From assembly GCA_001592145.1 (NCBI GenBank), contig BCWJ01000002.1:186001-250000 (forward strand): DNA of 64,000 bases. Direction: 5' to 3'. Made by a program: the position numbers and the translations under genes. The stretch is from Xylanimicrobium pachnodae JCM 13526 = NBRC 107786 (GTDB taxonomy: Bacteria > Actinomycetota > Actinomycetes > Actinomycetales > Cellulomonadaceae). How positions within the stretch are numbered: the first letter of the stretch is position 1; every line of letters begins with the position of its first letter. The notes under the pieces were generated by a model, which saw nothing but the letters and a program-made list of their open reading frames with translations, made no database searches and was not told the DNA's origin. Shown in pieces: positions 1 to 64,000 of this stretch.

Positions 1-117
1 AGGGGGTGGCGGAGTGTGCAGGATCCTGGGCGCGCGGCCCGGTCGGCGACAGTCTAGCGCGCGACGACGCGTTCCCGGGCATCCAGGGGGACTCCCCTGC
101 TCCGTGCCCGGCGCGGG
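1..117 (-). other. Intergenic segment after nusA, possible 5' end of the next gene
   Basis: This edge segment follows the nusA stop on the minus strand. In many actinomycetes nusA is followed by ylxR and infB. An ATG at 82-80 opens a frame that stays open to the edge, but its few residues do not show the YlxR cysteine motif, so I do not call the gene. A TAGACT hexamer (56-51, minus strand) resembles an actinobacterial -10 box and could start transcription of the next gene. I saw no clear -35 match. Confidence 0.3.
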
Positions 118-1152
118 TCACGGTGCGTCGGCGTCCGCAGCAGCCGCCGGACCGGGGGCTTCGTCCGAACGGATGTCGATGCGCCAGCCGGTGAGCTTGG
201 CGGCCAGGCGGGCGTTCTGCCCCTCCTTGCCGATCGCCAGCGACAGCTGGTAGTCGGGGACGACGGCACGAGCGGCTCGGGCGGCCTCATCGACCACGGT
301 GACCGACGTCACGCGCGCCGGGGACAGGGCGTTGGCCACGAACCGGGCCGGATCGTCCGAGTGGTCGACGATGTCGATCTTCTCCCCGTGCAGCTCCGCC
401 ATCACGGCCCGGACCCGGGCACCCATCGGACCGATGCACGCACCCTTGGCGCCCAGGCCCGGCACCCGCGAACGCACCGCCACCTTGGACCGGTGCCCGG
501 CCTCCCGCGCGATCGCCGTGATCTCCACCGATCCGTCGGCAACCTCCGGGACCTCCAGCTCGAAGAGCTTGCGCACCAGCCCGGGGTGCGTGCGGCTGAG
601 CGTCACCTGCGCACCCTTGGGGCCGCGCGCCACCTCGGTCACGTACGCGCGCAGACGCTCGCCGTGGACGTACTGCTCGGTGGGCACCTGCTCGTGCGGG
701 GGCAGCACCGCCTCGGTGCCGCCGACGTCGACCAAGACCACGCGCGGGTCGCGGCCCTGCTGGATGACGCCCGCGATGACCTCGCCCTCCTTGCCACGGA
801 ACATGCCGAGCACCTGGTCGTCCTCGGCATCACGCAGCCGCTGGACGATGACCTGGCGGGCCGTCGCCGTCGCGATCCGGCCGAAGTCGTGCGGTGTGTG
901 GTCGAACTCGGGGCCGTACTCCACGAGCGGCCTGCCCTCGGGATCGGCGGGGTCCGGGGTGCGGATCTCCTCGCGCGCCCAGACCGTCACGTGCCCGGAG
1001 CGCCGCTCCACCTCGACGCGTGCGCGGTCGTACGCGTCCGGGGTGCGGTGGTAGGCGTGCAGCAGCGCCGACTCGATCGCCTCGACCAGCACGTCCAGGC
1101 TGATGTCCCGCTCACGTTCGAGCAGCCGCAGCGTGCTCATGTCGATCTCCAT
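118..1152 (-). CDS. nusA: Transcription termination/antitermination factor NusA
   Basis: NusA binds RNA polymerase and nascent RNA to modulate pausing, termination and rRNA antitermination. The 344-residue product has the N-terminal RNAP-binding domain (about 1-125), an S1 domain (about 130-200, with [13 protein letters not shown]) and two KH domains; the second carries [17 protein letters not shown] near the C-terminus. The length fits actinobacterial NusA without the C-terminal acidic repeats of enterobacteria. I chose the ATG at 1152 because AGGAGG lies six bases upstream. That ATG is one base past the rimP stop, so translation is probably coupled with rimP. Confidence 0.96.
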
Positions 1153-1153
1153 G

Positions 1154-1768
1154 TCAGCCCTCCTGGGTGCGGGACTCGCCCGCGTCGTCATCGTCATCGT
1201 CATCGGCGAGGACCGCGTCGTCCAGGTCACCATCATCAAGATCCACGTCGTCCAGCACGACGTCGTCGAGCCGCTTCAGCTCGACCTCCACCCGACCCTT
1301 GCGCACCGCGGCGAGCGGGACGCGCGTGCCGTCGTCGAGCACCAGCTCGGCGCCGTCGGCGCCCTCGACCACGTCCACCAGTCGGCCCGCCGACTCGCCG
1401 CCGTCTACCAGCGCGAGGGTCACGAGGCGCGTGCGGGCGCGCTTGAAGTGGCGCAGCTGCGTCAGCGGCCGCGCCGTCCCCGGCGTCGACACCTCCAGCA
1501 CATAGACCCCCGGGACGACGTCGTCGACGTCGAGCGCCGCGGACACGGCGCGGGACGCGGCGTCCAGGGCGTCCGAACCGAGCGCACCGACGGCGTCGTC
1601 GGGGAGGTCCACCGTCACCCGCACCACGGATCGCGCGCCCGCGCGCGACACGGTCACGGTCTCGACGACGAGCCCCTGCTCGGCAACCACGGGGGCCACG
1701 ACGCGGCGCACCGCGTCAGCGATCGCGGAACCGTCCGCGCTCCTGCGGTCGTCCTTCGGCGCTGCCAT
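1154..1768 (-). CDS. rimP: Ribosome maturation factor RimP
   Basis: RimP assists late 30S subunit assembly. The 204-residue protein shows the usual N-terminal alpha/beta domain (with [10 protein letters not shown] and the segment ending in [15 protein letters not shown]) and a C-terminal Sm-like domain ([23 protein letters not shown]). The C-terminus is an unusually acidic tail with seven consecutive Asp residues. The ATG at 1768 follows GGGAGG at good spacing. It is first gene of a rimP-nusA pair. A TTGACG hexamer at 1843-1838 on the minus strand is a candidate -35 element, but I could not match it to a convincing -10 box. Confidence 0.94.
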
Positions 1769-1953
1769 CGTCCTGCCTCCCGTCGGGCTACCGGCTGGCC
1801 GCTGAGGGTCAGGCACGACCGGTGTGTTGTTGTGCGACGTCAAGCCTAACGGGCGCGGGCCGTCGCACGACCCGAACCACCACGTCGCACCCGGGAACGC
1901 GACGCGACGTACCCCACACCGACAGGCGCTGCCAGATGGGATGATCGGGGACG

Positions 1954-3042
1954 ATGAGCCGCCTTCCCGCCCCCGAGACCCGCCCGCGGCGCGCCGCCCG
2001 CCTGGTCGCCGCACTGCTGGCCGCCGTGCTCGTGGCCCCGGCGCTCGCCGGCTGCGGCGTCCGGTTCGAGACGGTCCCGCCCACGGAGCCGATCCCCGAC
2101 GCCCTCGAACAGGTGCGCCGCGCCGCCGTCACCGACGCGCTCGGCGTCGCCGACCTGGCGACCGCCGCGCAGGATGCGGCCGATCTGCCCGAGCCGGTCG
2201 ACGCCGAGCTCACGCGCATCGCCGCGGACGCGCACCGGCACGCCGAGGAGCTCGGCGGCGTCTACGTCTCCGGCCTGGAGACCGACGACGTCGACGCTTC
2301 GCCCGAACCCGAACCGACCGCCGCCGCGAACGACCCCGCGGCCGTGGTCAGTGCTCTGACGGACGCGGCGGGCCGCAACCGGACCGCCGCCACGACGACG
2401 GTGGACGGGGGCATGGCCCGCCTGCTCGCGTCGATCGGGGCGGCGCAGACGGTCTCGGCCACCCGGCTCGCAGCGCTCGCGGACGTCGAGGGCCCGGCCG
2501 CCGTGACCCCGGTGGTCCCGGCACCGCCGGACGCGGACGAGCCGGAGGCGAGCGACGAGCCCGACGACGACGCGTCACCGTCAGGGATCGCCACGACCAC
2601 CCCCGGCGAGGCGCCGGTGCCGCCGGAGGGCATGACGGCGTCGGACTACGAGGCGCTGGTGCTCGCCGAGGACGGCGCGCGCTACGCCCTCCAGCTGCGT
2701 GCCGCGCAGACCAGCGGCGACGAGCGGGCCAGGCTCCTGGCGCGGTCCGTGCAGCACGGCGAGCGCGCCCAGGCGTGGGCGACGCTCGGATCGATCGCCG
2801 GCACGCCGCAGGACCCCCGCCGCGTCGCCTACGAGGTGCCGCGCACCGACGACGACGCCACCCTGGTGCGGGTGCTCCACACGGGCCTGGCGGTCGACTA
2901 CGCCTCCCTCGTCGGGACGACGACCGCCACCACCCGCGGGGTGCTCGTCGACCTGGTGATCGACGCCGCACTCACGCTCGACGCGTGGGGCGCCCCGCCG
3001 TCGGCGTTCCCCGGCCTGCCGGAGCAGGCGGACACGAAGTAG
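1954..3042 (+). CDS. DUF4439 ferritin-like domain lipoprotein
   Basis: This is an exported lipoprotein of unknown role, 362 residues. The N-terminus has an Arg-rich start, a hydrophobic core and a lipobox LAGC with Cys34 as the lipidation site. A long Ala/Pro/Asp/Glu-rich linker (about 175-225) follows. The C-terminal part (about 230-355, containing YEALVLAEDGARYALQL) matches the DUF4439 ferritin-like four-helix family that is often encoded beside rimP in actinomycetes. It is divergent from rimP across 185 bases and convergent with proS. I see no conserved metal ligands to support catalytic iron chemistry. The family assignment is from recognition of the pattern; the function is not known. 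Confidence 0.75.
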   Translation: MSRLPAPETRPRRAARLVAALLAAVLVAPALAGCGVRFETVPPTEPIPDALEQVRRAAVTDALGVADLATAAQDAADLPEPVDAELTRIAADAHRHAEELGGVYVSGLETDDVDASPEPEPTAAANDPAAVVSALTDAAGRNRTAATTTVDGGMARLLASIGAAQTVSATRLAALADVEGPAAVTPVVPAPPDADEPEASDEPDDDASPSGIATTTPGEAPVPPEGMTASDYEALVLAEDGARYALQLRAAQTSGDERARLLARSVQHGERAQAWATLGSIAGTPQDPRRVAYEVPRTDDDATLVRVLHTGLAVDYASLVGTTTATTRGVLVDLVIDAALTLDAWGAPPSAFPGLPEQADTK

Positions 3043-3072
3043 GGCCGGGCCTGCGCGCAGCGGCGCGAAACC

Positions 3073-4893
3073 TTAGGCCAGCAGTCCCTCCACCCGCGCG
3101 GTGACCGCCGCGACGGCGTCGGCCACGGGCAGGGTCTCCGCCTCTCCCGCGCGCGGCCGCACCTCCACGACCCCGTCGGCCAGGCCGCGCCCGACGACGA
3201 CCAGCAGCGGCACGCCGAGGAGCTCGGCGTCGGCGAACTTCACGCCCGGGGAGACCTTGGGCCGGTCGTCGTACACGACCTCGACGCCGTGGGCCACGAG
3301 GCCTTCCGCGATCGACGCCGCGGCCTCGAACACCTCGGTGCCCTTGCCGGTGGCCACCACGTGCACGTGCGCCGGGGCCACCTGGGCGGGCCACGCGAGC
3401 CCGCGCTCGTCGTGGTTGGCCTCGGCCAGCGCGGCGAGCGCCCGCGTGACGCCGATGCCGTAGGAGCCCATGGTGACGGTGACGGCCTTGCCGTTCTCGT
3501 CCAGCACCTTCAGGCCGAGGGCCTCGGCGTACTTGCGGCCCAGCTGGAAGATGTGGCCCATCTCGATGCCGCGGGCCAGCTCGACGGGGCCGGAGCCGTC
3601 GGGGGCCAGGTCGCCCGCGCGCACCTCGGCGGCCTCGATGGTGCCGTCCGCCGCGAAGTCGCGCCCCGCGACCAGGTCGAAGACGTGGTGGTCGGCGACG
3701 TTGGCCCCCGTGATCCAGCGCGTGCCGGGCACCACGCGGGGGTCGAGCAGGTAGCGGATGGCCGACGACGTCGTGCCGTCCTCCGCCGTGACCTGCGCCC
3801 CCTGCGGGCCCAGTACCAGCGGGCCGATGTAGCCCTTGACCAGCTCGGGGTGCTTCGCGAAGTCGGCGTCGCCCGCGGGCTCCGCCTCGGCCGGGGCGAG
3901 GGCCGCCTCCAGGCGCTTGAGGTCCACCTCGCGGTCGCCGGGAACGCCGACGACGAGCAGGCCGCGCGTCCCGTCGGGCTGCGTGACCGCGAACACCACG
4001 TTCTTGAGGGTGTCGGCGGCCGTCCACGCGCGGTCGGGGCGCGGGTGGTTCGCGTTCGCGAGCGCCACGAGCGCGTCGATGGTGCCGGCGTCCGGCGTCG
4101 GCTCCACGTGCGCGGCGGGGGCGTCGTCGTAGGCGACGGCGTCGGGCACGGGCGTGACCACGGCCTCCACGTTGGCGGCGTAGCCGCCCGCGGTACGCAC
4201 GAAGGTGTCCTCGCCGATGGGCGAGGGCGAGAGGAACTCCTCGGAGCGCGAACCGCCCATGGCTCCCGACATCGCGGAGACGATGACGTACTCCAGGCCC
4301 AGGCGCGTGAAGATGCGCTCGTACGCGTCGCGGTGCCGCTGGTAGGCGGCGTCGAGCCCCGCGTCGGTGTGGTCGAACGAGTACGAGTCCTTCATGACGA
4401 ACTCGCGGCCGCGGATCAGGCCGGCGCGCGGGCGGGCCTCGTCGCGGTACTTGGTCTGGATCTGGAAGAGCGTCAGCGGCAGGTCCTTGTACGACGAGTA
4501 CAGGTCCTTGACCAGGAGGGTGAACATCTCCTCGTGCGTGGGCGCGAGCAGGTAGTCGGCCCGCTTGCGGTCCTGGAGGCGGAACAGGTTGGGGCCGTAC
4601 TCCGTCCAGCGGCCCGTGGCCTCGTACGGCTCGCGGGGCAGCAGCGCCGGGAAGTGCACCTCCTGCGCGCCGATCGCCTGCATCTCCTCGCGCACGATCG
4701 CCTCGATCTTGGCCAGCACGCGCAGGCCCAGCGGCAGCCACGTGTAGATGCCCGGCGCGGTGCGGCGGATGTAGCCCGCCCGGATCAGCAGCTTGTGCGA
4801 CGCGACCTCGGCGTCGGCCGGGTCCTCGCGCAGCGTGCGGACGAACAACGTGGACAGGCGGAGCAGGTCACCGCGACGGGCCAGGGCAGACAT
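3073..4893 (-). CDS. proS: Prolyl-tRNA synthetase, bacterial type with editing insert
   Basis: ProRS charges tRNA-Pro in the cytoplasm. The 606-residue protein has class II motif 1, motif 2 (around [18 protein letters not shown]) and motif 3 ([13 protein letters not shown]). Between motifs 2 and 3 lies the YbaK-like insertion (about 225-410) that deacylates misacylated Ala-tRNA-Pro. The anticodon-binding domain ends the protein with RVEGLLA. The ATG at 4893 begins [14 protein letters not shown], the usual start of actinobacterial ProRS. No Shine-Dalgarno is visible, but TAATCT lies seven bases upstream, suggesting a leaderless transcript. Confidence 0.97.
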
Positions 4894-4900
4894 GCGGCCA

Positions 4901-4906
4901 AGATTA
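4901..4906 (-). promoter_or_regulatory. Candidate leaderless -10 box of proS
   Basis: TAATCT ends seven bases before the proS ATG. With the usual 6-7 base gap between a -10 box and the transcription start, the mRNA would begin at or next to the start codon. Confidence 0.5.
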
Positions 4907-5014
4907 CCGGCGCCGCGCCGCCGCGCCGGACGCGGTGCGCCGTCGTGCACCTCCCGCGTAACACCCCCGCCCATGCTGGACAGGAGCGGGTATCGACACC
5001 AGAAGGGGCAGCCC

Positions 5015-5545
5015 ATGAGCCGGGAGGAGCGCTTCGCGGCGATCTATCACCGCGAGCACGCAGGCGTGCTGCGCTTCCTCGCGCGCCGCACCACGCCGAC
5101 GCACGCCGAGGACGTCGCCCACGACACGTTCCTGGTTGCGTGGCGGCGTCTCGACGACGTGCCCGTCGAGCCGGCCGACGCCCGGGCCTGGCTCTTCGGC
5201 GTCGCACGCCACTGCTTGCTCAACGCGCAGCGCAGCACGTCCCGGCGGACGGCGCTCGAGGTGCGGATCGCGGCCGAGGCGAGCGGCGTGGTCCCCGGGC
5301 ACGACGACGCCGCGGCGGCCCGGGTGGACCTGGCGACCGCCTGGGACGCGCTACCCGCGGCACACCAGGAGGCCCTCGCGCTGGCCACCTGGGAGGATCT
5401 GACCTCGGCGCAGGCCGCACAGGTGCTCGGCATCTCCTCGGCCGCGTACCGCATCAGGCTGCACCGGGCCCGCGCAGCGCTGCGTGCCGCCCTGACCCCC
5501 ACACCCGCGGCGCCCGCCGCACTCGCCCCGGAGGGAGCGCGATGA
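5015..5545 (+). CDS. ECF-type RNA polymerase sigma factor
   Basis: This is a 176-residue extracytoplasmic-function sigma factor. Region 2 spans about residues 5-75 ([16 protein letters not shown], then [17 protein letters not shown]) and region 4 about 105-165 (a helix-turn-helix around [19 protein letters not shown], then [11 protein letters not shown]). The ATG at 5015 follows AAGGGG. Its stop overlaps the start of the next gene by four bases (ATGA), so the two are translationally coupled and likely act as a sigma/anti-sigma pair. The inducing signal cannot be read from the sequence. It is divergent from proS. Confidence 0.9.
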
Positions 5546-6465
5546 AGGACGTCCTCGACATGATCCGGCCGTACGACGCCGCCCCCGCATCGTCGTACGA
5601 CGCCGCGGCCGCCACGCGGGCGCAGGCGCGGCTCGACCAGATCCTGGCCGCCGGTCCCGCGCCGAGCTCCCAGCGCCCGCACCGCGGGGCTGCCCTCCGG
5701 CTCGGACTGCGCTGGGCCGCCGTCCCCGCGCTGGCCGTGCTGGCGCTCGTCGTCACCGTCGTCCTGCCGGGCGGCATCGCCACCACGACGGCCTTCGCCA
5801 GCTGGACCGCGCAGCCCCGACCGCTCGACGGCACCGCCCGGAGCGCGCTCGACCACGCATGCACCGCGGTGATCGCCGAAGGCCTCGCCGAGTCCCCTCG
5901 CGTGACCCTCGACGCGCCGACCCTCTCGATCGCCGAACGGCGGGGCGACGTCGCGGTCGCGGTCTACACGAGCACCGCGGGCCGCGGACCGATCCTCCTG
6001 GGCCCGCGCGCCGAGTCGGCCCACTGCCTGGCCTTCGTCGAGGACGGCGTCCCCGTCGTCGTCCAGGCCGTCATCGCGAACGCCGACAACGCCAGGAGCA
6101 CCTCCATGTCCGTCACCCCCGACGAGGACCACGCCGTCGTCGACGGCTGGGGCCGCTGGGGGCCGCCGCGCGGGGACGTGCCGGTCGACGCCGTCTCGCT
6201 GACCTCGGTGTCGGGGGGCCGGATCGTCGACGCGGGCGACTTCACCCTCGTCCAGGGGACCGTCGGCGCCGACGTCGTCGGCGTCGTGATCCACGCCGAC
6301 GGACGCGACGTCGAGGCGACCGTCAGCGACGGCTCGTTCCTCGCCTGGTGGCCGGACTCCGGACGCCTCGGCTGGGAGCCCGGCACCACGGACGTCGACG
6401 CACGGTTCACCGTGACGCTGCGCGACGGGACGGTGCTCGGCGACGTCCGGACCGATGAGCTCTGA
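5542..6465 (+). CDS. Single-pass membrane protein, putative anti-sigma partner
   Basis: The 307-residue product has a short cytoplasmic N-terminus (1-55), one transmembrane helix (about 58-76) and a long C-terminal domain of about 225 residues that would lie outside the membrane. Coupling to the ECF sigma gene by ATGA overlap suggests a sigma regulator. The N-terminal stretch lacks the zinc-binding His-x3-Cys-x2-Cys motif of ZAS anti-sigma factors, so any sigma binding would have to use another mode. The exterior domain has two Cys residues and no family I recognise. The alternative is a sensor or exported protein that is simply co-expressed. Confidence 0.65.
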   Translation: MKDVLDMIRPYDAAPASSYDAAAATRAQARLDQILAAGPAPSSQRPHRGAALRLGLRWAAVPALAVLALVVTVVLPGGIATTTAFASWTAQPRPLDGTARSALDHACTAVIAEGLAESPRVTLDAPTLSIAERRGDVAVAVYTSTAGRGPILLGPRAESAHCLAFVEDGVPVVVQAVIANADNARSTSMSVTPDEDHAVVDGWGRWGPPRGDVPVDAVSLTSVSGGRIVDAGDFTLVQGTVGADVVGVVIHADGRDVEATVSDGSFLAWWPDSGRLGWEPGTTDVDARFTVTLRDGTVLGDVRTDEL

Positions 6466-6537
6466 CCGAGGAGCACTGACCGGACGCTGGGCCGCCACCG
6501 CCCGGCGAGGTCCCGCCGCCTCGGGGAGGATGGGTGC

Positions 6538-7443
6538 ATGCCTGAGCTCCCCGAGGTGGAGGGTCTGGTCCGGTTCCTGGGTGAACGGTCGCGCGGCCGG
6601 ACGATCACGGGCGCCGACGTCGGGAACATCGCGGCCCTCAAGACGTTCGACCCGCCGCTGACCGCATTGGTCGGGGCGACCGTGCGCGGGTGGTCGCGGC
6701 ACGGCAAGTGGCTGGACCTGGCGACCTTCACCTTCGACGCGCCAGAGAACTCGGTAGACCCGCACCTGCTCGTCCACCTGTCGCGCGGCGGGTGGCTGCG
6801 CTGGTACGACCGTGTGCCGACGACGACGGTGCGGCCGCGGCTGGGCGGCTCGGCGCGCGGGGCGGTGATCGCCCTGCGGGTGCGGTTCGACGACGGGTCA
6901 GGGTTCGATCTCACCGAGGCGGGAACGCAGAAGCGCCTGGCCGTGCACGTAGTGCGCGATCCCGCCGACGTGCCGCAGGTCGCCTCGCTCGGGCCCGAAC
7001 CCCTGGACCCGGCATTCACCGCGGACGTGCTCGCGGGGCTGCTCGCGACCAAGAACCAGCAGGTCAAAGGGCTGCTGCGCGATCAGGGAGCCATCGCCGG
7101 GATCGGCAACGCGTACTCCGACGAGATCCTGCACGTCGCCCGGTTCTCCCCGTTCAAGCTCACGAAGAGCTTCACGCCCGACGACGTCGCCGCGCTGCAT
7201 CGGGCCATCACCCAGACCCTGACCGGCGCGGTGGCGGCGTCGTCGGGCAAGCCCGCCCAGGAGCTCAAGGACGCCAAGCGGGCGGGGATGCGCGTGCACG
7301 GGCGCACCGGGCAGGCATGCCCGGAGTGCGGCGACGTGGTGCGCGAGGTGTCGTTCGCGGACCGGTCGCTGCAGTACTGCGCCACGTGCCAGACGGGCGG
7401 GCAACCGCTCGCGGACCGCCGGCTGTCGCGGCTGCTCAAGTAG
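6538..7443 (+). CDS. Fpg/Nei-family DNA glycosylase
   Basis: This base-excision repair enzyme removes oxidised bases and cleaves at the resulting AP site. The 301-residue product starts MPELPEVEGL, so after Met removal Pro2 is the catalytic imine nucleophile and Glu3 the partner. The central helix-two-turn-helix includes GIGNAYSDEILHVARFSP. A C-terminal zinc finger has Cys261, Cys264, Cys281 and Cys284. Start choice is fixed by the catalytic proline and a GGGGAGGA element upstream. Whether substrate preference is MutM-like (8-oxoG) or Nei-like (oxidised pyrimidines) cannot be told by eye. It is convergent with the GNAT gene. Confidence 0.93.
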   Translation: MPELPEVEGLVRFLGERSRGRTITGADVGNIAALKTFDPPLTALVGATVRGWSRHGKWLDLATFTFDAPENSVDPHLLVHLSRGGWLRWYDRVPTTTVRPRLGGSARGAVIALRVRFDDGSGFDLTEAGTQKRLAVHVVRDPADVPQVASLGPEPLDPAFTADVLAGLLATKNQQVKGLLRDQGAIAGIGNAYSDEILHVARFSPFKLTKSFTPDDVAALHRAITQTLTGAVAASSGKPAQELKDAKRAGMRVHGRTGQACPECGDVVREVSFADRSLQYCATCQTGGQPLADRRLSRLLK

Positions 7444-7468
7444 CGCGGGACGCCCGTGCGGAGTCCGG

Positions 7469-8419
7469 TCAGAACAGGACCGTGGCGAACGTGCCCACCT
7501 GTTCGAACCCCACCCGCCGGTACGCGCGCACCGCGGGGGTGTTGTAGCCGTTCACGTACAGGGAGACGATCGGCGCCACCCGCCGCCGCGCGTCGACCAC
7601 CAGGGCGGCCATGCCCGACTCGGACAGGCCGCGCCCACGCACCTCGGGGGCGACCCATACGCCTTGCACCTGGGCGACCCCCTGGGCGACGGCACCGAGC
7701 TCGGCCTTGAACTCGACGACCGGGTCCGCCCGCGCGTACGGGTCGTCGGCGGCGACGCCGAACCGCACGTAGGAACGGCCCCCGGACACGAGTGAGCGGA
7801 CCCGGTCCCGGTAGGCGGTCGCCCCGCCGGCCACGGGCGAGTAGCCCACCTCCTCCGTGAACATCGCGATGCACGCCGGCAGCACCAGACCCACCTCCTC
7901 GGGACGCGAGAGCCGCACCCGCGGGTCCGGGTCGACGTCGGGGTCGCGGGCAATCGCGAGCGACGGCTGGTGCGCACGGATCTCCCGGGCCGGCGGCCAG
8001 TGCCGTTCCAGCCCGCGCCACAGGGCGAGCGCGGCGTCCGACTCCCCCACGATCGACGACGACCGCCGCCCCTGACCACGCGCGGTACGGGCGAACGCGT
8101 CGAGGGCCTCCGCGGCGTCCGCGGCGTGCGCCGAGGGCACGACGGGGACCAGGTTCGCGCCGGCCCAGCACAACGCACGCAGCGGGCCGACGGTCGGCCA
8201 CCCCCAGACCTGTCCCCCGGCCGCCGCCAGGCCCTCGCGTTGCGCGATCTCCAGGCGCGCCGACGCCAGCACGGCGGCGACGGGGTCGAGCGCGCACAGA
8301 GCCAGCGCCTCCGGCAGGTCCTCGGCGTGCAGCACCCGCGCGAGCCGGATCAGGGACGGGTGAGCCATCACCCGCTCCACGTCGGCCACGGCGCGTCCCC
8401 CCGTCCCACGGTCCTTCAT
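7469..8419 (-). CDS. DUF4081 / GNAT N-acetyltransferase
   Basis: The 316-residue protein has an N-terminal DUF4081-like domain (about 20-150, RLARVLHAEDLPEALALC) and a C-terminal GNAT fold whose acetyl-CoA loop is VWVAPEVRGRGLSESGMAAL, followed by LYVNGYNTPAVRAYRRVGF. The substrate is unknown. It sits just after ispG, 11 bases apart, and is probably co-transcribed with rseP-ispG. The start is uncertain: the ATG at 8419 is used here, but an ATG at 8368 is preceded by GGAGCGGGTG and gives a protein 17 residues shorter. Both leave the domains intact. Confidence 0.87.
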   Translation of the reverse strand: MKDRGTGGRAVADVERVMAHPSLIRLARVLHAEDLPEALALCALDPVAAVLASARLEIAQREGLAAAGGQVWGWPTVGPLRALCWAGANLVPVVPSAHAADAAEALDAFARTARGQGRRSSSIVGESDAALALWRGLERHWPPAREIRAHQPSLAIARDPDVDPDPRVRLSRPEEVGLVLPACIAMFTEEVGYSPVAGGATAYRDRVRSLVSGGRSYVRFGVAADDPYARADPVVEFKAELGAVAQGVAQVQGVWVAPEVRGRGLSESGMAALVVDARRRVAPIVSLYVNGYNTPAVRAYRRVGFEQVGTFATVLF

Positions 8420-8430
8420 GGCGTCGGCTC

Positions 8431-9594
8431 TCAGCTCACCGTGACGAGCGGGCCGGCGCCCTCACCGGGACTCATGGTCTCCGCGATCCGCAGCGCCTCC
8501 TCGATGAGGGTCTCCACGATCTGCGCCTCCGGGACGGTCTTGATCACCTCGCCCTTGACGAAGATCTGCCCCTTGCCGTTGCCCGAGGCGACACCGAGAT
8601 CGGCCTCGCGCGCCTCGCCCGGCCCGTTGACGACACAGCCCATGACGGCCACCCGCAGCGGGACGTCGAGACCCTCGAGCCCGGCCGTCACGCGTTCGGC
8701 GAGCGTGTACACGTCCACCTGCGCGCGGCCGCACGACGGGCACGAGACGATCTCGAGCTTGCGTTCCTTGAGGCCCAGCGCCTGGAGGATCTGGATGCCG
8801 ACCTTGACCTCCTCGACCGGCGGGGCGGACAGCGAGACGCGGATCGTGTCGCCGATACCCCGGCTCAGCAGAGCCCCGAACGCGGTGGCCGACTTGATGG
8901 TCCCCTGGAACGCCGGGCCTGCCTCCGTGACGCCCAGGTGCAGCGGCCAGTCGCCCGCCGCCGAGAGCAGCTCGTAGGCGCGCACCATGACCACCGGATC
9001 GTTGTGCTTGACGGAGATCGCGAAGTCGTGGAAGTCGTGCTCCTCGAACAGCGACGCCTCCCACACCGCCGACTCGACCATGGCCTCCGCGGTGGCCCTG
9101 CCGTACTTGGCATACAGACGCGGGTCGAGAGAGCCGGCGTTGACGCCGATCCGCAGGGCGGTTCCGTGGTCCTTCGCGGCCTGCGCGATCTCCTTGACCT
9201 GGTCGTCGAGCTTGCGGATGTTGCCCGGGTTGACGCGGACACCCGCGCACCCGGCCTCGATCGCGGCGAACACGTACCGGGGCTGGAAGTGGATGTCCGC
9301 CACCACCGGGATCTGCGAGTGCTGCGCGATCTGGGCCAGCGCGGCGGCGTCGTCGGCCGTGGGCACCGCGACACGCACGATGTCGCAGCCGGCCGCCGTC
9401 AGCTCGGCGATCTGCTGAAGCGTCGCGTTGACGTCCGACGTCGGCGTCGTCGTCATCGACTGGACGCTGATCGGGGCATCACCGCCCATGGCGACCGTGC
9501 CGACCTGGATCCTGCGGGTGGGACGGCGGGGGGCCAGCACGGTGGCGGGTCCCGGGGCGGAGGCGCTCGGGACCCCCAGGTTGACGATGCTCAC
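8431..9594 (-). CDS. ispG: 4-hydroxy-3-methylbut-2-enyl diphosphate synthase
   Basis: IspG carries out the penultimate step of the MEP isoprenoid pathway, converting MEcPP to HMBPP with a [4Fe-4S] cluster. The 387-residue product has the TIM-barrel start ([20 protein letters not shown]) and the cluster ligands in SCPSCGRAQ (about 283-286) and GCVVNGPGE (about 318). It lies in the same operon as rseP and near dxr, which encodes the second MEP-pathway step, so this is a dispersed pathway block. The start is a GTG at 9594. Confidence 0.96.
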
Positions 9595-9653
9595 CGGGTC
9601 AGTATCCCCCGGTTCACCACGCCCGGCCGTGCGGGCGGCGCGTCGTCACGCCG

Positions 9654-10961
9654 TCACCCGAAGATCCTCACGGGGTCGACGACGTCGGCCACCATGAGCA
9701 GCACGCCCGAGCCCAGCAGCACCACGAACATCACGTAGGCGACCGGCATCATGCGCGCGACGTCGGCCGGGCCGGGCAGCGGGTGGACCCCGCGGAACCG
9801 CGCGACCTGCCGCTTCGCCCCCTCGTACAGCGCGTTGACCACGTGCCCGCCGTCGAGCGGCAGCAACGGGATGAGGTTGAACACGAACAGCGCCATGTTG
9901 AGCGAGGCGAGCAGGCCCAGCACGAACGAGACCCGTTCGGGAACTCCCGCGTCCGCGCCCACGACCTCGACCACGACGCGACCCATGCCCACCACGGACA
10001 TCGCGCTGTCGGCGGACCGCGGGGTGTCGGTGAACGTCGCCTCGGCCGCCTGGTAGATGCGGTACGGGAACGTCGCCACCATCGAGGCGGTGCCCGTGAA
10101 CACCTCGCCGACGACGGCGGGAAGCTCGCTCATGGGCTGGGACGCACGCTGCGCCAAGGAGGACACGCCCAGGAACGCACCCGTGGTCGTCTGCACCGCG
10201 CCGTCCGCGTCCTTCACCGGGGCGCCGTCGGCGTCGAGCACGGCACGCGTGGCCTCGACCGGCGTCACGCTCACGGTGAGCTGCCGGCCGTCACGCTCGA
10301 CGACGACGGGCACCGTCCGGGTGCCGGCCGCGGAGATCTGCGTGAGCACGTCGTTCCACGACTTCACCGCCACGCCGTCGTACGACACGATGCGGTCGCC
10401 CGCCTTGAGCCCGGCGAGCGCGGCCGGTGACGGTGCCGTCGCGGCGTCGCACGCGGCGCCCGTCGCCGTCGGCACGCACGCGCTGACGGTGCCGAGCGTG
10501 GTGCTGGCCTGGTAGACGGGGATCGCGAAGGCCCCCGCCATGAAGACGACGGCGAGCAGGAGGTTCATCACCGGGCCGCCCAGCATGACCGTGAGCTTCT
10601 TGGGCGTGGACAGGTTGTAGAAGGCGCGCGACTCCTCACCGGGGCGGATCTCCTCGACCGACTGGTCGCGCGCGTCGGCGATGACCTGGGAGAAGAACCC
10701 GGTGCGCCGCGGCGCCGTCGCGCCCTCGGGGGCTGGGGGCATCATGCCCACCATGCGCACGTACCCGCCCAGCGGGAACGCCTTGACGCCGTACTCGGTC
10801 TCCCCCTTGGTCCGCGACCACAGCGTGGGCCCGAAACCGATCATGTACTGGCTGACCCGGACGCCGAACCTCTTGGCCGGGACCATGTGCCCCACCTCGT
10901 GCAGGCCGATGGACACGGCGATGCCCACGACGATGACGAGGACCCCGATGACGATGCTCAC
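9654..10961 (-). CDS. rseP: Site-2 (M50) intramembrane zinc metalloprotease RseP-like
   Basis: This intramembrane protease cleaves transmembrane segments, typically of anti-sigma factors and leftover signal peptides. The 435-residue protein has HEVGH at residues 21-25 in its first helix as the zinc site, a PDZ domain (about 155-240, AGLKAGDRIVSYDGVAV) and the second active-site motif NLIPLLPLDGGHV near the C-terminus, giving the third zinc ligand Asp. About four transmembrane helices are expected. It lies between dxr and ispG, as in many actinobacteria. A link to the nearby ECF pair is possible but not shown. Confidence 0.94.
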   Translation of the reverse strand: MSIVIGVLVIVVGIAVSIGLHEVGHMVPAKRFGVRVSQYMIGFGPTLWSRTKGETEYGVKAFPLGGYVRMVGMMPPAPEGATAPRRTGFFSQVIADARDQSVEEIRPGEESRAFYNLSTPKKLTVMLGGPVMNLLLAVVFMAGAFAIPVYQASTTLGTVSACVPTATGAACDAATAPSPAALAGLKAGDRIVSYDGVAVKSWNDVLTQISAAGTRTVPVVVERDGRQLTVSVTPVEATRAVLDADGAPVKDADGAVQTTTGAFLGVSSLAQRASQPMSELPAVVGEVFTGTASMVATFPYRIYQAAEATFTDTPRSADSAMSVVGMGRVVVEVVGADAGVPERVSFVLGLLASLNMALFVFNLIPLLPLDGGHVVNALYEGAKRQVARFRGVHPLPGPADVARMMPVAYVMFVVLLGSGVLLMVADVVDPVRIFG

Positions 10962-11072
10962 CCGACCAGCCTAGGGCCCGGTTCTGGGAGTCGACTGCGC
11001 GCGAACGGCACCCGGGCCGAACGCGTCGGGCACCGCGTCACCTGGTGCGCGGGCAGTGCGGTCGGCGGTGGT

Positions 11073-12263
11073 CTACGCGCGTGCGAGCAGCTCGTCGGCC
11101 CGGCGTCGGGCCCAGTGCTCCGCGTTCTCGACGTCGTCCAGGGTCACCGCCGCCGCACTGACGCCCTGGTGCTCGCCGAGCACCTGCTCGACCGTGGCGA
11201 CGATGTCGAGGAACCCGATCCGCCCGGCCAGGAACGCCGCGACCCCCTGCTCGTTGGCGGCGTTGTACGCCGCGGGGTGCGTGGCGCCGGCAGCGACGGC
11301 CGCCCGCGCCAGCCCGACGGCGGGGAACGTCACCTCGTCGAGCGGCTCGAAGGTCCACGCCGTCGCTCGGCCCCAGTCGCAGGGCGTCGCGACGGGGTCG
11401 AGCCGGTCGGGCCACGACAGGCCCAGCGCGATCGGCAGGCGCATGTCGGGCGGGGAGGCCTGGGCGATCGTGGACCCGTCCACGAACTCGACCATCGAGT
11501 GCACCATCGACTGGGGGTGCACCACCACGGTGATGTCGTCGGCCGGTACGTCGAACAGCAGGTGCGCCTCGATGAGCTCCAGGCCCTTGTTCATGAGCGT
11601 CGCCGAGTTGATCGTCACGACAGGGCCCATGGTCCACGTCGGGTGGGCGAGCGCCTGCTCGGGGGCGACATCCCTGAGCTGGTCGCGGACACGGCCCCGG
11701 AACGGGCCGCCGCTCGCCGTGAGGATCAGTCGCCGCACCTCGCCGTGCGTGCCCGCGCGCAGGGCCTGCGCGATGGCCGAGTGCTCCGAGTCGACCGGCA
11801 CGATCTGGTCCGGACGGCGCATCGCGGCCTTGACCAGCGCGCCGCCGACGACGAGCGACTCCTTGTTCGCCAGCGCGAGCGTCGAGCCCGCCGCGAGCGC
11901 CGCGAGGGTGGGGCGCAGCCCCACCGACCCGGTGATGCCGTTGAGCACCACGTCGGCGCCGCGCCCCGCGAGCTCGACGGCGGCGTCCGGGCCGGCCAGC
12001 ACCTCGACACCGCCGCCGGAGCCGCGCGCCCCGGCGTCGGCGAGCGCGTCGCGCAGCGCACCGGCTCGGGCGGGGTCGGCGACACCGACGGTTGTCACGC
12101 CGAGCTCGGCGGCCTGCCGTGCGAGCAGGCCGACGTCGGCGCCGCCCGCCGTCAGGGACTCGACGCGGAAGCGGTCCGGGTGGCGGCGCACGACGTCGAG
12201 CGCCTGCGTGCCGATGGAGCCGGTGGAGCCGAGGATCGCGACGGTGCGTGGGGTGGCCTGCAT
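11073..12263 (-). CDS. dxr: 1-deoxy-D-xylulose-5-phosphate reductoisomerase
   Basis: Dxr makes MEP from DXP with NADPH, the committed step of the MEP pathway. The 396-residue protein has the NADPH-binding GSTGSIG (12-18), the metal/substrate segment around PVDSEHSAI and [10 protein letters not shown], and the C-terminal helical domain. The ATG at 12263 follows AAGGATG. A TAATCT box lies 74 bases upstream. Only 111 bases separate it from rseP, so dxr-rseP-ispG may form one unit. Confidence 0.96.
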
Positions 12264-12336
12264 GGCGTCATCCTTGCAGCCGGCCCTGGTCGGGCGCGGC
12301 GCCGATAACGATTCCGGTCGCACGGCGGTGTGACCC

Positions 12337-12342
12337 AGATTA
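12337..12342 (-). promoter_or_regulatory. Candidate -10 box of dxr
   Basis: TAATCT on the minus strand in the gap between dxr and the divergent SH3-domain gene. The bases after it (GGGTCAC) also follow the TAGTCT candidate upstream of ffh, which supports both as real promoter elements. No strong -35 was seen. Confidence 0.4.
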
Positions 12343-12352
12343 CCTTCGCTGG

Positions 12353-13165
12353 ATGCTCACACAGTCGAAGCGGCCCCTGCGCGGGTCCCGGCGCCGGCTC
12401 CTGACCGGCGTCGTCATGCTGCTGACGGCGGGCACGACCGTGGCGTTCGCCGCCCCCGCCTCCGCCGACCAGGGCGACGGCAGCACCCACACCATCTTCG
12501 CGACCCGGGAGGGGCTGGTCGGCCAGACCACCGCGAACGGGCACGTGATCGTCGAGAACGACCACTTCGTGGCGCTGCCCTCGACGCGCGCCCTGTCCGC
12601 CGACGGGTCGGGCGCGTACACGGTGCGCGTGTGCGCTCCGGCGACCGGTCGCTGCGAGTACGCGCCCGTGTGGGACGTCGGACCGTGGAACACGGGCGAC
12701 GACTACTGGTCCACCACCCGGCACTACGCGCCCGACCTGCCCGTGGGCACCCCGCAGGCGTCGGCCGCCTTCCGGCTCGGGCACCAGGGCGGTCTCGACC
12801 AGTACGGCCGCACGGTCTCCAACCCTGCCGGCATCGACCTCGCCGACGGCACGTTCTCCGGCCTGGGGCTGACCGCCAACGCGTGGATCTCCGTCACCTA
12901 CCTGTGGCAGGGCGATGCCCGCACCGGCGTCATCGACTCCCCCGCCCAGCCGCTCAACGTGCGCAGCGGCCCGAGCACCCGGTACGCGGCCGTCGGCTCG
13001 GCCGTGAACACGGCGCGGGTGCCGCTGCTGTGCCACGCGTACGGGAAATGGGTCACGGGGACGCGAGGCACCACGAACCTCTGGTACCGGATCGGTCCGG
13101 ACAACTGGGTGTCCGACGCCTACGTGATCACCGGCACCGGGAGGCCCGTGGCGCCCCGCTGCTGA
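12353..13165 (+). CDS. Exported protein with C-terminal SH3b domain
   Basis: The 270-residue precursor has a signal peptide with predicted cleavage after ASA (residue 38). Its N-region SRRRLLTG resembles a twin-arginine motif, so Tat export is possible. The central domain (about 45-200, with [13 protein letters not shown] and a Trp/Tyr-rich core) looks like a barrel-type domain seen in cell-wall-associated secreted proteins. The C-terminus (about 205-265, [17 protein letters not shown] to [16 protein letters not shown]) is a bacterial SH3 domain, which commonly binds peptidoglycan. No catalytic residues are evident. It is divergent from dxr and convergent with poxB. Confidence 0.75.
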
Positions 13166-13174
13166 GCGACGGCT

Positions 13175-14893
13175 TCACCACACCTGGCGCAGGTTCGCCT
13201 TCGTGAGGTCGACGAGCTCGTCGCCGCGCCCGGAGAGCAGGGTCCGCAGCGCGTACAGCGCGAATCCCTTGGCCTGCTCCAGCTTGACCGACGGCGGGAT
13301 CGTCAGTTCCTGGCGCTCGGTGACGACGTCGACCAGCGCGGGGCCGTCGTACGCGAACGCCTCGGTGAGCGCGCCGCGCAGCTCACCCGAGCTCTCGACG
13401 CGGAACGCCTTGAGCCCGGCCGCCTCCGCCACCGCGGCCAGGCTCGGGTTCTCCAACCCGGTCGCGTGGGTGACGAACCCGGCCGACTTCATCTCGAGCT
13501 CCACGAAGTTCAGCGAGGAGTTGTTGAACACGACCACCTTGACCGGGAGGTTGTTCTGCCGCAGCGTCAGGAGCTCGCCCAGCAGCATCGCCACCCCGCC
13601 GTCCCCGGACAGGGTGACCACCTGCCGCCCGGTGGCCGCCGCGGCACCCACACCCTGCGGCACCGCGTTGGCCATCGAACCGTGCACGAACGAGCCGATC
13701 ATGGAACGGGCACCGTTCATGCGCAGGTAGCGCGCTGCCCAGATCACGGGTGAGCCGACGTCGGGGATGAACACGGCGTCGTCGGCGGCCAGCTCGTCGA
13801 TGAGCCGGGCGACGTACTGCGGGTGCAGCGGCTGGCCATCCTTGCGGGGCGTGGCGAGCTCGTCGAGCTTGGTGCGCGTCTTGGCGTAGTGCGCCAGCGA
13901 GTCGTCCAGGTGCGCGCGGTCGCCGGCCTGGGGCAGCAGCGGGAGCAGCGCGTCCACGGTGTCGCCCACGTCGCCCACCAGGCCGAGCGCGAGCGGCGCG
14001 CGCCGACCCAGCCGTTCGCCGCGCAGGTCCACCTGGATGACCGTGGCCTTCTCCGGCAGGAACGCGCGGTACGGGAAGTCGGTGCCCAGCATGAGCAGCG
14101 TGTCCGCGTTCTCCATCGCGCGGTACCCCGAGGCGAACCCGAGCAGGCCCGTCATGCCGACGTCGTACGGGTTGTCCGGCTCCACGAACGGCTTGGAGCG
14201 CAGGGTGTGCACCACGGGCGCGGCCAGGCGCTCCGCGAGGGCGACCACCTGGTCGTGGGCGTGCTCGGCGCCGGCGCCCGCGAGGATCGTCACGCGCTTG
14301 CCGCCGCTCAGCAGCTCGGCCGCCTCGGCCAGCTCGTCGGGCGAGGGCAGCACGCGCGGCCGCGTCACGCGCAGCGGCGTCGTCGTCGTGTCCACGGCGT
14401 CGGCGAGCGCCACGTCACCCGGGATGACGACGACGGCGACGCCCTTCTTCTCCACGGCCGCCGTGATGGCGGAGCGCAGGACGCGCGGCATCTGGAGCGG
14501 CGAGGCGACGTACTCGGAGTACACGGACGCCTCGCGGAACAGCTCCTGGGGGTGGGTCTCCTGGAAGTAGCCGCCGCCGATCTCCGCGGTGGGGATGTGC
14601 GCCGCGATCGCGAGCACGGGGACCCCCGAGCGCTGCGCGTCGTAGAGCCCGTTGATGAGGTGCAGGTTGCCCGGCCCGGCGCTGCCGACCGCGACACCCA
14701 GGTGCCCGGTCAGGGCGGCCTCGGCACCCGCCGCGAACGCCGCGGCCTCCTCGTGGCGCACGTGCACCCAGTCGATGCCGGAGCCGCGCAGCGCGTCGGT
14801 GAAGCCGTTGAGCGAGTCCCCGGGGATGCCGTAGACACGCTGGACGCCCGCGGCGACGAGCGTGTCGACCATGTTCTTGGCGACGGTGGTCAT
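13175..14893 (-). CDS. poxB: Thiamine-diphosphate pyruvate oxidase/dehydrogenase (PoxB-like)
   Basis: The 572-residue protein has the pyrimidine-binding domain (Glu in HVRHEEAAAFAAGAE), a central FAD/nucleotide domain and a C-terminal diphosphate-binding domain with GDGGVAMLLGEL and NN at about 35 residues' distance. Sequence style and length match pyruvate:quinone oxidoreductase (PoxB), which converts pyruvate to acetate and CO2 at the membrane. Related ThDP enzymes (acetolactate synthase, oxalyl-CoA decarboxylase) are less likely. Its ATG overlaps the TetR stop by four bases, so it is co-translated with its probable regulator. Confidence 0.88.
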   Translation of the reverse strand: MTTVAKNMVDTLVAAGVQRVYGIPGDSLNGFTDALRGSGIDWVHVRHEEAAAFAAGAEAALTGHLGVAVGSAGPGNLHLINGLYDAQRSGVPVLAIAAHIPTAEIGGGYFQETHPQELFREASVYSEYVASPLQMPRVLRSAITAAVEKKGVAVVVIPGDVALADAVDTTTTPLRVTRPRVLPSPDELAEAAELLSGGKRVTILAGAGAEHAHDQVVALAERLAAPVVHTLRSKPFVEPDNPYDVGMTGLLGFASGYRAMENADTLLMLGTDFPYRAFLPEKATVIQVDLRGERLGRRAPLALGLVGDVGDTVDALLPLLPQAGDRAHLDDSLAHYAKTRTKLDELATPRKDGQPLHPQYVARLIDELAADDAVFIPDVGSPVIWAARYLRMNGARSMIGSFVHGSMANAVPQGVGAAAATGRQVVTLSGDGGVAMLLGELLTLRQNNLPVKVVVFNNSSLNFVELEMKSAGFVTHATGLENPSLAAVAEAAGLKAFRVESSGELRGALTEAFAYDGPALVDVVTERQELTIPPSVKLEQAKGFALYALRTLLSGRGDELVDLTKANLRQVW

Positions 14894-15540
14894 GATGCCC
14901 TTCTCGATGATGGGTGGGACGTGGGTGTGGTCTCGGAGACGTCAGCGGCGATCGTGGGCCACACGAGGTCGCACAGCCGCCGGGCCAGGGCGTCGTCCAG
15001 CGGGGCGTGACCCCAGACGAGCCGGTGATAGAGGGGCGCGAAGAGAACGTCGACGACGAGGTCGACGTCGACGTCCGCGCGGAGGGTGCCCTGGTCGATG
15101 CCGCGGGCCAGGTGCTCGGCGACCCGGTCGCGGCGCGGTGCGAGCCAGCGGGCGAGCAGCGCGGCGCTGAGCCGTTCGTCGCTCGCACTGGCGGCCTGGA
15201 GCTGGCGCAGCAGCGCACCCGCGGGGGTCTGCGTCATGAGGCGGGCGAGTGCCTCGACCTGGCGGGTCACGGCCGTGCGCACGGGCAGCGAGTCGTCGAA
15301 CTCGATGGACTCGTGGAACCGCTCGAGCAGCCCCTCGGCCAGCACGGCGGCGGCGGACGGCCACCACTTGTAGATCGTGGTGCGCGAGACGCCCGCACGG
15401 GTGGCGAGGGCGTCGATCGTGGGCACGCAGCCGCCTGCGAGCGCGAGGTCGGTGGCGGCGTCGAGGATCGCGAGCCGGGTGGCCTGCGACCGTGGGCGGC
15501 CCGGCTTCCCCGCACCCCTATTAGTGGACACGGTGTTCAC
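14890..15540 (-). CDS. TetR/AcrR-family transcriptional regulator
   Basis: The 216-residue product has an N-terminal TetR helix-turn-helix (about residues 15-60: RLAILDAATDLALAGG, then TIDALATRAGVSRTTIYKWW) and a C-terminal ligand-binding domain of variable sequence. The ligand is unknown. It is cotranscribed with poxB and likely controls the pair. The start is placed at GTG 15540; no Shine-Dalgarno is obvious and a GTG three codons later is also possible. A near-perfect 17-bp palindrome covers these start codons. Confidence 0.88.
   Translation of the reverse strand: MNTVSTNRGAGKPGRPRSQATRLAILDAATDLALAGGCVPTIDALATRAGVSRTTIYKWWPSAAAVLAEGLLERFHESIEFDDSLPVRTAVTRQVEALARLMTQTPAGALLRQLQAASASDERLSAALLARWLAPRRDRVAEHLARGIDQGTLRADVDVDLVVDVLFAPLYHRLVWGHAPLDDALARRLCDLVWPTIAADVSETTPTSHPSSRRAS
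15524..15540. promoter_or_regulatory. Candidate TetR autoregulatory operator
   Basis: GTGGACACGGTGTTCAC is a 17-bp palindrome (8-base arms about a central G, one mismatched pair) covering the start of the TetR gene. Position and symmetry suit self-repression of the TetR-poxB operon. Confidence 0.4.
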
Positions 15541-15603
15541 GATACGCCCGTTCCCGGACGAGCGCGCCCGGTGTGGGCAACACCACCGTGGCCTCACCGG
15601 TGG

Positions 15604-16392
15604 CTACCCGGTGCGCGCCGGCGTCTCCCGCGTCCACTCCAGCGTGTAGCGGAACCAGAGCCGGCGCCGCACCCGCGCTCCCGGCAATGCGGCCGCGGCC
15701 GCCGCCACGACGTCGGCGAACGACTCACCGGGGTCCCGCACGGGCATGGTGTCCAGCCCGGCAACCGGCGCCGCGAACGCCGCGCCCCCCGCACCGGTGA
15801 GGCGGCGCGCGATCTTCTTGGCGGCCCCCATCACCGGGTTCGCCACGATCGAGACGGCGTCCACGGCGTAGTCGGCGGGGCCGCTCGGGCGGCCAAGGCC
15901 CACCACCAGCAGGCGCCCGCCGGGGGCGAGCAGGTCGCGCGCCTGCGCGAGCGAGACCTCCAGGCCGCGCTCGTGGGCACAGTGATGCAGCGAGGCGATC
16001 ATCGTGACCGCGGTCGCACCCGTCGCGGGGACGAGCGCATCACCGCGGGCCAGGTCGAAGAACGAGCAGCGCTCGACCGTCACGGCGTCGTCGTGCGCGA
16101 ACCGCCGCGCGGCGACGGCCGCCATCGCCCGGTCGGGATCGATGCCCACCACGCGGGCGACGCCGTGGGAGCGCAGGCGCGCCAGCAGCGCGCCCTCGCC
16201 GCAGCCCACGTCCACGACGACGGCCGGGCCCCGCGTCGCCGGAAGGCGGCGCAGGACCCAGCCGTGGAAGTGGTCGTTGTGGCTCCACGCGGTGCGCGCG
16301 TTGAGCGCGTCGAGACCGCGGGCCAGCCCCCTGACCGCGACGGCGTGCGGGGCACGGCTCGGGCCGTCGATCAACGCGCGGAACGCAGTCAT
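15604..16392 (-). CDS. Class I SAM-dependent methyltransferase
   Basis: The 262-residue protein has the SAM-binding glycine motif VVVDVGCGEGALLARL (about 58-73), the acidic end of strand 2 in VVGIDPDRA, and the later motifs SLHHC and APGGRLLVVGLGRP. This is the general small-molecule or natural-product methyltransferase fold; the substrate is not evident. TAGCGT lies seven bases before the ATG with no Shine-Dalgarno, suggesting a leaderless mRNA. It lies upstream of TetR-poxB on the same strand, 63 bases away. Confidence 0.85.
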   Translation of the reverse strand: MTAFRALIDGPSRAPHAVAVRGLARGLDALNARTAWSHNDHFHGWVLRRLPATRGPAVVVDVGCGEGALLARLRSHGVARVVGIDPDRAMAAVAARRFAHDDAVTVERCSFFDLARGDALVPATGATAVTMIASLHHCAHERGLEVSLAQARDLLAPGGRLLVVGLGRPSGPADYAVDAVSIVANPVMGAAKKIARRLTGAGGAAFAAPVAGLDTMPVRDPGESFADVVAAAAAALPGARVRRRLWFRYTLEWTRETPARTG

Positions 16393-16399
16393 GGCGCGG

Positions 16400-16405
16400 A
16401 CGCTA
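16400..16405 (-). promoter_or_regulatory. Candidate leaderless -10 box of the methyltransferase gene
   Basis: TAGCGT, seven bases before the ATG at 16392. Confidence 0.4.
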
Positions 16406-16463
16406 CCGGCCCGGGCGCCGTGGTGCCCGCCTGCGGCTCAGGCGGCGACGGCCGGCACGCCGG

Positions 16464-16814
16464 TCACGCCGCGGCGCGCGCCTCGGTGACCCACTTGGTG
16501 ATCGTCGCGCCGGTCGAGCCCAGGCTGGAGGCCACCTGCTTGGGCGCCAGCCCGGCGTCGACGGCCTCCAGTGCGGCGTGCACCGTCGCGGCACGCAGCG
16601 CGTCCGCGAGCTCGTTCATGGCCTCCAGGCGGCGCACGTGCTCGTCGTGGTCGGCCGCAGGGCCGGTGGACCAGTCGTGGTGCAGCCCGGCGAGCGCCTC
16701 GGTCAGGCCGAGACCTGGGGTGTGCTGGCGCTCGACCCAGGTGGCGACGGCGGGGGTCAGCTTGGCGGCGGGGGCCTGCTTGGTGGCGGTGGCCTGCTTG
16801 GTGGCGGTGGGCAC
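16464..16814 (-). CDS. Small hypothetical protein with HTH-like C-terminus
   Basis: I do not recognise this 116-residue protein. The N-terminus is Ala/Thr/Lys/Gln-rich with a short repeat (ATKQATATKQ). The middle (about 25-65) is helical and charged, and the C-terminus (APKQVASSLGSTGATITKWV) looks like a compact helix-turn-helix, so DNA binding is conceivable. The GTG at 16814 is well supported by GGAGG six bases upstream. Its 5' flank carries the tctggtcgtcg repeats. It lies between the GH3 gene and the methyltransferase on the same strand. Confidence 0.6.
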   Translation of the reverse strand: MPTATKQATATKQAPAAKLTPAVATWVERQHTPGLGLTEALAGLHHDWSTGPAADHDEHVRRLEAMNELADALRAATVHAALEAVDAGLAPKQVASSLGSTGATITKWVTEARAAA

Positions 16815-16946
16815 GGGGGAACCTCCGGGGGTGGGAACGGTCGTCGGCGACGAACCTAACGACGCGCTCCGCCCGCACCGCCCGCCACACCGGGATTGGC
16901 CCACCTCGACGGGTCGCGCGGCGCGAGACGGCGCGCGGCCCCTCGG

Positions 16947-17014
16947 TCTGGTCGTCGACCCGTGCTCTGGTCGTCGGTCCAACCCGACTACCAGACCACG
17001 AACCGACGACCAGA
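16947..17014. repeat. Direct and inverted repeats between GH3 and the small HTH-like gene
   Basis: TCTGGTCGTCG occurs directly repeated at 16947-16957 and 16966-16976. The second copy extends to TCTGGTCGTCGGT (16966-16978), which has a perfect 13-bp inverted copy at 17002-17014, separated by 23 bases that contain a further partial inverted copy (taccagacca). It lies 3' of the GH3 stop and 5' of the small gene. It could end the GH operon as an RNA hairpin or bind a regulator in front of the small gene; there is no U-tract. Confidence 0.6.
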
Positions 17015-17032
17015 ACCGCCGTCAGCGTGGCG

Positions 17033-19594
17033 TCAGCCCACCGTCAGCGTGGCCGCGACCGGGAGGGCAGACGCCGACGCGCCCGCGGCCACCGTGTAGC
17101 GAGCCGGCTGGACGCGCAGCGCCCCCTCGTGCAACCAGCCGCCGGGAGCTCCCGGCACGCGGGCGGCCGGGTCCCACACGGCGAGCCGGGCGGGGTCGAA
17201 CGGGACCTCGACCGCCCGCGTCTCCCCCGGCGCGAGGTGCACGCGCCGGTAGCCGAGCAGCAGCCGGCGCGGCGTCGGCAGCGCAAGATCCTGCGGGCCG
17301 AGCGCGTACACCTGGACCAGCTCGTCGGCGCCGCGCGCCCCCCGGTTCGTCACCGTCACGGTGGCGGTGACGCCCTCGCCCAGCAGCGGGGCGTGCCGCA
17401 GCGTGGGCTCCGGGGCCGCGACGGACCCCACCGACAGCTCGACGGCGTCGTACTCGACGCGCCCGTAGGTGAGCCCGTGCCCGAACGCGAACGCCGGTTC
17501 GCGGTCGGTGTGCCGGTAGGTGGCCTTCTGGGCGTACGTGTCGTAGTCGAAAATGTCGCCCGCCTGGGCCTCGTCCACCGGCCACTGCTGGGCGAGCCGC
17601 CCGGTGGGCCCGACGTCGCCCGAGAGCACGTCGGCCACGCCGCGGCCGAGCTCCTGCCCGCCGTGGCTGGTCCACACGATCGCGCGGGCGTCGTGCGCGG
17701 CGTCGGGCAGCACGTACGGGAAGGAGGAGACGACGGCGAGCACGGTGTCCGGGTTCGCCGCCAGCGCGGTACGCAGCACCTCGGCGGCGCTCTCGGGAAG
17801 CCGCAGGTGCGGGCGGTCCTGCGTCTCACGACCCGACAGGTGCGGGTCGTTGCCCACCGCGACGATCACGGTCTCGGACGCCGCGGCTGCCGCCCGGACG
17901 GCCTCGTGGCCGGCCGTGACGGTGCGCGGCACGAACCGTTCGGCCTCCTCGAGGGTCCGCCCGTCGAAGCCGGCGAGCCGCGTGCCACGGGTCACGCGCA
18001 GCCACCGGTTCGAGCCGAGGTGCAGCAGCGACCCGGTGCCGTCCGGGTGCCGGTGCCATCGGAACGACTCCTGCACCTCCCAGCCGCCCACGCGCTCGGC
18101 ATCGGCGCGAGCCGGCCAGGCGGCACCCGTGAGCAGGCGGCCCGACGCGTGCGAGCGCAGCGTGAGCACGCCGTCGCCCCAGTCGGTCACGTCCCACAGC
18201 GCGGCGCCGTCGGCGCTGACGCCGTCGGCAGCGACCGCCGCGCCGTCCTTGCTCGCCACCAGGTACCCGTCGGTGGACGTCGCGCGCAGAGCGACGACGT
18301 CGGCGCCGGTCGCGACGGTCACGCTCGCGTCCGGGAACCGCTCGCGCAGGCCCGCGGCGATGCCGACGGCGTAGGGCGGCGTACCCGAGTACCAGTCGGT
18401 CAGCACGGCGTCGGCGAGCGGGCCGACGACGGCGAGGCGGCGCGGGGTCTCGACAGGCTCGACAGGCGCGGGCTGCCCGGCGAACGGGGCGCCCTCGGCG
18501 AGCGGCAGGATGCCGTCGTTGGCGAGCACCACGACGGACCTGGCGGCCGCCTCGCGGGCCAGCGCCCGGTGCTCGGGCAGGTCGACGGCGTCGGCGCCGA
18601 TCCCCGCGTAGGGGCCGGCGGCGTCGAGCTCCCCGGCGTCGAACTCTCCGGTGCGCACGCGCAGGTGGAGCAGGCGCAGCACGGCGCGGTCGACGTCGGC
18701 CTCGGTGACCAGGCCGCGGTCGAGCGCCGCGGTGATCCGCGCGATCGTCTGCGCCGAGTCCGCGTCGCCGTCCGTGAACGAGTCGAGCCCCGCGGTCAGC
18801 GCGGCGGCGTGCGCCTCGGCGTGGTCGGTGAAGGCGCGCTGCACCGTGACGAGCGCCGTGGGCGCCCAGGCGTCGGAGACCAGCGCGACCTCGTCGGGCG
18901 CCCAGGAGCGCAGCTCGTCGAACAGCGCGCCGCTGGTGTGCGCGGGCTCGCCGTTGACGCGGTTGTAGGACGGCATGACCGCCCCGGCGACGCCCTGTTC
19001 GATCGGCTCACGGAACGCCGCCAGCTCCTCCTCGTGCAGGGTGCGCTGCGACAGGTTCGACGACGTCGAGGAGCGGTCGGCCTCGTTGTTGTAGCCCAGG
19101 AAGTGCTTGAGCGTGGGCACGGTCTTCCACACCGTGGGGTGGCTGCCGCGCAGGCCCCGGCAGTACGCGGTGGCCAGGTGGGCCGTCAGGTGCGGGTCCT
19201 CCGCGTAACCCTCCTCGTTGCGGCCCCAGCCGGGATGCCGCAGCGTGTTGACCACCGGCGCCCACACGTTGAGGGACACCACGGGGTTCTCGGCGTGCTT
19301 GGCGCGCTGCTCGGTAGCGACCATGTCCCCCAGCCGCTCCAGCAGCCCCACGTCCCAGGTCGCGGCCAGGCCCACGGCCTGCGGGAGCACGGTGGCCCGG
19401 CCGAGCCAGGCCACGCCGTGCAGCGCCTCGGCACCCGTGTGGAACGCGGCGAGTCCCAGGCGCTCGATCGCGGGAGCGCGCTGGTGCAGCATCGCCACCC
19501 GCTCCTCGCGCGTCAGGCGGGACAGCAGGTCCTTGGCCCGGTCGACCGCGGGCAGCGCGGGGTCACGGAACGGCTCGCGGAACGGCTCGGTCAT
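17033..19594 (-). CDS. GH3 beta-glucosidase/beta-xylosidase with inserted trefoil-like domain
   Basis: This glycoside hydrolase family 3 enzyme, 853 residues, is predicted to release terminal beta-linked glucose (or xylose) from oligosaccharides. The catalytic Asp241 lies in VSDAW; KHFLGYN (163-169) and the early GH3 barrel are intact. An insertion at about 435-560 (from DGYLVASKDGA through WLRVTRGTRLAGF) resembles a fascin/ricin-type beta-trefoil rather than the common PA14 domain. A fibronectin-III-like domain ends the protein. There is no signal peptide, so it is cytoplasmic. The ATG at 19594 overlaps the GH31 stop (ATGA) and follows AAGGAGA. It is last in the GH42-GH31-GH3 operon and would cleave the glucan backbone once side chains are removed. 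Confidence 0.9.
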   Translation of the reverse strand: MTEPFREPFRDPALPAVDRAKDLLSRLTREERVAMLHQRAPAIERLGLAAFHTGAEALHGVAWLGRATVLPQAVGLAATWDVGLLERLGDMVATEQRAKHAENPVVSLNVWAPVVNTLRHPGWGRNEEGYAEDPHLTAHLATAYCRGLRGSHPTVWKTVPTLKHFLGYNNEADRSSTSSNLSQRTLHEEELAAFREPIEQGVAGAVMPSYNRVNGEPAHTSGALFDELRSWAPDEVALVSDAWAPTALVTVQRAFTDHAEAHAAALTAGLDSFTDGDADSAQTIARITAALDRGLVTEADVDRAVLRLLHLRVRTGEFDAGELDAAGPYAGIGADAVDLPEHRALAREAAARSVVVLANDGILPLAEGAPFAGQPAPVEPVETPRRLAVVGPLADAVLTDWYSGTPPYAVGIAAGLRERFPDASVTVATGADVVALRATSTDGYLVASKDGAAVAADGVSADGAALWDVTDWGDGVLTLRSHASGRLLTGAAWPARADAERVGGWEVQESFRWHRHPDGTGSLLHLGSNRWLRVTRGTRLAGFDGRTLEEAERFVPRTVTAGHEAVRAAAAASETVIVAVGNDPHLSGRETQDRPHLRLPESAAEVLRTALAANPDTVLAVVSSFPYVLPDAAHDARAIVWTSHGGQELGRGVADVLSGDVGPTGRLAQQWPVDEAQAGDIFDYDTYAQKATYRHTDREPAFAFGHGLTYGRVEYDAVELSVGSVAAPEPTLRHAPLLGEGVTATVTVTNRGARGADELVQVYALGPQDLALPTPRRLLLGYRRVHLAPGETRAVEVPFDPARLAVWDPAARVPGAPGGWLHEGALRVQPARYTVAAGASASALPVAATLTVG
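18445..18463. repeat. VEPVETP-encoding repeat, copy in the GH3 gene
   Basis: GGGTCTCGACAGGCTCGAC on the plus strand, in frame, encodes Val-Glu-Pro-Val-Glu-Thr-Pro at GH3 residues 378-384. Eighteen bases are identical to the copy inside smc at 60493-60510. Confidence 0.7.
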
Positions 19595-21840
19595 CGCAGC
19601 TCTCCTTCGGTGACCAGACGCCACGGCCCGGTCGCGTCGTCACTCGTGGCCGTCACCCGGTCGCCGTCGCGGCGCACCCGGAAGGTCGCGGGCGCGCCCG
19701 TGCCACCGGGGACGGTGATCGTCTGGTCGTACCCGTCGGGCAGGGCATACGCGTGCAGCGTGACGCCGTCGGCCCACGCGTACTCGGGCGCGTCGTCGCG
19801 CGCGCCGACCGGCAGCACCGTCCCCGGGCGCACGTACACGGGCAGGGAGTCGAAGCCGTGTACCTGACGCACCCAGCGAGGTCCGGTCACGGTGGACCCG
19901 TCGAGCAGGGACGTCCAGGTGCCCTCCGGCACGTACACGTCCACGTCGCCGGACTCGCTGAACACGGGCGCCACCAGGATCGAGTCCCCCAGCATGAACT
20001 GGGTGTCCACCGGGTGTGCGCCACGGTCCTCGGGGAACTCCAGGACCATGGGCCGCATCATGGGCGTGCCCTGAGCGTGCGCCTCCTGCGCGATCCGGCC
20101 CAGGTACGGCATCAGCGAGAGCTTGAGCCGCGTGAACCGCCGGGTGACGTCCACCGCCTCCTCGTCGAACGCCCACGGCACGCGGTAGGACGTGTTGCCG
20201 TGCAGGCGCGAGTGGGAGGACAGCAGGCCGAACGGCAGCCAGCGCTTGAACACGCCCACGTCCGGGGTGCCCTCGAACCCGCCGATGTCGTGCGACCAGT
20301 AGCCGAAGCCGCTCAGCGCGAGCGAGAGGCCACCGCGCAGCGACTCGGCCATCGACGCGTACGTGGAGTCGTTGTCCCCACCCCAGTGCACGGGAAGCCG
20401 CTGCCCGCCCGCCGTGGCGGACCGGGCGAACACGACGGCGTCGCCCGCCCCCCGGCGCCGCTCCAGCAGCGCGAACACGGTCTCGTTGTAGAGCTGCGTG
20501 TAGTAGTTGTGCATGCGATGCGGGTCGGACCCGTCGTGCCACACGACGCCCTCGGTCGGGATGCGCTCGCCGAAGTCCGTCTTGAACGTGTCCACACCCT
20601 GGTCGATGAGGCGCTCGAGCTTCGACGCGTACCAGGCCGCGGCGTCCGGGTTGGTGAAGTCCACCAGGCCCATGCCGGCCTGCCACTGGTCCCACTGCCA
20701 CACCCCGCCGTCGGCCGTGCGCAGCAGGTAGCCGCGCTGCGCCGCCTCCGCGAACAGCGGCGAGCGCTGCCCGATGTACGGGTTGATCCACACGCAGACC
20801 TTGAGCCCGCGTTCGTGCAGGCGGGCGAGCATCCCCACCGGGTCCGGGAACACCCGCGGGTCCCACTCGAAGTCGCACCACTGGTACTCGCGCATCCAGA
20901 AGCAGTCGAAGTGGAAGACGCTCAGCGGGATCTCGCGCTGCGCCATCCCGTCGATGAACGACGTCACGGTCGCCTCGTCGTACGACGTCGTGAACGACGT
21001 CGACAGCCACAGCCCGAACGACCAGGCCGGCACCGGCGCGGGGCGCCCCGTCAGCGCGGTGTACCGGCGCAGCACGTCCTTGGGCGTGGGCCCGGCGATG
21101 ACGTAGTACTCGAGCGACTGGCCCGGCACGGAGAACTGGGTGCGCGTGTTGACCTCGGAGCCCACCTCGAACGACACCTTCTCGGTGTGCGCGACGAACA
21201 CGCCGTACCCCTTGGAGGACACGTAGAACGGGACGTTCTTGTACGCCTGCTCGGACGACGTGCCGCCGTCCTCGTTCCAGACGTCCACCTCCTGCCCGTT
21301 CTTGACGAACGCGCCGAACCGCTCGCCCAGGCCGTACACGCTCTCGCCCGGGTCCAGCGTGAGCTGCTCGTGCACCCAGGACCCCGCCGGCAGCGGGCCC
21401 GTGCCGTCCGACGTCTGGTAGCCCACCGACTTGGGCAGCGAGGACGTCAGGAGCCGCCCGTCCTGTTCGAAGTCGATCCGCCACCGCCCCGTGCGCTGCA
21501 CACGCACCGTCAGGCCGTCGGCCTCCAGCACACCCTCGGCCTCGTCGAGCTTGAGGATGGGCCGGTACCCGTCCTGCGCGGCCACCGGGAAGAACGGCCC
21601 ACGCTCGGCAGCGCCCGCGTGGTGCGTGATCCGCACCTTGACCACGCCCGGCGCGGGCGCGGTGAGCCCCACCGTGAGCATCGGGCGGTTGAGCGTGTCG
21701 CCGCGGTGGCGCACGTGGGTGGTGGGCGCAAACACGGTCATGCTCCCGGCGGCCTCGTCGACGCGGACGTCGTCGACCTCCACCGCGTAGAGCGGGGTGA
21801 CCCCGCGGCGTGCCTTCCAGTAGCCGTCAGTGAACTTCAT
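19591..21840 (-). CDS. yicI: GH31 alpha-xylosidase, YicI type
   Basis: This 749-residue glycoside hydrolase removes alpha-1,6-xylose from the non-reducing end of xyloglucan oligosaccharides such as isoprimeverose units. The nucleophile Asp422 lies in FKTDFGERIPTEG, which is the diagnostic YicI form, and the acid/base Asp489 lies in HWGGDN; the 67-residue spacing matches E. coli YicI (Asp416/Asp482). The N-terminal beta-sandwich and C-terminal sandwich domains are present. No signal peptide is seen, so it works inside the cell. The ATG at 21840 lies 14 bases inside the end of the GH42 gene, implying tight coupling. The MKFTDGYW start is family-typical. Confidence 0.93.
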   Translation of the reverse strand: MKFTDGYWKARRGVTPLYAVEVDDVRVDEAAGSMTVFAPTTHVRHRGDTLNRPMLTVGLTAPAPGVVKVRITHHAGAAERGPFFPVAAQDGYRPILKLDEAEGVLEADGLTVRVQRTGRWRIDFEQDGRLLTSSLPKSVGYQTSDGTGPLPAGSWVHEQLTLDPGESVYGLGERFGAFVKNGQEVDVWNEDGGTSSEQAYKNVPFYVSSKGYGVFVAHTEKVSFEVGSEVNTRTQFSVPGQSLEYYVIAGPTPKDVLRRYTALTGRPAPVPAWSFGLWLSTSFTTSYDEATVTSFIDGMAQREIPLSVFHFDCFWMREYQWCDFEWDPRVFPDPVGMLARLHERGLKVCVWINPYIGQRSPLFAEAAQRGYLLRTADGGVWQWDQWQAGMGLVDFTNPDAAAWYASKLERLIDQGVDTFKTDFGERIPTEGVVWHDGSDPHRMHNYYTQLYNETVFALLERRRGAGDAVVFARSATAGGQRLPVHWGGDNDSTYASMAESLRGGLSLALSGFGYWSHDIGGFEGTPDVGVFKRWLPFGLLSSHSRLHGNTSYRVPWAFDEEAVDVTRRFTRLKLSLMPYLGRIAQEAHAQGTPMMRPMVLEFPEDRGAHPVDTQFMLGDSILVAPVFSESGDVDVYVPEGTWTSLLDGSTVTGPRWVRQVHGFDSLPVYVRPGTVLPVGARDDAPEYAWADGVTLHAYALPDGYDQTITVPGGTGAPATFRVRRDGDRVTATSDDATGPWRLVTEGELR

Positions 21841-23893
21841 GGTCACCCGTTTCTTGGGTCGGTCCGGCCGGGCACAGCACCGCGGCGTCGTTCGGGGGCA
21901 GGTCGACGACGTCGGCGACGTCGCGGCCCGTGAGGAGATCGGTCCAGGCACCGGGCAGCGCGACGCGTACGCCCTGGCCGCCCCGGTTGAGCAAGAACAC
22001 GAGGTCGCCGCGCTGAACGGCCTCGACGTCGGCGAGCCCGGCCGCGCCCGGCACGGCGGCGGCCACGTCCGCGAGCGCCAGTGCGTCGTCGAGCACGCCT
22101 TCCAGCGTTGCCTCGTCGACGACGGCGCCCACGTACCAGGCGGCCCCTGCGCCGTGGTCCCGCCGGGTGATCGCGGGGGCCCCGGCCAGATGGCCCTCGG
22201 CGAACCGCGCCACCACCGTCGCGTCGTCCGCGCGGAGCAGCTCGCCGTGGACGTGTGCGACGCCGACGGCTCCCGCCAGGGGCACGCCACCATCGGGCAG
22301 CGCGACCCACTCCTCCCCGCTCACGCCCAGCACGTCCGCGAGCGCCACCGGGAACCGCCCGGGCAGCACGTGCGCGTTGCGGTCCGCGACGCCCGTCATG
22401 GGCCCGACCACAAGGCATGCACCCCGCTCGGCGGCCGCCCGCAGCTCGCGCGCGGCGTCGTCGGGCAGCAGGTACGCCTGCGGCACCACGACCAGGTCGT
22501 AGGCGCCCAGCGGGGCGCCGGGGCGCACCACGTCGACGGCGACGCCGCGGTCCCACAGCGGGCGGTAGTACGCGCGGACCTGGTCGAGGGTGTGCAGCCG
22601 CTCGGTGATGCGGCCCGGCTCCTGCGCCGCCCACCACGACTCCCAGTCGAACAGCAGGGCGGTGCGCGCGGGGACGCGGGTGCCCAGCACCGGCCGCAGC
22701 CGGGCCAGGTCGCCGCCGAGGCGCTGGACGCCACGATGGGCCGCGGTGTCGGCGCCGGCGTGCGGCAGCATCGCCGAGTGGAACCGTTCCGCGCCCGCCG
22801 CGGAGGCCCGCCACTGGAAGAAGCAGACGCCGTCCGCGCCGCGCGCCACCGCCTGGAGCGAGTCGAGCCGCATGCGCTCCGGGGACTTGGGCAGGTTGTG
22901 CTCGCGCCACGACGTCGCCCCGACGGCCTGTTCGAGCAGCAGCCAGGGCGCGCCCCCGCCCAGGCCGCGCATCAGGTCCTGGACCAGTGCGGCGTCGGCG
23001 GGCGAGCGCGGGTCGGCGTGGTCGGGGTACTGGTCGTCGGCGACGACGTCGACGGCGTCGGCCCACGACCAGTAGTCGGCCAGCGGGAAGAAGCCCATGA
23101 AGTTGGTGGTGACGGGGGTCGTCACGCCTGCCTCGCGCAGCGCGGCGTGCTGCTCGCGGTAGCAGGCCAGCAGCTCGTCGGACGTGAACCTCCGGAAGTC
23201 GAGCGACTGCGTCGGGTTCACCAGGTACGGCATGCGCCGGGGCGGCACCACGTCGTCGAAGCTGCGATAGCGCTGCGACCAGAAGGCGGTGCCCCACGCC
23301 TCGTTGAGGCCGTCGATCGTGCCGTACCGCTCGCGCAGCCAGCAGCGGAACTCCCGCTCGGCCTCGGGTCCGTGGTCGACCTGCCCGTACTCGTTGCCCA
23401 CGTGCCACATCCGCACGGCGGGATGCGTCGCGTAGCGTGCGGCCAGGTCGCGCGCGATGGCCAGCGCCGCCGCGCGGTACCGGCGCGACGACGGCGCGAA
23501 CTGGTTGCGCGAGCCGGCCACGAGGCGTACGCCGTCGCGGTCGACCGGCAGCGTCTCGGGGTGCTCGACGCCCAGCCAGGGCGGCGGGGACGCCGTCGGC
23601 GTCGCGAGGTCGACGGCGATGCCGTGGGCGTGCAGCAGGTCGAGCACCTCGTCGAGCCAGGCGAAGTCGCGCACTCCCGGCTCGGGTTCGATGCGCGCCC
23701 AGGACCACACGCCCACCGTCACGAGGTTGACGCCGGCCGCGCGCATGAGCCGCGCGTCCTCGCGCCACACGGAGGGGGCCCACTGCTCGGGGTTGTAGTC
23801 GCCGCCGTAGAGCAGGCCGAGGTCGGCGGTGACCGCCGCGAGCGGGGGGCGTGCGCCGTCGGGGACGGCTGAGGGGAAGGACGTGGGGGGCAC
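21827..23893 (-). CDS. GH42 beta-galactosidase
   Basis: This 688-residue GH42 enzyme would release terminal beta-galactose, the galactosyl cap on xyloglucan side chains. It has the family opening LLYGGDYNPEQW (27-38), acid/base Glu168 in GNEYG and nucleophile Glu321 in WLLLEQAVG. The trimerisation and C-terminal domains follow. No signal peptide. The GTG at 23893 follows GGAG at good spacing and gives the usual family length; a longer reading would run into the operator. It is first gene of the GH42-GH31-GH3 operon, whose promoter and LacI-type operator lie 30-70 bases upstream. Confidence 0.93.
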   Translation of the reverse strand: MPPTSFPSAVPDGARPPLAAVTADLGLLYGGDYNPEQWAPSVWREDARLMRAAGVNLVTVGVWSWARIEPEPGVRDFAWLDEVLDLLHAHGIAVDLATPTASPPPWLGVEHPETLPVDRDGVRLVAGSRNQFAPSSRRYRAAALAIARDLAARYATHPAVRMWHVGNEYGQVDHGPEAEREFRCWLRERYGTIDGLNEAWGTAFWSQRYRSFDDVVPPRRMPYLVNPTQSLDFRRFTSDELLACYREQHAALREAGVTTPVTTNFMGFFPLADYWSWADAVDVVADDQYPDHADPRSPADAALVQDLMRGLGGGAPWLLLEQAVGATSWREHNLPKSPERMRLDSLQAVARGADGVCFFQWRASAAGAERFHSAMLPHAGADTAAHRGVQRLGGDLARLRPVLGTRVPARTALLFDWESWWAAQEPGRITERLHTLDQVRAYYRPLWDRGVAVDVVRPGAPLGAYDLVVVPQAYLLPDDAARELRAAAERGACLVVGPMTGVADRNAHVLPGRFPVALADVLGVSGEEWVALPDGGVPLAGAVGVAHVHGELLRADDATVVARFAEGHLAGAPAITRRDHGAGAAWYVGAVVDEATLEGVLDDALALADVAAAVPGAAGLADVEAVQRGDLVFLLNRGGQGVRVALPGAWTDLLTGRDVADVVDLPPNDAAVLCPAGPTQETGDHEVH

Positions 23894-23909
23894 CCGAGGA
23901 TCTCCATCG

Positions 23910-23963
23910 ATGACTTTGTCGAAGCGCTTCGCTATGCTAGGCACCGAGCCGGGACGTTGTCCA
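23910..23963. promoter_or_regulatory. Bidirectional promoter with LacI-type operator between GH42 and GH95
   Basis: The palindrome CGAAGCGCTTCG (23920-23931) is the core of a LacI/CcpA-like operator. On the minus strand TGGACA (23963-23958), an 18-base spacer and TAGCAT (23939-23934) form a promoter for GH42, with the operator directly after the -10. On the plus strand ATGACT (23910-23915), 17 bases and TATGCT (23933-23938) form a promoter for GH95 with the operator in its spacer. One bound repressor would block both. The first 14 bases of the site equal those of the site at 27688. Confidence 0.75.
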
Positions 23964-24042
23964 GACACCGTCCGGCGCAACCCGCCCCGACAGCACGGCC
24001 TGCCGAGGCGACCACCGTCCGCCACGACGACGTGAGGCCCCC

Positions 24043-26571
24043 GTGCACCTGCTGCGCTACGACTCCCCAGCGACCCGTTGGGTCGAGGCTCTCCCGGTGG
24101 GCAACGGGGTGCGCGCCGCCATGTGCGAGGGCCGCGCGGGGGGCGAACGGCTCTGGCTCAACGACCTGCGGGCCTGGTCGGGCCCGGTCGCAGCCGACCC
24201 GCTGGACGGCGTCGCGGCCGCCGGGCCCGAACACCTCGCCGCCGTGCGCGCTGCCCTAGACGCCGGGGACGTACGCCTGGCCGAGCGCCTGCTCCAGCAG
24301 TCGCAGACACCCTGGACCCAGGCATACCTGCCGCTCGGCGAGCTGGAGATCCTGGTGCTGCCCGTGGGCGACGAGCTCGCTACCCCCGGTGGACCCCACG
24401 AGCGCACCCTGGACCTGGCCTCGGCGGTGGCCGGGCACTCCTACGAGCTGGGCGGCAGCCGCGTGCGGCACGAGACCTGGGCCGACGCCGGCGGCGGCGC
24501 CGTCGTCCACACGGTGCACGCCGACCGCCCCGTGCGCCTCGTCGTGCGGTTCTCCAGCGCGCTGCGGCCCGACGACGACGGGCCGGGCCCGGCCGGGCCA
24601 CCCACCGCGGGCGCCGCGTTGCTGCGCGTCCTGGTCCCACCGCTCGACGTCGCACCCGGCCACGAGTCGCCGCCCGAGCCCGTGCGGTACGGGGCCACGT
24701 CGTCGCGCCTCGCCGTCGCCGTGCGCGCCGCACACGACGACGCCGCCGTCGTCGTCAGGGACGGTGAGCTGCACACGGGAGCGGGGACGACGCACCTGCT
24801 GCTGGTGGGCACGGCGGTGACGCACGACCCCGCGACCGGCACCGTGTCCAGCCCGGCGCAGGCGGCAGCGGCGGCGCTCGCCGTGGTGGGTGCCGGGGCG
24901 GGCGCCGTGGCGGGTGCCGGGACCCGGCCGGCGCCCGAACCACCCACGGAGCCGGCACCGACGGAGCCGCCGGCCGCGGCCCGCGCGGAGCCGGCCGCGG
25001 CCGAAGCACGCGAGCGCCGCGCGTCCCACGTGGCCGCGCACCGGGCGTCGTACGACCGCGTCGAGCTCACCCTGCCGTCCGCGCCCGGCGCGGCGGACCT
25101 CCCGACCGACGTACGCGTCGCCACCCGGGGCGACGACCCGGGGCTCGCGGCGCTCGCCTTCCACTACGGGCGCTACCTGCTGGCGGCGTCGTCCCGCCCC
25201 GGCGGGTTGCCCGCCACCCTCCAGGGCATCTGGAACCCGTGGCTGCCCGGCCCGTGGTCGAGCGCGTACACCACCAACATCAACCTCCAGATGGCGTACT
25301 GGCCGGCCGAGGTGGCCGGGTTGCCGGAGTGCCACGAGCCGCTCCTGGCGTTCGTCGAACGGGTCGCGGCAGGCTCCGGCGCGACCGCGGCGCAGCGTCT
25401 GTACGGGACCCGCGGCTGGGTGCTGCACCACAACTCGGACGCCTGGGGCCATGCGGCACCGGTGGGCGACGGCCACGGCGACCCCGCCTGGGCGTGCTGG
25501 CCGATGGGAGGGATCTGGCTCGCGCACCACCTGTGGGAGCACTGGCTGTTCGGCGCGGACCTGACGTTCTTGCGCGAGCGGGCGTGGCCCGTGCTGCGCG
25601 GTGCGGGCCTGTTCGCCCTCGACTGGGTGTGCTCCGACGGGTCGCGGTCCTGGACGAGCCCGTCGACGTCACCCGAGAACCACCAGGTGGCGGCCGACGG
25701 CGCGCCCACGGGTCTGGGCACGAGCGCCCTGATGGACACCGAGCTGCTGCGCTGGCTCGCGGACGCGTGCACGCAGGCGGCGCGCCTGCTGGGGGCGGAC
25801 GACGCGTGGCCGGCCGATCTCGCGGCCGTCGTCGCCCTCCTGCCCCCGGCCCGGGTGGGCGCACGCGGTGAGCTGCTGGAGTGGCCCGGCGAGGTGGTCG
25901 AGGCCGAACCGGAGCACCGGCACGTCTCGCACCTGATCGGCACGTTCCCGCTGGCCTCCGTCACGCCGTGGGGCACGCCGGACCTGGCGGCCGCGACCGC
26001 CCGCTCGCTCGAGCTGCGCGGCCCCGACTCGACGGGCTGGTCGCTCGCGTGGCGTGCCGCGCTGTGGGCCCGGCTGGGCGACGGGGCGCGCGTGCACGGC
26101 GAGCTGCGCAAGGCGATGCGCCCCGTGCCTGCGCCGGGCGCCGACGGCACGGGCACCGCGGAGCGCGGTGGGCTGTATCCCAACCTGTTCTCGGCCCACC
26201 CACCGTTCCAGGTGGACGGCAACCTGGGGCTCACGGCGGCCGTGTGCGAGGCCCTGCTGCAGAGCCACGACGGAACGCTCCGCCTGCTGCCCGCCCTGCC
26301 ACAGGCGTGGCCCGACGGCGCGGTGCGCGGGCTGCGCGCCCGTGGCGGCCTGCGCGTGGACCTGACGTGGGCGGACGCGGTGCTCACGAGCGCCACGGTG
26401 CACAACGACACGCCGCACGTGGTCACGCGCCCGGTGACGGTCGGACCACCCGCCTCGGCGGGGCACACTGGGGACGCCACGCACCGGGTGCACGCCACCG
26501 TGACGTGGTCCCGCTCGTCCGTGACGGTCCCACCCGGGGGTGCCGTCACGATCACTGCCCACGACTCCTGA
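24043..26571 (+). CDS. GH95 alpha-L-fucosidase
   Basis: This 842-residue GH95 enzyme is predicted to remove alpha-1,2-L-fucose, the cap of fucogalactoxyloglucan side chains. Family marks: [11 protein letters not shown] near the N-terminus, [14 protein letters not shown] (410-423, Asn412 and Asn414 being the water-activating pair), [12 protein letters not shown], and the general-acid Glu in TSPENHQV (about 545). Some GH95 members act on alpha-L-galactose instead. There is no signal peptide. An Ala/Pro/Glu-rich low-complexity stretch at about 281-325 sits before the catalytic barrel. The start is GTG 24043 after GTGAGG. It is first in a GH95-LacI operon. Confidence 0.9.
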
Positions 26572-26580
26572 GGAGCTGCC

Positions 26581-27591
26581 ATGCCCACGATCGAGGACGT
26601 CGCCCGTCTCGCCAAGGTCTCGACGTCGACGGTCTCCTACGCACTCTCGGGCAAGCGGCCGATCTCGCCCGCGACGCGTCGGCGCATCGAGGCCGCCGTC
26701 GCCGAGCTGGGATACCGCCCGCACGCGGGCGCGAAGGCACTCGCCTCGGCCCGCAGCGAGGTGATCGGCCTGATGATGCCCATGCGCGTGGGCGTCGACG
26801 TCGCGGTGATCATGCAGTTCGCGGGCGGCGTGGTGCTGCGCGCCCGTGAGCACTCGCACGACGTGCTGCTGCTCACCCAGGACGATCTCGACGGGCTGGA
26901 ACGGGTCACCGACGGGTCGATGGTCGACGCGCTGGTGATCATGGACGTGGAGGCCGACGACGCGCGCGTGCCGGTGCTGCGGCGCTCCAAGCAGCCCGCC
27001 GTGCTCATCGGCCTGCCGCGCCTGACGGCGGGCCTGGCGTGCGTGGACCTGGACTTCGAGGCGTCCGGGCAGCTCGCGGCCGTCGAGCTCGCCCGGCTGG
27101 GCCACCGCGACATCGCGCTCGTCGGCGCGCCGCCGGAGGTGCTCGAGCGGCACACGTCGTACGCGGACCGCGTGGTGCGCGGCTTCCTCGGCGCCGCCGC
27201 GCAGGAAGGCGTCGCGGCACAGGCCGTCACCTGCCCCGTGGACCCCGACGGTGTCGACGCCGTCGTCGACCGGCTCCTCGACCGGACGCCTGGGCCCACG
27301 GGCCTGTTCGTGCACAACGAGCGAGCACTGCCCCAGGTGCTGCACCGGCTGCGGGAACGGGGCCGGGCCGTGCCCGGCGACCTGTCGGTGATCGCGCTGT
27401 GCCCCGAGTCGACCGCCCACGCGCAGCAGGTGCCGCTGACGAGCATCGACCTGCCCGCCGAGCGCATCGGGTCGCTCGCCGTCGACATGGTGATGGCGCG
27501 GCTGCGGGATGCGTCCGTCCCCGCGGAGACGCGGCTCCTGACGCCCACGATGACGAGCCGAGCGAGCACCGGGGCGCCGCCCGCGCGCTGA
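26581..27591 (+). CDS. LacI-family repressor of the oligosaccharide locus
   Basis: The 336-residue regulator has the LacI helix-turn-helix and hinge (TIEDVARLAKVSTSTVSYAL, then SPATRRRIEAAVAELGYRPH) and a periplasmic-binding-protein-like effector domain (about 60-330, with GLMMPMRVGVDVAV and LGHRDIALVGAP). It starts ten bases after the GH95 stop, with AGGAG upstream. Its likely targets are the two GTCGAAGCGCTTCG palindromes in the GH42/GH95 gap and before the ABC genes. The inducer is probably an oligosaccharide or released sugar of the pathway; this is inferred from context. Confidence 0.93.
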   Translation: MPTIEDVARLAKVSTSTVSYALSGKRPISPATRRRIEAAVAELGYRPHAGAKALASARSEVIGLMMPMRVGVDVAVIMQFAGGVVLRAREHSHDVLLLTQDDLDGLERVTDGSMVDALVIMDVEADDARVPVLRRSKQPAVLIGLPRLTAGLACVDLDFEASGQLAAVELARLGHRDIALVGAPPEVLERHTSYADRVVRGFLGAAAQEGVAAQAVTCPVDPDGVDAVVDRLLDRTPGPTGLFVHNERALPQVLHRLRERGRAVPGDLSVIALCPESTAHAQQVPLTSIDLPAERIGSLAVDMVMARLRDASVPAETRLLTPTMTSRASTGAPPAR

Positions 27592-27656
27592 CGGCGCGCC
27601 CGCGGCGTTCGCCGCGTTTCGTGTCGCAGTCGTGACCTGACCGACGCCGCAACCCC

Positions 27657-27703
27657 TTGCGCGCACGTCGAAGGCGCTGCTATAAACGTCGAAGCGCTTC
27701 GAC
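27657..27703 (+). promoter_or_regulatory. ABC operon promoter with LacI-type operator
   Basis: TTGCGC (27657-27662), an 18-base spacer and TATAAA (27681-27686) form a promoter. The perfect 16-bp palindrome GTCGAAGCGCTTCGAC (27688-27703) starts one base after the -10, covering the expected transcription start. A partial site, GTCGAAGGCGCTG (27667-27679), lies in the spacer and may add cooperative binding. Confidence 0.8.
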
Positions 27704-27768
27704 GAAGGGCGCGTCTGGGTGACGACGGTGAGCCGTCACCAGGGTGGTTTCGCACGAAGGAGTGAATC

Positions 27769-28791
27769 GTGACCCTCCATCAGGAGGCATCCCCCGGGAT
27801 GCTCCTCGACGGCGTGGACGTACCGGGCACCCGCCGTGACCGGCGCAGACCGCTGCGTCGCGGGGCCACGCGCGCCGCGGCCTCGCGCCCACGCCGGCGG
27901 ACGTCGCGCTCGATGTTCCTCCTCGTCCTGCCGTTCCTGCTGCTCGTGTTCGCGTTCAGCTACCTGCCGCTGGCGGGCTGGGCGACAGCGCTCTTCGACT
28001 ACAAGCCGGCCCTCGGGATCAGCGGCAGCGAGTTCGTCGGGTTCCAGTGGTTCCGCATGCTCGTCTCGTCGCACACCCAGCTGGAGCAGATCGGCCAGGT
28101 CATGGCCAACACGCTCGCGATGAGCTTCCTGGGGATCGCGACGTCGCTCCTGCCGGTGTTCTTCGCGATCCTTCTCAACGAGGTGCGGGCCCCGTGGTTC
28201 CGCAACATCGTCCAGACGCTCACGACGCTGCCCAACTTCATCTCGTGGGTGCTCGTCTACGCCATCGCGTTCTCCCTGTTCTCGACGTCGGGCCTGGTGA
28301 ACACCACGCTCGCCGACTGGGGTCTGATCACCGTCCCGCTGCGGTTCCTCGACTCGGGCGAGCACGTGTGGCTCACCATGCTGGCCTGGAGCCTGTGGAA
28401 AGGCCTGGGGTGGGGCGCCATCATGTACCTCGCCGCCATCGCCGGCATCGACCCGACACTGTACGAGTCGGCCAAGCTCGACGGCGCAGGCCGGTTCCAG
28501 CTCATGCGGCACATCACGTTCCCGCAGCTCATGCCCACCTACATCGTGCTGCTGATGCTCTCCATCGCGAACCTGCTCAACAACGGCATGGAGCAGTACT
28601 ACGTCTTCCAGAACGCGTTCAACCGCGAACACATCCAGGTGCTCGACCTGTACGTGTACAACATCGGGCTCACCGGGAACAGCCTGTCCATGGCGGCCGT
28701 CCTGAGCATGCTCAAGTCCATCATCTCGGTGGCGCTGCTGCTGACCGTCAACGGCATCGCCAAGCGCGTCCGTGGCACGTCGATCATCTGA
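27769..28791 (+). CDS. ABC sugar transporter permease, LplB/YteP type
   Basis: This 340-residue inner-membrane permease forms half of the translocation channel of a carbohydrate importer. The N-terminus is long and Arg-rich (1-47), then about six transmembrane helices follow. The EAA loop that docks the ATPase is present in the form LYESAKLDGAGRFQLM. The Asn/Phe-rich segment near NAFNREHIQVLDLYVYNIG is typical of the LplB group, which handles complex oligosaccharides. The start is GTG 27769 after AAGGAG. It is first gene of a permease-permease-SBP-GH43 operon under the LacI operator. No ATPase gene is in the window. Confidence 0.93.
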   Translation: MTLHQEASPGMLLDGVDVPGTRRDRRRPLRRGATRAAASRPRRRTSRSMFLLVLPFLLLVFAFSYLPLAGWATALFDYKPALGISGSEFVGFQWFRMLVSSHTQLEQIGQVMANTLAMSFLGIATSLLPVFFAILLNEVRAPWFRNIVQTLTTLPNFISWVLVYAIAFSLFSTSGLVNTTLADWGLITVPLRFLDSGEHVWLTMLAWSLWKGLGWGAIMYLAAIAGIDPTLYESAKLDGAGRFQLMRHITFPQLMPTYIVLLMLSIANLLNNGMEQYYVFQNAFNREHIQVLDLYVYNIGLTGNSLSMAAVLSMLKSIISVALLLTVNGIAKRVRGTSII

Positions 28792-28801
28792 GGGGCCCGT
28801 C

Positions 28802-29755
28802 ATGTCTGCTCTCGCCAACGACCCCGCGCCCGCGCCTCTGCTGCGGCGCCCCACCAAGCAGGCGCGCTCGCGCGGTGACCGCCCGTTCGCCGTGTGGAAC
28901 TACGCCGGGTTCACGCTGTTCGCCATCCTGTGCGCGTACCCGTTCTGGTACCTCGTCGTGAACTCGATCAGCGCGAACGACCTGAGTGCGGCGGGCGACA
29001 TCCGCCTGTTCCCCCAGGGCTTCCACCTGACGAACTACACCCAGGTGCTAGGGCTCGACGGCCTGACGGCGGCGGCGGGGGTCTCGATCGCCCGCACCGT
29101 CCTCGGCACCGCCGCCACCGTGCTCGCCTCCGCGTTCCTGGGCTTCATGTTCACCCAGGAGCGCATGTGGAAGCGCTCCCTGTGGTACCGGCTCGTGATC
29201 ATCACCATGTATTTCAACGCCGGCCTGATCCCGGTCTACGTGACGATCAAGACGATGGGGCTGACCAACTCCTTCTGGGTCTACATCCTGCCGGCCGTCG
29301 TGCAGCCCTTCAACGTCATCCTCGTCAAGACGTACATCGAGTCCCTGCCACGTTCGCTCCAGGAGGCCGCGGAGGTCGACGGCGCCAGCACGCTGCGCAT
29401 CTTCTTCTCCGTGATCCTGCCGAACACCACCCCGATCCTCGCGACGGTGGCGATCTTCTCCGCCGTGGCGCAGTGGAACTCGTTCCAGGACACCCTGCTC
29501 TACATCACCGACCAGAAGCTCTACTCGCTGCAGTACCTGCTCTACATGTTCATCAACCAGGCATCCAGCCTGGCGCAGGCCGCCCAGAACGCCCAGGGCA
29601 ACCTGGGCATCATCGCCTCGGCAGCCACCTCCCAGACGGCAACGTCCATCCGCATGACGGTGGCCGTCATCGTCGTGCTCCCCATCGTCTTCATCTACCC
29701 GCTGTTCCAGCGGTACTTCGTCAAGGGCATCATGCTCGGCGCCGTCAAGGGCTGA
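28802..29755 (+). CDS. ABC sugar transporter permease, LplC/YtcP type
   Basis: This 317-residue permease is the partner of the preceding one. Six transmembrane helices are expected, beginning at VWNYAGFTLFAILCAYPFWY. The EAA motif is LQEAAEVDGASTLRIFFSV, and the protein ends PLFQRYFVKGIMLGAVKG, the common C-terminus of the YtcP/LplC group. The ATG at 28802, eleven bases after the upstream stop, follows GAGGGG. An ATG at 28772 would overlap the upstream gene and lacks a ribosome site. Confidence 0.94.
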   Translation: MSALANDPAPAPLLRRPTKQARSRGDRPFAVWNYAGFTLFAILCAYPFWYLVVNSISANDLSAAGDIRLFPQGFHLTNYTQVLGLDGLTAAAGVSIARTVLGTAATVLASAFLGFMFTQERMWKRSLWYRLVIITMYFNAGLIPVYVTIKTMGLTNSFWVYILPAVVQPFNVILVKTYIESLPRSLQEAAEVDGASTLRIFFSVILPNTTPILATVAIFSAVAQWNSFQDTLLYITDQKLYSLQYLLYMFINQASSLAQAAQNAQGNLGIIASAATSQTATSIRMTVAVIVVLPIVFIYPLFQRYFVKGIMLGAVKG

Positions 29756-29786
29756 CAGCGCTACCACCCACCCAGAAGGGCAAGAC

Positions 29787-31547
29787 ATGCGAACGAAGAA
29801 GGCTTGTGCCTTGCTGATGGTTCCGCTGCTCGGGGCCGCGGCCCTGTCGGCGTGCTCGTCCGGGTCGTCCGCCAACGACGACACGTCCCAGGCGGCGGTC
29901 TCCATCGACCAGGACTGGTCGAAGGCCGACCCGATCACCATCGACGTCTTCGACGGCCTCGCCAACTACCAGGGCATCCAGTCCGGATGGTTCGCGAAGA
30001 TCGTCAAGGACAAGTTCAACATGGAGCTCAACATCATCGCCCCGAACGTCGCGGGCGGCGGTGACACGCTCTACAACACCCGCGTCGCGGGCGGCAACCT
30101 CGGTGACCTGATCATCACCGACAAGGGCCAGAAGATGGACGACCTCGTCGACGGCGGGCTGCTGCTCGACACGTCGAAGTACTACGACTCGATGACGAAC
30201 GTGTCCGGGTACGACGCCGCGGTCCAGAAGCTCAACGACGGCAAGGACGGCGTCTACGCGTTCCCGACGCAGGTGTCGAAGCTCCAACCGACGGACCCGT
30301 CGGAGGGCCTGGACCCGACCTTCGGCGCCTATGTCCGGTGGGACTACTACGCCGACGCGGGCTACCCGGACATCTCGACGCTCGAAGACCTGCTCCCGGT
30401 GCTCAAGGAGATGCAGGACAACCATCCCACGGCCGACAACGGCGGCAAGACCTACGCCCTGTCCCTGTTCAAGGACTGGGACGGCAACATGATGAACCTG
30501 GCCAAGCAGCCCACGTGCCTGTACGGCTACGACGAGCTCGGCTTCGTCCTCGCCAAGGCCGACGGCTCGGACTACCAGTCGATCCTCGACTCCGACTCCC
30601 AGTACGTGCGCGCGCTCCAGTTCTACTTCGACGCCAACCAGCTCGGCATCCTCGACCCGGAGTCGACGACGCAGAACTACGACACGCTGTTCTCCAAGTA
30701 CCAGAACGGCCAGGTGCTCCTGTCGTGGTGGCCGTGGCTCGGGCAGTCGGCGTACAACACGACCGACAACCTCGCGGCCGGCAAGGGCTTCGAGATGGTG
30801 CCGATCGACGACCAGCAGATCTTCAGCTACGGTGCCGCGGTCTACGGCAGCACCCAGGTCCTCGCCATCGGCTCGAAGGCCAAGGACCCGGCCCGCATCG
30901 CGGCGTTCATCGACTGGCTGTACTCGCGTGAGGGCGTCCTGGCGTCCGGCAGCCAGACCATGGGTGCGGCAGGCCCGGAGGGCCTGACCTGGGAGCTCGA
31001 CGGCGACCAGCCGACGCTCACCGACTTCGGCAAGGACGCCCTCCTGGGCGGTGACGCCGACGTGCCGTCCGAATGGGGCGGCGGCAAGTACGCGGACGGC
31101 GTCTCGGCGCTCAACGTCACCACCGTGCTGCCCATCGACATCGACCCCAAGACCGGCCTCCAGTACAACTACAAGTACTGGCCCTCGGTGCAGGAGATCA
31201 CGGGGACCGCGCTGACCGACGACTGGTCGGCCACCATGGACGACGCGACCTCCACGATGGACTACCTCCAGAAGTCCGACCAGGTGCTCGTCGCTCCCGG
31301 CTCCGGCTTCAGCGCCCCCGCCGACTCCTCGGAGATCGAGTCGATCCGCAACCAGGTCAAGGCCTCGATCGTCGAGTACTCGTGGAAGATGGTCTTCGCC
31401 AAGGACCAGGCGCAGTTCGACTCGCTCCTCGCGGAGCTGCAGAAGACGGCCGACGGGCTCGGGTACAGCCAGGTGCTGGACTTCGACATGGACAACGCCA
31501 AGGCGCAGAACGACGCCCGCGTCGCCGTGGTCGACGCGTTCAAGTGA
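29787..31547 (+). CDS. Extracellular solute-binding lipoprotein for oligosaccharides
   Basis: This 586-residue lipoprotein captures substrate outside the membrane for the two permeases. The signal peptide ends in the lipobox LSAC with Cys23. The mature part is a large family-1-type binding protein (YtcQ/LipO-like) rich in Tyr, Trp and Asp, suited to stacking against sugar rings, for instance WWPWLGQSAYN and YNYKYWPSVQEIT. Such long binding proteins usually take oligosaccharides. It follows the permeases by 31 bases with AGAAGGG before the ATG. A strong hairpin follows the gene and may stabilise its mRNA or limit readthrough to GH43. Confidence 0.93.
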   Translation: MRTKKACALLMVPLLGAAALSACSSGSSANDDTSQAAVSIDQDWSKADPITIDVFDGLANYQGIQSGWFAKIVKDKFNMELNIIAPNVAGGGDTLYNTRVAGGNLGDLIITDKGQKMDDLVDGGLLLDTSKYYDSMTNVSGYDAAVQKLNDGKDGVYAFPTQVSKLQPTDPSEGLDPTFGAYVRWDYYADAGYPDISTLEDLLPVLKEMQDNHPTADNGGKTYALSLFKDWDGNMMNLAKQPTCLYGYDELGFVLAKADGSDYQSILDSDSQYVRALQFYFDANQLGILDPESTTQNYDTLFSKYQNGQVLLSWWPWLGQSAYNTTDNLAAGKGFEMVPIDDQQIFSYGAAVYGSTQVLAIGSKAKDPARIAAFIDWLYSREGVLASGSQTMGAAGPEGLTWELDGDQPTLTDFGKDALLGGDADVPSEWGGGKYADGVSALNVTTVLPIDIDPKTGLQYNYKYWPSVQEITGTALTDDWSATMDDATSTMDYLQKSDQVLVAPGSGFSAPADSSEIESIRNQVKASIVEYSWKMVFAKDQAQFDSLLAELQKTADGLGYSQVLDFDMDNAKAQNDARVAVVDAFK

Positions 31548-31575
31548 TCTGCCGCCGCTGACCGACCGCTCGCCC

Positions 31576-31613
31576 GCTGAGGGGGAGGCCCGTCCCGGGT
31601 CCTCCCCCTCAGC
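31576..31613 (+). terminator. Hairpin between the binding-protein gene and GH43
   Basis: A perfect 13-bp stem (GCTGAGGGGGAGG at 31576-31588 with its complement at 31601-31613) and a 12-base loop. No U-tract. Likely partial terminator or 3' stabiliser. Confidence 0.7.
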
Positions 31614-31651
31614 CGTCCCCGGCTCATGAACCACCCCGAAGGAGGGTCCCC

Positions 31652-33145
31652 GTGGCCACCAACCCCGTAGTCCCCGGGTTCCACCCGGATCCCAGCGTGT
31701 GCCGCGTCGGGGACGTCTACTACCTCGCCTGCTCCAGCTTCGAGTACCTGCCCGGCGTCCCCGTGTTCCGCAGCACCGACCTGGCCTCCTGGGAGCAGAT
31801 CGGCAACGTCATCGACCGACCCTCCCAGCTCGCCTCGCTCGAGGCCGTCCCATCCTCCGCGGGCGTGTACGCCCCGACGCTGCGCTTCCACGACGGGGAG
31901 TTCTGGCTGGTCGTCACCGTCGTCGGCACACTGGGGAACGTCGTGTTCCGCGCCACGGACCCCGCCGGGCCGTGGTCCGACCCGGTCCCGCTGCCAGACG
32001 TTCGCGGCATCGACCCCGACCTCGCGTGGGACGACGACGGGGCGTGCTGGTGCACGGTCGCCGGCGTGACCCAGGTGCGGATCGACCCCGCCACCGGCCG
32101 CGCGATCGGCGAACCACGCCGGATCTGGTCGGGCACGCCCGGTGCCAAGGCACCGGAGGCGCCGCACCTCTACCACGTCGGCGACCGGTGGTACCTGCTG
32201 CTCGCGGAAGGCGGCACCGAGCGCGGGCACGCCGTCTCGATCGCGCGGGGCCCCTCGCCGTCGGGCCCGTTCGAGCCGTACCCCGGCAACCCGATCCTGA
32301 CCCACCGCGGCACCGACGAACCCGTGCAGAACACGGGCCACGCGGACCTGGTCCAGGCGCCCGACGGATCGTGGTGGATGGTGCTGCTCGGCGTGCGCCC
32401 CGGCGGCGGCACGCCGGGGTGGCACGTGCTGGGCCGCGAGACGTTCATCACGCCCGTCACCTGGCAGGGCGGATGGCCCCTGCCCGCTCCGGTCACGCTC
32501 GACGTCCCCGCGCTGCCCGCGACGTTCACCACCACTGCCCCGGACCGTGACGACTTCGACGCCCCCGGCCACGGAGGTCTCGCGCCCTCCTGGATCACGC
32601 CCCGGCGATACCCGGCCGACGTCGGGGACACGGCGGCGAGGCCCGGCTGGCTCACGCTCAGAGCCGCCGCCCCATCGCTCGACGAGCCCGGGGTGACCTT
32701 CGTCGGCAAGCGCCAGCAGGCGTTGCACTGCCGGGTGCGCGCCCGCGTGGACGCGTCCGCGGGCACCGGCGGCCTGGTCGTCCGCATCGACGAGGAGCAC
32801 CACTACGAGGTGGAGATCACCGGCGGCGTCGCCACTGCCGAGGCCCGCATCGGCCCGCTGCGGGCCGTCCTGGGGACCGCAGCCGTCGGGGACGACCCCG
32901 TCGTCGTGCGCCTCGACATCACACCGGACCCGGCCGGCTGGGATCCGCGCGGCGGGCCCGACACGGTGCGCCTGGCCGTCGAGCCCCCGGCGGGCGACGG
33001 CGTCCTCGAGCTCGGCCGCCTGGACGGGCGCTACCTCTCCACGGAGGTTGCCGGCGGGTTCACCGGCCGCGTCATCGGCGTGTTCGCGACCGCCGGCACA
33101 GTAGCCGTCGACTGGGTCGAGTTCGCGACGTCCACCCGCGGGTAG
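31652..33145 (+). CDS. GH43 alpha-L-arabinofuranosidase/beta-xylosidase
   Basis: This 497-residue GH43 enzyme has the five-bladed propeller catalytic domain (about 1-290) with base Asp13 in FHPDPSV, pKa-modulating Asp121 in GIDPDLAW and acid Glu169 in KAPEAPHLY. A C-terminal beta-sandwich (about 300-495, with FVGKRQQALHCRVRARVD) is typical of the subfamilies with arabinofuranosidase or xylosidase activity. There is no signal peptide, so action is intracellular. In this locus it could remove arabinosyl or xylosyl decorations; the exact specificity cannot be read. The start is GTG 31652 after GGAGGG. It depends on readthrough past the hairpin or on a promoter I do not see. Confidence 0.88.
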   Translation: MATNPVVPGFHPDPSVCRVGDVYYLACSSFEYLPGVPVFRSTDLASWEQIGNVIDRPSQLASLEAVPSSAGVYAPTLRFHDGEFWLVVTVVGTLGNVVFRATDPAGPWSDPVPLPDVRGIDPDLAWDDDGACWCTVAGVTQVRIDPATGRAIGEPRRIWSGTPGAKAPEAPHLYHVGDRWYLLLAEGGTERGHAVSIARGPSPSGPFEPYPGNPILTHRGTDEPVQNTGHADLVQAPDGSWWMVLLGVRPGGGTPGWHVLGRETFITPVTWQGGWPLPAPVTLDVPALPATFTTTAPDRDDFDAPGHGGLAPSWITPRRYPADVGDTAARPGWLTLRAAAPSLDEPGVTFVGKRQQALHCRVRARVDASAGTGGLVVRIDEEHHYEVEITGGVATAEARIGPLRAVLGTAAVGDDPVVVRLDITPDPAGWDPRGGPDTVRLAVEPPAGDGVLELGRLDGRYLSTEVAGGFTGRVIGVFATAGTVAVDWVEFATSTRG

Positions 33146-33154
33146 CGGCCGCCG

Positions 33155-33799
33155 CTACTCCCCGGAGTGCGGGTTGACGGGGGCGAGGTCGGCCCCCGCG
33201 GCCCGTCGTGCGAACACGCCACGCAGCACGAGCGCCTGGAGGTACGCGCCGAACGCGAACCCGACGGTCACCGCGAACACCCACGAGACGGGCCAGACGT
33301 ACAGCAGTGCCGCCCCCGTCAGGGGGATCGCGACGAGCCCCATCGTGCGCAACGGCTCGGCCAGCGACAGCAGCAGGGCGTTGCGCACCGTCTGTCCCAG
33401 CCTGGCCTCGTGCGTACCCACCAGGGCGAACCCGTAGCAGAGCGACGCCAGCAGGTACGCGGCGCCCAGCAGGCACAGCAGGCCCGCGACCGCCGAGACG
33501 ACGCTGGTCAGGGACAGCCAGAAGACACCGCTGAACACGAGCATGGCCGCGGGTACGCCGAGTGCCGCGAACACCGCGGTGCCGCGTGCGAGGTTGCGGC
33601 GCAGCGCGGAGACGTAGTCGCGCACCAGATTGCCGCGCTCATGATCCGCGTACCGGTAGGTCACCTCCAGCAGCGAGCTGGTAGCGGCGCCGATGGTCAC
33701 CACCGGCAGGCACGTGACCAGGAACAGGACGTTCAGCACGGCGAAGAGGACGAAGTCGGTCACGCCCTGGACGGTGCGTCCGTTCGGGTCGATCGTCAC
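33155..33799 (-). CDS. DUF624 (YesL-family) membrane protein
   Basis: The 214-residue protein has about five transmembrane helices and the DUF624/YesL signature near the start (FVLFAVLNVLFLVTCLPVVT followed by GAATSS). YesL-like proteins are commonly encoded beside LplB/YtcP-type oligosaccharide transporters, but their function is not established. Here it is convergent with GH43 (nine bases between stops) and lies 19 bases after the DivIVA-repeat gene on the minus strand. It therefore sits at the edge of the sugar locus but is transcribed with the rlmN side. The GTG at 33799 follows GGAG. Confidence 0.82.
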   Translation of the reverse strand: MTIDPNGRTVQGVTDFVLFAVLNVLFLVTCLPVVTIGAATSSLLEVTYRYADHERGNLVRDYVSALRRNLARGTAVFAALGVPAAMLVFSGVFWLSLTSVVSAVAGLLCLLGAAYLLASLCYGFALVGTHEARLGQTVRNALLLSLAEPLRTMGLVAIPLTGAALLYVWPVSWVFAVTVGFAFGAYLQALVLRGVFARRAAGADLAPVNPHSGE

Positions 33800-33818
33800 C
33801 AGGACTCCTTCCTCGCGG

Positions 33819-34379
33819 TCACTCGACCCCGAGCAGGACCTCGACCGCTCGCGCGAAGAAGGCATCCACGGGTCCCTCGGCGTACGCGTCCTCGCCGCGC
33901 GCGGCACCGAACGTCGCCGACCGGATCTCCGCGGACGTCAGCGGCTGCTGACGGTCGAAGTACCCGACCAGGCGGTCGCACAGCTCGTCGACGTCGTCGG
34001 CGTCGTACCCCTGCTGCCCCCGCTCGGGCGGCGCGAACCGCTCCCCCGCGGGCCGCCCCAGGCGCCCGTAGAGCGTGCGGGCGTGCTCGGCCAGCGCGCC
34101 CATCCACGCCTCCTGGCCGTGCACGCCCACGAACTCGGCACGCTGACGGGCCACGAACGCCGCCTCCAGGCGATCCAGCGCCGCGTCCACCTCATGGGTG
34201 TCGTACCCGCCGCGCACCAGCTCGAACGTGGTCTGCTGGATCGTGGCGGCCGTCATCGGCTCCGCGGTCCGGCCCTCGTACGCCTGACGGGCGTGGTCGA
34301 AGAACTCCTCGACCTCGTCCTTCTCGTAACCCGTCTTCAGCTTCGACACGGTGCCGAACCGTGCGGTGCCCTCACTCAT
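33819..34379 (-). CDS. DivIVA-domain repeat protein
   Basis: The 186-residue protein contains three copies of a DivIVA-type motif: [18 protein letters not shown] (about 13-30), [18 protein letters not shown] and [17 protein letters not shown]. DivIVA-like motifs normally sit at the head of polar coiled-coil scaffold proteins, but no long coiled coil follows here. The role is unknown; binding to curved membrane or to DivIVA/Wag31 is possible. Its ATG overlaps the rlmN stop by four bases (ATGA), so it is coupled to rlmN. Confidence 0.82.
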
Positions 34380-35521
34380 GCGTCCTCCTCGGCTGCCAAC
34401 TGTCCACAGGCGCCGTCGATGTCCGAACCGCGGGTGTCGCGAACCGTCGTCGGTATGCCGTGCCCCCGCAGCCTAGCGACGAACTCGTCCTCCACGGCAC
34501 GCTCCGACGCCGTCCAGATGGAGCCGGGGGTCGGGTTGAGGGGGATCGGGTTCACGTGCACCCAGCCGCGGCCACGGGCGTTGAGCTTCTTGCCCAGCAG
34601 GTCGGCCCGCCACGCCTGGTCGTTCATGTCCTTGATCAGCGCATACTCGATCGATACCCGCCGCCCGGTGGCCTCGTAGTAGGTGCGGGCCGCGTCGAGC
34701 GCCTCCCCCACCGAGAACCGTGTGTTGATGGGCACGAGCTCGCTGCGCAGGTCGTCGTCAGGAGCATGGAGCGACAGCGCCAGAGTGAGCGGCAGGCCCT
34801 CCGCGGCCAGCTTGTTGATCCCCGGCACCAGGCCCACCGTGGACACCGTGATGTTGCGGGCACTCATGCCGAACCCGTGCGGTGCGTCCGCCACGAGCGT
34901 GCGGATGCACGTCATGATCGCGCGGTAGTTGATCAAGCCCTCGCCCTCGCCCATGAACACGAGGTTGTTCAGGCGCGCCGGCCCGCCGGGAATCTCACCG
35001 AGCGCCAGCGTCCGCATCGCGAGGCGCACCTGCTCGAGCATCTCGGACGCCGAGAGGTTGCGTGTGAAGCCGAGCTGCCCCGTCGCGCAGAACGGGCACG
35101 CCATGCCGCAACCCACCTGGCTGGAGATGCACAGCGTGGAGCGCCGCGGATAGCGCATGAGCACCGACTCGACGCGGTTGCCGTCGTGCAGGCCCCACAG
35201 CGTCTTGACCGTGGTGCCCTTGTCCGCCTTCAGCTCCTTGCGTCGCGTCAGCAGCACCGGGAACAGGTCGGTCGCGATCGCCTCACGGGCCGCGGCCGGG
35301 ATGTCCGTCCAGTCGGTGGGGTCCGCCGTGAAGTGCGTGAAGTAGTGCGTGGCGAGCTGCTTGGCCCGGAACCGCGGCTGCCCCAGCGCCGCCACGGCGT
35401 CGGCTCGCTCCTCGGCAGAGAGATCGGCGAAGTGCCGCGGCGCCTTGACGACGCGACGCGGCGCCATCTGCAGGGCAACGGGCTTCGTCTCGTCTCCAGG
35501 ACGGACTTGGGTGGTGGCCAT
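34376..35521 (-). CDS. rlmN: 23S rRNA (adenine-2503-C2)-methyltransferase RlmN
   Basis: RlmN is a radical-SAM enzyme that methylates A2503 of 23S rRNA and A37 of some tRNAs. The 381-residue protein has the cluster motif [13 protein letters not shown] (Cys-x3-Cys-x2-Cys), the GEGE-like segment [14 protein letters not shown] and the catalytic C-terminal Cys region. The ATG at 35521 follows AAGGAAG. It is downstream of cdsA by 12 bases in the frr-cdsA-rlmN-divIVA unit. Confidence 0.96.
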
Positions 35522-35533
35522 CGCGGTACTTCC

Positions 35534-36424
35534 TTACGCGGGTGAGCCCGACACGGCGATCGAGAGGATGAGGTAGACGAACGGCGCGGTGAAGAGCATC
35601 GAGTCGATGCGGTCCAGCACGCCCCCGTGCCCGGGGAGCAGCGAACCCATGTCCTTCAGCTCCAGGTCACGCTTGATCAGCGACTCGGCGAGGTCGCCCA
35701 CCGTGGCCGTGGCGGCCGTCAGCAGGCCCAGCGCGAGCCCCAGGACCAGGGACGAGCCCAGCACGGGGTGCCATCCCGAGGGGAGGAACGGAAGGTCCAC
35801 CACCCAGTGCGCACCCACCATGCCCACCAGGGTGGTGAGAATGACCGAACCGGCCATTCCCTCCCAGCTCTTCTTGGGGCTGACCGTGGGCGCGAGCGGG
35901 TGCTTGCCGAACAGGACGCCCGCGATGTACCCGCCCGTGTCGTTCGCCACCGCGAGCAGGATGAACATCGCCACCAGCAGCCGGCCGTCCCGCTGGCCGA
36001 GCAGCAGCACGACGAACCCGGCCAGGAACGGCACGTACGTCGCCGCGAACGCTGCCGCCGCGACGTCGCGCAGGGCACCCGGGCCAGGGCCGTCGAGCGC
36101 TCGCCACACCGTGGTGGCGGCGATCGTCAGCACGTAGGCCACGAGCAGGGCCTCGGGCCCACCGACGTGGGCCGACACCGCCATCCCGACGCCGCCGACG
36201 ATCAGCGGCCAGATGGGTAGGTGGATGTCGCTGCGCGCGAACGCCGCCCGCAACTCCCACAGCCCGGCTGAGACCGCCACCGCCACCAGCGCGACGAACG
36301 GCTCGGCACGGAACCACAGCGACGCCGCGACGACGCCGAGCAGCAGGAGGCCGACGGCGATGGCGGCGGGAAGGTTGCGCCCGGCCCGCGACGTGCGCGG
36401 CGCGGGTTCAGGTGAACCGGACAT
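35534..36424 (-). CDS. cdsA: Phosphatidate cytidylyltransferase
   Basis: CdsA makes CDP-diacylglycerol, the precursor of all membrane phospholipids. The 296-residue protein has about eight transmembrane helices and the family signature near the C-terminus: VGDLAESLIKRDLELKDMG, then LLPGHGGVLDRIDSMLF, containing the conserved Asp pair. The ATG shares one base with the frr stop (TGATG), so the two genes are coupled. Confidence 0.95.
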   Translation of the reverse strand: MSGSPEPAPRTSRAGRNLPAAIAVGLLLLGVVAASLWFRAEPFVALVAVAVSAGLWELRAAFARSDIHLPIWPLIVGGVGMAVSAHVGGPEALLVAYVLTIAATTVWRALDGPGPGALRDVAAAAFAATYVPFLAGFVVLLLGQRDGRLLVAMFILLAVANDTGGYIAGVLFGKHPLAPTVSPKKSWEGMAGSVILTTLVGMVGAHWVVDLPFLPSGWHPVLGSSLVLGLALGLLTAATATVGDLAESLIKRDLELKDMGSLLPGHGGVLDRIDSMLFTAPFVYLILSIAVSGSPA

Positions 36425-36981
36425 CAGACCTCGAGCAGCTCGCTCTCCTTGCCCGCGAGAAGCTGATCGATCTGCTCGACGTGCTTCTTCGTCAGGGCTT
36501 CGAGCTCCTTCTCCGCGCGGGCCACCTCGTCCTCACCGGCGTCGCCGTCCTTGACCAGGCGGTCCAGCACGTCCTTGGCCTTGCGACGCAGGTTGCGCAC
36601 CGTGATCCGCGCGTCCTCGGCCTTCGTCTTGGCGAGCTTGACGTAGTCACGGCGGCGCTCCTCGGTCAGCGCCGGCAGGATGATGCGGATCGCGTTGCCG
36701 TCGTTGGAGGGGTTCACTCCCAGGTCGGAGTCGCGCAGCGCCTTCTCGATGGCCGCCATGGCGCTCTTGTCGAACGGGGAGATCAGCACGCTGCGTGCCT
36801 CGGGGATGTTGAACGAGGCAAGCTGCTGCAGCGGCGTGGGCGCACCGTAGTAGTCCACGGTGATCTTGGCGAACATGCCCGCGTTCGCCCGCCCGGTGCG
36901 GATACCCGCGAAGTCTTCCTTGGCGACCTCGACCGCCTTGTCCATCTTCTCTTCGGCCTCGAAGAGCGTCTCGTCGATCAC
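36424..36981 (-). CDS. frr: Ribosome recycling factor
   Basis: RRF splits post-termination ribosomes together with EF-G. The 185-residue protein shows the full family pattern: [49 protein letters not shown] and [14 protein letters not shown]. It lies 16 bases after pyrH in the usual pyrH-frr order. Confidence 0.97.
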
Positions 36982-36997
36982 TGGTGCTCCTTGGTGG

Positions 36998-37747
36998 TCA
37001 GTCGGTCAGCGCCTGGGCCGTCATCAGTGTCCCGATCTTCTCGCCCAGCAGCGCGTTCGTCACATTACCCGCGCCCTCCAGGCCGAAGACGCGCATCCGC
37101 ACGTCGTGATCGCGGCACATGGCGATCGCCGTGTTGTCCATGACCTGAAGATTGTCCCGCAGCGCCACGTCATAGGTGAGGTGCTCGAAGCGGCGCGCGT
37201 CGGGGTTCTTGCGCGGGTCGGAGTCGTACACGCCGTCCACGCCGTTCTTGCCCATGAGCACCTCCTGGCAACCCACCTCCAGTGCGCGTTGCACCGAGAC
37301 GGTGTCGGTGGAGAAGTACGGCATGCCCGCGCCCGCGCCGAAGATCACCACGCGGCCCTTCTCCAGGTGCCGGATCGCGCGCAGCGGGATGTAGGACTCG
37401 GCGACCTGGCCCATGGTGATGGCCGTCTGCACGCGGGTCTTGGTCCCGGTCTGCTCCAGGAAGTCCTGGAGGGCCAGGCAGTTCATGACCGTGCCCAGCA
37501 TGCCCATGTAGTCGGCGCGGGCCCGGTCCATGCCCGCCTGCGAGAGCTCCGCTCCCCGGAAGAAGTTGCCACCCCCGACGACGACGGCGACCTGCACCCC
37601 CTGGCGCACGGCCGCACCGATCTCCTCGGCCATACGCCGCACCACGACGGCGTCCAGCCCCACGGAGCCGCCCCCGAACGCTTCGCCGGACAGCTTGAGC
37701 AGTACGCGTCGCGAGGCGCCTGTCGCAGTGTTCGTCTTCTTGGGCAT
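36998..37747 (-). CDS. pyrH: UMP kinase
   Basis: PyrH phosphorylates UMP to UDP in pyrimidine nucleotide synthesis. The 249-residue protein has the amino-acid-kinase fold with [39 protein letters not shown] and the ATP-site segment [18 protein letters not shown]. The ATG at 37747 follows GGTGG; an ATG at 37762 would add five residues. A strong hairpin separates it from tsf. Confidence 0.96.
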
Positions 37748-37836
37748 CGGGCCACCGTCCATTTCGCGTGCTGGGCAACAGGGTCTGCGCCGTGCTCGGC
37801 GCGCGGGTCTCGCGGCACCCGGAGCCGGGTGCACGA

Positions 37837-37872
37837 GCGGCCCGGCCCTACCGTCGGGTAGTGCCGGGCCGC
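37837..37872 (-). terminator. Hairpin after tsf
   Basis: A 16-pair stem with one mismatch and a four-base loop: outer arms GCGGCCCGGC (37837-37846) and GCCGGGCCGC (37863-37872), inner arms CTACC/GGTAG. It begins nine bases after the tsf stop. No U-tract, as usual for high-GC actinomycetes. Confidence 0.75.
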
Positions 37873-37881
37873 ACGGGTGCG

Positions 37882-38730
37882 TCAGTTGCCGACGCGGAAG
37901 CGGACGAAGCCGGTGAGCTGGCCGCCCGCCGCCTCGACGTGCTTGGCGACGGTCACCTTCGTGTCCTTGGCGAGCGGCTGCTCCAGCAGCACGTTCTCCT
38001 TGAAGAAGCCGTTCAGGCGCCCCTCGACGATCTTCGGCAGGGCGGCCTCCGGCTTGCCCTCCGCGATCGACAGGTCGCGCGCGATCTCGCGCTCCTTGGC
38101 CACGATGTCAGCCGGGACGTCCTCACGCGTGAGGTACTTCGGGGCCATCGCGGCGACGTGCTGCGCGACGTCCTTCGCAGCGCTGTCGACGGCCTCGCCC
38201 GCACTGTTCATGACGACGACGACGCCGATGCTCGGCGGCAGGTCCTTCGCGGTGCGGTGCAGGTACGTCGTGATCGACGGACCCTCGACGCGCGCGACGC
38301 GGGCCAGGACGATCTTCTCGCCCAGCGTGCCGGCGGCGGCGGCGATGGCGTCGGCCACGGTCGCGTCGCCGTACGGTGCGGCGAGCGCCGAGGCGGCGTC
38401 CGCGGCACCCGCGGCGGCGGTGGCCTCGAGCACGTCAGCCGCGAGCGACGTGAACTTCTCGTTCTTGACGACGAAGTCCGTCTCGGCGTTCAGCTCGATG
38501 AGGGTGGCAACCTGGCCGGCCGCGGTGTCCTCGACCTTGACGGCCACGAGACCCTCGGAGGTCGCGTTGCCCTCGCGCTTGGCGGCCTTCGCGAGACCAC
38601 GCTTGCGGATGAGCTCGACGGCCTTCTGCTGGTCGCCGTCGGCCTCGTCGAGGGCCTTCTTGACGTCGGTCATCCCGGCGCCGGTCAGGGCGCGCAGGTC
38701 CTTGATGTCCTGGATGGTGTAGTTCGCCAT
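37882..38730 (-). CDS. tsf: Elongation factor Ts
   Basis: EF-Ts exchanges GDP on EF-Tu. The 282-residue protein starts with the UBA-like domain ([20 protein letters not shown]) and continues with the core domain ([17 protein letters not shown]). The C-terminal module ends [13 protein letters not shown]. Length is typical. The ATG follows AGGAG. It lies downstream of rpsB past a strong hairpin. Confidence 0.97.
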
Positions 38731-38771
38731 GGTGGGCGCTCCTGTGTGCTTGACGTGGCAGCGGGTAGGGA

Positions 38772-38802
38772 GCGGGCCGGGGTCACGAGGACCCCGGCCC
38801 GC
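38772..38802 (-). terminator. Hairpin between rpsB and tsf
   Basis: A perfect 13-bp stem, GCGGGCCGGGGTC (38772-38784) with its complement at 38790-38802, and a five-base loop, directly after the rpsB stop. It may act as a partial terminator that sets S2 above EF-Ts, or as a processing site. Confidence 0.72.
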
Positions 38803-38808
38803 GTCACC

Positions 38809-39741
38809 TCACTCGGACTTCTCGGCCTCGGTGGCCGGGGCCTCGGCCGCGGGGGCCTCGGCGGCCGGAGCGTCCGCGGCGGGAACCTCGGCGGCGGCCT
38901 CAGCAGCCGGAGCCTCAGCAGCCGGAGCCTCAGCAGCGGGGGCGTCGGCGGCAGGTGCCTCGGCGGCAGCGGCCTCGGCGCCGGCCAGGAGCTCGCGCTC
39001 CCACTCGGCCAGCGGCTCCGACTCGCCCTCGGCGGCCGCGGCCTTGCCCGAGTGGCGTGCCAGGAGCCCGTCGGCGACGGCGTCGGCGATCACGCGCGTG
39101 AGCAGCGTGACGGCGCGGATCGCGTCGTCGTTGCCCGGGATCGCGTAGTCGACCATGTCGGGGTCGCAGTTGGTGTCGAGGATCGCGACGACGGGGATGT
39201 TCAGCTTGCGCGCCTCGTCGACCGCCAGGTGCTCCTTGTTGGTGTCGACGATCCACACGGCCGAGGGGACCTTGGCCATGTCGCGGATGCCGCCGAGCGT
39301 GCGCGCGAGCTTGTCCTTCTCGCGGCGCAGGACCAGGAGCTCCTTCTTCGTCAGGCCGGAGCCGGCGACGTCGTCGAAGTTGATCTCCTCGAGCTCCTTG
39401 AGACGCTGGAGACGCTTGTGCACCGTGGTGAAGTTGGTTAGCATGCCGCCGAGCCAGCGGTGGTTCACGTAGGGCATGCCCACGCGTGCGGCCTGCTCGG
39501 CCACGGGCTCCTGAGCCTGCTTCTTGGTGCCGACGAAGAGAACCGAGCCGCCGTGGGCCACGGTCTCCTTGACGAAGTTGTAGGCGTTGTCGATGTACGT
39601 CAGCGACTGCTGGAGATCGACGATGTAGATGCCGTTGCGCTCGGTGAGGATGAAGCGCTTCATCTTCGGGTTCCAACGGCGGGTCTGGTGCCCGAAGTGG
39701 ACACCGCTCTCGAGGAGCTGGCGCATGGTCACGACGGCCAT
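38809..39741 (-). CDS. rpsB: 30S ribosomal protein S2 with Ala/Glu/Pro-rich tail
   Basis: S2 is a structural protein of the 30S subunit. The first 240 or so residues are canonical ([55 protein letters not shown]). The last 70 residues are a repetitive tail built from units such as AAEAP and AADAP, with overall negative charge, ending EAEKSE. Tails on S2 occur in some actinobacteria, but this one is long. Its DNA is repetitive and could vary between strains. Confidence 0.96.
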
Positions 39742-40214
39742 GACACGTCCTTATCCCGCGTGAGCCCGGATCCTCCGGCATCTCACGCGCATCGTGCGGG
39801 TGCTGGGCACCCGCGGTACTCGGTTGTCGGTGCGCACCGGACGGCGGCACCCCTGGCGTCGACATCAGCCCGGCGCCGCGCACCCCCTCGACGAGGGGCA
39901 CGGACCACGGCCGGCCTGATCACGCACCGGCACCGCAGTGCCGGGCGCGTCGCGACGCGCGAAGTCAACCCAGACGAGCGCACCGACTCCCCGCGGCCGG
40001 TCGCCGGTGACGGCTCGGGCCGGAGGGCAGGAGGGGGTGCGAACGTTCGGATCGCCTCAGGAAGTCTACCTGACACGGCCCGCCCGCCGCGCCACGACAG
40101 CTCTGCCGGCATTCCGGGCGCGGGGGTTGCCCACACCCTCACGGCCCGAGCACCGGTGCACAGGTCCGCAGGCCCTCGCACCGGTGACCGCACCCGTGCC
40201 GGGAGCATGGCCGG
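39742..40214. other. 473-base gap between rpsB and the M23 gene with candidate rpsB leader
   Basis: No gene is seen here. On the minus strand a TAGACT box (about 40070-40065) lies about 325 bases before rpsB and may start a long leader. The leader holds hairpins: CCGGCAC/GTGCCGG with a four-base loop (39927-39944), GCGGGTGC/GCACCCGC with a three-base loop (39796-39814), and the 16-bp palindrome GCGCGTCGCGACGCGC (39945-39960). A TTGACT (39968-39963) may be a -35 of a nearer promoter. Such a structured leader could regulate S2 synthesis. The 40081-40214 part should contain the M23 promoter; I see no clear match. Confidence 0.4.
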
Positions 40215-40862
40215 ATGCCGCACCGACCCGTCCGTCCACCCCGACCGGTGCGCGCCGTCACGCTGCCGGCCATCATGCTCACGGTCGCGCTGTGCGCACC
40301 GACCGCGGTTCCGGCGACGGTCCCGCGGGGCGTCCGCGCGACGGCGGCCGTCGAGGCGACGCACCGGCAGCCCCCGGTCACGGGGCGCCGCGATCGGCTC
40401 GTCGCGCGCGCGCGGTACGTCCCACCGGCGGCCGGTGCCGTGGCGCACCCGTTCGCGCCCCCTGCGCACCGATGGGAGCCGGGCCATCGCGGCGTCGACC
40501 TGTGGGCGGAGCTCGGCGACGTCGTCGTCGCGCCCGGCACCGGCGTCGTCACCTTCACGGGATCGGTCGCCGGCAAGCCCGTCGTCGTCGTGACGCACCC
40601 CGACGGCCTGCGCTCCTCGCTCGAACCCGTCACGGCCACCGTGAGCCGCGGCACCGCCGTGCGTGCGGGGGATCCCGTGGGCGTGCTCGCGACGGCCCCC
40701 GGTACCGCCGCGAGCCCGGACCACTGCGCAGACCTGGCCCGTCCCTCCCCCGCCGCCGCGTGCGTCCACTGGGGGGTGCGGCGCGGCGCGGCGTACGTCG
40801 ACCCGCTCACGCTGCTGGGCCAGGCCCCGCCGATCGTGCTCCTGCCACCGGAGCAGGGCTGA
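40215..40862 (+). CDS. M23-family peptidase-like exported protein
   Basis: The 215-residue protein has an N-terminal signal-like helix (about 15-33) and a C-terminal LysM-free M23 (lysostaphin/LytM) domain: first zinc-ligand motif HRGVDLWA, the strand VVAPGTGVVTFTG and the final HWGVRRG. The family cuts peptide cross-links in peptidoglycan or, when residues are lost, activates amidases. The middle His of the usual HxH is harder to see (the last motif has one clear His), so activity is uncertain. The start ATG 40215 is weakly supported by GGGAG nine bases away. It is convergent with xerC. Confidence 0.78.
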   Translation: MPHRPVRPPRPVRAVTLPAIMLTVALCAPTAVPATVPRGVRATAAVEATHRQPPVTGRRDRLVARARYVPPAAGAVAHPFAPPAHRWEPGHRGVDLWAELGDVVVAPGTGVVTFTGSVAGKPVVVVTHPDGLRSSLEPVTATVSRGTAVRAGDPVGVLATAPGTAASPDHCADLARPSPAAACVHWGVRRGAAYVDPLTLLGQAPPIVLLPPEQG

Positions 40863-40880
40863 CGCACGCGGTGGCGCCGG

Positions 40881-41876
40881 TCAGGCGCGCGGGAAAGCCT
40901 GCGTGAACACCTGCCGGAGCCGCTCCGGGTCCACGTGGGTGTACCGCTGCGTCGTCGCGAGGTTGGCGTGGCCGAGCACCTCCTGGACGCTGCGCAGGTC
41001 CGACCCGCCCTGGAGAAGGTGCGTCGCCGCGGAGTGCCGCAGGGCGTGCGGGGCGACGTCGTCGACGCCCGCCCGCGCGGCCAGCCGGTGCACGGCCTCC
41101 CGCGCCTGCCGCTGGCCCCACCGGCCGCCCCGGTCACCCACCAGGAGCGCGGCACCGGTGGCGGCCACCGCGAGCGCCGGCCGGCCGTCGTCGAACCACG
41201 CCGTCAGGGCGCGTGCCGCCGGCACGCCGAACGGGACCACGCGTTCCTTGCCACCCTTGCCGAGCACGCGCACCAACCGTTCGCGCACGTCGACGTCGTG
41301 CACGTCGATCGCCACGAGCTCGCCCACCCGGATGCCGGAGCCGTAGAGCAGCTCCGCGGCCGCCCAGGCGCGCAACGCGCCAGGCCTGTCGTCGCCCGTG
41401 GCGGCCTCGGCGTCGTCGCGGGCCGTGTCGAGCAGGCGGGCCGCGGCGTCGGCCGTCAGGACGGTGGGAAGGGTGCTCGGCACCTTGGGACTGGCCAGGC
41501 GCACCGAGGTGTCGGCGTGTGTCAGGCCCGTGTGGTGCGCCCACCCCAGGAACGAACGCGCGGCGGCGCCGCGCCTGGCCAGGGTCGCCCTGGCCAGGCC
41601 CCGCTCCGCCTGCGCGGCGAGCCACCCGCGCAGGACGTGCAGCTGGACGTCGTCGAGCCGGGTGGCACCGTGCCGGACGGCGTACCGCAGCAGTCCGGAC
41701 ACGTCGGCGAGGTACGCACGCCGGGTGTGCGCGGAGTGGCCACGCTGCGCCTCGAGATACCGGCCGAACTGTGCGAGCGCATCGGCCATCTCACGCGGGA
41801 GCACGGGCCGGTCCGCCACCACGGTGGCCGCCTCGCGGGGCGGGCGCGGGAGGGCGCCGGCCGACTTCGATGCCAT
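40881..41876 (-). CDS. xerC: Tyrosine recombinase XerC
   Basis: XerC acts with XerD to resolve chromosome dimers at dif. The 331-residue protein has the SAM-like N-terminal DNA-binding domain (about 30-115) and the catalytic domain with the pentad: Arg in GSGIRVGEL, Lys in GKGGKER, His-x2-Arg in HALRHSAATHLLQ, and the Tyr nucleophile in LATTQRYTHV. The position beside dprA is common in actinobacteria. The ATG at 41876 lacks a good ribosome site; a CACACT sequence six bases upstream may reflect a weak leaderless promoter. Confidence 0.92.
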   Translation of the reverse strand: MASKSAGALPRPPREAATVVADRPVLPREMADALAQFGRYLEAQRGHSAHTRRAYLADVSGLLRYAVRHGATRLDDVQLHVLRGWLAAQAERGLARATLARRGAAARSFLGWAHHTGLTHADTSVRLASPKVPSTLPTVLTADAAARLLDTARDDAEAATGDDRPGALRAWAAAELLYGSGIRVGELVAIDVHDVDVRERLVRVLGKGGKERVVPFGVPAARALTAWFDDGRPALAVAATGAALLVGDRGGRWGQRQAREAVHRLAARAGVDDVAPHALRHSAATHLLQGGSDLRSVQEVLGHANLATTQRYTHVDPERLRQVFTQAFPRA

Positions 41877-41964
41877 CTCTGCAGTGTGCCCGTACGCCCC
41901 GCCGCGTGGGGCGAGGCTGGCCGACGTGTCGCCGTCCGGTCCGCCCCTGTCACCTCCGCCCCTG

Positions 41965-43122
41965 TCACCGCGCCGGTCGGCGGGACCGCCGCCACCGTGC
42001 CCCGTCGGTGCCCACGAGCCCCCGCGACTCCAGGATGCCGAGCGCCCCCAGCACCTCGGGCAGCGACCGCCCCGCGACGCGTGCCAGGGAGGCGACGTCC
42101 GCGCTCCGGCGGGCGGGCAACGCGTCGAGCACCACCCGCTCCACGTCGGCGAGCCCGTCGGTGTGATCGGCTCGGCCCGCTCTGGCTGGTGCGGCGTCAC
42201 CCCCCAGGGAGCCCGCGAGCTCGGCCGCCTCGGCCGCGTCGGTGACACACGTGGCCACGCCGTCGCGCAGGAGCTGGTGGCACCCACCCGAGGCCATCGA
42301 CGTCACTGGGCCCGGCACCGCCCCCACGGGCCGCAGCAGGTCCGCCGCACGCCGGGCGGTGGACAGCGCGCCGGACCGCCACGCCGCCTCGACCACGACC
42401 GTGGCCGCGGTGGCCGCGGCGATCAGCCGGTTGCGTGCCAGGAAGCGCTGCTTGAAGGGCGTGCTCCCGGGCGGCACCTCCGCGACGACGGCGCCGCTGT
42501 CCGCCACCCGGCGCAGCAGCTCGTGATTGCCCTGGGGGTAGAACCGGTCCACACCTCCCGCCATCAGGGCGATGGTGTGCCCACCGTGCACGACGGCGCT
42601 GCGGTGCGCGGCGGCGTCGATGCCGTACGCGCCCCCGGACACGACCGTGAAGCCGCGGTCGGTCAGACCCGAGACGAGCTGTCCGGTGACGTGCTCCCCG
42701 TACGACGTCGAGGCGCGTGCGCCCACCACCGCCACGGAGCGCCGGCACGCGCCGGCCAGGTCCGGGTCGCCACGGACCCAGAGGGCGAACGGTGCCGACG
42801 CGCCCAGGTCGTCCAGGCCGCGTGGCCAGCGGGGGTCGGCGGGCACCAGCACGGTGCCGCCGAACCGGGTGAGGCGGGCCACCTCGCCGCTCGGGTCCAG
42901 GTCGGCGAGCCGCGGCGACCAGCGGGCCACACCCGCCGCCAGCGCGTCACCCCGCTGACCCGCGTCGGCACACCCGGACTGGTCCATGAGCCAGGCGAGG
43001 GCACCGGCGGCCCCGAGGTGCGTCACCAGCGCGCCCGCGGTCTCGTCGCCCGGTTCGGCGAGCCGGCTCCAGGCGGCGGCCGCCAGGACGGGGTCGTCAC
43101 GGTCGAAGGTCACGGTGCTCAT
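41965..43122 (-). CDS. dprA: DNA-processing protein DprA/Smf
   Basis: DprA loads RecA on incoming single-stranded DNA during transformation. The 385-residue protein has the Rossmann-like core with VAVVGARASTSYGEHV, VVSGGAYGIDAAAHR, MAGGVDRFYPQGNHEL and RNRLIAA. A C-terminal winged-helix (about 315-380) follows a Pro/Ala-rich linker. Its ATG overlaps the comM stop by four bases (ATGA). Whether this strain is naturally competent is unknown. Confidence 0.95.
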   Translation of the reverse strand: MSTVTFDRDDPVLAAAAWSRLAEPGDETAGALVTHLGAAGALAWLMDQSGCADAGQRGDALAAGVARWSPRLADLDPSGEVARLTRFGGTVLVPADPRWPRGLDDLGASAPFALWVRGDPDLAGACRRSVAVVGARASTSYGEHVTGQLVSGLTDRGFTVVSGGAYGIDAAAHRSAVVHGGHTIALMAGGVDRFYPQGNHELLRRVADSGAVVAEVPPGSTPFKQRFLARNRLIAAATAATVVVEAAWRSGALSTARRAADLLRPVGAVPGPVTSMASGGCHQLLRDGVATCVTDAAEAAELAGSLGGDAAPARAGRADHTDGLADVERVVLDALPARRSADVASLARVAGRSLPEVLGALGILESRGLVGTDGARWRRSRRPAR

Positions 43123-44648
43123 GCGATCCTCCCGAGGCGCATCGTCAGGGCGAAGCCGACATCACCCTCAACGGGCTCGGCCCGCCCGGCGAGGTCGGCG
43201 ATGGTGTAGGCGATCCGCAGCACCCGGTCGGCACCACGCAGCGACAGGTGTCCGGAGTCCAGTGCGGCGTCGACGGGTCGCAGCACGTCCCACCGGCCAC
43301 GCAACCGCTCACGAAGCCAGGAGCCAGGCACCTGCGCGTTGAGGGTCCAGGGCGTGCCGGCGAGACGCTCCCGGGTGGCAGCGCGGGCCTCGCGGACGCG
43401 GGCGGCCACCACGGCGGTGCTCTCGCCCGGTGCCGCACGCATCCCGTCGCGGCCGACCGCCTCGACCTCGACCTGGAGGTCGACACGATCGAGCAGGGGC
43501 CCCGACAGCTTGGCCAGGTAGCGGCGCCGCGCCATCGGCGTGCACGTGCAGTCCAGCCCCTTGCCCCCGCCGCGCCCGCACGGGCACGGGTTGGCGGCCA
43601 TGACGAGCTGGAACCGCGCGGGGAACCGGGCGGCGCCCGCGGCGCGATGGATGACCAGCTCGCCGTGCTCGAGCGGCTGGCGCAGCGTCTCGAGCACCCG
43701 CTGGCCGAACTCGGGCGCTTCATCCAGGAACAGCACGCCGTGGTGCGCGCGGGACGCCGCGCCGGGGCGCGGTAGCCCGCTGCCGCCGCCCACCACGGCT
43801 GCGGCGGTCGCGGTGTGGTGGGGGTCCTCGTACGGCGGGCGGGTGATGAGCCCGCCACCGGGGTCGAAGGTCCCGGCGAGCGAGTGCACGGAGGTCACCT
43901 CGACCGCATCGGGCTCCGACAGGTCGGGCAGGATCCCGGGGAGCCTGGACGCCAGCATGGTCTTGCCGGCACCCGGCGGACCCGTGAAGAGCAGGTGGTG
44001 GCCGCCGGCGGCGGCGATCTCGAGCGCCAGGCGCGGGACGTCCTGGCCGACCACCTCGCGCAGGTCGCCCGAACGGCCGGCCTGCTGCTCGGCGCGTGCC
44101 GGGCGGGCCGGCTCGACCCCGGGGAGGGCGCGCGCCGTCCCCCCGTGCAGCGCGACGACGTCGGCGAGCGTGGTGGCACCGCGTACCCGCACACCGGGCA
44201 CGAGCGACGCCTCGGCGACGTCGGCCGTGGGCACGACGACGTCACGGTACCCGGCGGCGGCTGCGGCGGCGACCATCGGCAGGACGCCGCGCACCGGTTG
44301 GAGTCTGCCGTCCAGGCCGAGCTCTCCCAGGTGCACCACCGTCTCCAGGCCGGCGGCCGGGACGTCACCGGCCCCGGCCAGCACGGCGACGGCGATGGCC
44401 ACGTCGAACGCCGACCCACGCTTGGGCAACGACGCGGGCGACAGGTTGACCGTGATCTTGCGGTTCGGCCAGCCGATGTCGCTGGACAGGACCGCCGCAC
44501 GCACCCGGTCGCGCGACTCGCTCAGCGCGGTGTCCGGCAGGCCCACCAGCACGAAGCCCGGCACGGACCACGCGAGCTGTGCCTGCACCTCCACGACATG
44601 CCCGGTCAGGCCCACCAGGGCCACGGCCGCCGTGGTCCCGAGCGCCAT
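43119..44648 (-). CDS. comM: YifB/ComM-family Mg-chelatase-like AAA ATPase
   Basis: ComM is a hexameric helicase that promotes branch migration during uptake of homologous DNA. The 509-residue protein has an N-terminal Lon-like domain (1-170), Walker A GPPGAGKTML, Walker B region GVLFLDEAPEF and a zinc-binding stretch with CPCGRGGGKGLDCTC. It is coupled to yraN upstream (TGATG) and dprA downstream (ATGA), giving a compact three-gene unit. Confidence 0.94.
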   Translation of the reverse strand: MALGTTAAVALVGLTGHVVEVQAQLAWSVPGFVLVGLPDTALSESRDRVRAAVLSSDIGWPNRKITVNLSPASLPKRGSAFDVAIAVAVLAGAGDVPAAGLETVVHLGELGLDGRLQPVRGVLPMVAAAAAAGYRDVVVPTADVAEASLVPGVRVRGATTLADVVALHGGTARALPGVEPARPARAEQQAGRSGDLREVVGQDVPRLALEIAAAGGHHLLFTGPPGAGKTMLASRLPGILPDLSEPDAVEVTSVHSLAGTFDPGGGLITRPPYEDPHHTATAAAVVGGGSGLPRPGAASRAHHGVLFLDEAPEFGQRVLETLRQPLEHGELVIHRAAGAARFPARFQLVMAANPCPCGRGGGKGLDCTCTPMARRRYLAKLSGPLLDRVDLQVEVEAVGRDGMRAAPGESTAVVAARVREARAATRERLAGTPWTLNAQVPGSWLRERLRGRWDVLRPVDAALDSGHLSLRGADRVLRIAYTIADLAGRAEPVEGDVGFALTMRLGRIA

Positions 44649-45016
44649 CAGGACACCCCCCGCAGGACCTCGACCACGGCCGGGCGGCCGGGCGGCAGGG
44701 TCACCGCGACGACGTCGATGCGGAGTTCGCGGAACCCGCCCCCGTGCTCACGGCGCTGCTCGGCCACCCACTGCCCCATCAGGCGGCGCAGCCGGTCGAG
44801 CTTGCGGCGTGTCACCGCCTCGGCCGGGTGACCGAACCGGATGCTGCTGCGCGTCTTGACCTCGACCGCCACCAGCGTGCCCGCCTCGAGCGCCACGAGG
44901 TCCAGCTCGCCGCCCTGCCCGCGCCAGTTGCGCGCCAGCACCGTGTACCCCTGCCGGGTCAGATGTTCGGCGGCGACCCGTTCGCCCCGCCGTCCCACGT
45001 CGTCCTTCGCCGCCAC
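44648..45016 (-). CDS. yraN: UPF0102 (YraN) family endonuclease-like protein
   Basis: The 122-residue protein has the restriction-endonuclease-like core: GRRGERVAAEHL, the Asp in GELDLVAL and the Glu-x-Lys in VAVEVKTRSS. The cellular role is not known, although it is constantly found beside comM and rnhB. I chose GTG 45016 because GGAGG lies eight bases before it and this gives the family length; an upstream ATG at 45124 would add 36 residues not seen in the family. Confidence 0.9.
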   Translation of the reverse strand: MAAKDDVGRRGERVAAEHLTRQGYTVLARNWRGQGGELDLVALEAGTLVAVEVKTRSSIRFGHPAEAVTRRKLDRLRRLMGQWVAEQRREHGGGFRELRIDVVAVTLPPGRPAVVEVLRGVS

Positions 45017-45175
45017 TGCGACCACCTCCGCGAGCGAGGGTGGTGCCGGGACGGGGGCGGCGCAGGGCACGCCGGACGCGATGGTGCAGCGCGGTCCGTT
45101 TCCACAGGGCGGCGTCACCGTCACCGGCGCGCGGATGGTCGTGCCGACGGCCGGACGCGATGCCGACCCGGGGCG

Positions 45176-45475
45176 TCACAAGGCCAGGTCGGCCTTGGCC
45201 AGCTCCTCGACGTTGACGTCCTTGAACGTCACCACGCGCACCGACTTCACGAACCGGGCCGAGCGGTACACGTCCCACACCCACGCGTCGCCGAGCCGCA
45301 GCTCGAAGTAGACCTCGCCCGCCGCCGACCGGACCTGGAGGTCCACCTGGTTGGCCAGGTAGAACCGCCGCTCCGTCTCCACGACGTACGAGAACAGGTT
45401 CACCACGTCCCGGTACTCGCGGTAGAGCGCGAGCTCCATCTCCGTCTCGTAGTTCTCGAGGTCTTCGGTGCTCAC
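45176..45475 (-). CDS. DUF2469 family protein
   Basis: The 99-residue protein matches the actinobacteria-specific DUF2469 family: YETEMELALYREYRDVV followed by a beta-rich part (RFYLANQVDLQV, VYFELRLGDAWVWDVY). The function is unknown. The GTG at 45475 lies downstream of GGGAGG, just before and adjacent to the rnhB stop. The 159-base gap that follows toward yraN has no gene I can support. Confidence 0.88.
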   Translation of the reverse strand: MSTEDLENYETEMELALYREYRDVVNLFSYVVETERRFYLANQVDLQVRSAAGEVYFELRLGDAWVWDVYRSARFVKSVRVVTFKDVNVEELAKADLAL

Positions 45476-45479
45476 CGTG

Positions 45480-46313
45480 TCATCCTCCCAGGTTCGCGCC
45501 CACGGACACGCCCGCAGCGGCCGGGACGGCGGGTGCTGCCCCACCTCCCGAGCGCAGGTTCCATGACCGCCGGTGCTGCGGCGTCGTGCCGTGCACCTGG
45601 AGCGCGGCCAGGTGCGCGGGAGCGCTGTATCCCTTGTTCTGGTCCCACGCGTACATCGGGTACTGGCGGGCGAGCCGGGTCAGCAGCAGGTCGCGCTCCA
45701 CCTTGGCGAGCACGCTGGCCGCGGCCACCGAGGCGCACTGGAGGTCCGCCTTGACCAGGGTGCGCACCGCGGGGTCGACGCCGAGTCCGTCGGAGTCGTC
45801 CAGGCCGGCCGCCTCGAACAGGTCCGCCTGCGGTCGGCTGAGCCAGTCGTGCGACCCGTCGAGCAGCACCACGTCGACGTCCCCGCACACCCGCCGCACC
45901 TGGGCGAGCGCGCGACGGCCGGCGATGCGCAGGGCGGCGATGATCCCGTGCGCGTCGATCTCGGCGGGCCCGGCGTGCCCGACGGCCCATGCGACGGGCC
46001 ACTTCTGGAGGAGCGGGACCAGGGCCTCGCGGACCGAGGGGGACAGGAGCTTGGAGTCGGCGACACCCTTGGGCGCGGTCCGGGTGGCGGCGTCCACCAC
46101 GACGACGCCGACGCTCACGGGGCCCGCGAGCGCGCCCCGCCCGACCTCGTCCATCCCGGCGACCAGGCGGGCACCGGAGGTGATCATCGCCCGCTCGGTG
46201 CGCAACGTGGGCACCTTGCGGCCCGTGGGCGCGGGCCGTCGGGGTGGCGTGGGGCGCCGCGGAGGCGTGGTGCGTCCCGGGGGCGGCCCCTGCTCGCCGG
46301 AGGTGTCGATCAC
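45480..46313 (-). CDS. rnhB: Ribonuclease HII
   Basis: RNase HII removes ribonucleotides and RNA primers from DNA. The 277-residue protein has [13 protein letters not shown] (first Asp-Glu pair), LLDGSHDW (third acidic residue) and [18 protein letters not shown]. An N-terminal extension of about 50 residues is Pro/Arg/Thr-rich and not part of the core fold. The GTG at 46313 overlaps the lepB stop by four bases (GTGA), which fixes the start and explains the extension. Confidence 0.93.
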
Positions 46314-47089
46314 GGCTCCGGCACCTGCGCGAACACCTCGGCCGGGTTGCGGTGCCAGGTGGCACGCGAGAACGGCCACACGGTCGCGAACGCCGTGCCC
46401 ACCACGTTGTCGATCGGGACGAACCCGCCGCCGGGGTCGCCCAGGTGGAAACGCGAGTCCGCGGAGTCCTGCCGGTTGTCCCCCATCACCCACAGCATCC
46501 CGGACGGGACCACCTGGTCGAACGGGATCTGGCTGGGGATGGACCCGGGGCGCATGTAGAGGGTCTCGGTGATGGCGACGCCGTTGATCTCGATCTTGCC
46601 CTCCGCGTCACAGCACGTGACGTGATCGCCCGGCAGGCCGATCACGCGTTTGATGAGATGCTCCCCGCTGTCCTGCGGCATGAGGCCGACGGCGGTGAGC
46701 CCGTCGACGACGGCGTTGCCGATCGGGCCCCTGTCCTTGGGGACCGTCGGGTCCAGCCAGTGGCCGGGATCCTTGAACACGACGATGTCACCGCGGTGGA
46801 TGTCGAGCACGCGCGGGACCAGCCGCGAGACCAGCACCCGGTCGTCCTTGATCAGGGTGTCGCTCATCGACGCGCTCGGGATGAAGAACGCCTGGACCAG
46901 CAGGGTCTTGATGAGCCAGGACAGCACGAGTGCGCTGATCACGATGATGGCCGTCTCCCGCGCGAACCCCAGGCCGCGGGATGCCGGTGTGCCCCGTCGC
47001 CCGCCGTCGGGCGATGCCGCACGTGCGTGCGCTGGGCCGACGGCTGGGAACGCGCGGTGATCGGGGCTCACGGGGTCGGATTCTGTCAC
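46310..47089 (-). CDS. lepB: Signal peptidase I
   Basis: LepB cleaves signal peptides on the outer face of the membrane. The 259-residue protein has a cytoplasmic N-terminus, one transmembrane helix (about 42-62), the catalytic Ser in PSASMSDTL and Lys in [10 protein letters not shown], and box E in [16 protein letters not shown]. The GTG at 47089 follows GAGTGG. The gap to rplS contains two adjacent hairpins. Confidence 0.95.
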
Positions 47090-47152
47090 GGATCCACTCT
47101 GGCACCGCAGCCGGGCCGGTGAACGGTGACGGGCCGTGGCACCGGCCCGGTA

Positions 47153-47193
47153 GTCGGCATCCCCGGGAATGCAACATCCCCGGGAATGCCGAC
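47153..47193 (-). terminator. 19-bp stem hairpin between rplS and lepB
   Basis: Read on the minus strand, two 19-base arms pair completely around a three-base loop if two G-U wobbles are allowed. On the plus strand those two positions would be A-C mismatches, so it is an RNA element of the rplS-lepB strand. The arms also contain a 15-bp direct repeat (CATCCCCGGGAATGC, plus strand, period 17). It may act with the neighbouring hairpin as a double terminator, or as a processing site. Confidence 0.65.
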
Positions 47194-47221
47194 GGGCGGC
47201 CCCTCCGCAGAGGAGCCGCCC
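47194..47221 (-). terminator. Terminator-like hairpin after rplS
   Basis: A 12-pair stem with one G-U wobble (minus strand) and a four-base loop, 37 bases after the rplS stop, directly adjoining the 19-bp hairpin. Confidence 0.72.
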
Positions 47222-47258
47222 GAAGACGTCCGCACGCGCCGGAGCGCCGCGGGGTGGG

Positions 47259-47615
47259 TCAGCGCGCCGTGTTGTCGCGCTTCTCCTTGATCTTCGCCTT
47301 CTTGCCGCGCAGGGCGCGCAGGTAGTACAGCTTGGCGCGGCGCACGTCACCGCGGGTCACGACATCGAGCGAGTCGATCGTCGGGGCGTGCAGCGGGAAC
47401 GTACGCTCCACGCCCACACCGAAGCTGATCTTGCGGACGGTGAACGTCTCGCGGATGCCACCGCCCGAGCGGCGGATGCAGACGCCCTGGAACGCCTGGA
47501 CACGTGAGCGGTTGCCCTCGATGACCTTGACGTTCACGCGGACGGTGTCACCGGCGCGGAAGTCCGGGATGTCGGAGCGCAGCGAGGCCGCGTCGACGAA
47601 GTCGAGCTTGTGCAT
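47259..47615 (-). CDS. rplS: 50S ribosomal protein L19
   Basis: L19 sits at the 30S-50S interface. The 118-residue protein is canonical: [56 protein letters not shown] and [16 protein letters not shown]. It follows trmD after 192 bases that probably hold its own promoter. Confidence 0.98.
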
Positions 47616-47781
47616 GATCGATCTCCCCGCCTGCCACAGGTCAGGCGCAAATCAGGCCCGCGCGGGCGCGCGGGTCGGTGTCTGTTGGGTGGTGCGGGTG
47701 CGCACGCCGTCTCCCCCATGGCAGAGATGTCACGGCAGCAGCCAGGTCACGAGGACCGGGCCGCAGGTGCACCAACGAGCC

Positions 47782-47787
47782 ATTTTG
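47782..47787 (-). promoter_or_regulatory. Weak candidate -10 box upstream of rplS
   Basis: CAAAAT on the minus strand inside an AT-rich island (GTGGCAAAATGG), unusual in this GC-rich sequence, about 165 bases before rplS. No matching -35 was confirmed. Confidence 0.3.
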
Positions 47788-47807
47788 CCACACGTGCGCG
47801 CGGGCGC

Positions 47808-48641
47808 CTAAATCGCGCGGGCGGACGAGTCCCGTCGGCCTCGATCATCGCCCGCACCGTCGCGTCGCAGGGCGCCGTCGACCACGGACCACCCCCACCT
47901 CGCCAGGGTCGCCAGGTCGTGCTTGTCGAGCGTCGCGACCTCGAGCCGCGCGATCAGGTCCTCGCGCCGCGCCGCCGTGCGCTCCAGGGCACGGTCGCGG
48001 CGCCAGCGGGCGATACGGGCGTGATGCCCCGACACCAGCTCCTCGGGGACGGGATGCTCCCGCCACGACGGCGGCTTGGTGTACACGGGGTACTCCAGCA
48101 GCCCCGCCGCACCGTGCGACTCCTCGACCAGCGACTCCGGGTTCCCGACGACGCCGGGCAGGAGGCGCCCGACCGCCTCGATCATGACGAGCGCGGCGAC
48201 CTCACCGCCGTTGAGCACGTAGTCACCGATCGACAGCTCGCTCACGCGGGTCCCCGCGCCCCGGTAGTGCTCGGCCACGCGGGCGTCGATGCCCTCGTAC
48301 CGCCCGCACGCGATGACCAGGTGGCTCTCGTGCGACAGCGCCTCGGCGTGCCGTTGCGTGAACACCTCCCCCGACGGCGTCGGGATCACCAGGTGCGCCC
48401 CACCCTCGCCGGGGTCGCCGCTCACGGCGTCGATCGCGGTACCCCACACGTCGGGGCGCATGACCATGCCCGCGCCACCGCCGAACGGGGTGTCGTCCAC
48501 CGTGCGGTGCCGGTCCGTGGTCCAGTCGCGCAGGTCGTGCACGCGCAGGTCGAGCAGCCCCGCCTGCCGCGCCTTGCCGATCAGGGACAGGTCGAGCGCG
48601 GCCAGGTAGTCCGGGAAGACGGTGACGACGTCGATCCGCAT
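47808..48641 (-). CDS. trmD: tRNA (guanine-37-N1)-methyltransferase
   Basis: TrmD makes m1G37, which prevents frameshifting. The 277-residue SPOUT enzyme begins [13 protein letters not shown] and has [25 protein letters not shown] and the knot segment [20 protein letters not shown]. It begins one base after the rimM stop, the usual rimM-trmD coupling. The C-terminus has about 20 extra Arg/Asp-rich residues. Confidence 0.96.
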
Positions 48642-48642
48642 C

Positions 48643-49257
48643 TCAGCGCTCCGCCCCGTCGCCCACGGCGGGCTCGTCGTCATCGCCAGCATCGTCGGCG
48701 GCGTCGGCGTCGGCGTCGTCGTCGGACGACGGCGCAGCGACCACCAGGCGCGCGGCGTCGGACGCGAGCAGCCCACCGGGCGGGTCCAGGACGACGCGGC
48801 CCCCCGCGACGTCGACCACGGGCACGATCGCGGTGACGAACGGGACCAGCGTGCGCTCGCCGCCCGGCTCCTCGACCAGCAGCGCGTCGTGCGCGGGCAG
48901 GTGCTCGAGGGCTATCACCTCGCCGACCACCGTGCCGTCCGCGAGCTCGGCGCGCAGGCCCCGCAGCTCGTGCGGGTACCAGGCGTCCTCCTCGTCCGAG
49001 GCGTCCGCCTCGACCACGAGCTCGACGCCGCGCAACGCCTCGGCTGCCGTCCGGTCGGCCACCTCCGCGAACCTCACCAGCCATCGACCCTGGTGCAGGC
49101 GGCTGCTCAGCACCGTCAACGGCCCCGCCGACGCCGGGTCGGTGGCAAGCACCGCGCCGACCGCAAGGCGGCCCTCCGGATCGTCGGTGCGCACGTCCAG
49201 CGCCACCTCTCCGCGCAGCGAATGGGCCCGCCCGATCCTCGCCACAACCAGTTGCAT
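48643..49257 (-). CDS. rimM: Ribosome maturation factor RimM
   Basis: RimM assists 30S assembly and binds S19. The 204-residue protein has the N-terminal beta-barrel ([19 protein letters not shown]) and the PRC-barrel ([43 protein letters not shown]). The C-terminus is an acidic tail rich in Asp and Ala. The ATG at 49257 follows AGGAAGG. Confidence 0.94.
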
Positions 49258-49290
49258 GCCGGTGCCTTCCTCCAGATGGTGATACGGCGA

Positions 49291-49320
49291 CGGGGCCCGA
49301 TCCTGGTGGATCGGACCCCG
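49291..49320 (-). terminator. Hairpin between khpA and rimM
   Basis: A 13-pair stem with a four-base loop. One pair is a G-U wobble only on the minus strand. It lies 12 bases after the khpA stop and would partly uncouple rpsP-khpA from rimM-trmD. Confidence 0.7.
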
Positions 49321-49332
49321 TGGCGTTGAAGC

Positions 49333-49572
49333 TCAGCGACGGTCGACGTCGACGACGTCGACCCGCACCGGGCCGTCGGTGGCCAGAGCCCCGACGACGG
49401 TGCGCAGCGCCTTGGCGGTGCGCCCGCCCCGGCCGATCACCCGGCCGAGGTCGTCCGGGTGCACCCGGACCTCGAGCAGGTCCCCGCGACGCAACGGCTT
49501 CGCGGTGACCCGGACGTCATCCGGGTGGTCGACGATGCCGCGGACCAGATGCTCGAGGGCCTCCGCGAGCAT
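49333..49572 (-). CDS. khpA: KH-domain RNA-binding protein KhpA
   Basis: KhpA is a small RNA chaperone that pairs with KhpB in many Gram-positive bacteria. The 79-residue protein is one KH domain with the GxxG loop in VIGRGGRTAKALRTVV. Its ATG shares one base with the rpsP stop (TGATG), the usual rpsP-khpA coupling. Confidence 0.93.
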   Translation of the reverse strand: MLAEALEHLVRGIVDHPDDVRVTAKPLRRGDLLEVRVHPDDLGRVIGRGGRTAKALRTVVGALATDGPVRVDVVDVDRR

Positions 49573-49988
49573 CAGGCGTCGGCCTCAGCCTCGGCCGACT
49601 CGGCGGGGGCGGCAGCCTTGGCCTCGGCAGCCTTCGCCTTGGCCTTCTCGGCCTCCGCGGCAACAGCCTCGACAGCCGTGGCGGCGTCGGTCTTGCCGGC
49701 CTTGGTCCGCAGGGTGCCCTCGGCACCCGGCAGGCCCTTGAACTTCTGCCAGTCACCGGTCACCTTGAGGAGGGCGAGCACCTGCTCGGTCGGCTGCGCG
49801 CCGACACCGAGCCAGTACTGCGCACGCTCCGAGGTGATCTCGATGAACGAGGGCTCCTCGGTCGGGTGGTACTTACCGATCTCCTCGATGACACGGCCAT
49901 CACGCTTGGTGCGCGAGTCCGCGACGACGACGCGGTAGTACGGGGCCCGGATCTTGCCGAGGCGCTTGAGGCGAATCTTGACGGCCAC
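49572..49988 (-). CDS. rpsP: 30S ribosomal protein S16 with Ala-rich tail
   Basis: S16 is an assembly protein of the 30S subunit. The core (1-85) is canonical: [34 protein letters not shown] tail of about 45 residues rich in Ala, Lys and Glu follows ([17 protein letters not shown]). I place the start at GTG 49988, which gives the usual family N-terminus and has AGGAG eleven bases upstream. A GTG at 50000 would sit right against that AGGA. Confidence 0.95.
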
Positions 49989-50213
49989 TGTTGTGGTCAC
50001 TCCTGGTTCTGGGATGGGCGACCCGGCAAGCCACCCCGTGGGGCCGGGGCGTCGTGCAGGGTCTAGACCGGGCGATGCGCAGGAGAGAGGGGCCTGGACA
50101 CGCCGAGTACCCGGACATTGTGCCAGACCCGGCGGTGCTCCCCCAACCCGAGCGCCGCGTGCACCCCAGCGCGCGGCACGTCGTGTCGCGCGACGGCGGT
50201 CACCAGCCCGCGG

Positions 50214-51335
50214 TCACCGCCCGGCGAGGGCCGAGCCGGCGACGATCTCCCCACGCAGCACCACCGCCGTCGGGAACCTGAGCACGCCGATGTCCTCGCG
50301 CGGATCAGCCGGATACACCACCAGGTCTGCCGACGCGCCGTCCTCCAGCCCCCCGAAACCCAGCGCGTGTCGCGCCCGCCAGCTCGCCGCCGCCACCACG
50401 TCCGACGCCGGGACGCCCGCCGCCACCAGCAGCGCGCACTCGTCCGCGATACGCCCGTGCGCGAGCGAGCCTCCCGCGTCCGTCCCCACCAGCAGCGGCA
50501 CCCCCGCCTCGTGCAGCATCCGCACCTGCTCGAAGCGACGCTCGTGCAACGCGCGCAGCCGCTTCGCGAACGCGGGGTACCGCACGGCCGCCCGGTCCGC
50601 CAGCTGCGGGAAACGCTCCACCTGGAGCAACGTCGGCGTCACCGGGATACCCAAGGCGGCGATCCGCTCCGCCTGGTCCGCCGTGATACCCGTGCCATGG
50701 TCGATGCCGTCGACCTCCGCCGCGATCAGGTCGTCCACCGTCTCCGCGGCGAACGCGTGCACCGTCACCCGGGCCGCCTCGTCATGAGCCAGCGCGACGG
50801 CCCGAGCCAGCAGGTCGCCCGGCCACAACGGGGTCAGGTCACCCACCGCGCGGTCGATCCAGTCGCCCACCACCTTGACCCAGCCGTCCCCCGAGCGCGC
50901 CTCCCGGTACACCGCCTCGGGAAGCTCGGCCACGTCACCCAGCTCCCACGCGGCACCCCGGTGATAGCGCTTCGGCCGCGCGATATGACGTCCCGACCGG
51001 AGCATCCGCGGTAGCTCCGGGCGATCCTGCAGCGGGCTCACGTCCAACGGGGACCCGGCGTCACGCACCAGGAGAACACCCGCATCCCGGTCGGCCAACG
51101 CGTGGCCGGCGGCAGCGTCCAGGCTCAGCGTTCCCTGCGGACCCAGACCCAGATGGCTGTGCACGTCCACGAGCCCCGGGACCACGAAACCCTCCAGGTG
51201 CCGCATCGCACCCGCCTGCAGGGCCGGTGGCGCGAACTGTGCGCGGCCGTCGCGCACGAACAGCTCGCCGGCCTCACGGGCATCATCGAGCAGCACCCGG
51301 CCCGTGAGGTGCAAGGGAACGTGCGGCACTGCCAT
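50214..51335 (-). CDS. Amidohydrolase-superfamily protein
   Basis: The 373-residue metallohydrolase has a small beta-sandwich formed by both ends and a TIM barrel with VDVHSHLG (metal His-x-His), the carboxylated Lys region in GWVKVVGDWIDRAVG, VTVHAFAAETVDDLI, and the final Asp in LLVGTDAGG. This is the imidazolonepropionase/dipeptidase-like group. The substrate is unknown. No Shine-Dalgarno precedes the ATG, but TAGCCT lies six bases upstream, indicating a leaderless mRNA. It is not obviously linked to its neighbours. Confidence 0.87.
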   Translation of the reverse strand: MAVPHVPLHLTGRVLLDDAREAGELFVRDGRAQFAPPALQAGAMRHLEGFVVPGLVDVHSHLGLGPQGTLSLDAAAGHALADRDAGVLLVRDAGSPLDVSPLQDRPELPRMLRSGRHIARPKRYHRGAAWELGDVAELPEAVYREARSGDGWVKVVGDWIDRAVGDLTPLWPGDLLARAVALAHDEAARVTVHAFAAETVDDLIAAEVDGIDHGTGITADQAERIAALGIPVTPTLLQVERFPQLADRAAVRYPAFAKRLRALHERRFEQVRMLHEAGVPLLVGTDAGGSLAHGRIADECALLVAAGVPASDVVAAASWRARHALGFGGLEDGASADLVVYPADPREDIGVLRFPTAVVLRGEIVAGSALAGR

Positions 51336-51341
51336 GCGGCC

Positions 51342-51347
51342 AGGCTA
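51342..51347 (-). promoter_or_regulatory. Candidate leaderless -10 box of the amidohydrolase gene
   Basis: TAGCCT, six bases before the ATG at 51335. Confidence 0.45.
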
Positions 51348-51412
51348 GGCACGCCGTCATGCCAACGGCCCGCGCGGGCCGAATCAGATCGACGACCCGC
51401 CCGAATCATGAC

Positions 51413-51434
51413 CCCTCCGCTGCGCCTCCGGCTT
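51413..51434 (-). repeat. 22-bp direct repeat, distal copy downstream of ffh
   Basis: A 22-base sequence (core, minus strand: GCCGGAGGCGCAGCGGAGG) identical to the one at 51505-51526. It lies in the 190-base gap between ffh and the amidohydrolase gene. Confidence 0.7.
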
Positions 51435-51504
51435 CAGCCCGCACTCCTTGTCGGCCAAAACCTGCGGCTCCGCTCCAGGCGCGTGCCTCGTCCCTCGGCC
51501 CACA

Positions 51505-51526
51505 CCCTCCGCTGCGCCTCCGGCTT
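51505..51526 (-). repeat. 22-bp direct repeat, copy at the ffh stop codon
   Basis: The second copy begins at the last base of the ffh TAA stop and extends 3'. The two copies are 92 bases apart. A related GGAGCGGAGCCGCAGG sequence lies between them. Confidence 0.7.
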
Positions 51527-53121
51527 TAGCCGAGGAGCTTGTCGAAGCCTTCCGGCAGCTTCAGCGACGACAGGTCCACGTCGTCCTTCTTCGGGGCGCC
51601 GACGCCGAACGCCGAACCCGCCGGCGCCGCCGGGCCGCCGCCCAACGCCTTCTCGAGCATCTCGCGCTCCTGCTGGGCGCGCTTGGCGGGGTTGCCCGAC
51701 TTGCCCTTGACCTTCTTCTTCGGCGCCTGCCGCGCCCCCGCGCGCTTCCCCGCACCCGGCATGCCCGGCATCTGCGGCATCCCCGGCACACCGCCGCCGC
51801 GCGACATCTGCCGCATCATCTTCTGCGCGGCCTCGAACCGCTCCAGGAGCTGGTTGACCGCCGTCGTCGTCGTGCCGGAGCCGCGGGCGATGCGCGCGCG
51901 GCGCGACCCGTTGATGATCTTGGGGTTCTCGCGCTCCCCCGGCGTCATCGAATGGATGATCGCCTCGATGCGATCCACCTCGCGCTCGTCGAAGTTCTCG
52001 AGCTGCTCGCGCATCTGACCCATGCCCGGCAGCATGCCGAGCATCTTCTTCATCGAGCCGAGCTTCTTCATCTGCTGCATCTGCACCAGGAAGTCGGCCA
52101 GCGAGAAGTCCTGCCCCGAGGCGACCTTGGCCGCCATCTTCTCGGCCTGCTCGGCGTCGAAGGCGCGCTCGGCCTGCTCGATGAGGGTGAGCACGTCGCC
52201 CATGTCGAGGATGCGCCCGGCCATGCGGTCCGGGTGGAACACCTCGAAGTCCGTGAGCTTCTCGCCCGTGGACGCGAACATGATCGGGCGCCCGGTCACC
52301 TTCGCGACGGAGAGTGCCGCGCCACCGCGGGCGTCGCCGTCCAGCTTGGACAGGACGACGCCGGTGAAGTCGACGCCCTCCAGGAACGCCGACGCCGTCG
52401 CCACCGCGTCCTGACCGATCATCGCGTCGATGACGAACAGGACCTCGTCGGGGTTGATCGCGGCGCGGATGTCCGCCGCCTGCTGCATCAGCACCGCGTC
52501 GACGCCGAGGCGGCCCGCGGTGTCCACGATGACGACGTCGTGCTGCTTGTCCCGGGCGAACGCCACACCGTCGCGCGCGACGCCCACCGGGTCGCCGATC
52601 ACCACGTCCACGTCCACGGAACCCTGGTTGCCCGGGTGCGGCGCGAACACGGGTACCCCGGCGCGCTCGGCCACCACGGAGAGCTGCGTGACCGCGTTGG
52701 GCCGCTGCAGGTCCGCGGCCACGAGAATCGGCGTGTGCCCCTGCGCCCTGAGCGCGTGCGCGAGCTTGCCGGCCAGCGTCGTCTTACCGGCGCCCTGGAG
52801 ACCCGCGAGCATGATGACCGTGGGCGGCACCTTGGCGAGCTGCAGGGTGCGGGTGGCACCGCCGAGGATCTCGACGAGCTCCTCGTTGACGATCTTGACG
52901 ACCTGCTGCGCCGGGTTGAGCGCCCCGGAGACCTCCGCGCCCAGCGCCCGCTCGCGGATCGCTGCCGTGAACTCGCGCACCACGGGCACGGCGACGTCGG
53001 CGTCCAGCAGCGCGCGCCGGATCTCGCGCACGGTGGCGTCGATGTCCGCCTCGGACAGACGCCCCCGGCCGCGGAGGTTCTTGAAGGTCGCGGTGAGCCG
53101 ATCCGACAGGGAGTTGAACAC
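51526..53121 (-). CDS. ffh: Signal recognition particle protein Ffh (SRP54)
   Basis: Ffh binds signal sequences on ribosomes and hands them to FtsY at the membrane. The 531-residue GTPase has the N domain (1-85), G domain with GLQGAGKTTLAGKLA, DTAGRL and TKLDGDARGG, and the Met-rich M domain (QMQQMKKLGSMKKMLG, NGSRRARIARGSG). The C-terminal tail is Gly/Pro/Lys-rich, ending LKLPEGFDKLLG. The start is GTG 53121, with AAGGA nine bases upstream. Confidence 0.97.
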   Translation of the reverse strand: MFNSLSDRLTATFKNLRGRGRLSEADIDATVREIRRALLDADVAVPVVREFTAAIRERALGAEVSGALNPAQQVVKIVNEELVEILGGATRTLQLAKVPPTVIMLAGLQGAGKTTLAGKLAHALRAQGHTPILVAADLQRPNAVTQLSVVAERAGVPVFAPHPGNQGSVDVDVVIGDPVGVARDGVAFARDKQHDVVIVDTAGRLGVDAVLMQQAADIRAAINPDEVLFVIDAMIGQDAVATASAFLEGVDFTGVVLSKLDGDARGGAALSVAKVTGRPIMFASTGEKLTDFEVFHPDRMAGRILDMGDVLTLIEQAERAFDAEQAEKMAAKVASGQDFSLADFLVQMQQMKKLGSMKKMLGMLPGMGQMREQLENFDEREVDRIEAIIHSMTPGERENPKIINGSRRARIARGSGTTTTAVNQLLERFEAAQKMMRQMSRGGGVPGMPQMPGMPGAGKRAGARQAPKKKVKGKSGNPAKRAQQEREMLEKALGGGPAAPAGSAFGVGAPKKDDVDLSSLKLPEGFDKLLG

Positions 53122-53176
53122 CAGTCACGGTCCTTGAGGTCTTCGACAGCAGTCGTACGGGTGGGAACGGTGACCC

Positions 53177-53182
53177 AGACTA
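53177..53182 (-). promoter_or_regulatory. Candidate -10 box of ffh
   Basis: TAGTCT followed by GGGTCAC, the same seven bases that follow the TAATCT candidate at dxr. It lies 55 bases before the ffh start. Confidence 0.4.
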
Positions 53183-53203
53183 CCGGGCGGCCCCGGCGGC
53201 CCG

Positions 53204-54985
53204 TCAGCCGTGGGCAGCCACCGCGCGCGCCCGCGCCACCAGGTCGTCGACGAGTCGCGCCCGCCAGGCGGTCCACCCCGGCGTCGTCCCCAGGCCAGAC
53301 GTTCCCAGGCTCGACGCGTCGGCCTCCGTCAGTGCGCGCAGCTCGGCCAGCAGCGCGGTGCGGTGCCCGACGGCGTCGAGCAGCCGGTGCACCGTCGCCG
53401 GGTCCTGCGGGTCGGCCGACGTGGCGAGCTCGGCGAGCAGCAGGTGGTGTCGCACCAGCACGGTCACGTCGGCGGCGACGCCCGGGGCCACACCCATCCT
53501 GGCGAGCACGGCGGGCACGATGCGGGCGCCCTCGACGGCATGGTCCGGGTGCTGCGCCCCGCGCCTCTTGCCGAGGTCGTGGAACAGCGCCGCGAGCAGC
53601 AGCACCTCGGGGCGCACCGCGTCCGGGTCGGGCAGGGCGCGCCGCACCGCGCCGGCCTGCACCACCGTCTCGATCAGGTGCCGGTCCACGGTGTGCCGGT
53701 GGATCGCCGCGCGCTGCGGGCGGTTGCGCACCCCCGCCCACTCGGGGATCCATCGCGTGACCACGCCGGCCAGGTCGAGGGCCTCCCACACCGGTACCTG
53801 CGCCGGCCCGGAGCCCAGCAGCTCGAGGAACCCCTCGCGCGCGGCGGCGGGCCACGGTTGCGGCAGCACAGCCCCCGCAGCGAGCGATCCGACGGTCACC
53901 GGCGACAGCGGCAGGCCGGTCCTGGCCGCGGTCGCGGCCGCGCGTACCGCCAGCAGCGCGTCCGTGCGCGGATCGGCGTCGGCGGCCAGCGCGAGCTCGC
54001 CGTCGTGCTCCACCAGGCCGTCTCCCATCGAGCGCAGGAGCGGCGCGGTGCGGCGTCCGCGCACCAGCAGGGTGCGCGGTGGCCGCGCGGGACGCGCCGC
54101 CCGGCGGGCCCGCCGCACGGTGGAGTCGAGCGCGTACGCGATCTCACGGCCCGCCTCGGCCAGCGAGGCGAGCAGCTCGTCGGGGTCCTCGACGCCGCAC
54201 CGCCCGGCCACCTCGTCGAGATCGGCCAGCAGCAGCCGGGTGGTTCTCCGGCCCGTGACCACCTGCACGGCGTCGCGCACGTCGAGCAGGTGCCCGTACG
54301 CGCGGTCCACCGCCCCGTGCGGGCGGTCGGTGAGCCACGTGGCCGCGAGCGCCTGGAGCAGGACGGCGTCACGGAGCCCGCCGCGCGCCTCCTTGAGGTC
54401 GGGCTCGATCAGGTAGACCAGCTCGCCGGAGCGTTCGGCACGCTGGTGGGCCGATGCCAGCAGGTCGGGCAGCCGCCGCCGGGCCGCGGCCCGCCAGTCG
54501 GTGAGGATCGCGGACGCCGCCTGGCGCACCACCGACGTGTCCCCGGCGACGGGCCGCACGTCGAGCCAGCCGGAGACCGCGGGGACGTCTGCCGCCGCGA
54601 CCTGGCGCGCCTGGCCGACCGAGCGGACCGCGTGGTCGACGTCGACCTTCGAGTCCCACAGCGGGTACCAGAGACGTTCGGCCACGCGGGCCAGCTCCGC
54701 GGCCTCGTGGGTGTGACCGTCGTGCACGAGCACCAGGTCGATGTCGGAGCGCGGCCCCAGGTCACCGCGGGCGAGGCTGCCGACGGCGGCCAGCGCGATA
54801 CCCCGCGGGTCGGTGCCCTCGGTGGCCTGCTCGTAGAGCACGCCCAACCGGTCGGTGACGAGCCGGACCAGCGCCGCGCGGCGAGTGGCACCGTCGCGTC
54901 CGGGGCCGGTCAGGTCCGCGGCCATGCCGGTGAGCTCGTCGAGCAGGCCGGCGACGGGAGAGGGGCCGGGCGTCGAGCTCGTCAT
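53204..54985 (-). CDS. glnD: PII uridylyltransferase GlnD lacking ACT domains
   Basis: GlnD modifies and demodifies the PII protein in response to glutamine. The 593-residue product has the nucleotidyltransferase motif [20 protein letters not shown] (about 70-89), the central helical region ([18 protein letters not shown]) and an HD domain with [24 protein letters not shown] and [11 protein letters not shown]. It ends soon after, at [21 protein letters not shown], exactly where two C-terminal ACT domains normally begin. Only 82 bases separate its stop from ffh, so the ACT part is not hidden by a frameshift. In actinobacteria GlnD often adenylylates PII. The ATG at 54985 has GGAG ten bases upstream; GTG 54991 is an alternative. 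A strong hairpin separates it from glnB. Confidence 0.92.
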
Positions 54986-55047
54986 GGTCACGGCACTCCG
55001 TCCGTCGGGAGAAGCACCACGGCGGGACGGCCGCCGGGATCCACGGC

Positions 55048-55080
55048 GGCCCGACCACCGGGAGAACCGGTGGCCGGGCC
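55048..55080 (-). terminator. Hairpin between glnB and glnD
   Basis: A 14-pair stem (55048-55061 with 55067-55080) and a five-base loop, with one wobble that pairs as G-U only on the minus strand. It likely reduces glnD expression relative to amtB-glnB. Confidence 0.72.
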
Positions 55081-55113
55081 TGGGCGGAACCACGGTGTTC
55101 CGGTCATGGGGGC

Positions 55114-56768
<1,655 letters not shown>

Positions 56769-56783
56769 CGTGATCCTCCCCTG

Positions 56784-56800
56784 CCAGCCGCGGCGGCTGG
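56784..56800 (-). promoter_or_regulatory. Short hairpin in the amtB leader
   Basis: CCAGCCGC and its complement, one base apart, 16 bases before the amtB start and next to the ribosome-binding site. It could modulate ribosome access. Confidence 0.35.
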
Positions 56801-56824
56801 TCGGGACAACCGTCCCCGGCGGGG

Positions 56825-56862
56825 GTTACCGACGGCGCGTCCGGGCGTTACGAAGACGTCAC
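56825..56862. promoter_or_regulatory. GlnR-type binding site upstream of amtB
   Basis: On the plus strand: GTTAC (56825-56829), six bases, CGCGT, six bases, GTTAC (56847-56851), six bases, GTCAC (56858-56862). The known actinobacterial GlnR site is gTnAc-n6-GaAAc repeated after six bases. Both GTTAC half-sites fall exactly 22 bases apart as required; the GaAAc halves match poorly to partly. amtB is a classic GlnR target. Confidence 0.5.
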
Positions 56863-56933
56863 AGCGCGGCACGGCAGGTAAACGTTGGGTTTCCTGGCGG
56901 GGTGCGGACGGTGCGGTCAGGACCGGTCCCGGG

Positions 56934-58100
56934 TCACTCCCCGAGGATGCCGTCGACGAACTGGGTCGCGTCGAACGGGGCCAGGTCGTCCGGGCCCTCG
57001 CCCAGGCCCACGAGCTTGACCGGCACGCCCAGCTCGCGCTGCACCGCGACGACGATGCCGCCCTTGGCGGTGCCGTCCAGCTTGGTGAGCACGATGCCTG
57101 TCACGCCCGCGACCTCGCCGAACACGCGCGCCTGCTGCAGGCCGTTCTGGCCCGTGGTGGCGTCGAGCACCAGCAGCACCTCGGTCAGTGCCGCCTCGCG
57201 CGTGATCACGCGCGTGATCTTGCCCAGCTCGTCCATCAGCCCGGCCTTGTTCTGCAACCGGCCCGCGGTGTCGACGACGACGACGTCGGCGCCCTCCGCC
57301 TTGCCCTGCTTGACGGCGTCGAACGCCACGGCGGCCGGGTCAGCGCCGTCCCGGTCGGCGCGCACCGTGACGACGCCCACGCGCGAGCCCCACGTCTGGA
57401 GCTGGTCCGCGGCGGCCGCCCGGAACGTGTCCGCGGCGCCCAGCACCACGTGGTCGCCGTCGGCGACGAGCACGCGCGCCAGCTTGCCCACCGTCGTCGT
57501 CTTGCCCGTGCCGTTCACCCCGACCACGAGGACCACGCCCGGCGTGCCCGGCTCCGCGCCGTGCGTGTGCACGGTGCGGTCCAGGTCGGCGCCCACCAGG
57601 GCGATCAGCTCCTCACGCAGCATGTCCCGCACATCCGCCGGGTCGCTGACCGCCTCGACCCGCACCCGGGTGCGCAACGCGTCGATGAGCTCGCCGGCCG
57701 GGCCGGCGCCGACGTCGGCGAGCAGCAGCGACTCCTCGAGCTCGTCCCAGTCGTCCTCGGTGAGGTGGTCCCGGGACAGCACGGCCAGCAGGCGGGCGCC
57801 CAGCGGCGAACCCGACCGGGCGAGCCGGTCACGCAGCCGCACCAGCCGGCCCGCGGCGGGTGCCGGGCGCTCGAGCGCGGGGGGCGCTTCCTCGACGGTA
57901 GGCGCTTGCGCGGAGACGGGAGGCTGCGCGGGCGCTGGCGTCCCGTCGGCGGTCGGTGCAGCGGTACCGGTCGGTGCGGGCGGCGTCGTCGGCGGTGGCA
58001 CCTGCCGACCGCGGCGCAGTCGGGGCGCGACCAGCGCCGCGACCACCGCGAGCACGATGACGACCAGGACGGGGATCAACCAGGGAAGAACGTCGCTCAC
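56934..58100 (-). CDS. ftsY: Signal recognition particle receptor FtsY
   Basis: FtsY is the membrane receptor for Ffh. The 388-residue protein begins with a transmembrane helix (VLPWLIPVLVVIVLAVVAAL), as in other actinobacteria, then a Pro/Ala-rich linker (about 35-80) and the NG domain with GVNGTGKTTTVGKLA, DTAGRLQNKAGLMDEL and TKLDGTAKGG. The GTG at 58100 has GGGAG upstream. smc and ftsY are often neighbours, as here. Confidence 0.96.
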   Translation of the reverse strand: MSDVLPWLIPVLVVIVLAVVAALVAPRLRRGRQVPPPTTPPAPTGTAAPTADGTPAPAQPPVSAQAPTVEEAPPALERPAPAAGRLVRLRDRLARSGSPLGARLLAVLSRDHLTEDDWDELEESLLLADVGAGPAGELIDALRTRVRVEAVSDPADVRDMLREELIALVGADLDRTVHTHGAEPGTPGVVLVVGVNGTGKTTTVGKLARVLVADGDHVVLGAADTFRAAAADQLQTWGSRVGVVTVRADRDGADPAAVAFDAVKQGKAEGADVVVVDTAGRLQNKAGLMDELGKITRVITREAALTEVLLVLDATTGQNGLQQARVFGEVAGVTGIVLTKLDGTAKGGIVVAVQRELGVPVKLVGLGEGPDDLAPFDATQFVDGILGE

Positions 58101-58150
58101 GGGGTCAGTCTCCCAGAGACCGGCTCCGGTTCACCCGGGCAGGCGGTCCA

Positions 58151-58165
58151 GCGCCCGCCGGGCGC
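58151..58165 (-). terminator. Short hairpin after the small membrane-protein gene
   Basis: Six-bp arms GCGCCC/GGGCGC with a three-base loop, directly following the stop at 58167. Confidence 0.35.
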
Positions 58166-58166
58166 G

Positions 58167-58577
58167 CTACTCGGCCGAGACCGGGTGCTCGGTGGGCGCT
58201 GGACGCTCTGCGGGCAGACCGGGAGCCTCAAGGTCTCCCGCCGGCCCGGTCGGCCGCTCGAGCGAGCCGAGGTGAATGTGCCGCGTCGCCTGCTGCCGCG
58301 CCCGCGAGATCACGTCGGCCAACTGCTCGGCGTCCACGTAGGCGGGCCCGTCCTCGACACCCTGGGCCAGCATCATGTCCAGGTTGGTGTCGACGGGGCG
58401 TGCCACCCGGCCCCGATGGCGCAGGCCGGCGCGGAACGACCGCCAGAACACGACGATCCCGCTGCCCTCCGGCACGTCACCGGGAACGCCCTGCCCGCGC
58501 TCCATGACGCTCGCGACCACGAACACTGCCGTGGCCAGGGCGAGCGCCGCGATGAGCCAGATGATGAGCGCGAGCAT
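58167..58577 (-). CDS. Small membrane-anchored protein between smc and ftsY
   Basis: The 136-residue protein starts with one strong transmembrane helix (LALIIWLIAALALATAVFVV). The rest is soluble and unrecognised, with an Arg-rich stretch (about 45-60), then DTNLDMMLAQGVEDGPAYVD and a disordered Pro/Glu-rich end. I do not know its function. The ATG at 58577 lacks a Shine-Dalgarno; GACACT lies six bases upstream, which may be a weak leaderless promoter. Confidence 0.65.
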   Translation of the reverse strand: MLALIIWLIAALALATAVFVVASVMERGQGVPGDVPEGSGIVVFWRSFRAGLRHRGRVARPVDTNLDMMLAQGVEDGPAYVDAEQLADVISRARQQATRHIHLGSLERPTGPAGDLEAPGLPAERPAPTEHPVSAE

Positions 58578-58669
58578 GAGACCAGTGTCCCGCAATCGTC
58601 CGACGGGTTCCTGACAAGATGGTGGGGATCGTGTGAACGGGCCGACGACTGAGTATGCGGCCGCCGCCG

Positions 58670-61600
58670 TCACACGCTCTCGCGCAGCCGCTGCGAGATC
58701 ACGGTCGTGATGCCGTCCCCGCGCATCGCCACCCCGTAGAGGGCGTCCGCCACCTCCATGGTGCGCTTCTGGTGCGTGATGACGATGAGCTGGGAGTGGG
58801 TCTGCAGCTCGCGGAAGATCTCCAGCAGCCGGCCCAGGTTGACGTCGTCGAGCGCCGCCTCCACCTCGTCCATGATGAGGAACGGGCTGGGGCGCGCCTT
58901 GAAGATCGACACGAGGAACGCCACGGCGGTGAGCGACCGCTCCCCGCCCGAGAGCAGTGACAGCCGCTTGACCTTCTTGCCCGCCGGACGCGCCTCGACG
59001 TCGATGCCCGTGGTGAGCAGGTCGGACGGGTCGGTGAGCACCAGCCGCCCCTCGCCACCCGGGAACAGCGTGGGGAACACCCGCTCGAACATCGCCGCCG
59101 TGTCCCGGTACGCCTCGGCGAACACCTGCTGCACCCGGTCGTCGATGTCCTCGACGATCTTGAGCAGGTCCGCGCGCGACTTCTTCAGGTCGGCGAGCTG
59201 CTCGGTGAGGAACCGGTGCCGCTCCTCGAGGGCCGCGAACTCCTCCAGCGCCAGTGGGTTCACCGTCCCGATCCGGGCCAGCGCCCGCTCCGACTGGGCC
59301 AGGCGCTTGGCCTGCTCGTCGCGCACATAGGGCAGCGGCTCCGGGTCGGGCTCGTCCTGTGGCCAGTCGTCGGGGCGCGGCACCGGGATCAGCCGGTCCG
59401 GGCCGAACTCGTCCAGCAGGGTCTGCGCGTCGGTGCCCAGCTCGTCGGTGGCGCGCTGCTCGAGCTGCTCCAACCGGGCGACCTGCTGGGCGCGTGCCAC
59501 CTCGTCGCGATGGGCGACGTCGGTCAGGTCGCGCAGCTCGCCGGCCAGGCGGTCGACGTCGGAGCGCACCGTCTCCAGGGCGGACGTGTGCGCGGCGCGC
59601 GCCTCGTCCGCCGCGGCACGCTCGTCGGCCGCACGCACGATCGACCGGTCGATCGCCGTGAGCACCTCCCCCGCGTCGGCGTCCACCTGCGAGGCGACCC
59701 GCGCCTGCCGCGCCCGCTCCTGGGCGCGCTCGGCCGCCTGACGCCGTGCCGCGCGCTCCGCGGCGGCCGCCCGGGCCAGCCCCTGGGCGCGCCCCGACAC
59801 CGCCCGGGCCCTCTCCTCGCGCGTCCGCAGGGCCAGGCGGGCCTCCGTCTCGGCACCGCGAGCCTCGGACGCGGCACGCTGCGCGGCGTCACGCGCCTCA
59901 CCCGCCGCGGTGGCCGCCTCCTCCTGCGACTGGCCCGGGGTGGCCTGCGCCGCCTCCAGCCGCTCCACCAGCCGCGCCAGCTCGACCTCGTCCTGCTCCC
60001 GGCGCTCACTCGTTCGCGCGAGCGTCGCGCGCAGCCGGTCCGCCTCGGTCCGGGCCGCACGCTGCGCGGACCCCAGCGTGCCCAGCTGTTCGGCGACCGC
60101 GGCCAGCGCGGCGTCCGACTCGTGCAACCGGTCCAGGGTCTCGTCGTACCGGCGCTGGGCCTCACCCAGCCGGTCGCGCGCGCCCGCGAGGGCGAACCGG
60201 GCGCGCTCCCCGCGCGCGGCGGCGTCGTCGGCCCGGGCGCGCGCCTCGTCGAGCGCGGCCTGCAGGTGCAGCACGCTCGGCGCGGCGGCCGAGCCGCCCG
60301 CCGCGCGGACGCCCCCGAGCAGGTCACCGGCCCGGGTGACGGCGACGGCGTCCGGATGCACCGCCACGAAGGCACGTGCCTGCGCAAGATCCTCGACGAC
60401 GACGACGCCCGCGAGCAGCGTGCGCAGCGCCGCGGCGGCGGGACCCGTGGCGGCGACGACGTCGACGGCGGGGATCCCACCGGTCGACGCCGGGGTCTCG
60501 ACAGGCTCGAGGGCAGGCTCGACCGGCCCGGGGGCGCCCACCACCAGGGCGGCCCGGCCGGCGTCGTCGTCACGCAGCAGACGCAGCGCATCCACCGCGG
60601 CGTCCAGATCCGCGACGGCGACGGCGTCGGCGAGCGGACCCAGCGCGGCGGCGATCGCGGCCTCGTACCCCACCTCGACGCCCAGCACCGCGGCGACCGA
60701 CCCGAGCACGCCGGGTGGGTTCGCCGCGAGCAGCGCGCCTGCGCCGTCCTTCCGGTCCAGGCTGAGCTCGAGCGCGTCGATGCGTGCCACCGCCGACGCG
60801 CGATCCTGGTCCGCGGCGGCCGCCTCGGCCTCCAGGTCGGCGGTCTGGGACCGGGCCGCCGCCACGGCAGCCGCCGCGTCCTCGTGCGCGGCGTCGAGAC
60901 CCTCCTCGCCGGCCTCCGCCCCCACCACCTGCGTCTCCAGGGCGGCGAACTGGCGGGTGGCCTCCCGCTCACGGCGTTCCGCCTCCGCCAACCCGGCGCG
61001 CACCCGGTCGAGCTCCTCCTGCGCGGACTCCACCTTCGAGCGGTGCACCGCGACCTGCCCCGCCAACCGGGCCAGGCCCTCGCGCCGGTCGGCGGCCGCG
61101 CGGTGCACGGTGGCCAGGTCACGCTCGGCCACCGCCGCGGCCTCCTCGGCCGCCGCCCGCGCCTCGACGGCGGCGGCGAGCGCCTCCCGCGCCGCCTCGA
61201 CCTCGCGGGCCAGCTCGGCCTCGGACGCCCGGGCGCGCTCGGCCTGCGCGTCCAGGTCGTCCGGGTCGGCGCCCGTGCGCCCCCGCTCCTCCACGTCCAC
61301 GGACCCCAGCAGGCGCACCCGCTCCTGGGCCAGGGTCCGGGTACCGCGCACCCGCTCGCGCAGGGCCGTCAGCGCGTGGAAGGTGTCCGCCGCGCGGGCC
61401 GCCGCCGTCGTCGTCCCCGCCGCGACCACCTCCAGGCGGGCGAGCTCGGCGCGCGCGGTGTCCAGCGCCTGCTCGGTCGCCGCCTGCCGCTGACGCAGCA
61501 CCGCCTCGTCCGCACGCTCCGCATCGAGCTGCGCGGTGAGCTGGGCCAGGTCGTCGGCCAGCAGGCGGGCCTTCGCGTCGCGCAGGTCGGCCTGGAACAC

Positions 61601-62248
61601 ACGCGCCTTGCGCGCCGCCTCGGCCTGGCGGCCCAGGGGGCCGAGCTGACGGCGCAGCTCGGCGGTCAGATCCGTGAGTCGTGCCAGGTTCCCGGCCATC
61701 TGACCGAGCTTGCGCAGCGCCTTCTCCTTGCGCTTGCGGTGCTTGAGGACCCCCGCGGCCTCCTCGACGAACCCGCGCCGCTCCTCCGGCGTGGCCCGCA
61801 GCACCGCGTCGAGCTGGCCCTGCCCGACGACGACGTGCATCTCGCGCCCGATGCCCGAGTCGCTCAGCAGCTCCTGGATGTCCAGCAGGCGGCACGTCGA
61901 GCCGTTGATCGCGTACTCCGACCCGCCGCTGCGGAACAGGGTGCGGCTGATCGTCACCTCGGTGTAGTCGATCGGCAGGGCGCCGTCCGTGTTGTCGATC
62001 GTCAGTGACACCTCGGCCCTGCCGAGCGGCGGGCGCCCCGACGTGCCGGCGAAGATGACGTCCTCCATCTTGCCGCCGCGCAACGACTTCGCGCCCTGCT
62101 CCCCCATGACCCACGCGAGCGCGTCGACCACGTTCGACTTGCCCGAGCCGTTGGGGCCCACGACGCACGTGATGCCGGGTTCGAAGCTCAGCGTCGTCGC
62201 CGTGGCGAACGACTTGAAGCCTCGCAGCGTCAGCGTCTTGAGATGCAC
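58670..62248 (-). CDS. smc: Chromosome segregation/condensin protein SMC
   Basis: SMC, with ScpA and ScpB, extrudes DNA loops and helps segregate chromosomes. The 1192-residue ATPase has Walker A VVGPNGSGKSNVVDALAWV near residue 32-50, a long Ala/Glu/Arg-rich coiled coil, a hinge at about 505-650, a second coiled coil, the signature motif LSLLSGGERSLTAVAFL, and Walker B FLIMDEVEAALDDVN. The hinge carries an in-frame VETP-type insertion encoded by a repeat shared with the GH3 gene. The start is GTG 62248 with TAGGGT six bases upstream and no Shine-Dalgarno. Confidence 0.97.
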   Translation of the reverse strand: MHLKTLTLRGFKSFATATTLSFEPGITCVVGPNGSGKSNVVDALAWVMGEQGAKSLRGGKMEDVIFAGTSGRPPLGRAEVSLTIDNTDGALPIDYTEVTISRTLFRSGGSEYAINGSTCRLLDIQELLSDSGIGREMHVVVGQGQLDAVLRATPEERRGFVEEAAGVLKHRKRKEKALRKLGQMAGNLARLTDLTAELRRQLGPLGRQAEAARKARVFQADLRDAKARLLADDLAQLTAQLDAERADEAVLRQRQAATEQALDTARAELARLEVVAAGTTTAAARAADTFHALTALRERVRGTRTLAQERVRLLGSVDVEERGRTGADPDDLDAQAERARASEAELAREVEAAREALAAAVEARAAAEEAAAVAERDLATVHRAAADRREGLARLAGQVAVHRSKVESAQEELDRVRAGLAEAERREREATRQFAALETQVVGAEAGEEGLDAAHEDAAAAVAAARSQTADLEAEAAAADQDRASAVARIDALELSLDRKDGAGALLAANPPGVLGSVAAVLGVEVGYEAAIAAALGPLADAVAVADLDAAVDALRLLRDDDAGRAALVVGAPGPVEPALEPVETPASTGGIPAVDVVAATGPAAAALRTLLAGVVVVEDLAQARAFVAVHPDAVAVTRAGDLLGGVRAAGGSAAAPSVLHLQAALDEARARADDAAARGERARFALAGARDRLGEAQRRYDETLDRLHESDAALAAVAEQLGTLGSAQRAARTEADRLRATLARTSERREQDEVELARLVERLEAAQATPGQSQEEAATAAGEARDAAQRAASEARGAETEARLALRTREERARAVSGRAQGLARAAAAERAARRQAAERAQERARQARVASQVDADAGEVLTAIDRSIVRAADERAAADEARAAHTSALETVRSDVDRLAGELRDLTDVAHRDEVARAQQVARLEQLEQRATDELGTDAQTLLDEFGPDRLIPVPRPDDWPQDEPDPEPLPYVRDEQAKRLAQSERALARIGTVNPLALEEFAALEERHRFLTEQLADLKKSRADLLKIVEDIDDRVQQVFAEAYRDTAAMFERVFPTLFPGGEGRLVLTDPSDLLTTGIDVEARPAGKKVKRLSLLSGGERSLTAVAFLVSIFKARPSPFLIMDEVEAALDDVNLGRLLEIFRELQTHSQLIVITHQKRTMEVADALYGVAMRGDGITTVISQRLRESV
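60493..60510. repeat. VEPVETP-type repeat, copy in the smc hinge
   Basis: GGGTCTCGACAGGCTCGA on the plus strand encodes the Glu-Pro-Val-Glu-Thr-Pro stretch at about SMC residues 580-586. A partial second copy (aggctcgaccgg) follows at about 60515. It is identical over 18 bases to the copy in the GH3 gene. Confidence 0.7.
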
Positions 62249-62254
62249 GCCACA

Positions 62255-62260
62255 ACCCTA
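62255..62260 (-). promoter_or_regulatory. Candidate leaderless -10 box of smc
   Basis: TAGGGT, six bases before the GTG at 62248; no Shine-Dalgarno is present. Confidence 0.5.
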
Positions 62261-62288
62261 AAGGGGGACGGGCACGGAACGGCGGACC

Positions 62289-62771
62289 TCAGAGGCGCGG
62301 GAACCACAGCGCGATCTCCCGCGCGGCCGACTCCGGGGAGTCCGACCCGTGGACGATGTTCTGGATCACCGGGGTGTCCCACGTGCGCGCGAAGTCGCCG
62401 CGGATCGTGCCGGGCGCAGCCGCCGTGGGGTCCGTGGCGCCCGCGAGCGACCGGAAGCCCTCGACCACGCGCTGACCCTCGGCGACCACGGCCAGGATCG
62501 GGCCGGAGAGCATGAAGTCCACCAGCGGCTGGTAGAACGGCTTGCCGACGTGCTCGGCGTAGTGCTGCGCCAGCAGCTCCGGCGTCGCGGTCACCAGCTC
62601 GACGCCGGCCAGCGCGTACCCCTTCGCCTCGAGGCGGCGCAGCACCTCACCGGCCAGACCGCGGCGCACGCCGTCGGGCTTGACCAGCACGAGCGTGCGC
62701 TCGGTGCTCGCGGAGGTGGCGCTCTCGGGGGTGGCGTTCGCCGGGGTCGCGGAGGTCTTCTGCGTCGTCAT
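62289..62771 (-). CDS. ndk: Nucleoside diphosphate kinase
   Basis: Ndk equilibrates nucleoside triphosphate pools through a phosphohistidine. The 160-residue protein has TLVLVKPDGVRRGLAGEV, the active-site His in NIVHGSDSPESAAREI and a C-terminal LWFPRL. A 24-residue Ala/Thr/Ser-rich N-terminal extension precedes the core. The ATG at 62771 has TACCCT six bases upstream and no Shine-Dalgarno. Confidence 0.96.
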   Translation of the reverse strand: MTTQKTSATPANATPESATSASTERTLVLVKPDGVRRGLAGEVLRRLEAKGYALAGVELVTATPELLAQHYAEHVGKPFYQPLVDFMLSGPILAVVAEGQRVVEGFRSLAGATDPTAAAPGTIRGDFARTWDTPVIQNIVHGSDSPESAAREIALWFPRL

Positions 62772-62777
62772 GCCCGA

Positions 62778-62783
62778 AGGGTA
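62778..62783 (-). promoter_or_regulatory. Candidate leaderless -10 box of ndk
   Basis: TACCCT, six bases before the ndk ATG, in the 26-base gap after the DUF4233 gene. Confidence 0.5.
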
Positions 62784-62797
62784 ACGGCCACGACCGG

Positions 62798-63235
62798 TCA
62801 CACGTTGGGCGCGGTCTCAGGGTGGGCGGCGTCGTACTCGCGGCGCTCACGGTCCACGCGCGTGCCGATGCGCAGCGACGCCACCCACATGGCCACGAAC
62901 ACCGCGGCGACCAGGTACATCATCGGCAGGGCGAGGCCCGTGGCGATCACCAGGACCTGCACGATCGTGCCCCCGGCGATCCCCACCGCACGGGGCGTGA
63001 GCCGGGACAGGACCAGGAGCACCACGAACAGGACGCCGCCGACGACCCAGATCGCCATCGGGTCCCCGACCGTGATCGGGCCCTTCTCGTAGAAGCTGTC
63101 ACGCAACCCGTACAGCGCCACGGCGGCGAACGCGACCACGAACGCCTCGAGCTGGAGGGTCAGGGAGGTGAACTGGGTCAGCGCCGACTTCTTGGGCTTG
63201 ATGCGGTCTCCGGGGGCGGGACGGTCCTTGCTCAC
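62798..63235 (-). CDS. DUF4233 membrane protein
   Basis: The 145-residue protein has four likely transmembrane helices (QLEAFVVAFAAVALYGL, AIWVVGGVLFVVLLVLS, VQVLVIATGLALPMMYL, VAAVFVAMWVASL) and matches the actinobacterial DUF4233 family, usually found between folC and ndk. Here ndk is present but folC is not adjacent. The function is unknown. The GTG at 63235 has TACCCT six bases upstream. Confidence 0.85.
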   Translation of the reverse strand: MSKDRPAPGDRIKPKKSALTQFTSLTLQLEAFVVAFAAVALYGLRDSFYEKGPITVGDPMAIWVVGGVLFVVLLVLSRLTPRAVGIAGGTIVQVLVIATGLALPMMYLVAAVFVAMWVASLRIGTRVDRERREYDAAHPETAPNV

Positions 63236-63241
63236 GGTGCC

Positions 63242-63247
63242 AGGGTA
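63242..63247 (-). promoter_or_regulatory. Candidate leaderless -10 box of the DUF4233 gene
   Basis: TACCCT, six bases before the GTG at 63235; the same hexamer and spacing as at ndk. Confidence 0.5.
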
Positions 63248-63265
63248 TCGGGGGAACGCCGCCCC

Positions 63266-63949
63266 TCAGGCCTCGCCGAACCCACCCTCTATGAGGCCGA
63301 CGACGGCGCGGACCGCCTCGGGCGCCCCCGGCCCGTGGGCGGCGACCTCCAGCTCCGTGCCGCCCGTCGCGCCCAGGGAGATCAGCTGCAGCACGCTCGA
63401 TCCGTCCACGCCGCCCACCGAGACCGGCACGCCCAGGTCGGCGATGGCGCGCGCGAGCTGCGCGGCCGGGCGGGCGTGCAGGCCCAAGGGGTTCGCCACG
63501 GTGACCCGCGCGGTGACCGGAGCGTCGGCGGCGGGCGGCGGGAGCACCTGCACCGGCTCGGGGGTGAACATCGTGCCGGCTTCCTGCGCCGCAGCGCGGA
63601 CCGCGGCGACGTCCCCACCCTGCTGCGCCGTCACGGCGGCCGCGACCGCACCCTCGACGAACGGGGCGTCCGCCAGCACCACACGGCCCGACCAGCCGTC
63701 CTCCAGGTCGAGCGCGGACTCGACCGTGAGCACCGCGGAGCCGAGGTCGGCGAGCACCACGACGCCGTCGGCCGCGACCAGCGCACGCTCGACGGCCCCG
63801 GTGACCTGGTCCACCGACGTGCCCAGGCCACCCTCCAGCGTCCCGGCCCCGCACAGGATGGGCACGTCCGGTGCCATCTCCCCGGCAAGGTCGACGACGC
63901 CTTCCGCGATCTTGACGGAGTGCGAGACGAGCACCAGGGCCGTGGACAC
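63266..63949 (-). CDS. dhaM: Dihydroxyacetone kinase phosphoryl donor DhaM fused to HPr
   Basis: DhaM relays phosphate from the PTS to the DhaK/DhaL dihydroxyacetone kinase. The 227-residue protein has an EIIA-man-like domain (1-125) with the phosphorylatable His10 in LVLVSHSVKIAEG and GTLEGGLGTS, then a Pro-rich linker and an HPr domain (about 145-227) with the active-site His in NPLGLHARPAAQLA. The EI-like third domain of E. coli DhaM is absent. It starts three bases after the dhaL stop, so the genes are coupled. Confidence 0.93.
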   Translation of the reverse strand: MSTALVLVSHSVKIAEGVVDLAGEMAPDVPILCGAGTLEGGLGTSVDQVTGAVERALVAADGVVVLADLGSAVLTVESALDLEDGWSGRVVLADAPFVEGAVAAAVTAQQGGDVAAVRAAAQEAGTMFTPEPVQVLPPPAADAPVTARVTVANPLGLHARPAAQLARAIADLGVPVSVGGVDGSSVLQLISLGATGGTELEVAAHGPGAPEAVRAVVGLIEGGFGEA

Positions 63950-63952
63950 GGG

Positions 63953-64000
63953 TCAGGGCTCTTCCACGGCCGCGACGGCGGTGGCGAGCAGGATCGCCGT
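63953..64000 (-). CDS. dhaL: C-terminal end of dihydroxyacetone kinase subunit DhaL (partial)
   Basis: Fifteen codons ending in TGA read TAILLATAVAAVEEP. The Ala-rich helix and position directly before dhaM fit the DhaL C-terminus. The gene runs off the window, so the call rests mainly on context. Confidence 0.6.
   Translation of the reverse strand, partial: TAILLATAVAAVEEP

Follow-up and report, generated by a model that had tools for sequence, protein, structure and literature searches.

A short GlnD without ACT domains, conserved across an actinobacterial branch with Cellulomonas and Demequina among its members

The glnD gene of Xylanimicrobium pachnodae JCM 13526, located in a window of 64,000 nucleotides (the whole stretch of DNA that was analysed), encodes a GlnD that ends shortly after its HD domain and has no ACT domains. 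The truncation characterises a clade and not a single genome, which goes beyond what a sequence-only reading of this one stretch had in view. The preferred interpretation, with a probability of about two in three, is that the protein is a working GlnK-modifying enzyme whose ACT-ACT part was lost in the ancestor of the clade, and that it leaves glutamine unread and follows nitrogen through the ligands of PII. In textbooks, GlnD is the protein that senses glutamine for bacterial nitrogen control. A conserved GlnD with both catalytic sites and no sensor would separate the glutamine input (GlnD) from the 2-oxoglutarate input (PII) without any engineering, and would be a natural test of the need for, and the worth of, glutamine sensing.

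The window carries amtB, glnK, glnD and ffh in a row, all in one direction on the minus strand (Table 1). Translation of the glnD frame from 54985 to 53204 gives 593 codons followed by a stop, exactly the coordinates of the sequence-only reading. Pfam matches are found for the nucleotidyltransferase domain (PF01909, 30.4 bits, cut-off 21), the GlnD_UR_UTase region (PF08335, 47.3 bits, cut-off 21) and the HD domain (PF01966, 31.1 bits, cut-off 22), and no Pfam ACT domain is found in the 593 amino acids. The GlnD model NF002895 aligns at positions 20-566 of 782 and TIGR01693 at positions 25-588 of 850, so that the last 215-260 or so model positions have no counterpart in the protein. Because ffh starts at 53121, 82 bases past the glnD stop, there is no room for an ACT coding sequence. 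The earlier claim that the protein ends just past the HD region, and that no ACT part fits before ffh, is thus borne out. The scores for both models lie below the curated cut-offs (NF002895 601 versus 631 bits, TIGR01693 378 versus 519 bits), as expected when a quarter of the protein is missing. Some other short GlnDs exceed 631 bits for NF002895 and many fall below, so automatic pipelines may misname them. The glnK gene is the single PII gene found in the genome. Upstream of amtB there is a frame of 388 amino acids (56934-58100) which we take to resemble ftsY; with this frame on one side and ffh on the other, the nitrogen operon would be placed between both GTPases of the signal recognition pathway.

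Table 1. Positions in the window of glnD, its regions and the neighbouring genes.
Feature	Position	Strand	Remarks
glnD	53204..54985	minus	593 aa; predicted PII (GlnK) nucleotidyltransferase / nucleotidyl-removing enzyme without ACT domains
GlnD nucleotidyltransferase region, residues ~55-135	54581..54823	minus	motif GSLARGD...SDIDL; PF01909 best stretch residues 62-98; residue conservation
GlnD_UR_UTase region, best stretch residues 213-271	54173..54349	minus	Pfam PF08335
GlnD HD domain, residues 434-552	53330..53686	minus	presumed nucleotidyl-removing site; Pfam PF01966; H436, H469, D470, H482, H514 kept
glnD stop to ffh start	53122..53203	minus	82 bases; ~215 ACT-ACT codons here in full-length relatives
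glnK	55114..55455	minus	T-loop tyrosine is residue 52 (Tyr51 equivalent); Pfam
amtB, ammonium transporter	55452..56768	minus	Pfam
ffh, signal recognition particle GTPase	51526..53121	minus	downstream neighbour, sets the end of glnD; Pfam

A scan of named genomes gave 78 loci for comparison with the window protein. In 75 of these the gene is short, with a stop at most 34 residues beyond the point where its alignment with the window protein ends; the 75 include L055, where the alignment ended early and the stop lies 50 residues past its end, and L086, where only the C-terminal part is in view. The glnD of L070 is cut off by a contig end, and the GlnD of Corynebacterium (L089) has 181 further residues, unlike the 75 short loci. 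A frameshift divides glnD into two frames in Luteimicrobium album (L082) and in L192 of family f13, and it may be real or come from sequencing. Recurrence of the same stop in 75 of 78 named relatives means that the truncation cannot be blamed on a single faulty assembly; a longer frame hidden by a sequencing error, which the sequence-only reading had named as grounds for giving up its claim, was not found, and the proposed comparison with relatives gave the same truncation. Two records among these loci deserve a remark on their names. In L020, recorded as Sphaerisporangium cinnabarinum ATCC 31213, the C-terminus of GlnD is much like that of Cellulosimicrobium funkei L024, which suggests a misnamed genome. 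L040, recorded as Cellulosimicrobium cellulans DE0111, is likely misnamed too, since its GlnD and that of Cellulomonas hominis L041 are identical over their last 30 residues.

When further genomes are included, 158 loci were read, with 119 short and 38 long-tailed forms plus L082. The stop is in view for 118 of the 119 short loci; L127 and L169 are one gene, as are L102 and L168 among the long-tailed loci. The ffh gene follows in 106 of the 118 short loci at a median distance of 38 bases, always within 300 bases except in one case at 719, and no ffh match was found in the other 12 within the 279-1605 downstream bases examined. For the 38 long-tailed loci, ffh lies within about 310 bases in 33 and at 925-995 bases in two, with none in view downstream in three. 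This mostly kept order of glnD and ffh suggests that the ACT part was lost in place.

The short form is widespread in the order. A sample of 396 genomes from the order contains 380 with a match to the GlnD model (E <= 0.001), weak in many cases. A hand count gives 129 genomes with a short GlnD, of which 56 were read to the stop and 73 were judged from the end of the model match, 97 with a full-length GlnD, one of which is split across two contigs, and three called neither (G129, G168 and G185). When 14 doubtful loci of this census were read, 13 were short and that of G185 was cut by a contig end. All genomes are short in f1, the family code of the window itself (35/35), and in f9 (34/34), which joins Demequina L079 in the core tree. 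Family f13 has 22 short forms among 24 genomes, the other two being without a strong GlnD match, and the strong matches that could be determined are short in f3 (9), f4 (16), f12 (2) and f20 (10). Family f11 (33 genomes) consists of 26 full-length forms, one short form and six genomes without a strong match. Outside this order, the strong matches listed for a phylum sample of 396 genomes lie in frames long enough to hold a tail, reach the end of the model, or are split or interrupted. Within the order, f6, f7 and f19, all three well sampled, have absent or weak GlnD matches, so the whole enzyme may be missing there.

A phylogenetic tree was constructed from 72 catalytic cores, tails excluded, using a quick method and containing several long branches (L146, L089, L141 and L144 among them). 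The tree has 44 short rows, and 43 of them form one clade with SH-aLRT 100. The remaining short row, L127 from f11, is placed among long-tailed f11 rows with support 98, and the minimum number of changes on the tree is two. Forcing all short rows into one clade costs 13 log units with a p-AU of 0.058; a single clade is therefore not firmly rejected, and a second loss is probable but not proven. The case for it also rests on the family code common to the short G314 and the 26 full-length f11 genomes. On this tree, the history is one old loss of the ACT domains and probably a second, independent one.

A missing tail or a partner protein was searched for with an ACT-ACT tail model built from six relatives. 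In the window's genome, where all 104 candidates were scored, only one weak match appeared (E 3e-4). It was rejected as a detached tail, as it belongs to an 814-residue frame (587 residues read) that matches RelA/SpoT. Pfam gives ten ACT matches in this genome. Nine of them sit in frames whose Pfam domains point to IlvN, RelA, homoserine dehydrogenase, aspartokinase (two), PurU, IlvA, SerA and PheA, and the tenth, below the cut-off, is in a frame partly overlapping that of pheA. The separate ACT protein that had been suggested as a point to check did not turn up in the form of a GlnD-type tail in the window's genome. In a search over 54 genomes, with at most 55 candidates scored per genome and these a subset in most, all 10 full-length controls gave the tail (E 5e-109 to 2e-13), and a detached tail was not found in any of the 37 genomes with a short GlnD, where the best match covers about 54 of 222 positions at E 1e-4. 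A further seven genomes, whose GlnD matches are absent or weak, resemble the short ones in this search.

Nor was any tail-like sequence found around the stops of the short glnD genes in six frames over about 1 kb (best E 1.8 without filters); the same tail model detects a tail in every one of the 47 full-length loci, of which 38 went into building it and 9 did not. A fossil ACT part past the stop was considered for f13, in which some matches crossed an in-frame stop to model position 597-670, and was ruled out by five loci of this family (L151-L155), in which the HD domain is simply followed by a stop. A regular-expression search for DRxGL-like motifs, meant to find degenerate ACT loops as intermediates, missed plainly homologous tails such as that of L172 and carries no claim here.

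Residue conservation was compared in 118 short GlnDs, including that of the window and leaving out L070, L082 and L086. The transferase aspartates D81 and D83 of the GS...SDxD motif are kept in 117 of the 117 short rows with a letter there. In the HD domain, H436 and H469 are kept in 118/118 rows and D470, H482 and H514 in 117/118 each; some of the conserved histidines and the aspartate presumably bind metal. H431 and H513 are variable in short and full forms alike. Together with the Pfam matches, these counts agree with the earlier statement that the nucleotidyltransferase and HD motifs are intact. The core is under purifying selection: 73 named short genes give 327 close pairs, and for 60 of these the dN/dS ratios are 0.15 for the transferase, 0.10 for the middle and 0.18 for the HD part. 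The T-loop tyrosine of GlnK is kept in all 112 readable short loci (of the 119, five have no glnK in view and two are unreadable at the tyrosine). An AlphaFold2 model of the window GlnD has a mean pLDDT of 95, with values of 62-70 in blocks 1-10, 301-310 and 561-570 and of 96-97 in the last helix.

Seven clade-specific residue positions are listed in the core. Asp115 (window 54641-54643) is found two residues ahead of the conserved transferase Asp117. Of 115 short rows, 102 carry Asp at this position, and 35 of 47 full rows carry Arg, a sequence difference that could have a bearing on the choice of nucleotide.

Unlike the transferase domain, the HD domain is clearly looser in its conservation in the short forms than in the full ones. 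Mean pairwise identity in the short forms is 0.655 for the transferase, 0.657 for the middle and 0.592 for the HD domain, and in the full forms 0.580, 0.550 and 0.604 respectively. A second comparison, matched for identity of the middle region, was made on tree rows from the same order, where pairs share rows and the two groups differ in make-up. In three bins of middle identity, HD identity in short versus full pairs is 0.47 versus 0.61, 0.54 versus 0.67 and 0.54 versus 0.70, whereas transferase identity differs by 0.01-0.03 in the same bins; in the bin 0.55-0.65, for instance, HD identity is 0.54 versus 0.67 and transferase identity 0.605 versus 0.615. The drop in the HD domain is mainly at residues 456-470, 516-530 and 546-560, and a drop of similar size is seen outside it at 291-305. 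The loosening fits the loss of a surface that contacted the ACT domains, but it also fits a weaker demand on the removing activity. It might point to the surface where the sensor acted.

Under nitrogen limitation, the GlnD of other actinobacteria adenylylates GlnK on its T-loop tyrosine, as described in the available parts of PMC4285133 and PMC3612183. In proteobacteria, glutamine lowers the addition and raises the removal of the nucleotide, and the ACT domains are thought to bind glutamine (excerpts of PMC4285133 and PMC3173338). PII itself senses 2-oxoglutarate and ATP/ADP (PMC4285133, in part). Against this background, the ACT-ACT sensor would have been lost in place from the stretch that separates the HD domain from ffh, in the ancestor of an actinobacterial branch including Cellulomonas, Cellulosimicrobium, Oerskovia, Sanguibacter and Demequina. 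The short GlnD would still modify GlnK at its T-loop tyrosine with a nucleotide (AMP, by analogy), and the HD domain, deprived of the ACT partner it would formerly have contacted, would remove this nucleotide. With the ACT domains missing, the glutamine branch should be missing too. GlnK is the substrate of both reactions, so its ligand state would be the remaining input, and the balance of addition and removal would be set by 2-oxoglutarate and ATP/ADP, perhaps also by sequestration at AmtB, and no longer by glutamine. The loss of glutamine sensing that the sequence-only reading proposed follows from the role ascribed to GlnD ACT domains in the consulted portions of PMC4285133 and PMC3173338. 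Its further claim, that the enzyme must be regulated another way or sense nitrogen through PII alone, is more likely than the other readings but goes further than the sequence, for unregulated or weakened activity is also possible. Annotation as GlnD in these bacteria is in any case no warrant for glutamine-responsive control. A bolder version, which we hold tentatively and at slightly less than even odds, adds that throughout the branch the PII cycle remains reversible without a glutamine input and responds solely to the 2-oxoglutarate/ATP/ADP state of GlnK, that the HD domain bears the footprint of the former ACT contact, and that a genus of f11 (g99) reached the ACT-less state on its own, so that the glutamine sensor of GlnD would be a removable module.

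It is also conceivable, though unlikely, that the short enzyme lacks regulation or is half-used: it would modify GlnK at fixed rates or with hardly any removal, if any, and GlnK would be controlled through its ligands and through expression of the operon. The lower conservation of the HD domain in short than in full forms at matched divergence would suit this explanation, as would its dN/dS, the highest of the three core parts, and the three families with absent or weak GlnD matches. The literature also lends it some weight: several studied PII complexes do not need modification (sections of PMC4285133), and the text available from PMC3612183 reports that deletion of glnD causes little growth defect in Streptomyces coelicolor and Mycobacterium tuberculosis and that GlnK modification is dispensable for growth in mycobacteria and S. 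coelicolor. However, the HD dN/dS is well below 1 and the tested HD positions are kept in nearly every row, which argues that the site is not decaying. A related caution concerns the ancestral state, since the signal of even full-length GlnD is called unverified in mycobacteria (PMC3612183, in part), and what was lost may thus not have been a working glutamine sensor.

Glutamine control might instead have moved to an unrelated partner protein or to an altered core site acting as the sensor. We regard this as quite improbable: a few core positions do differ by clade, such as Asp115 beside Asp117, but the separate short form L127 has His at this position, and the ACT matches in the window's genome sit in frames that read as other enzymes (the tenth being below the cut-off), with no GlnD-type partner among them. 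That a sequencing or assembly error conceals a further stretch of the glnD frame, or an ACT gene at another place, has next to nothing in its favour. The window's genome is a draft in 79 contigs and glnD frameshifts do occur in L082 and L192, but the conservation of the stop refutes this explanation, and ffh as the next gene in most complete short loci and the lack of a tail-like frame past the stop on either strand also stand against it. A working enzyme that follows nitrogen through the ligands of GlnK remains the preferred reading.

Among known systems, the window protein is closest to the ACT-bearing GlnD of actinobacteria (NF002895 / PRK03381), of which SCO5585 of S. coelicolor and Rv2918 of M. 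tuberculosis are members named in the partly available literature. These full-length proteins have the same order of core domains, the same GlnK tyrosine and about 33-57% identity to the window protein, and in 33 of 38 loci tested their genes likewise precede ffh, but they carry two C-terminal ACT domains (about 215 residues) which the window GlnD lacks. The Corynebacterium GlnD shares the catalytic core and the downstream ffh, and differs in that its additional residues form a short, diverged tail. The UTase/UR GlnD (TIGR01693) has the nucleotidyltransferase and HD architecture in common with the window GlnD, which differs in having no ACT domains; the actinobacterial enzymes adenylylate rather than uridylylate, according to portions of PMC4285133 and PMC3612183. 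From its sequence, the protein has the catalytic core of a GlnD and lacks the pair of ACT domains needed to complete the family definition; it is best described as a GlnD variant devoid of ACT domains. No report of a naturally ACT-less GlnD was seen in the titles and abstract starts of the open-access matches listed, a set that mostly excludes subscription literature.

Searches by sequence and by fold (Foldseek) found no solved GlnD structure. The best solved matches are chains of tRNA-processing enzyme / poly A polymerase (3wfo-3wfs) and pieces of GlnE, the glutamine synthetase adenylyltransferase (3k7d and 1v4a). GlnE has a related fold (Foldseek E 1e-4 to 8e-4), and 3k7d is also a weak match in sequence, but GlnE has another substrate and another domain order. 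The window's genome has a separate frame of 1070 residues with two PF08335 matches (G000:C6), which is taken as glnE.
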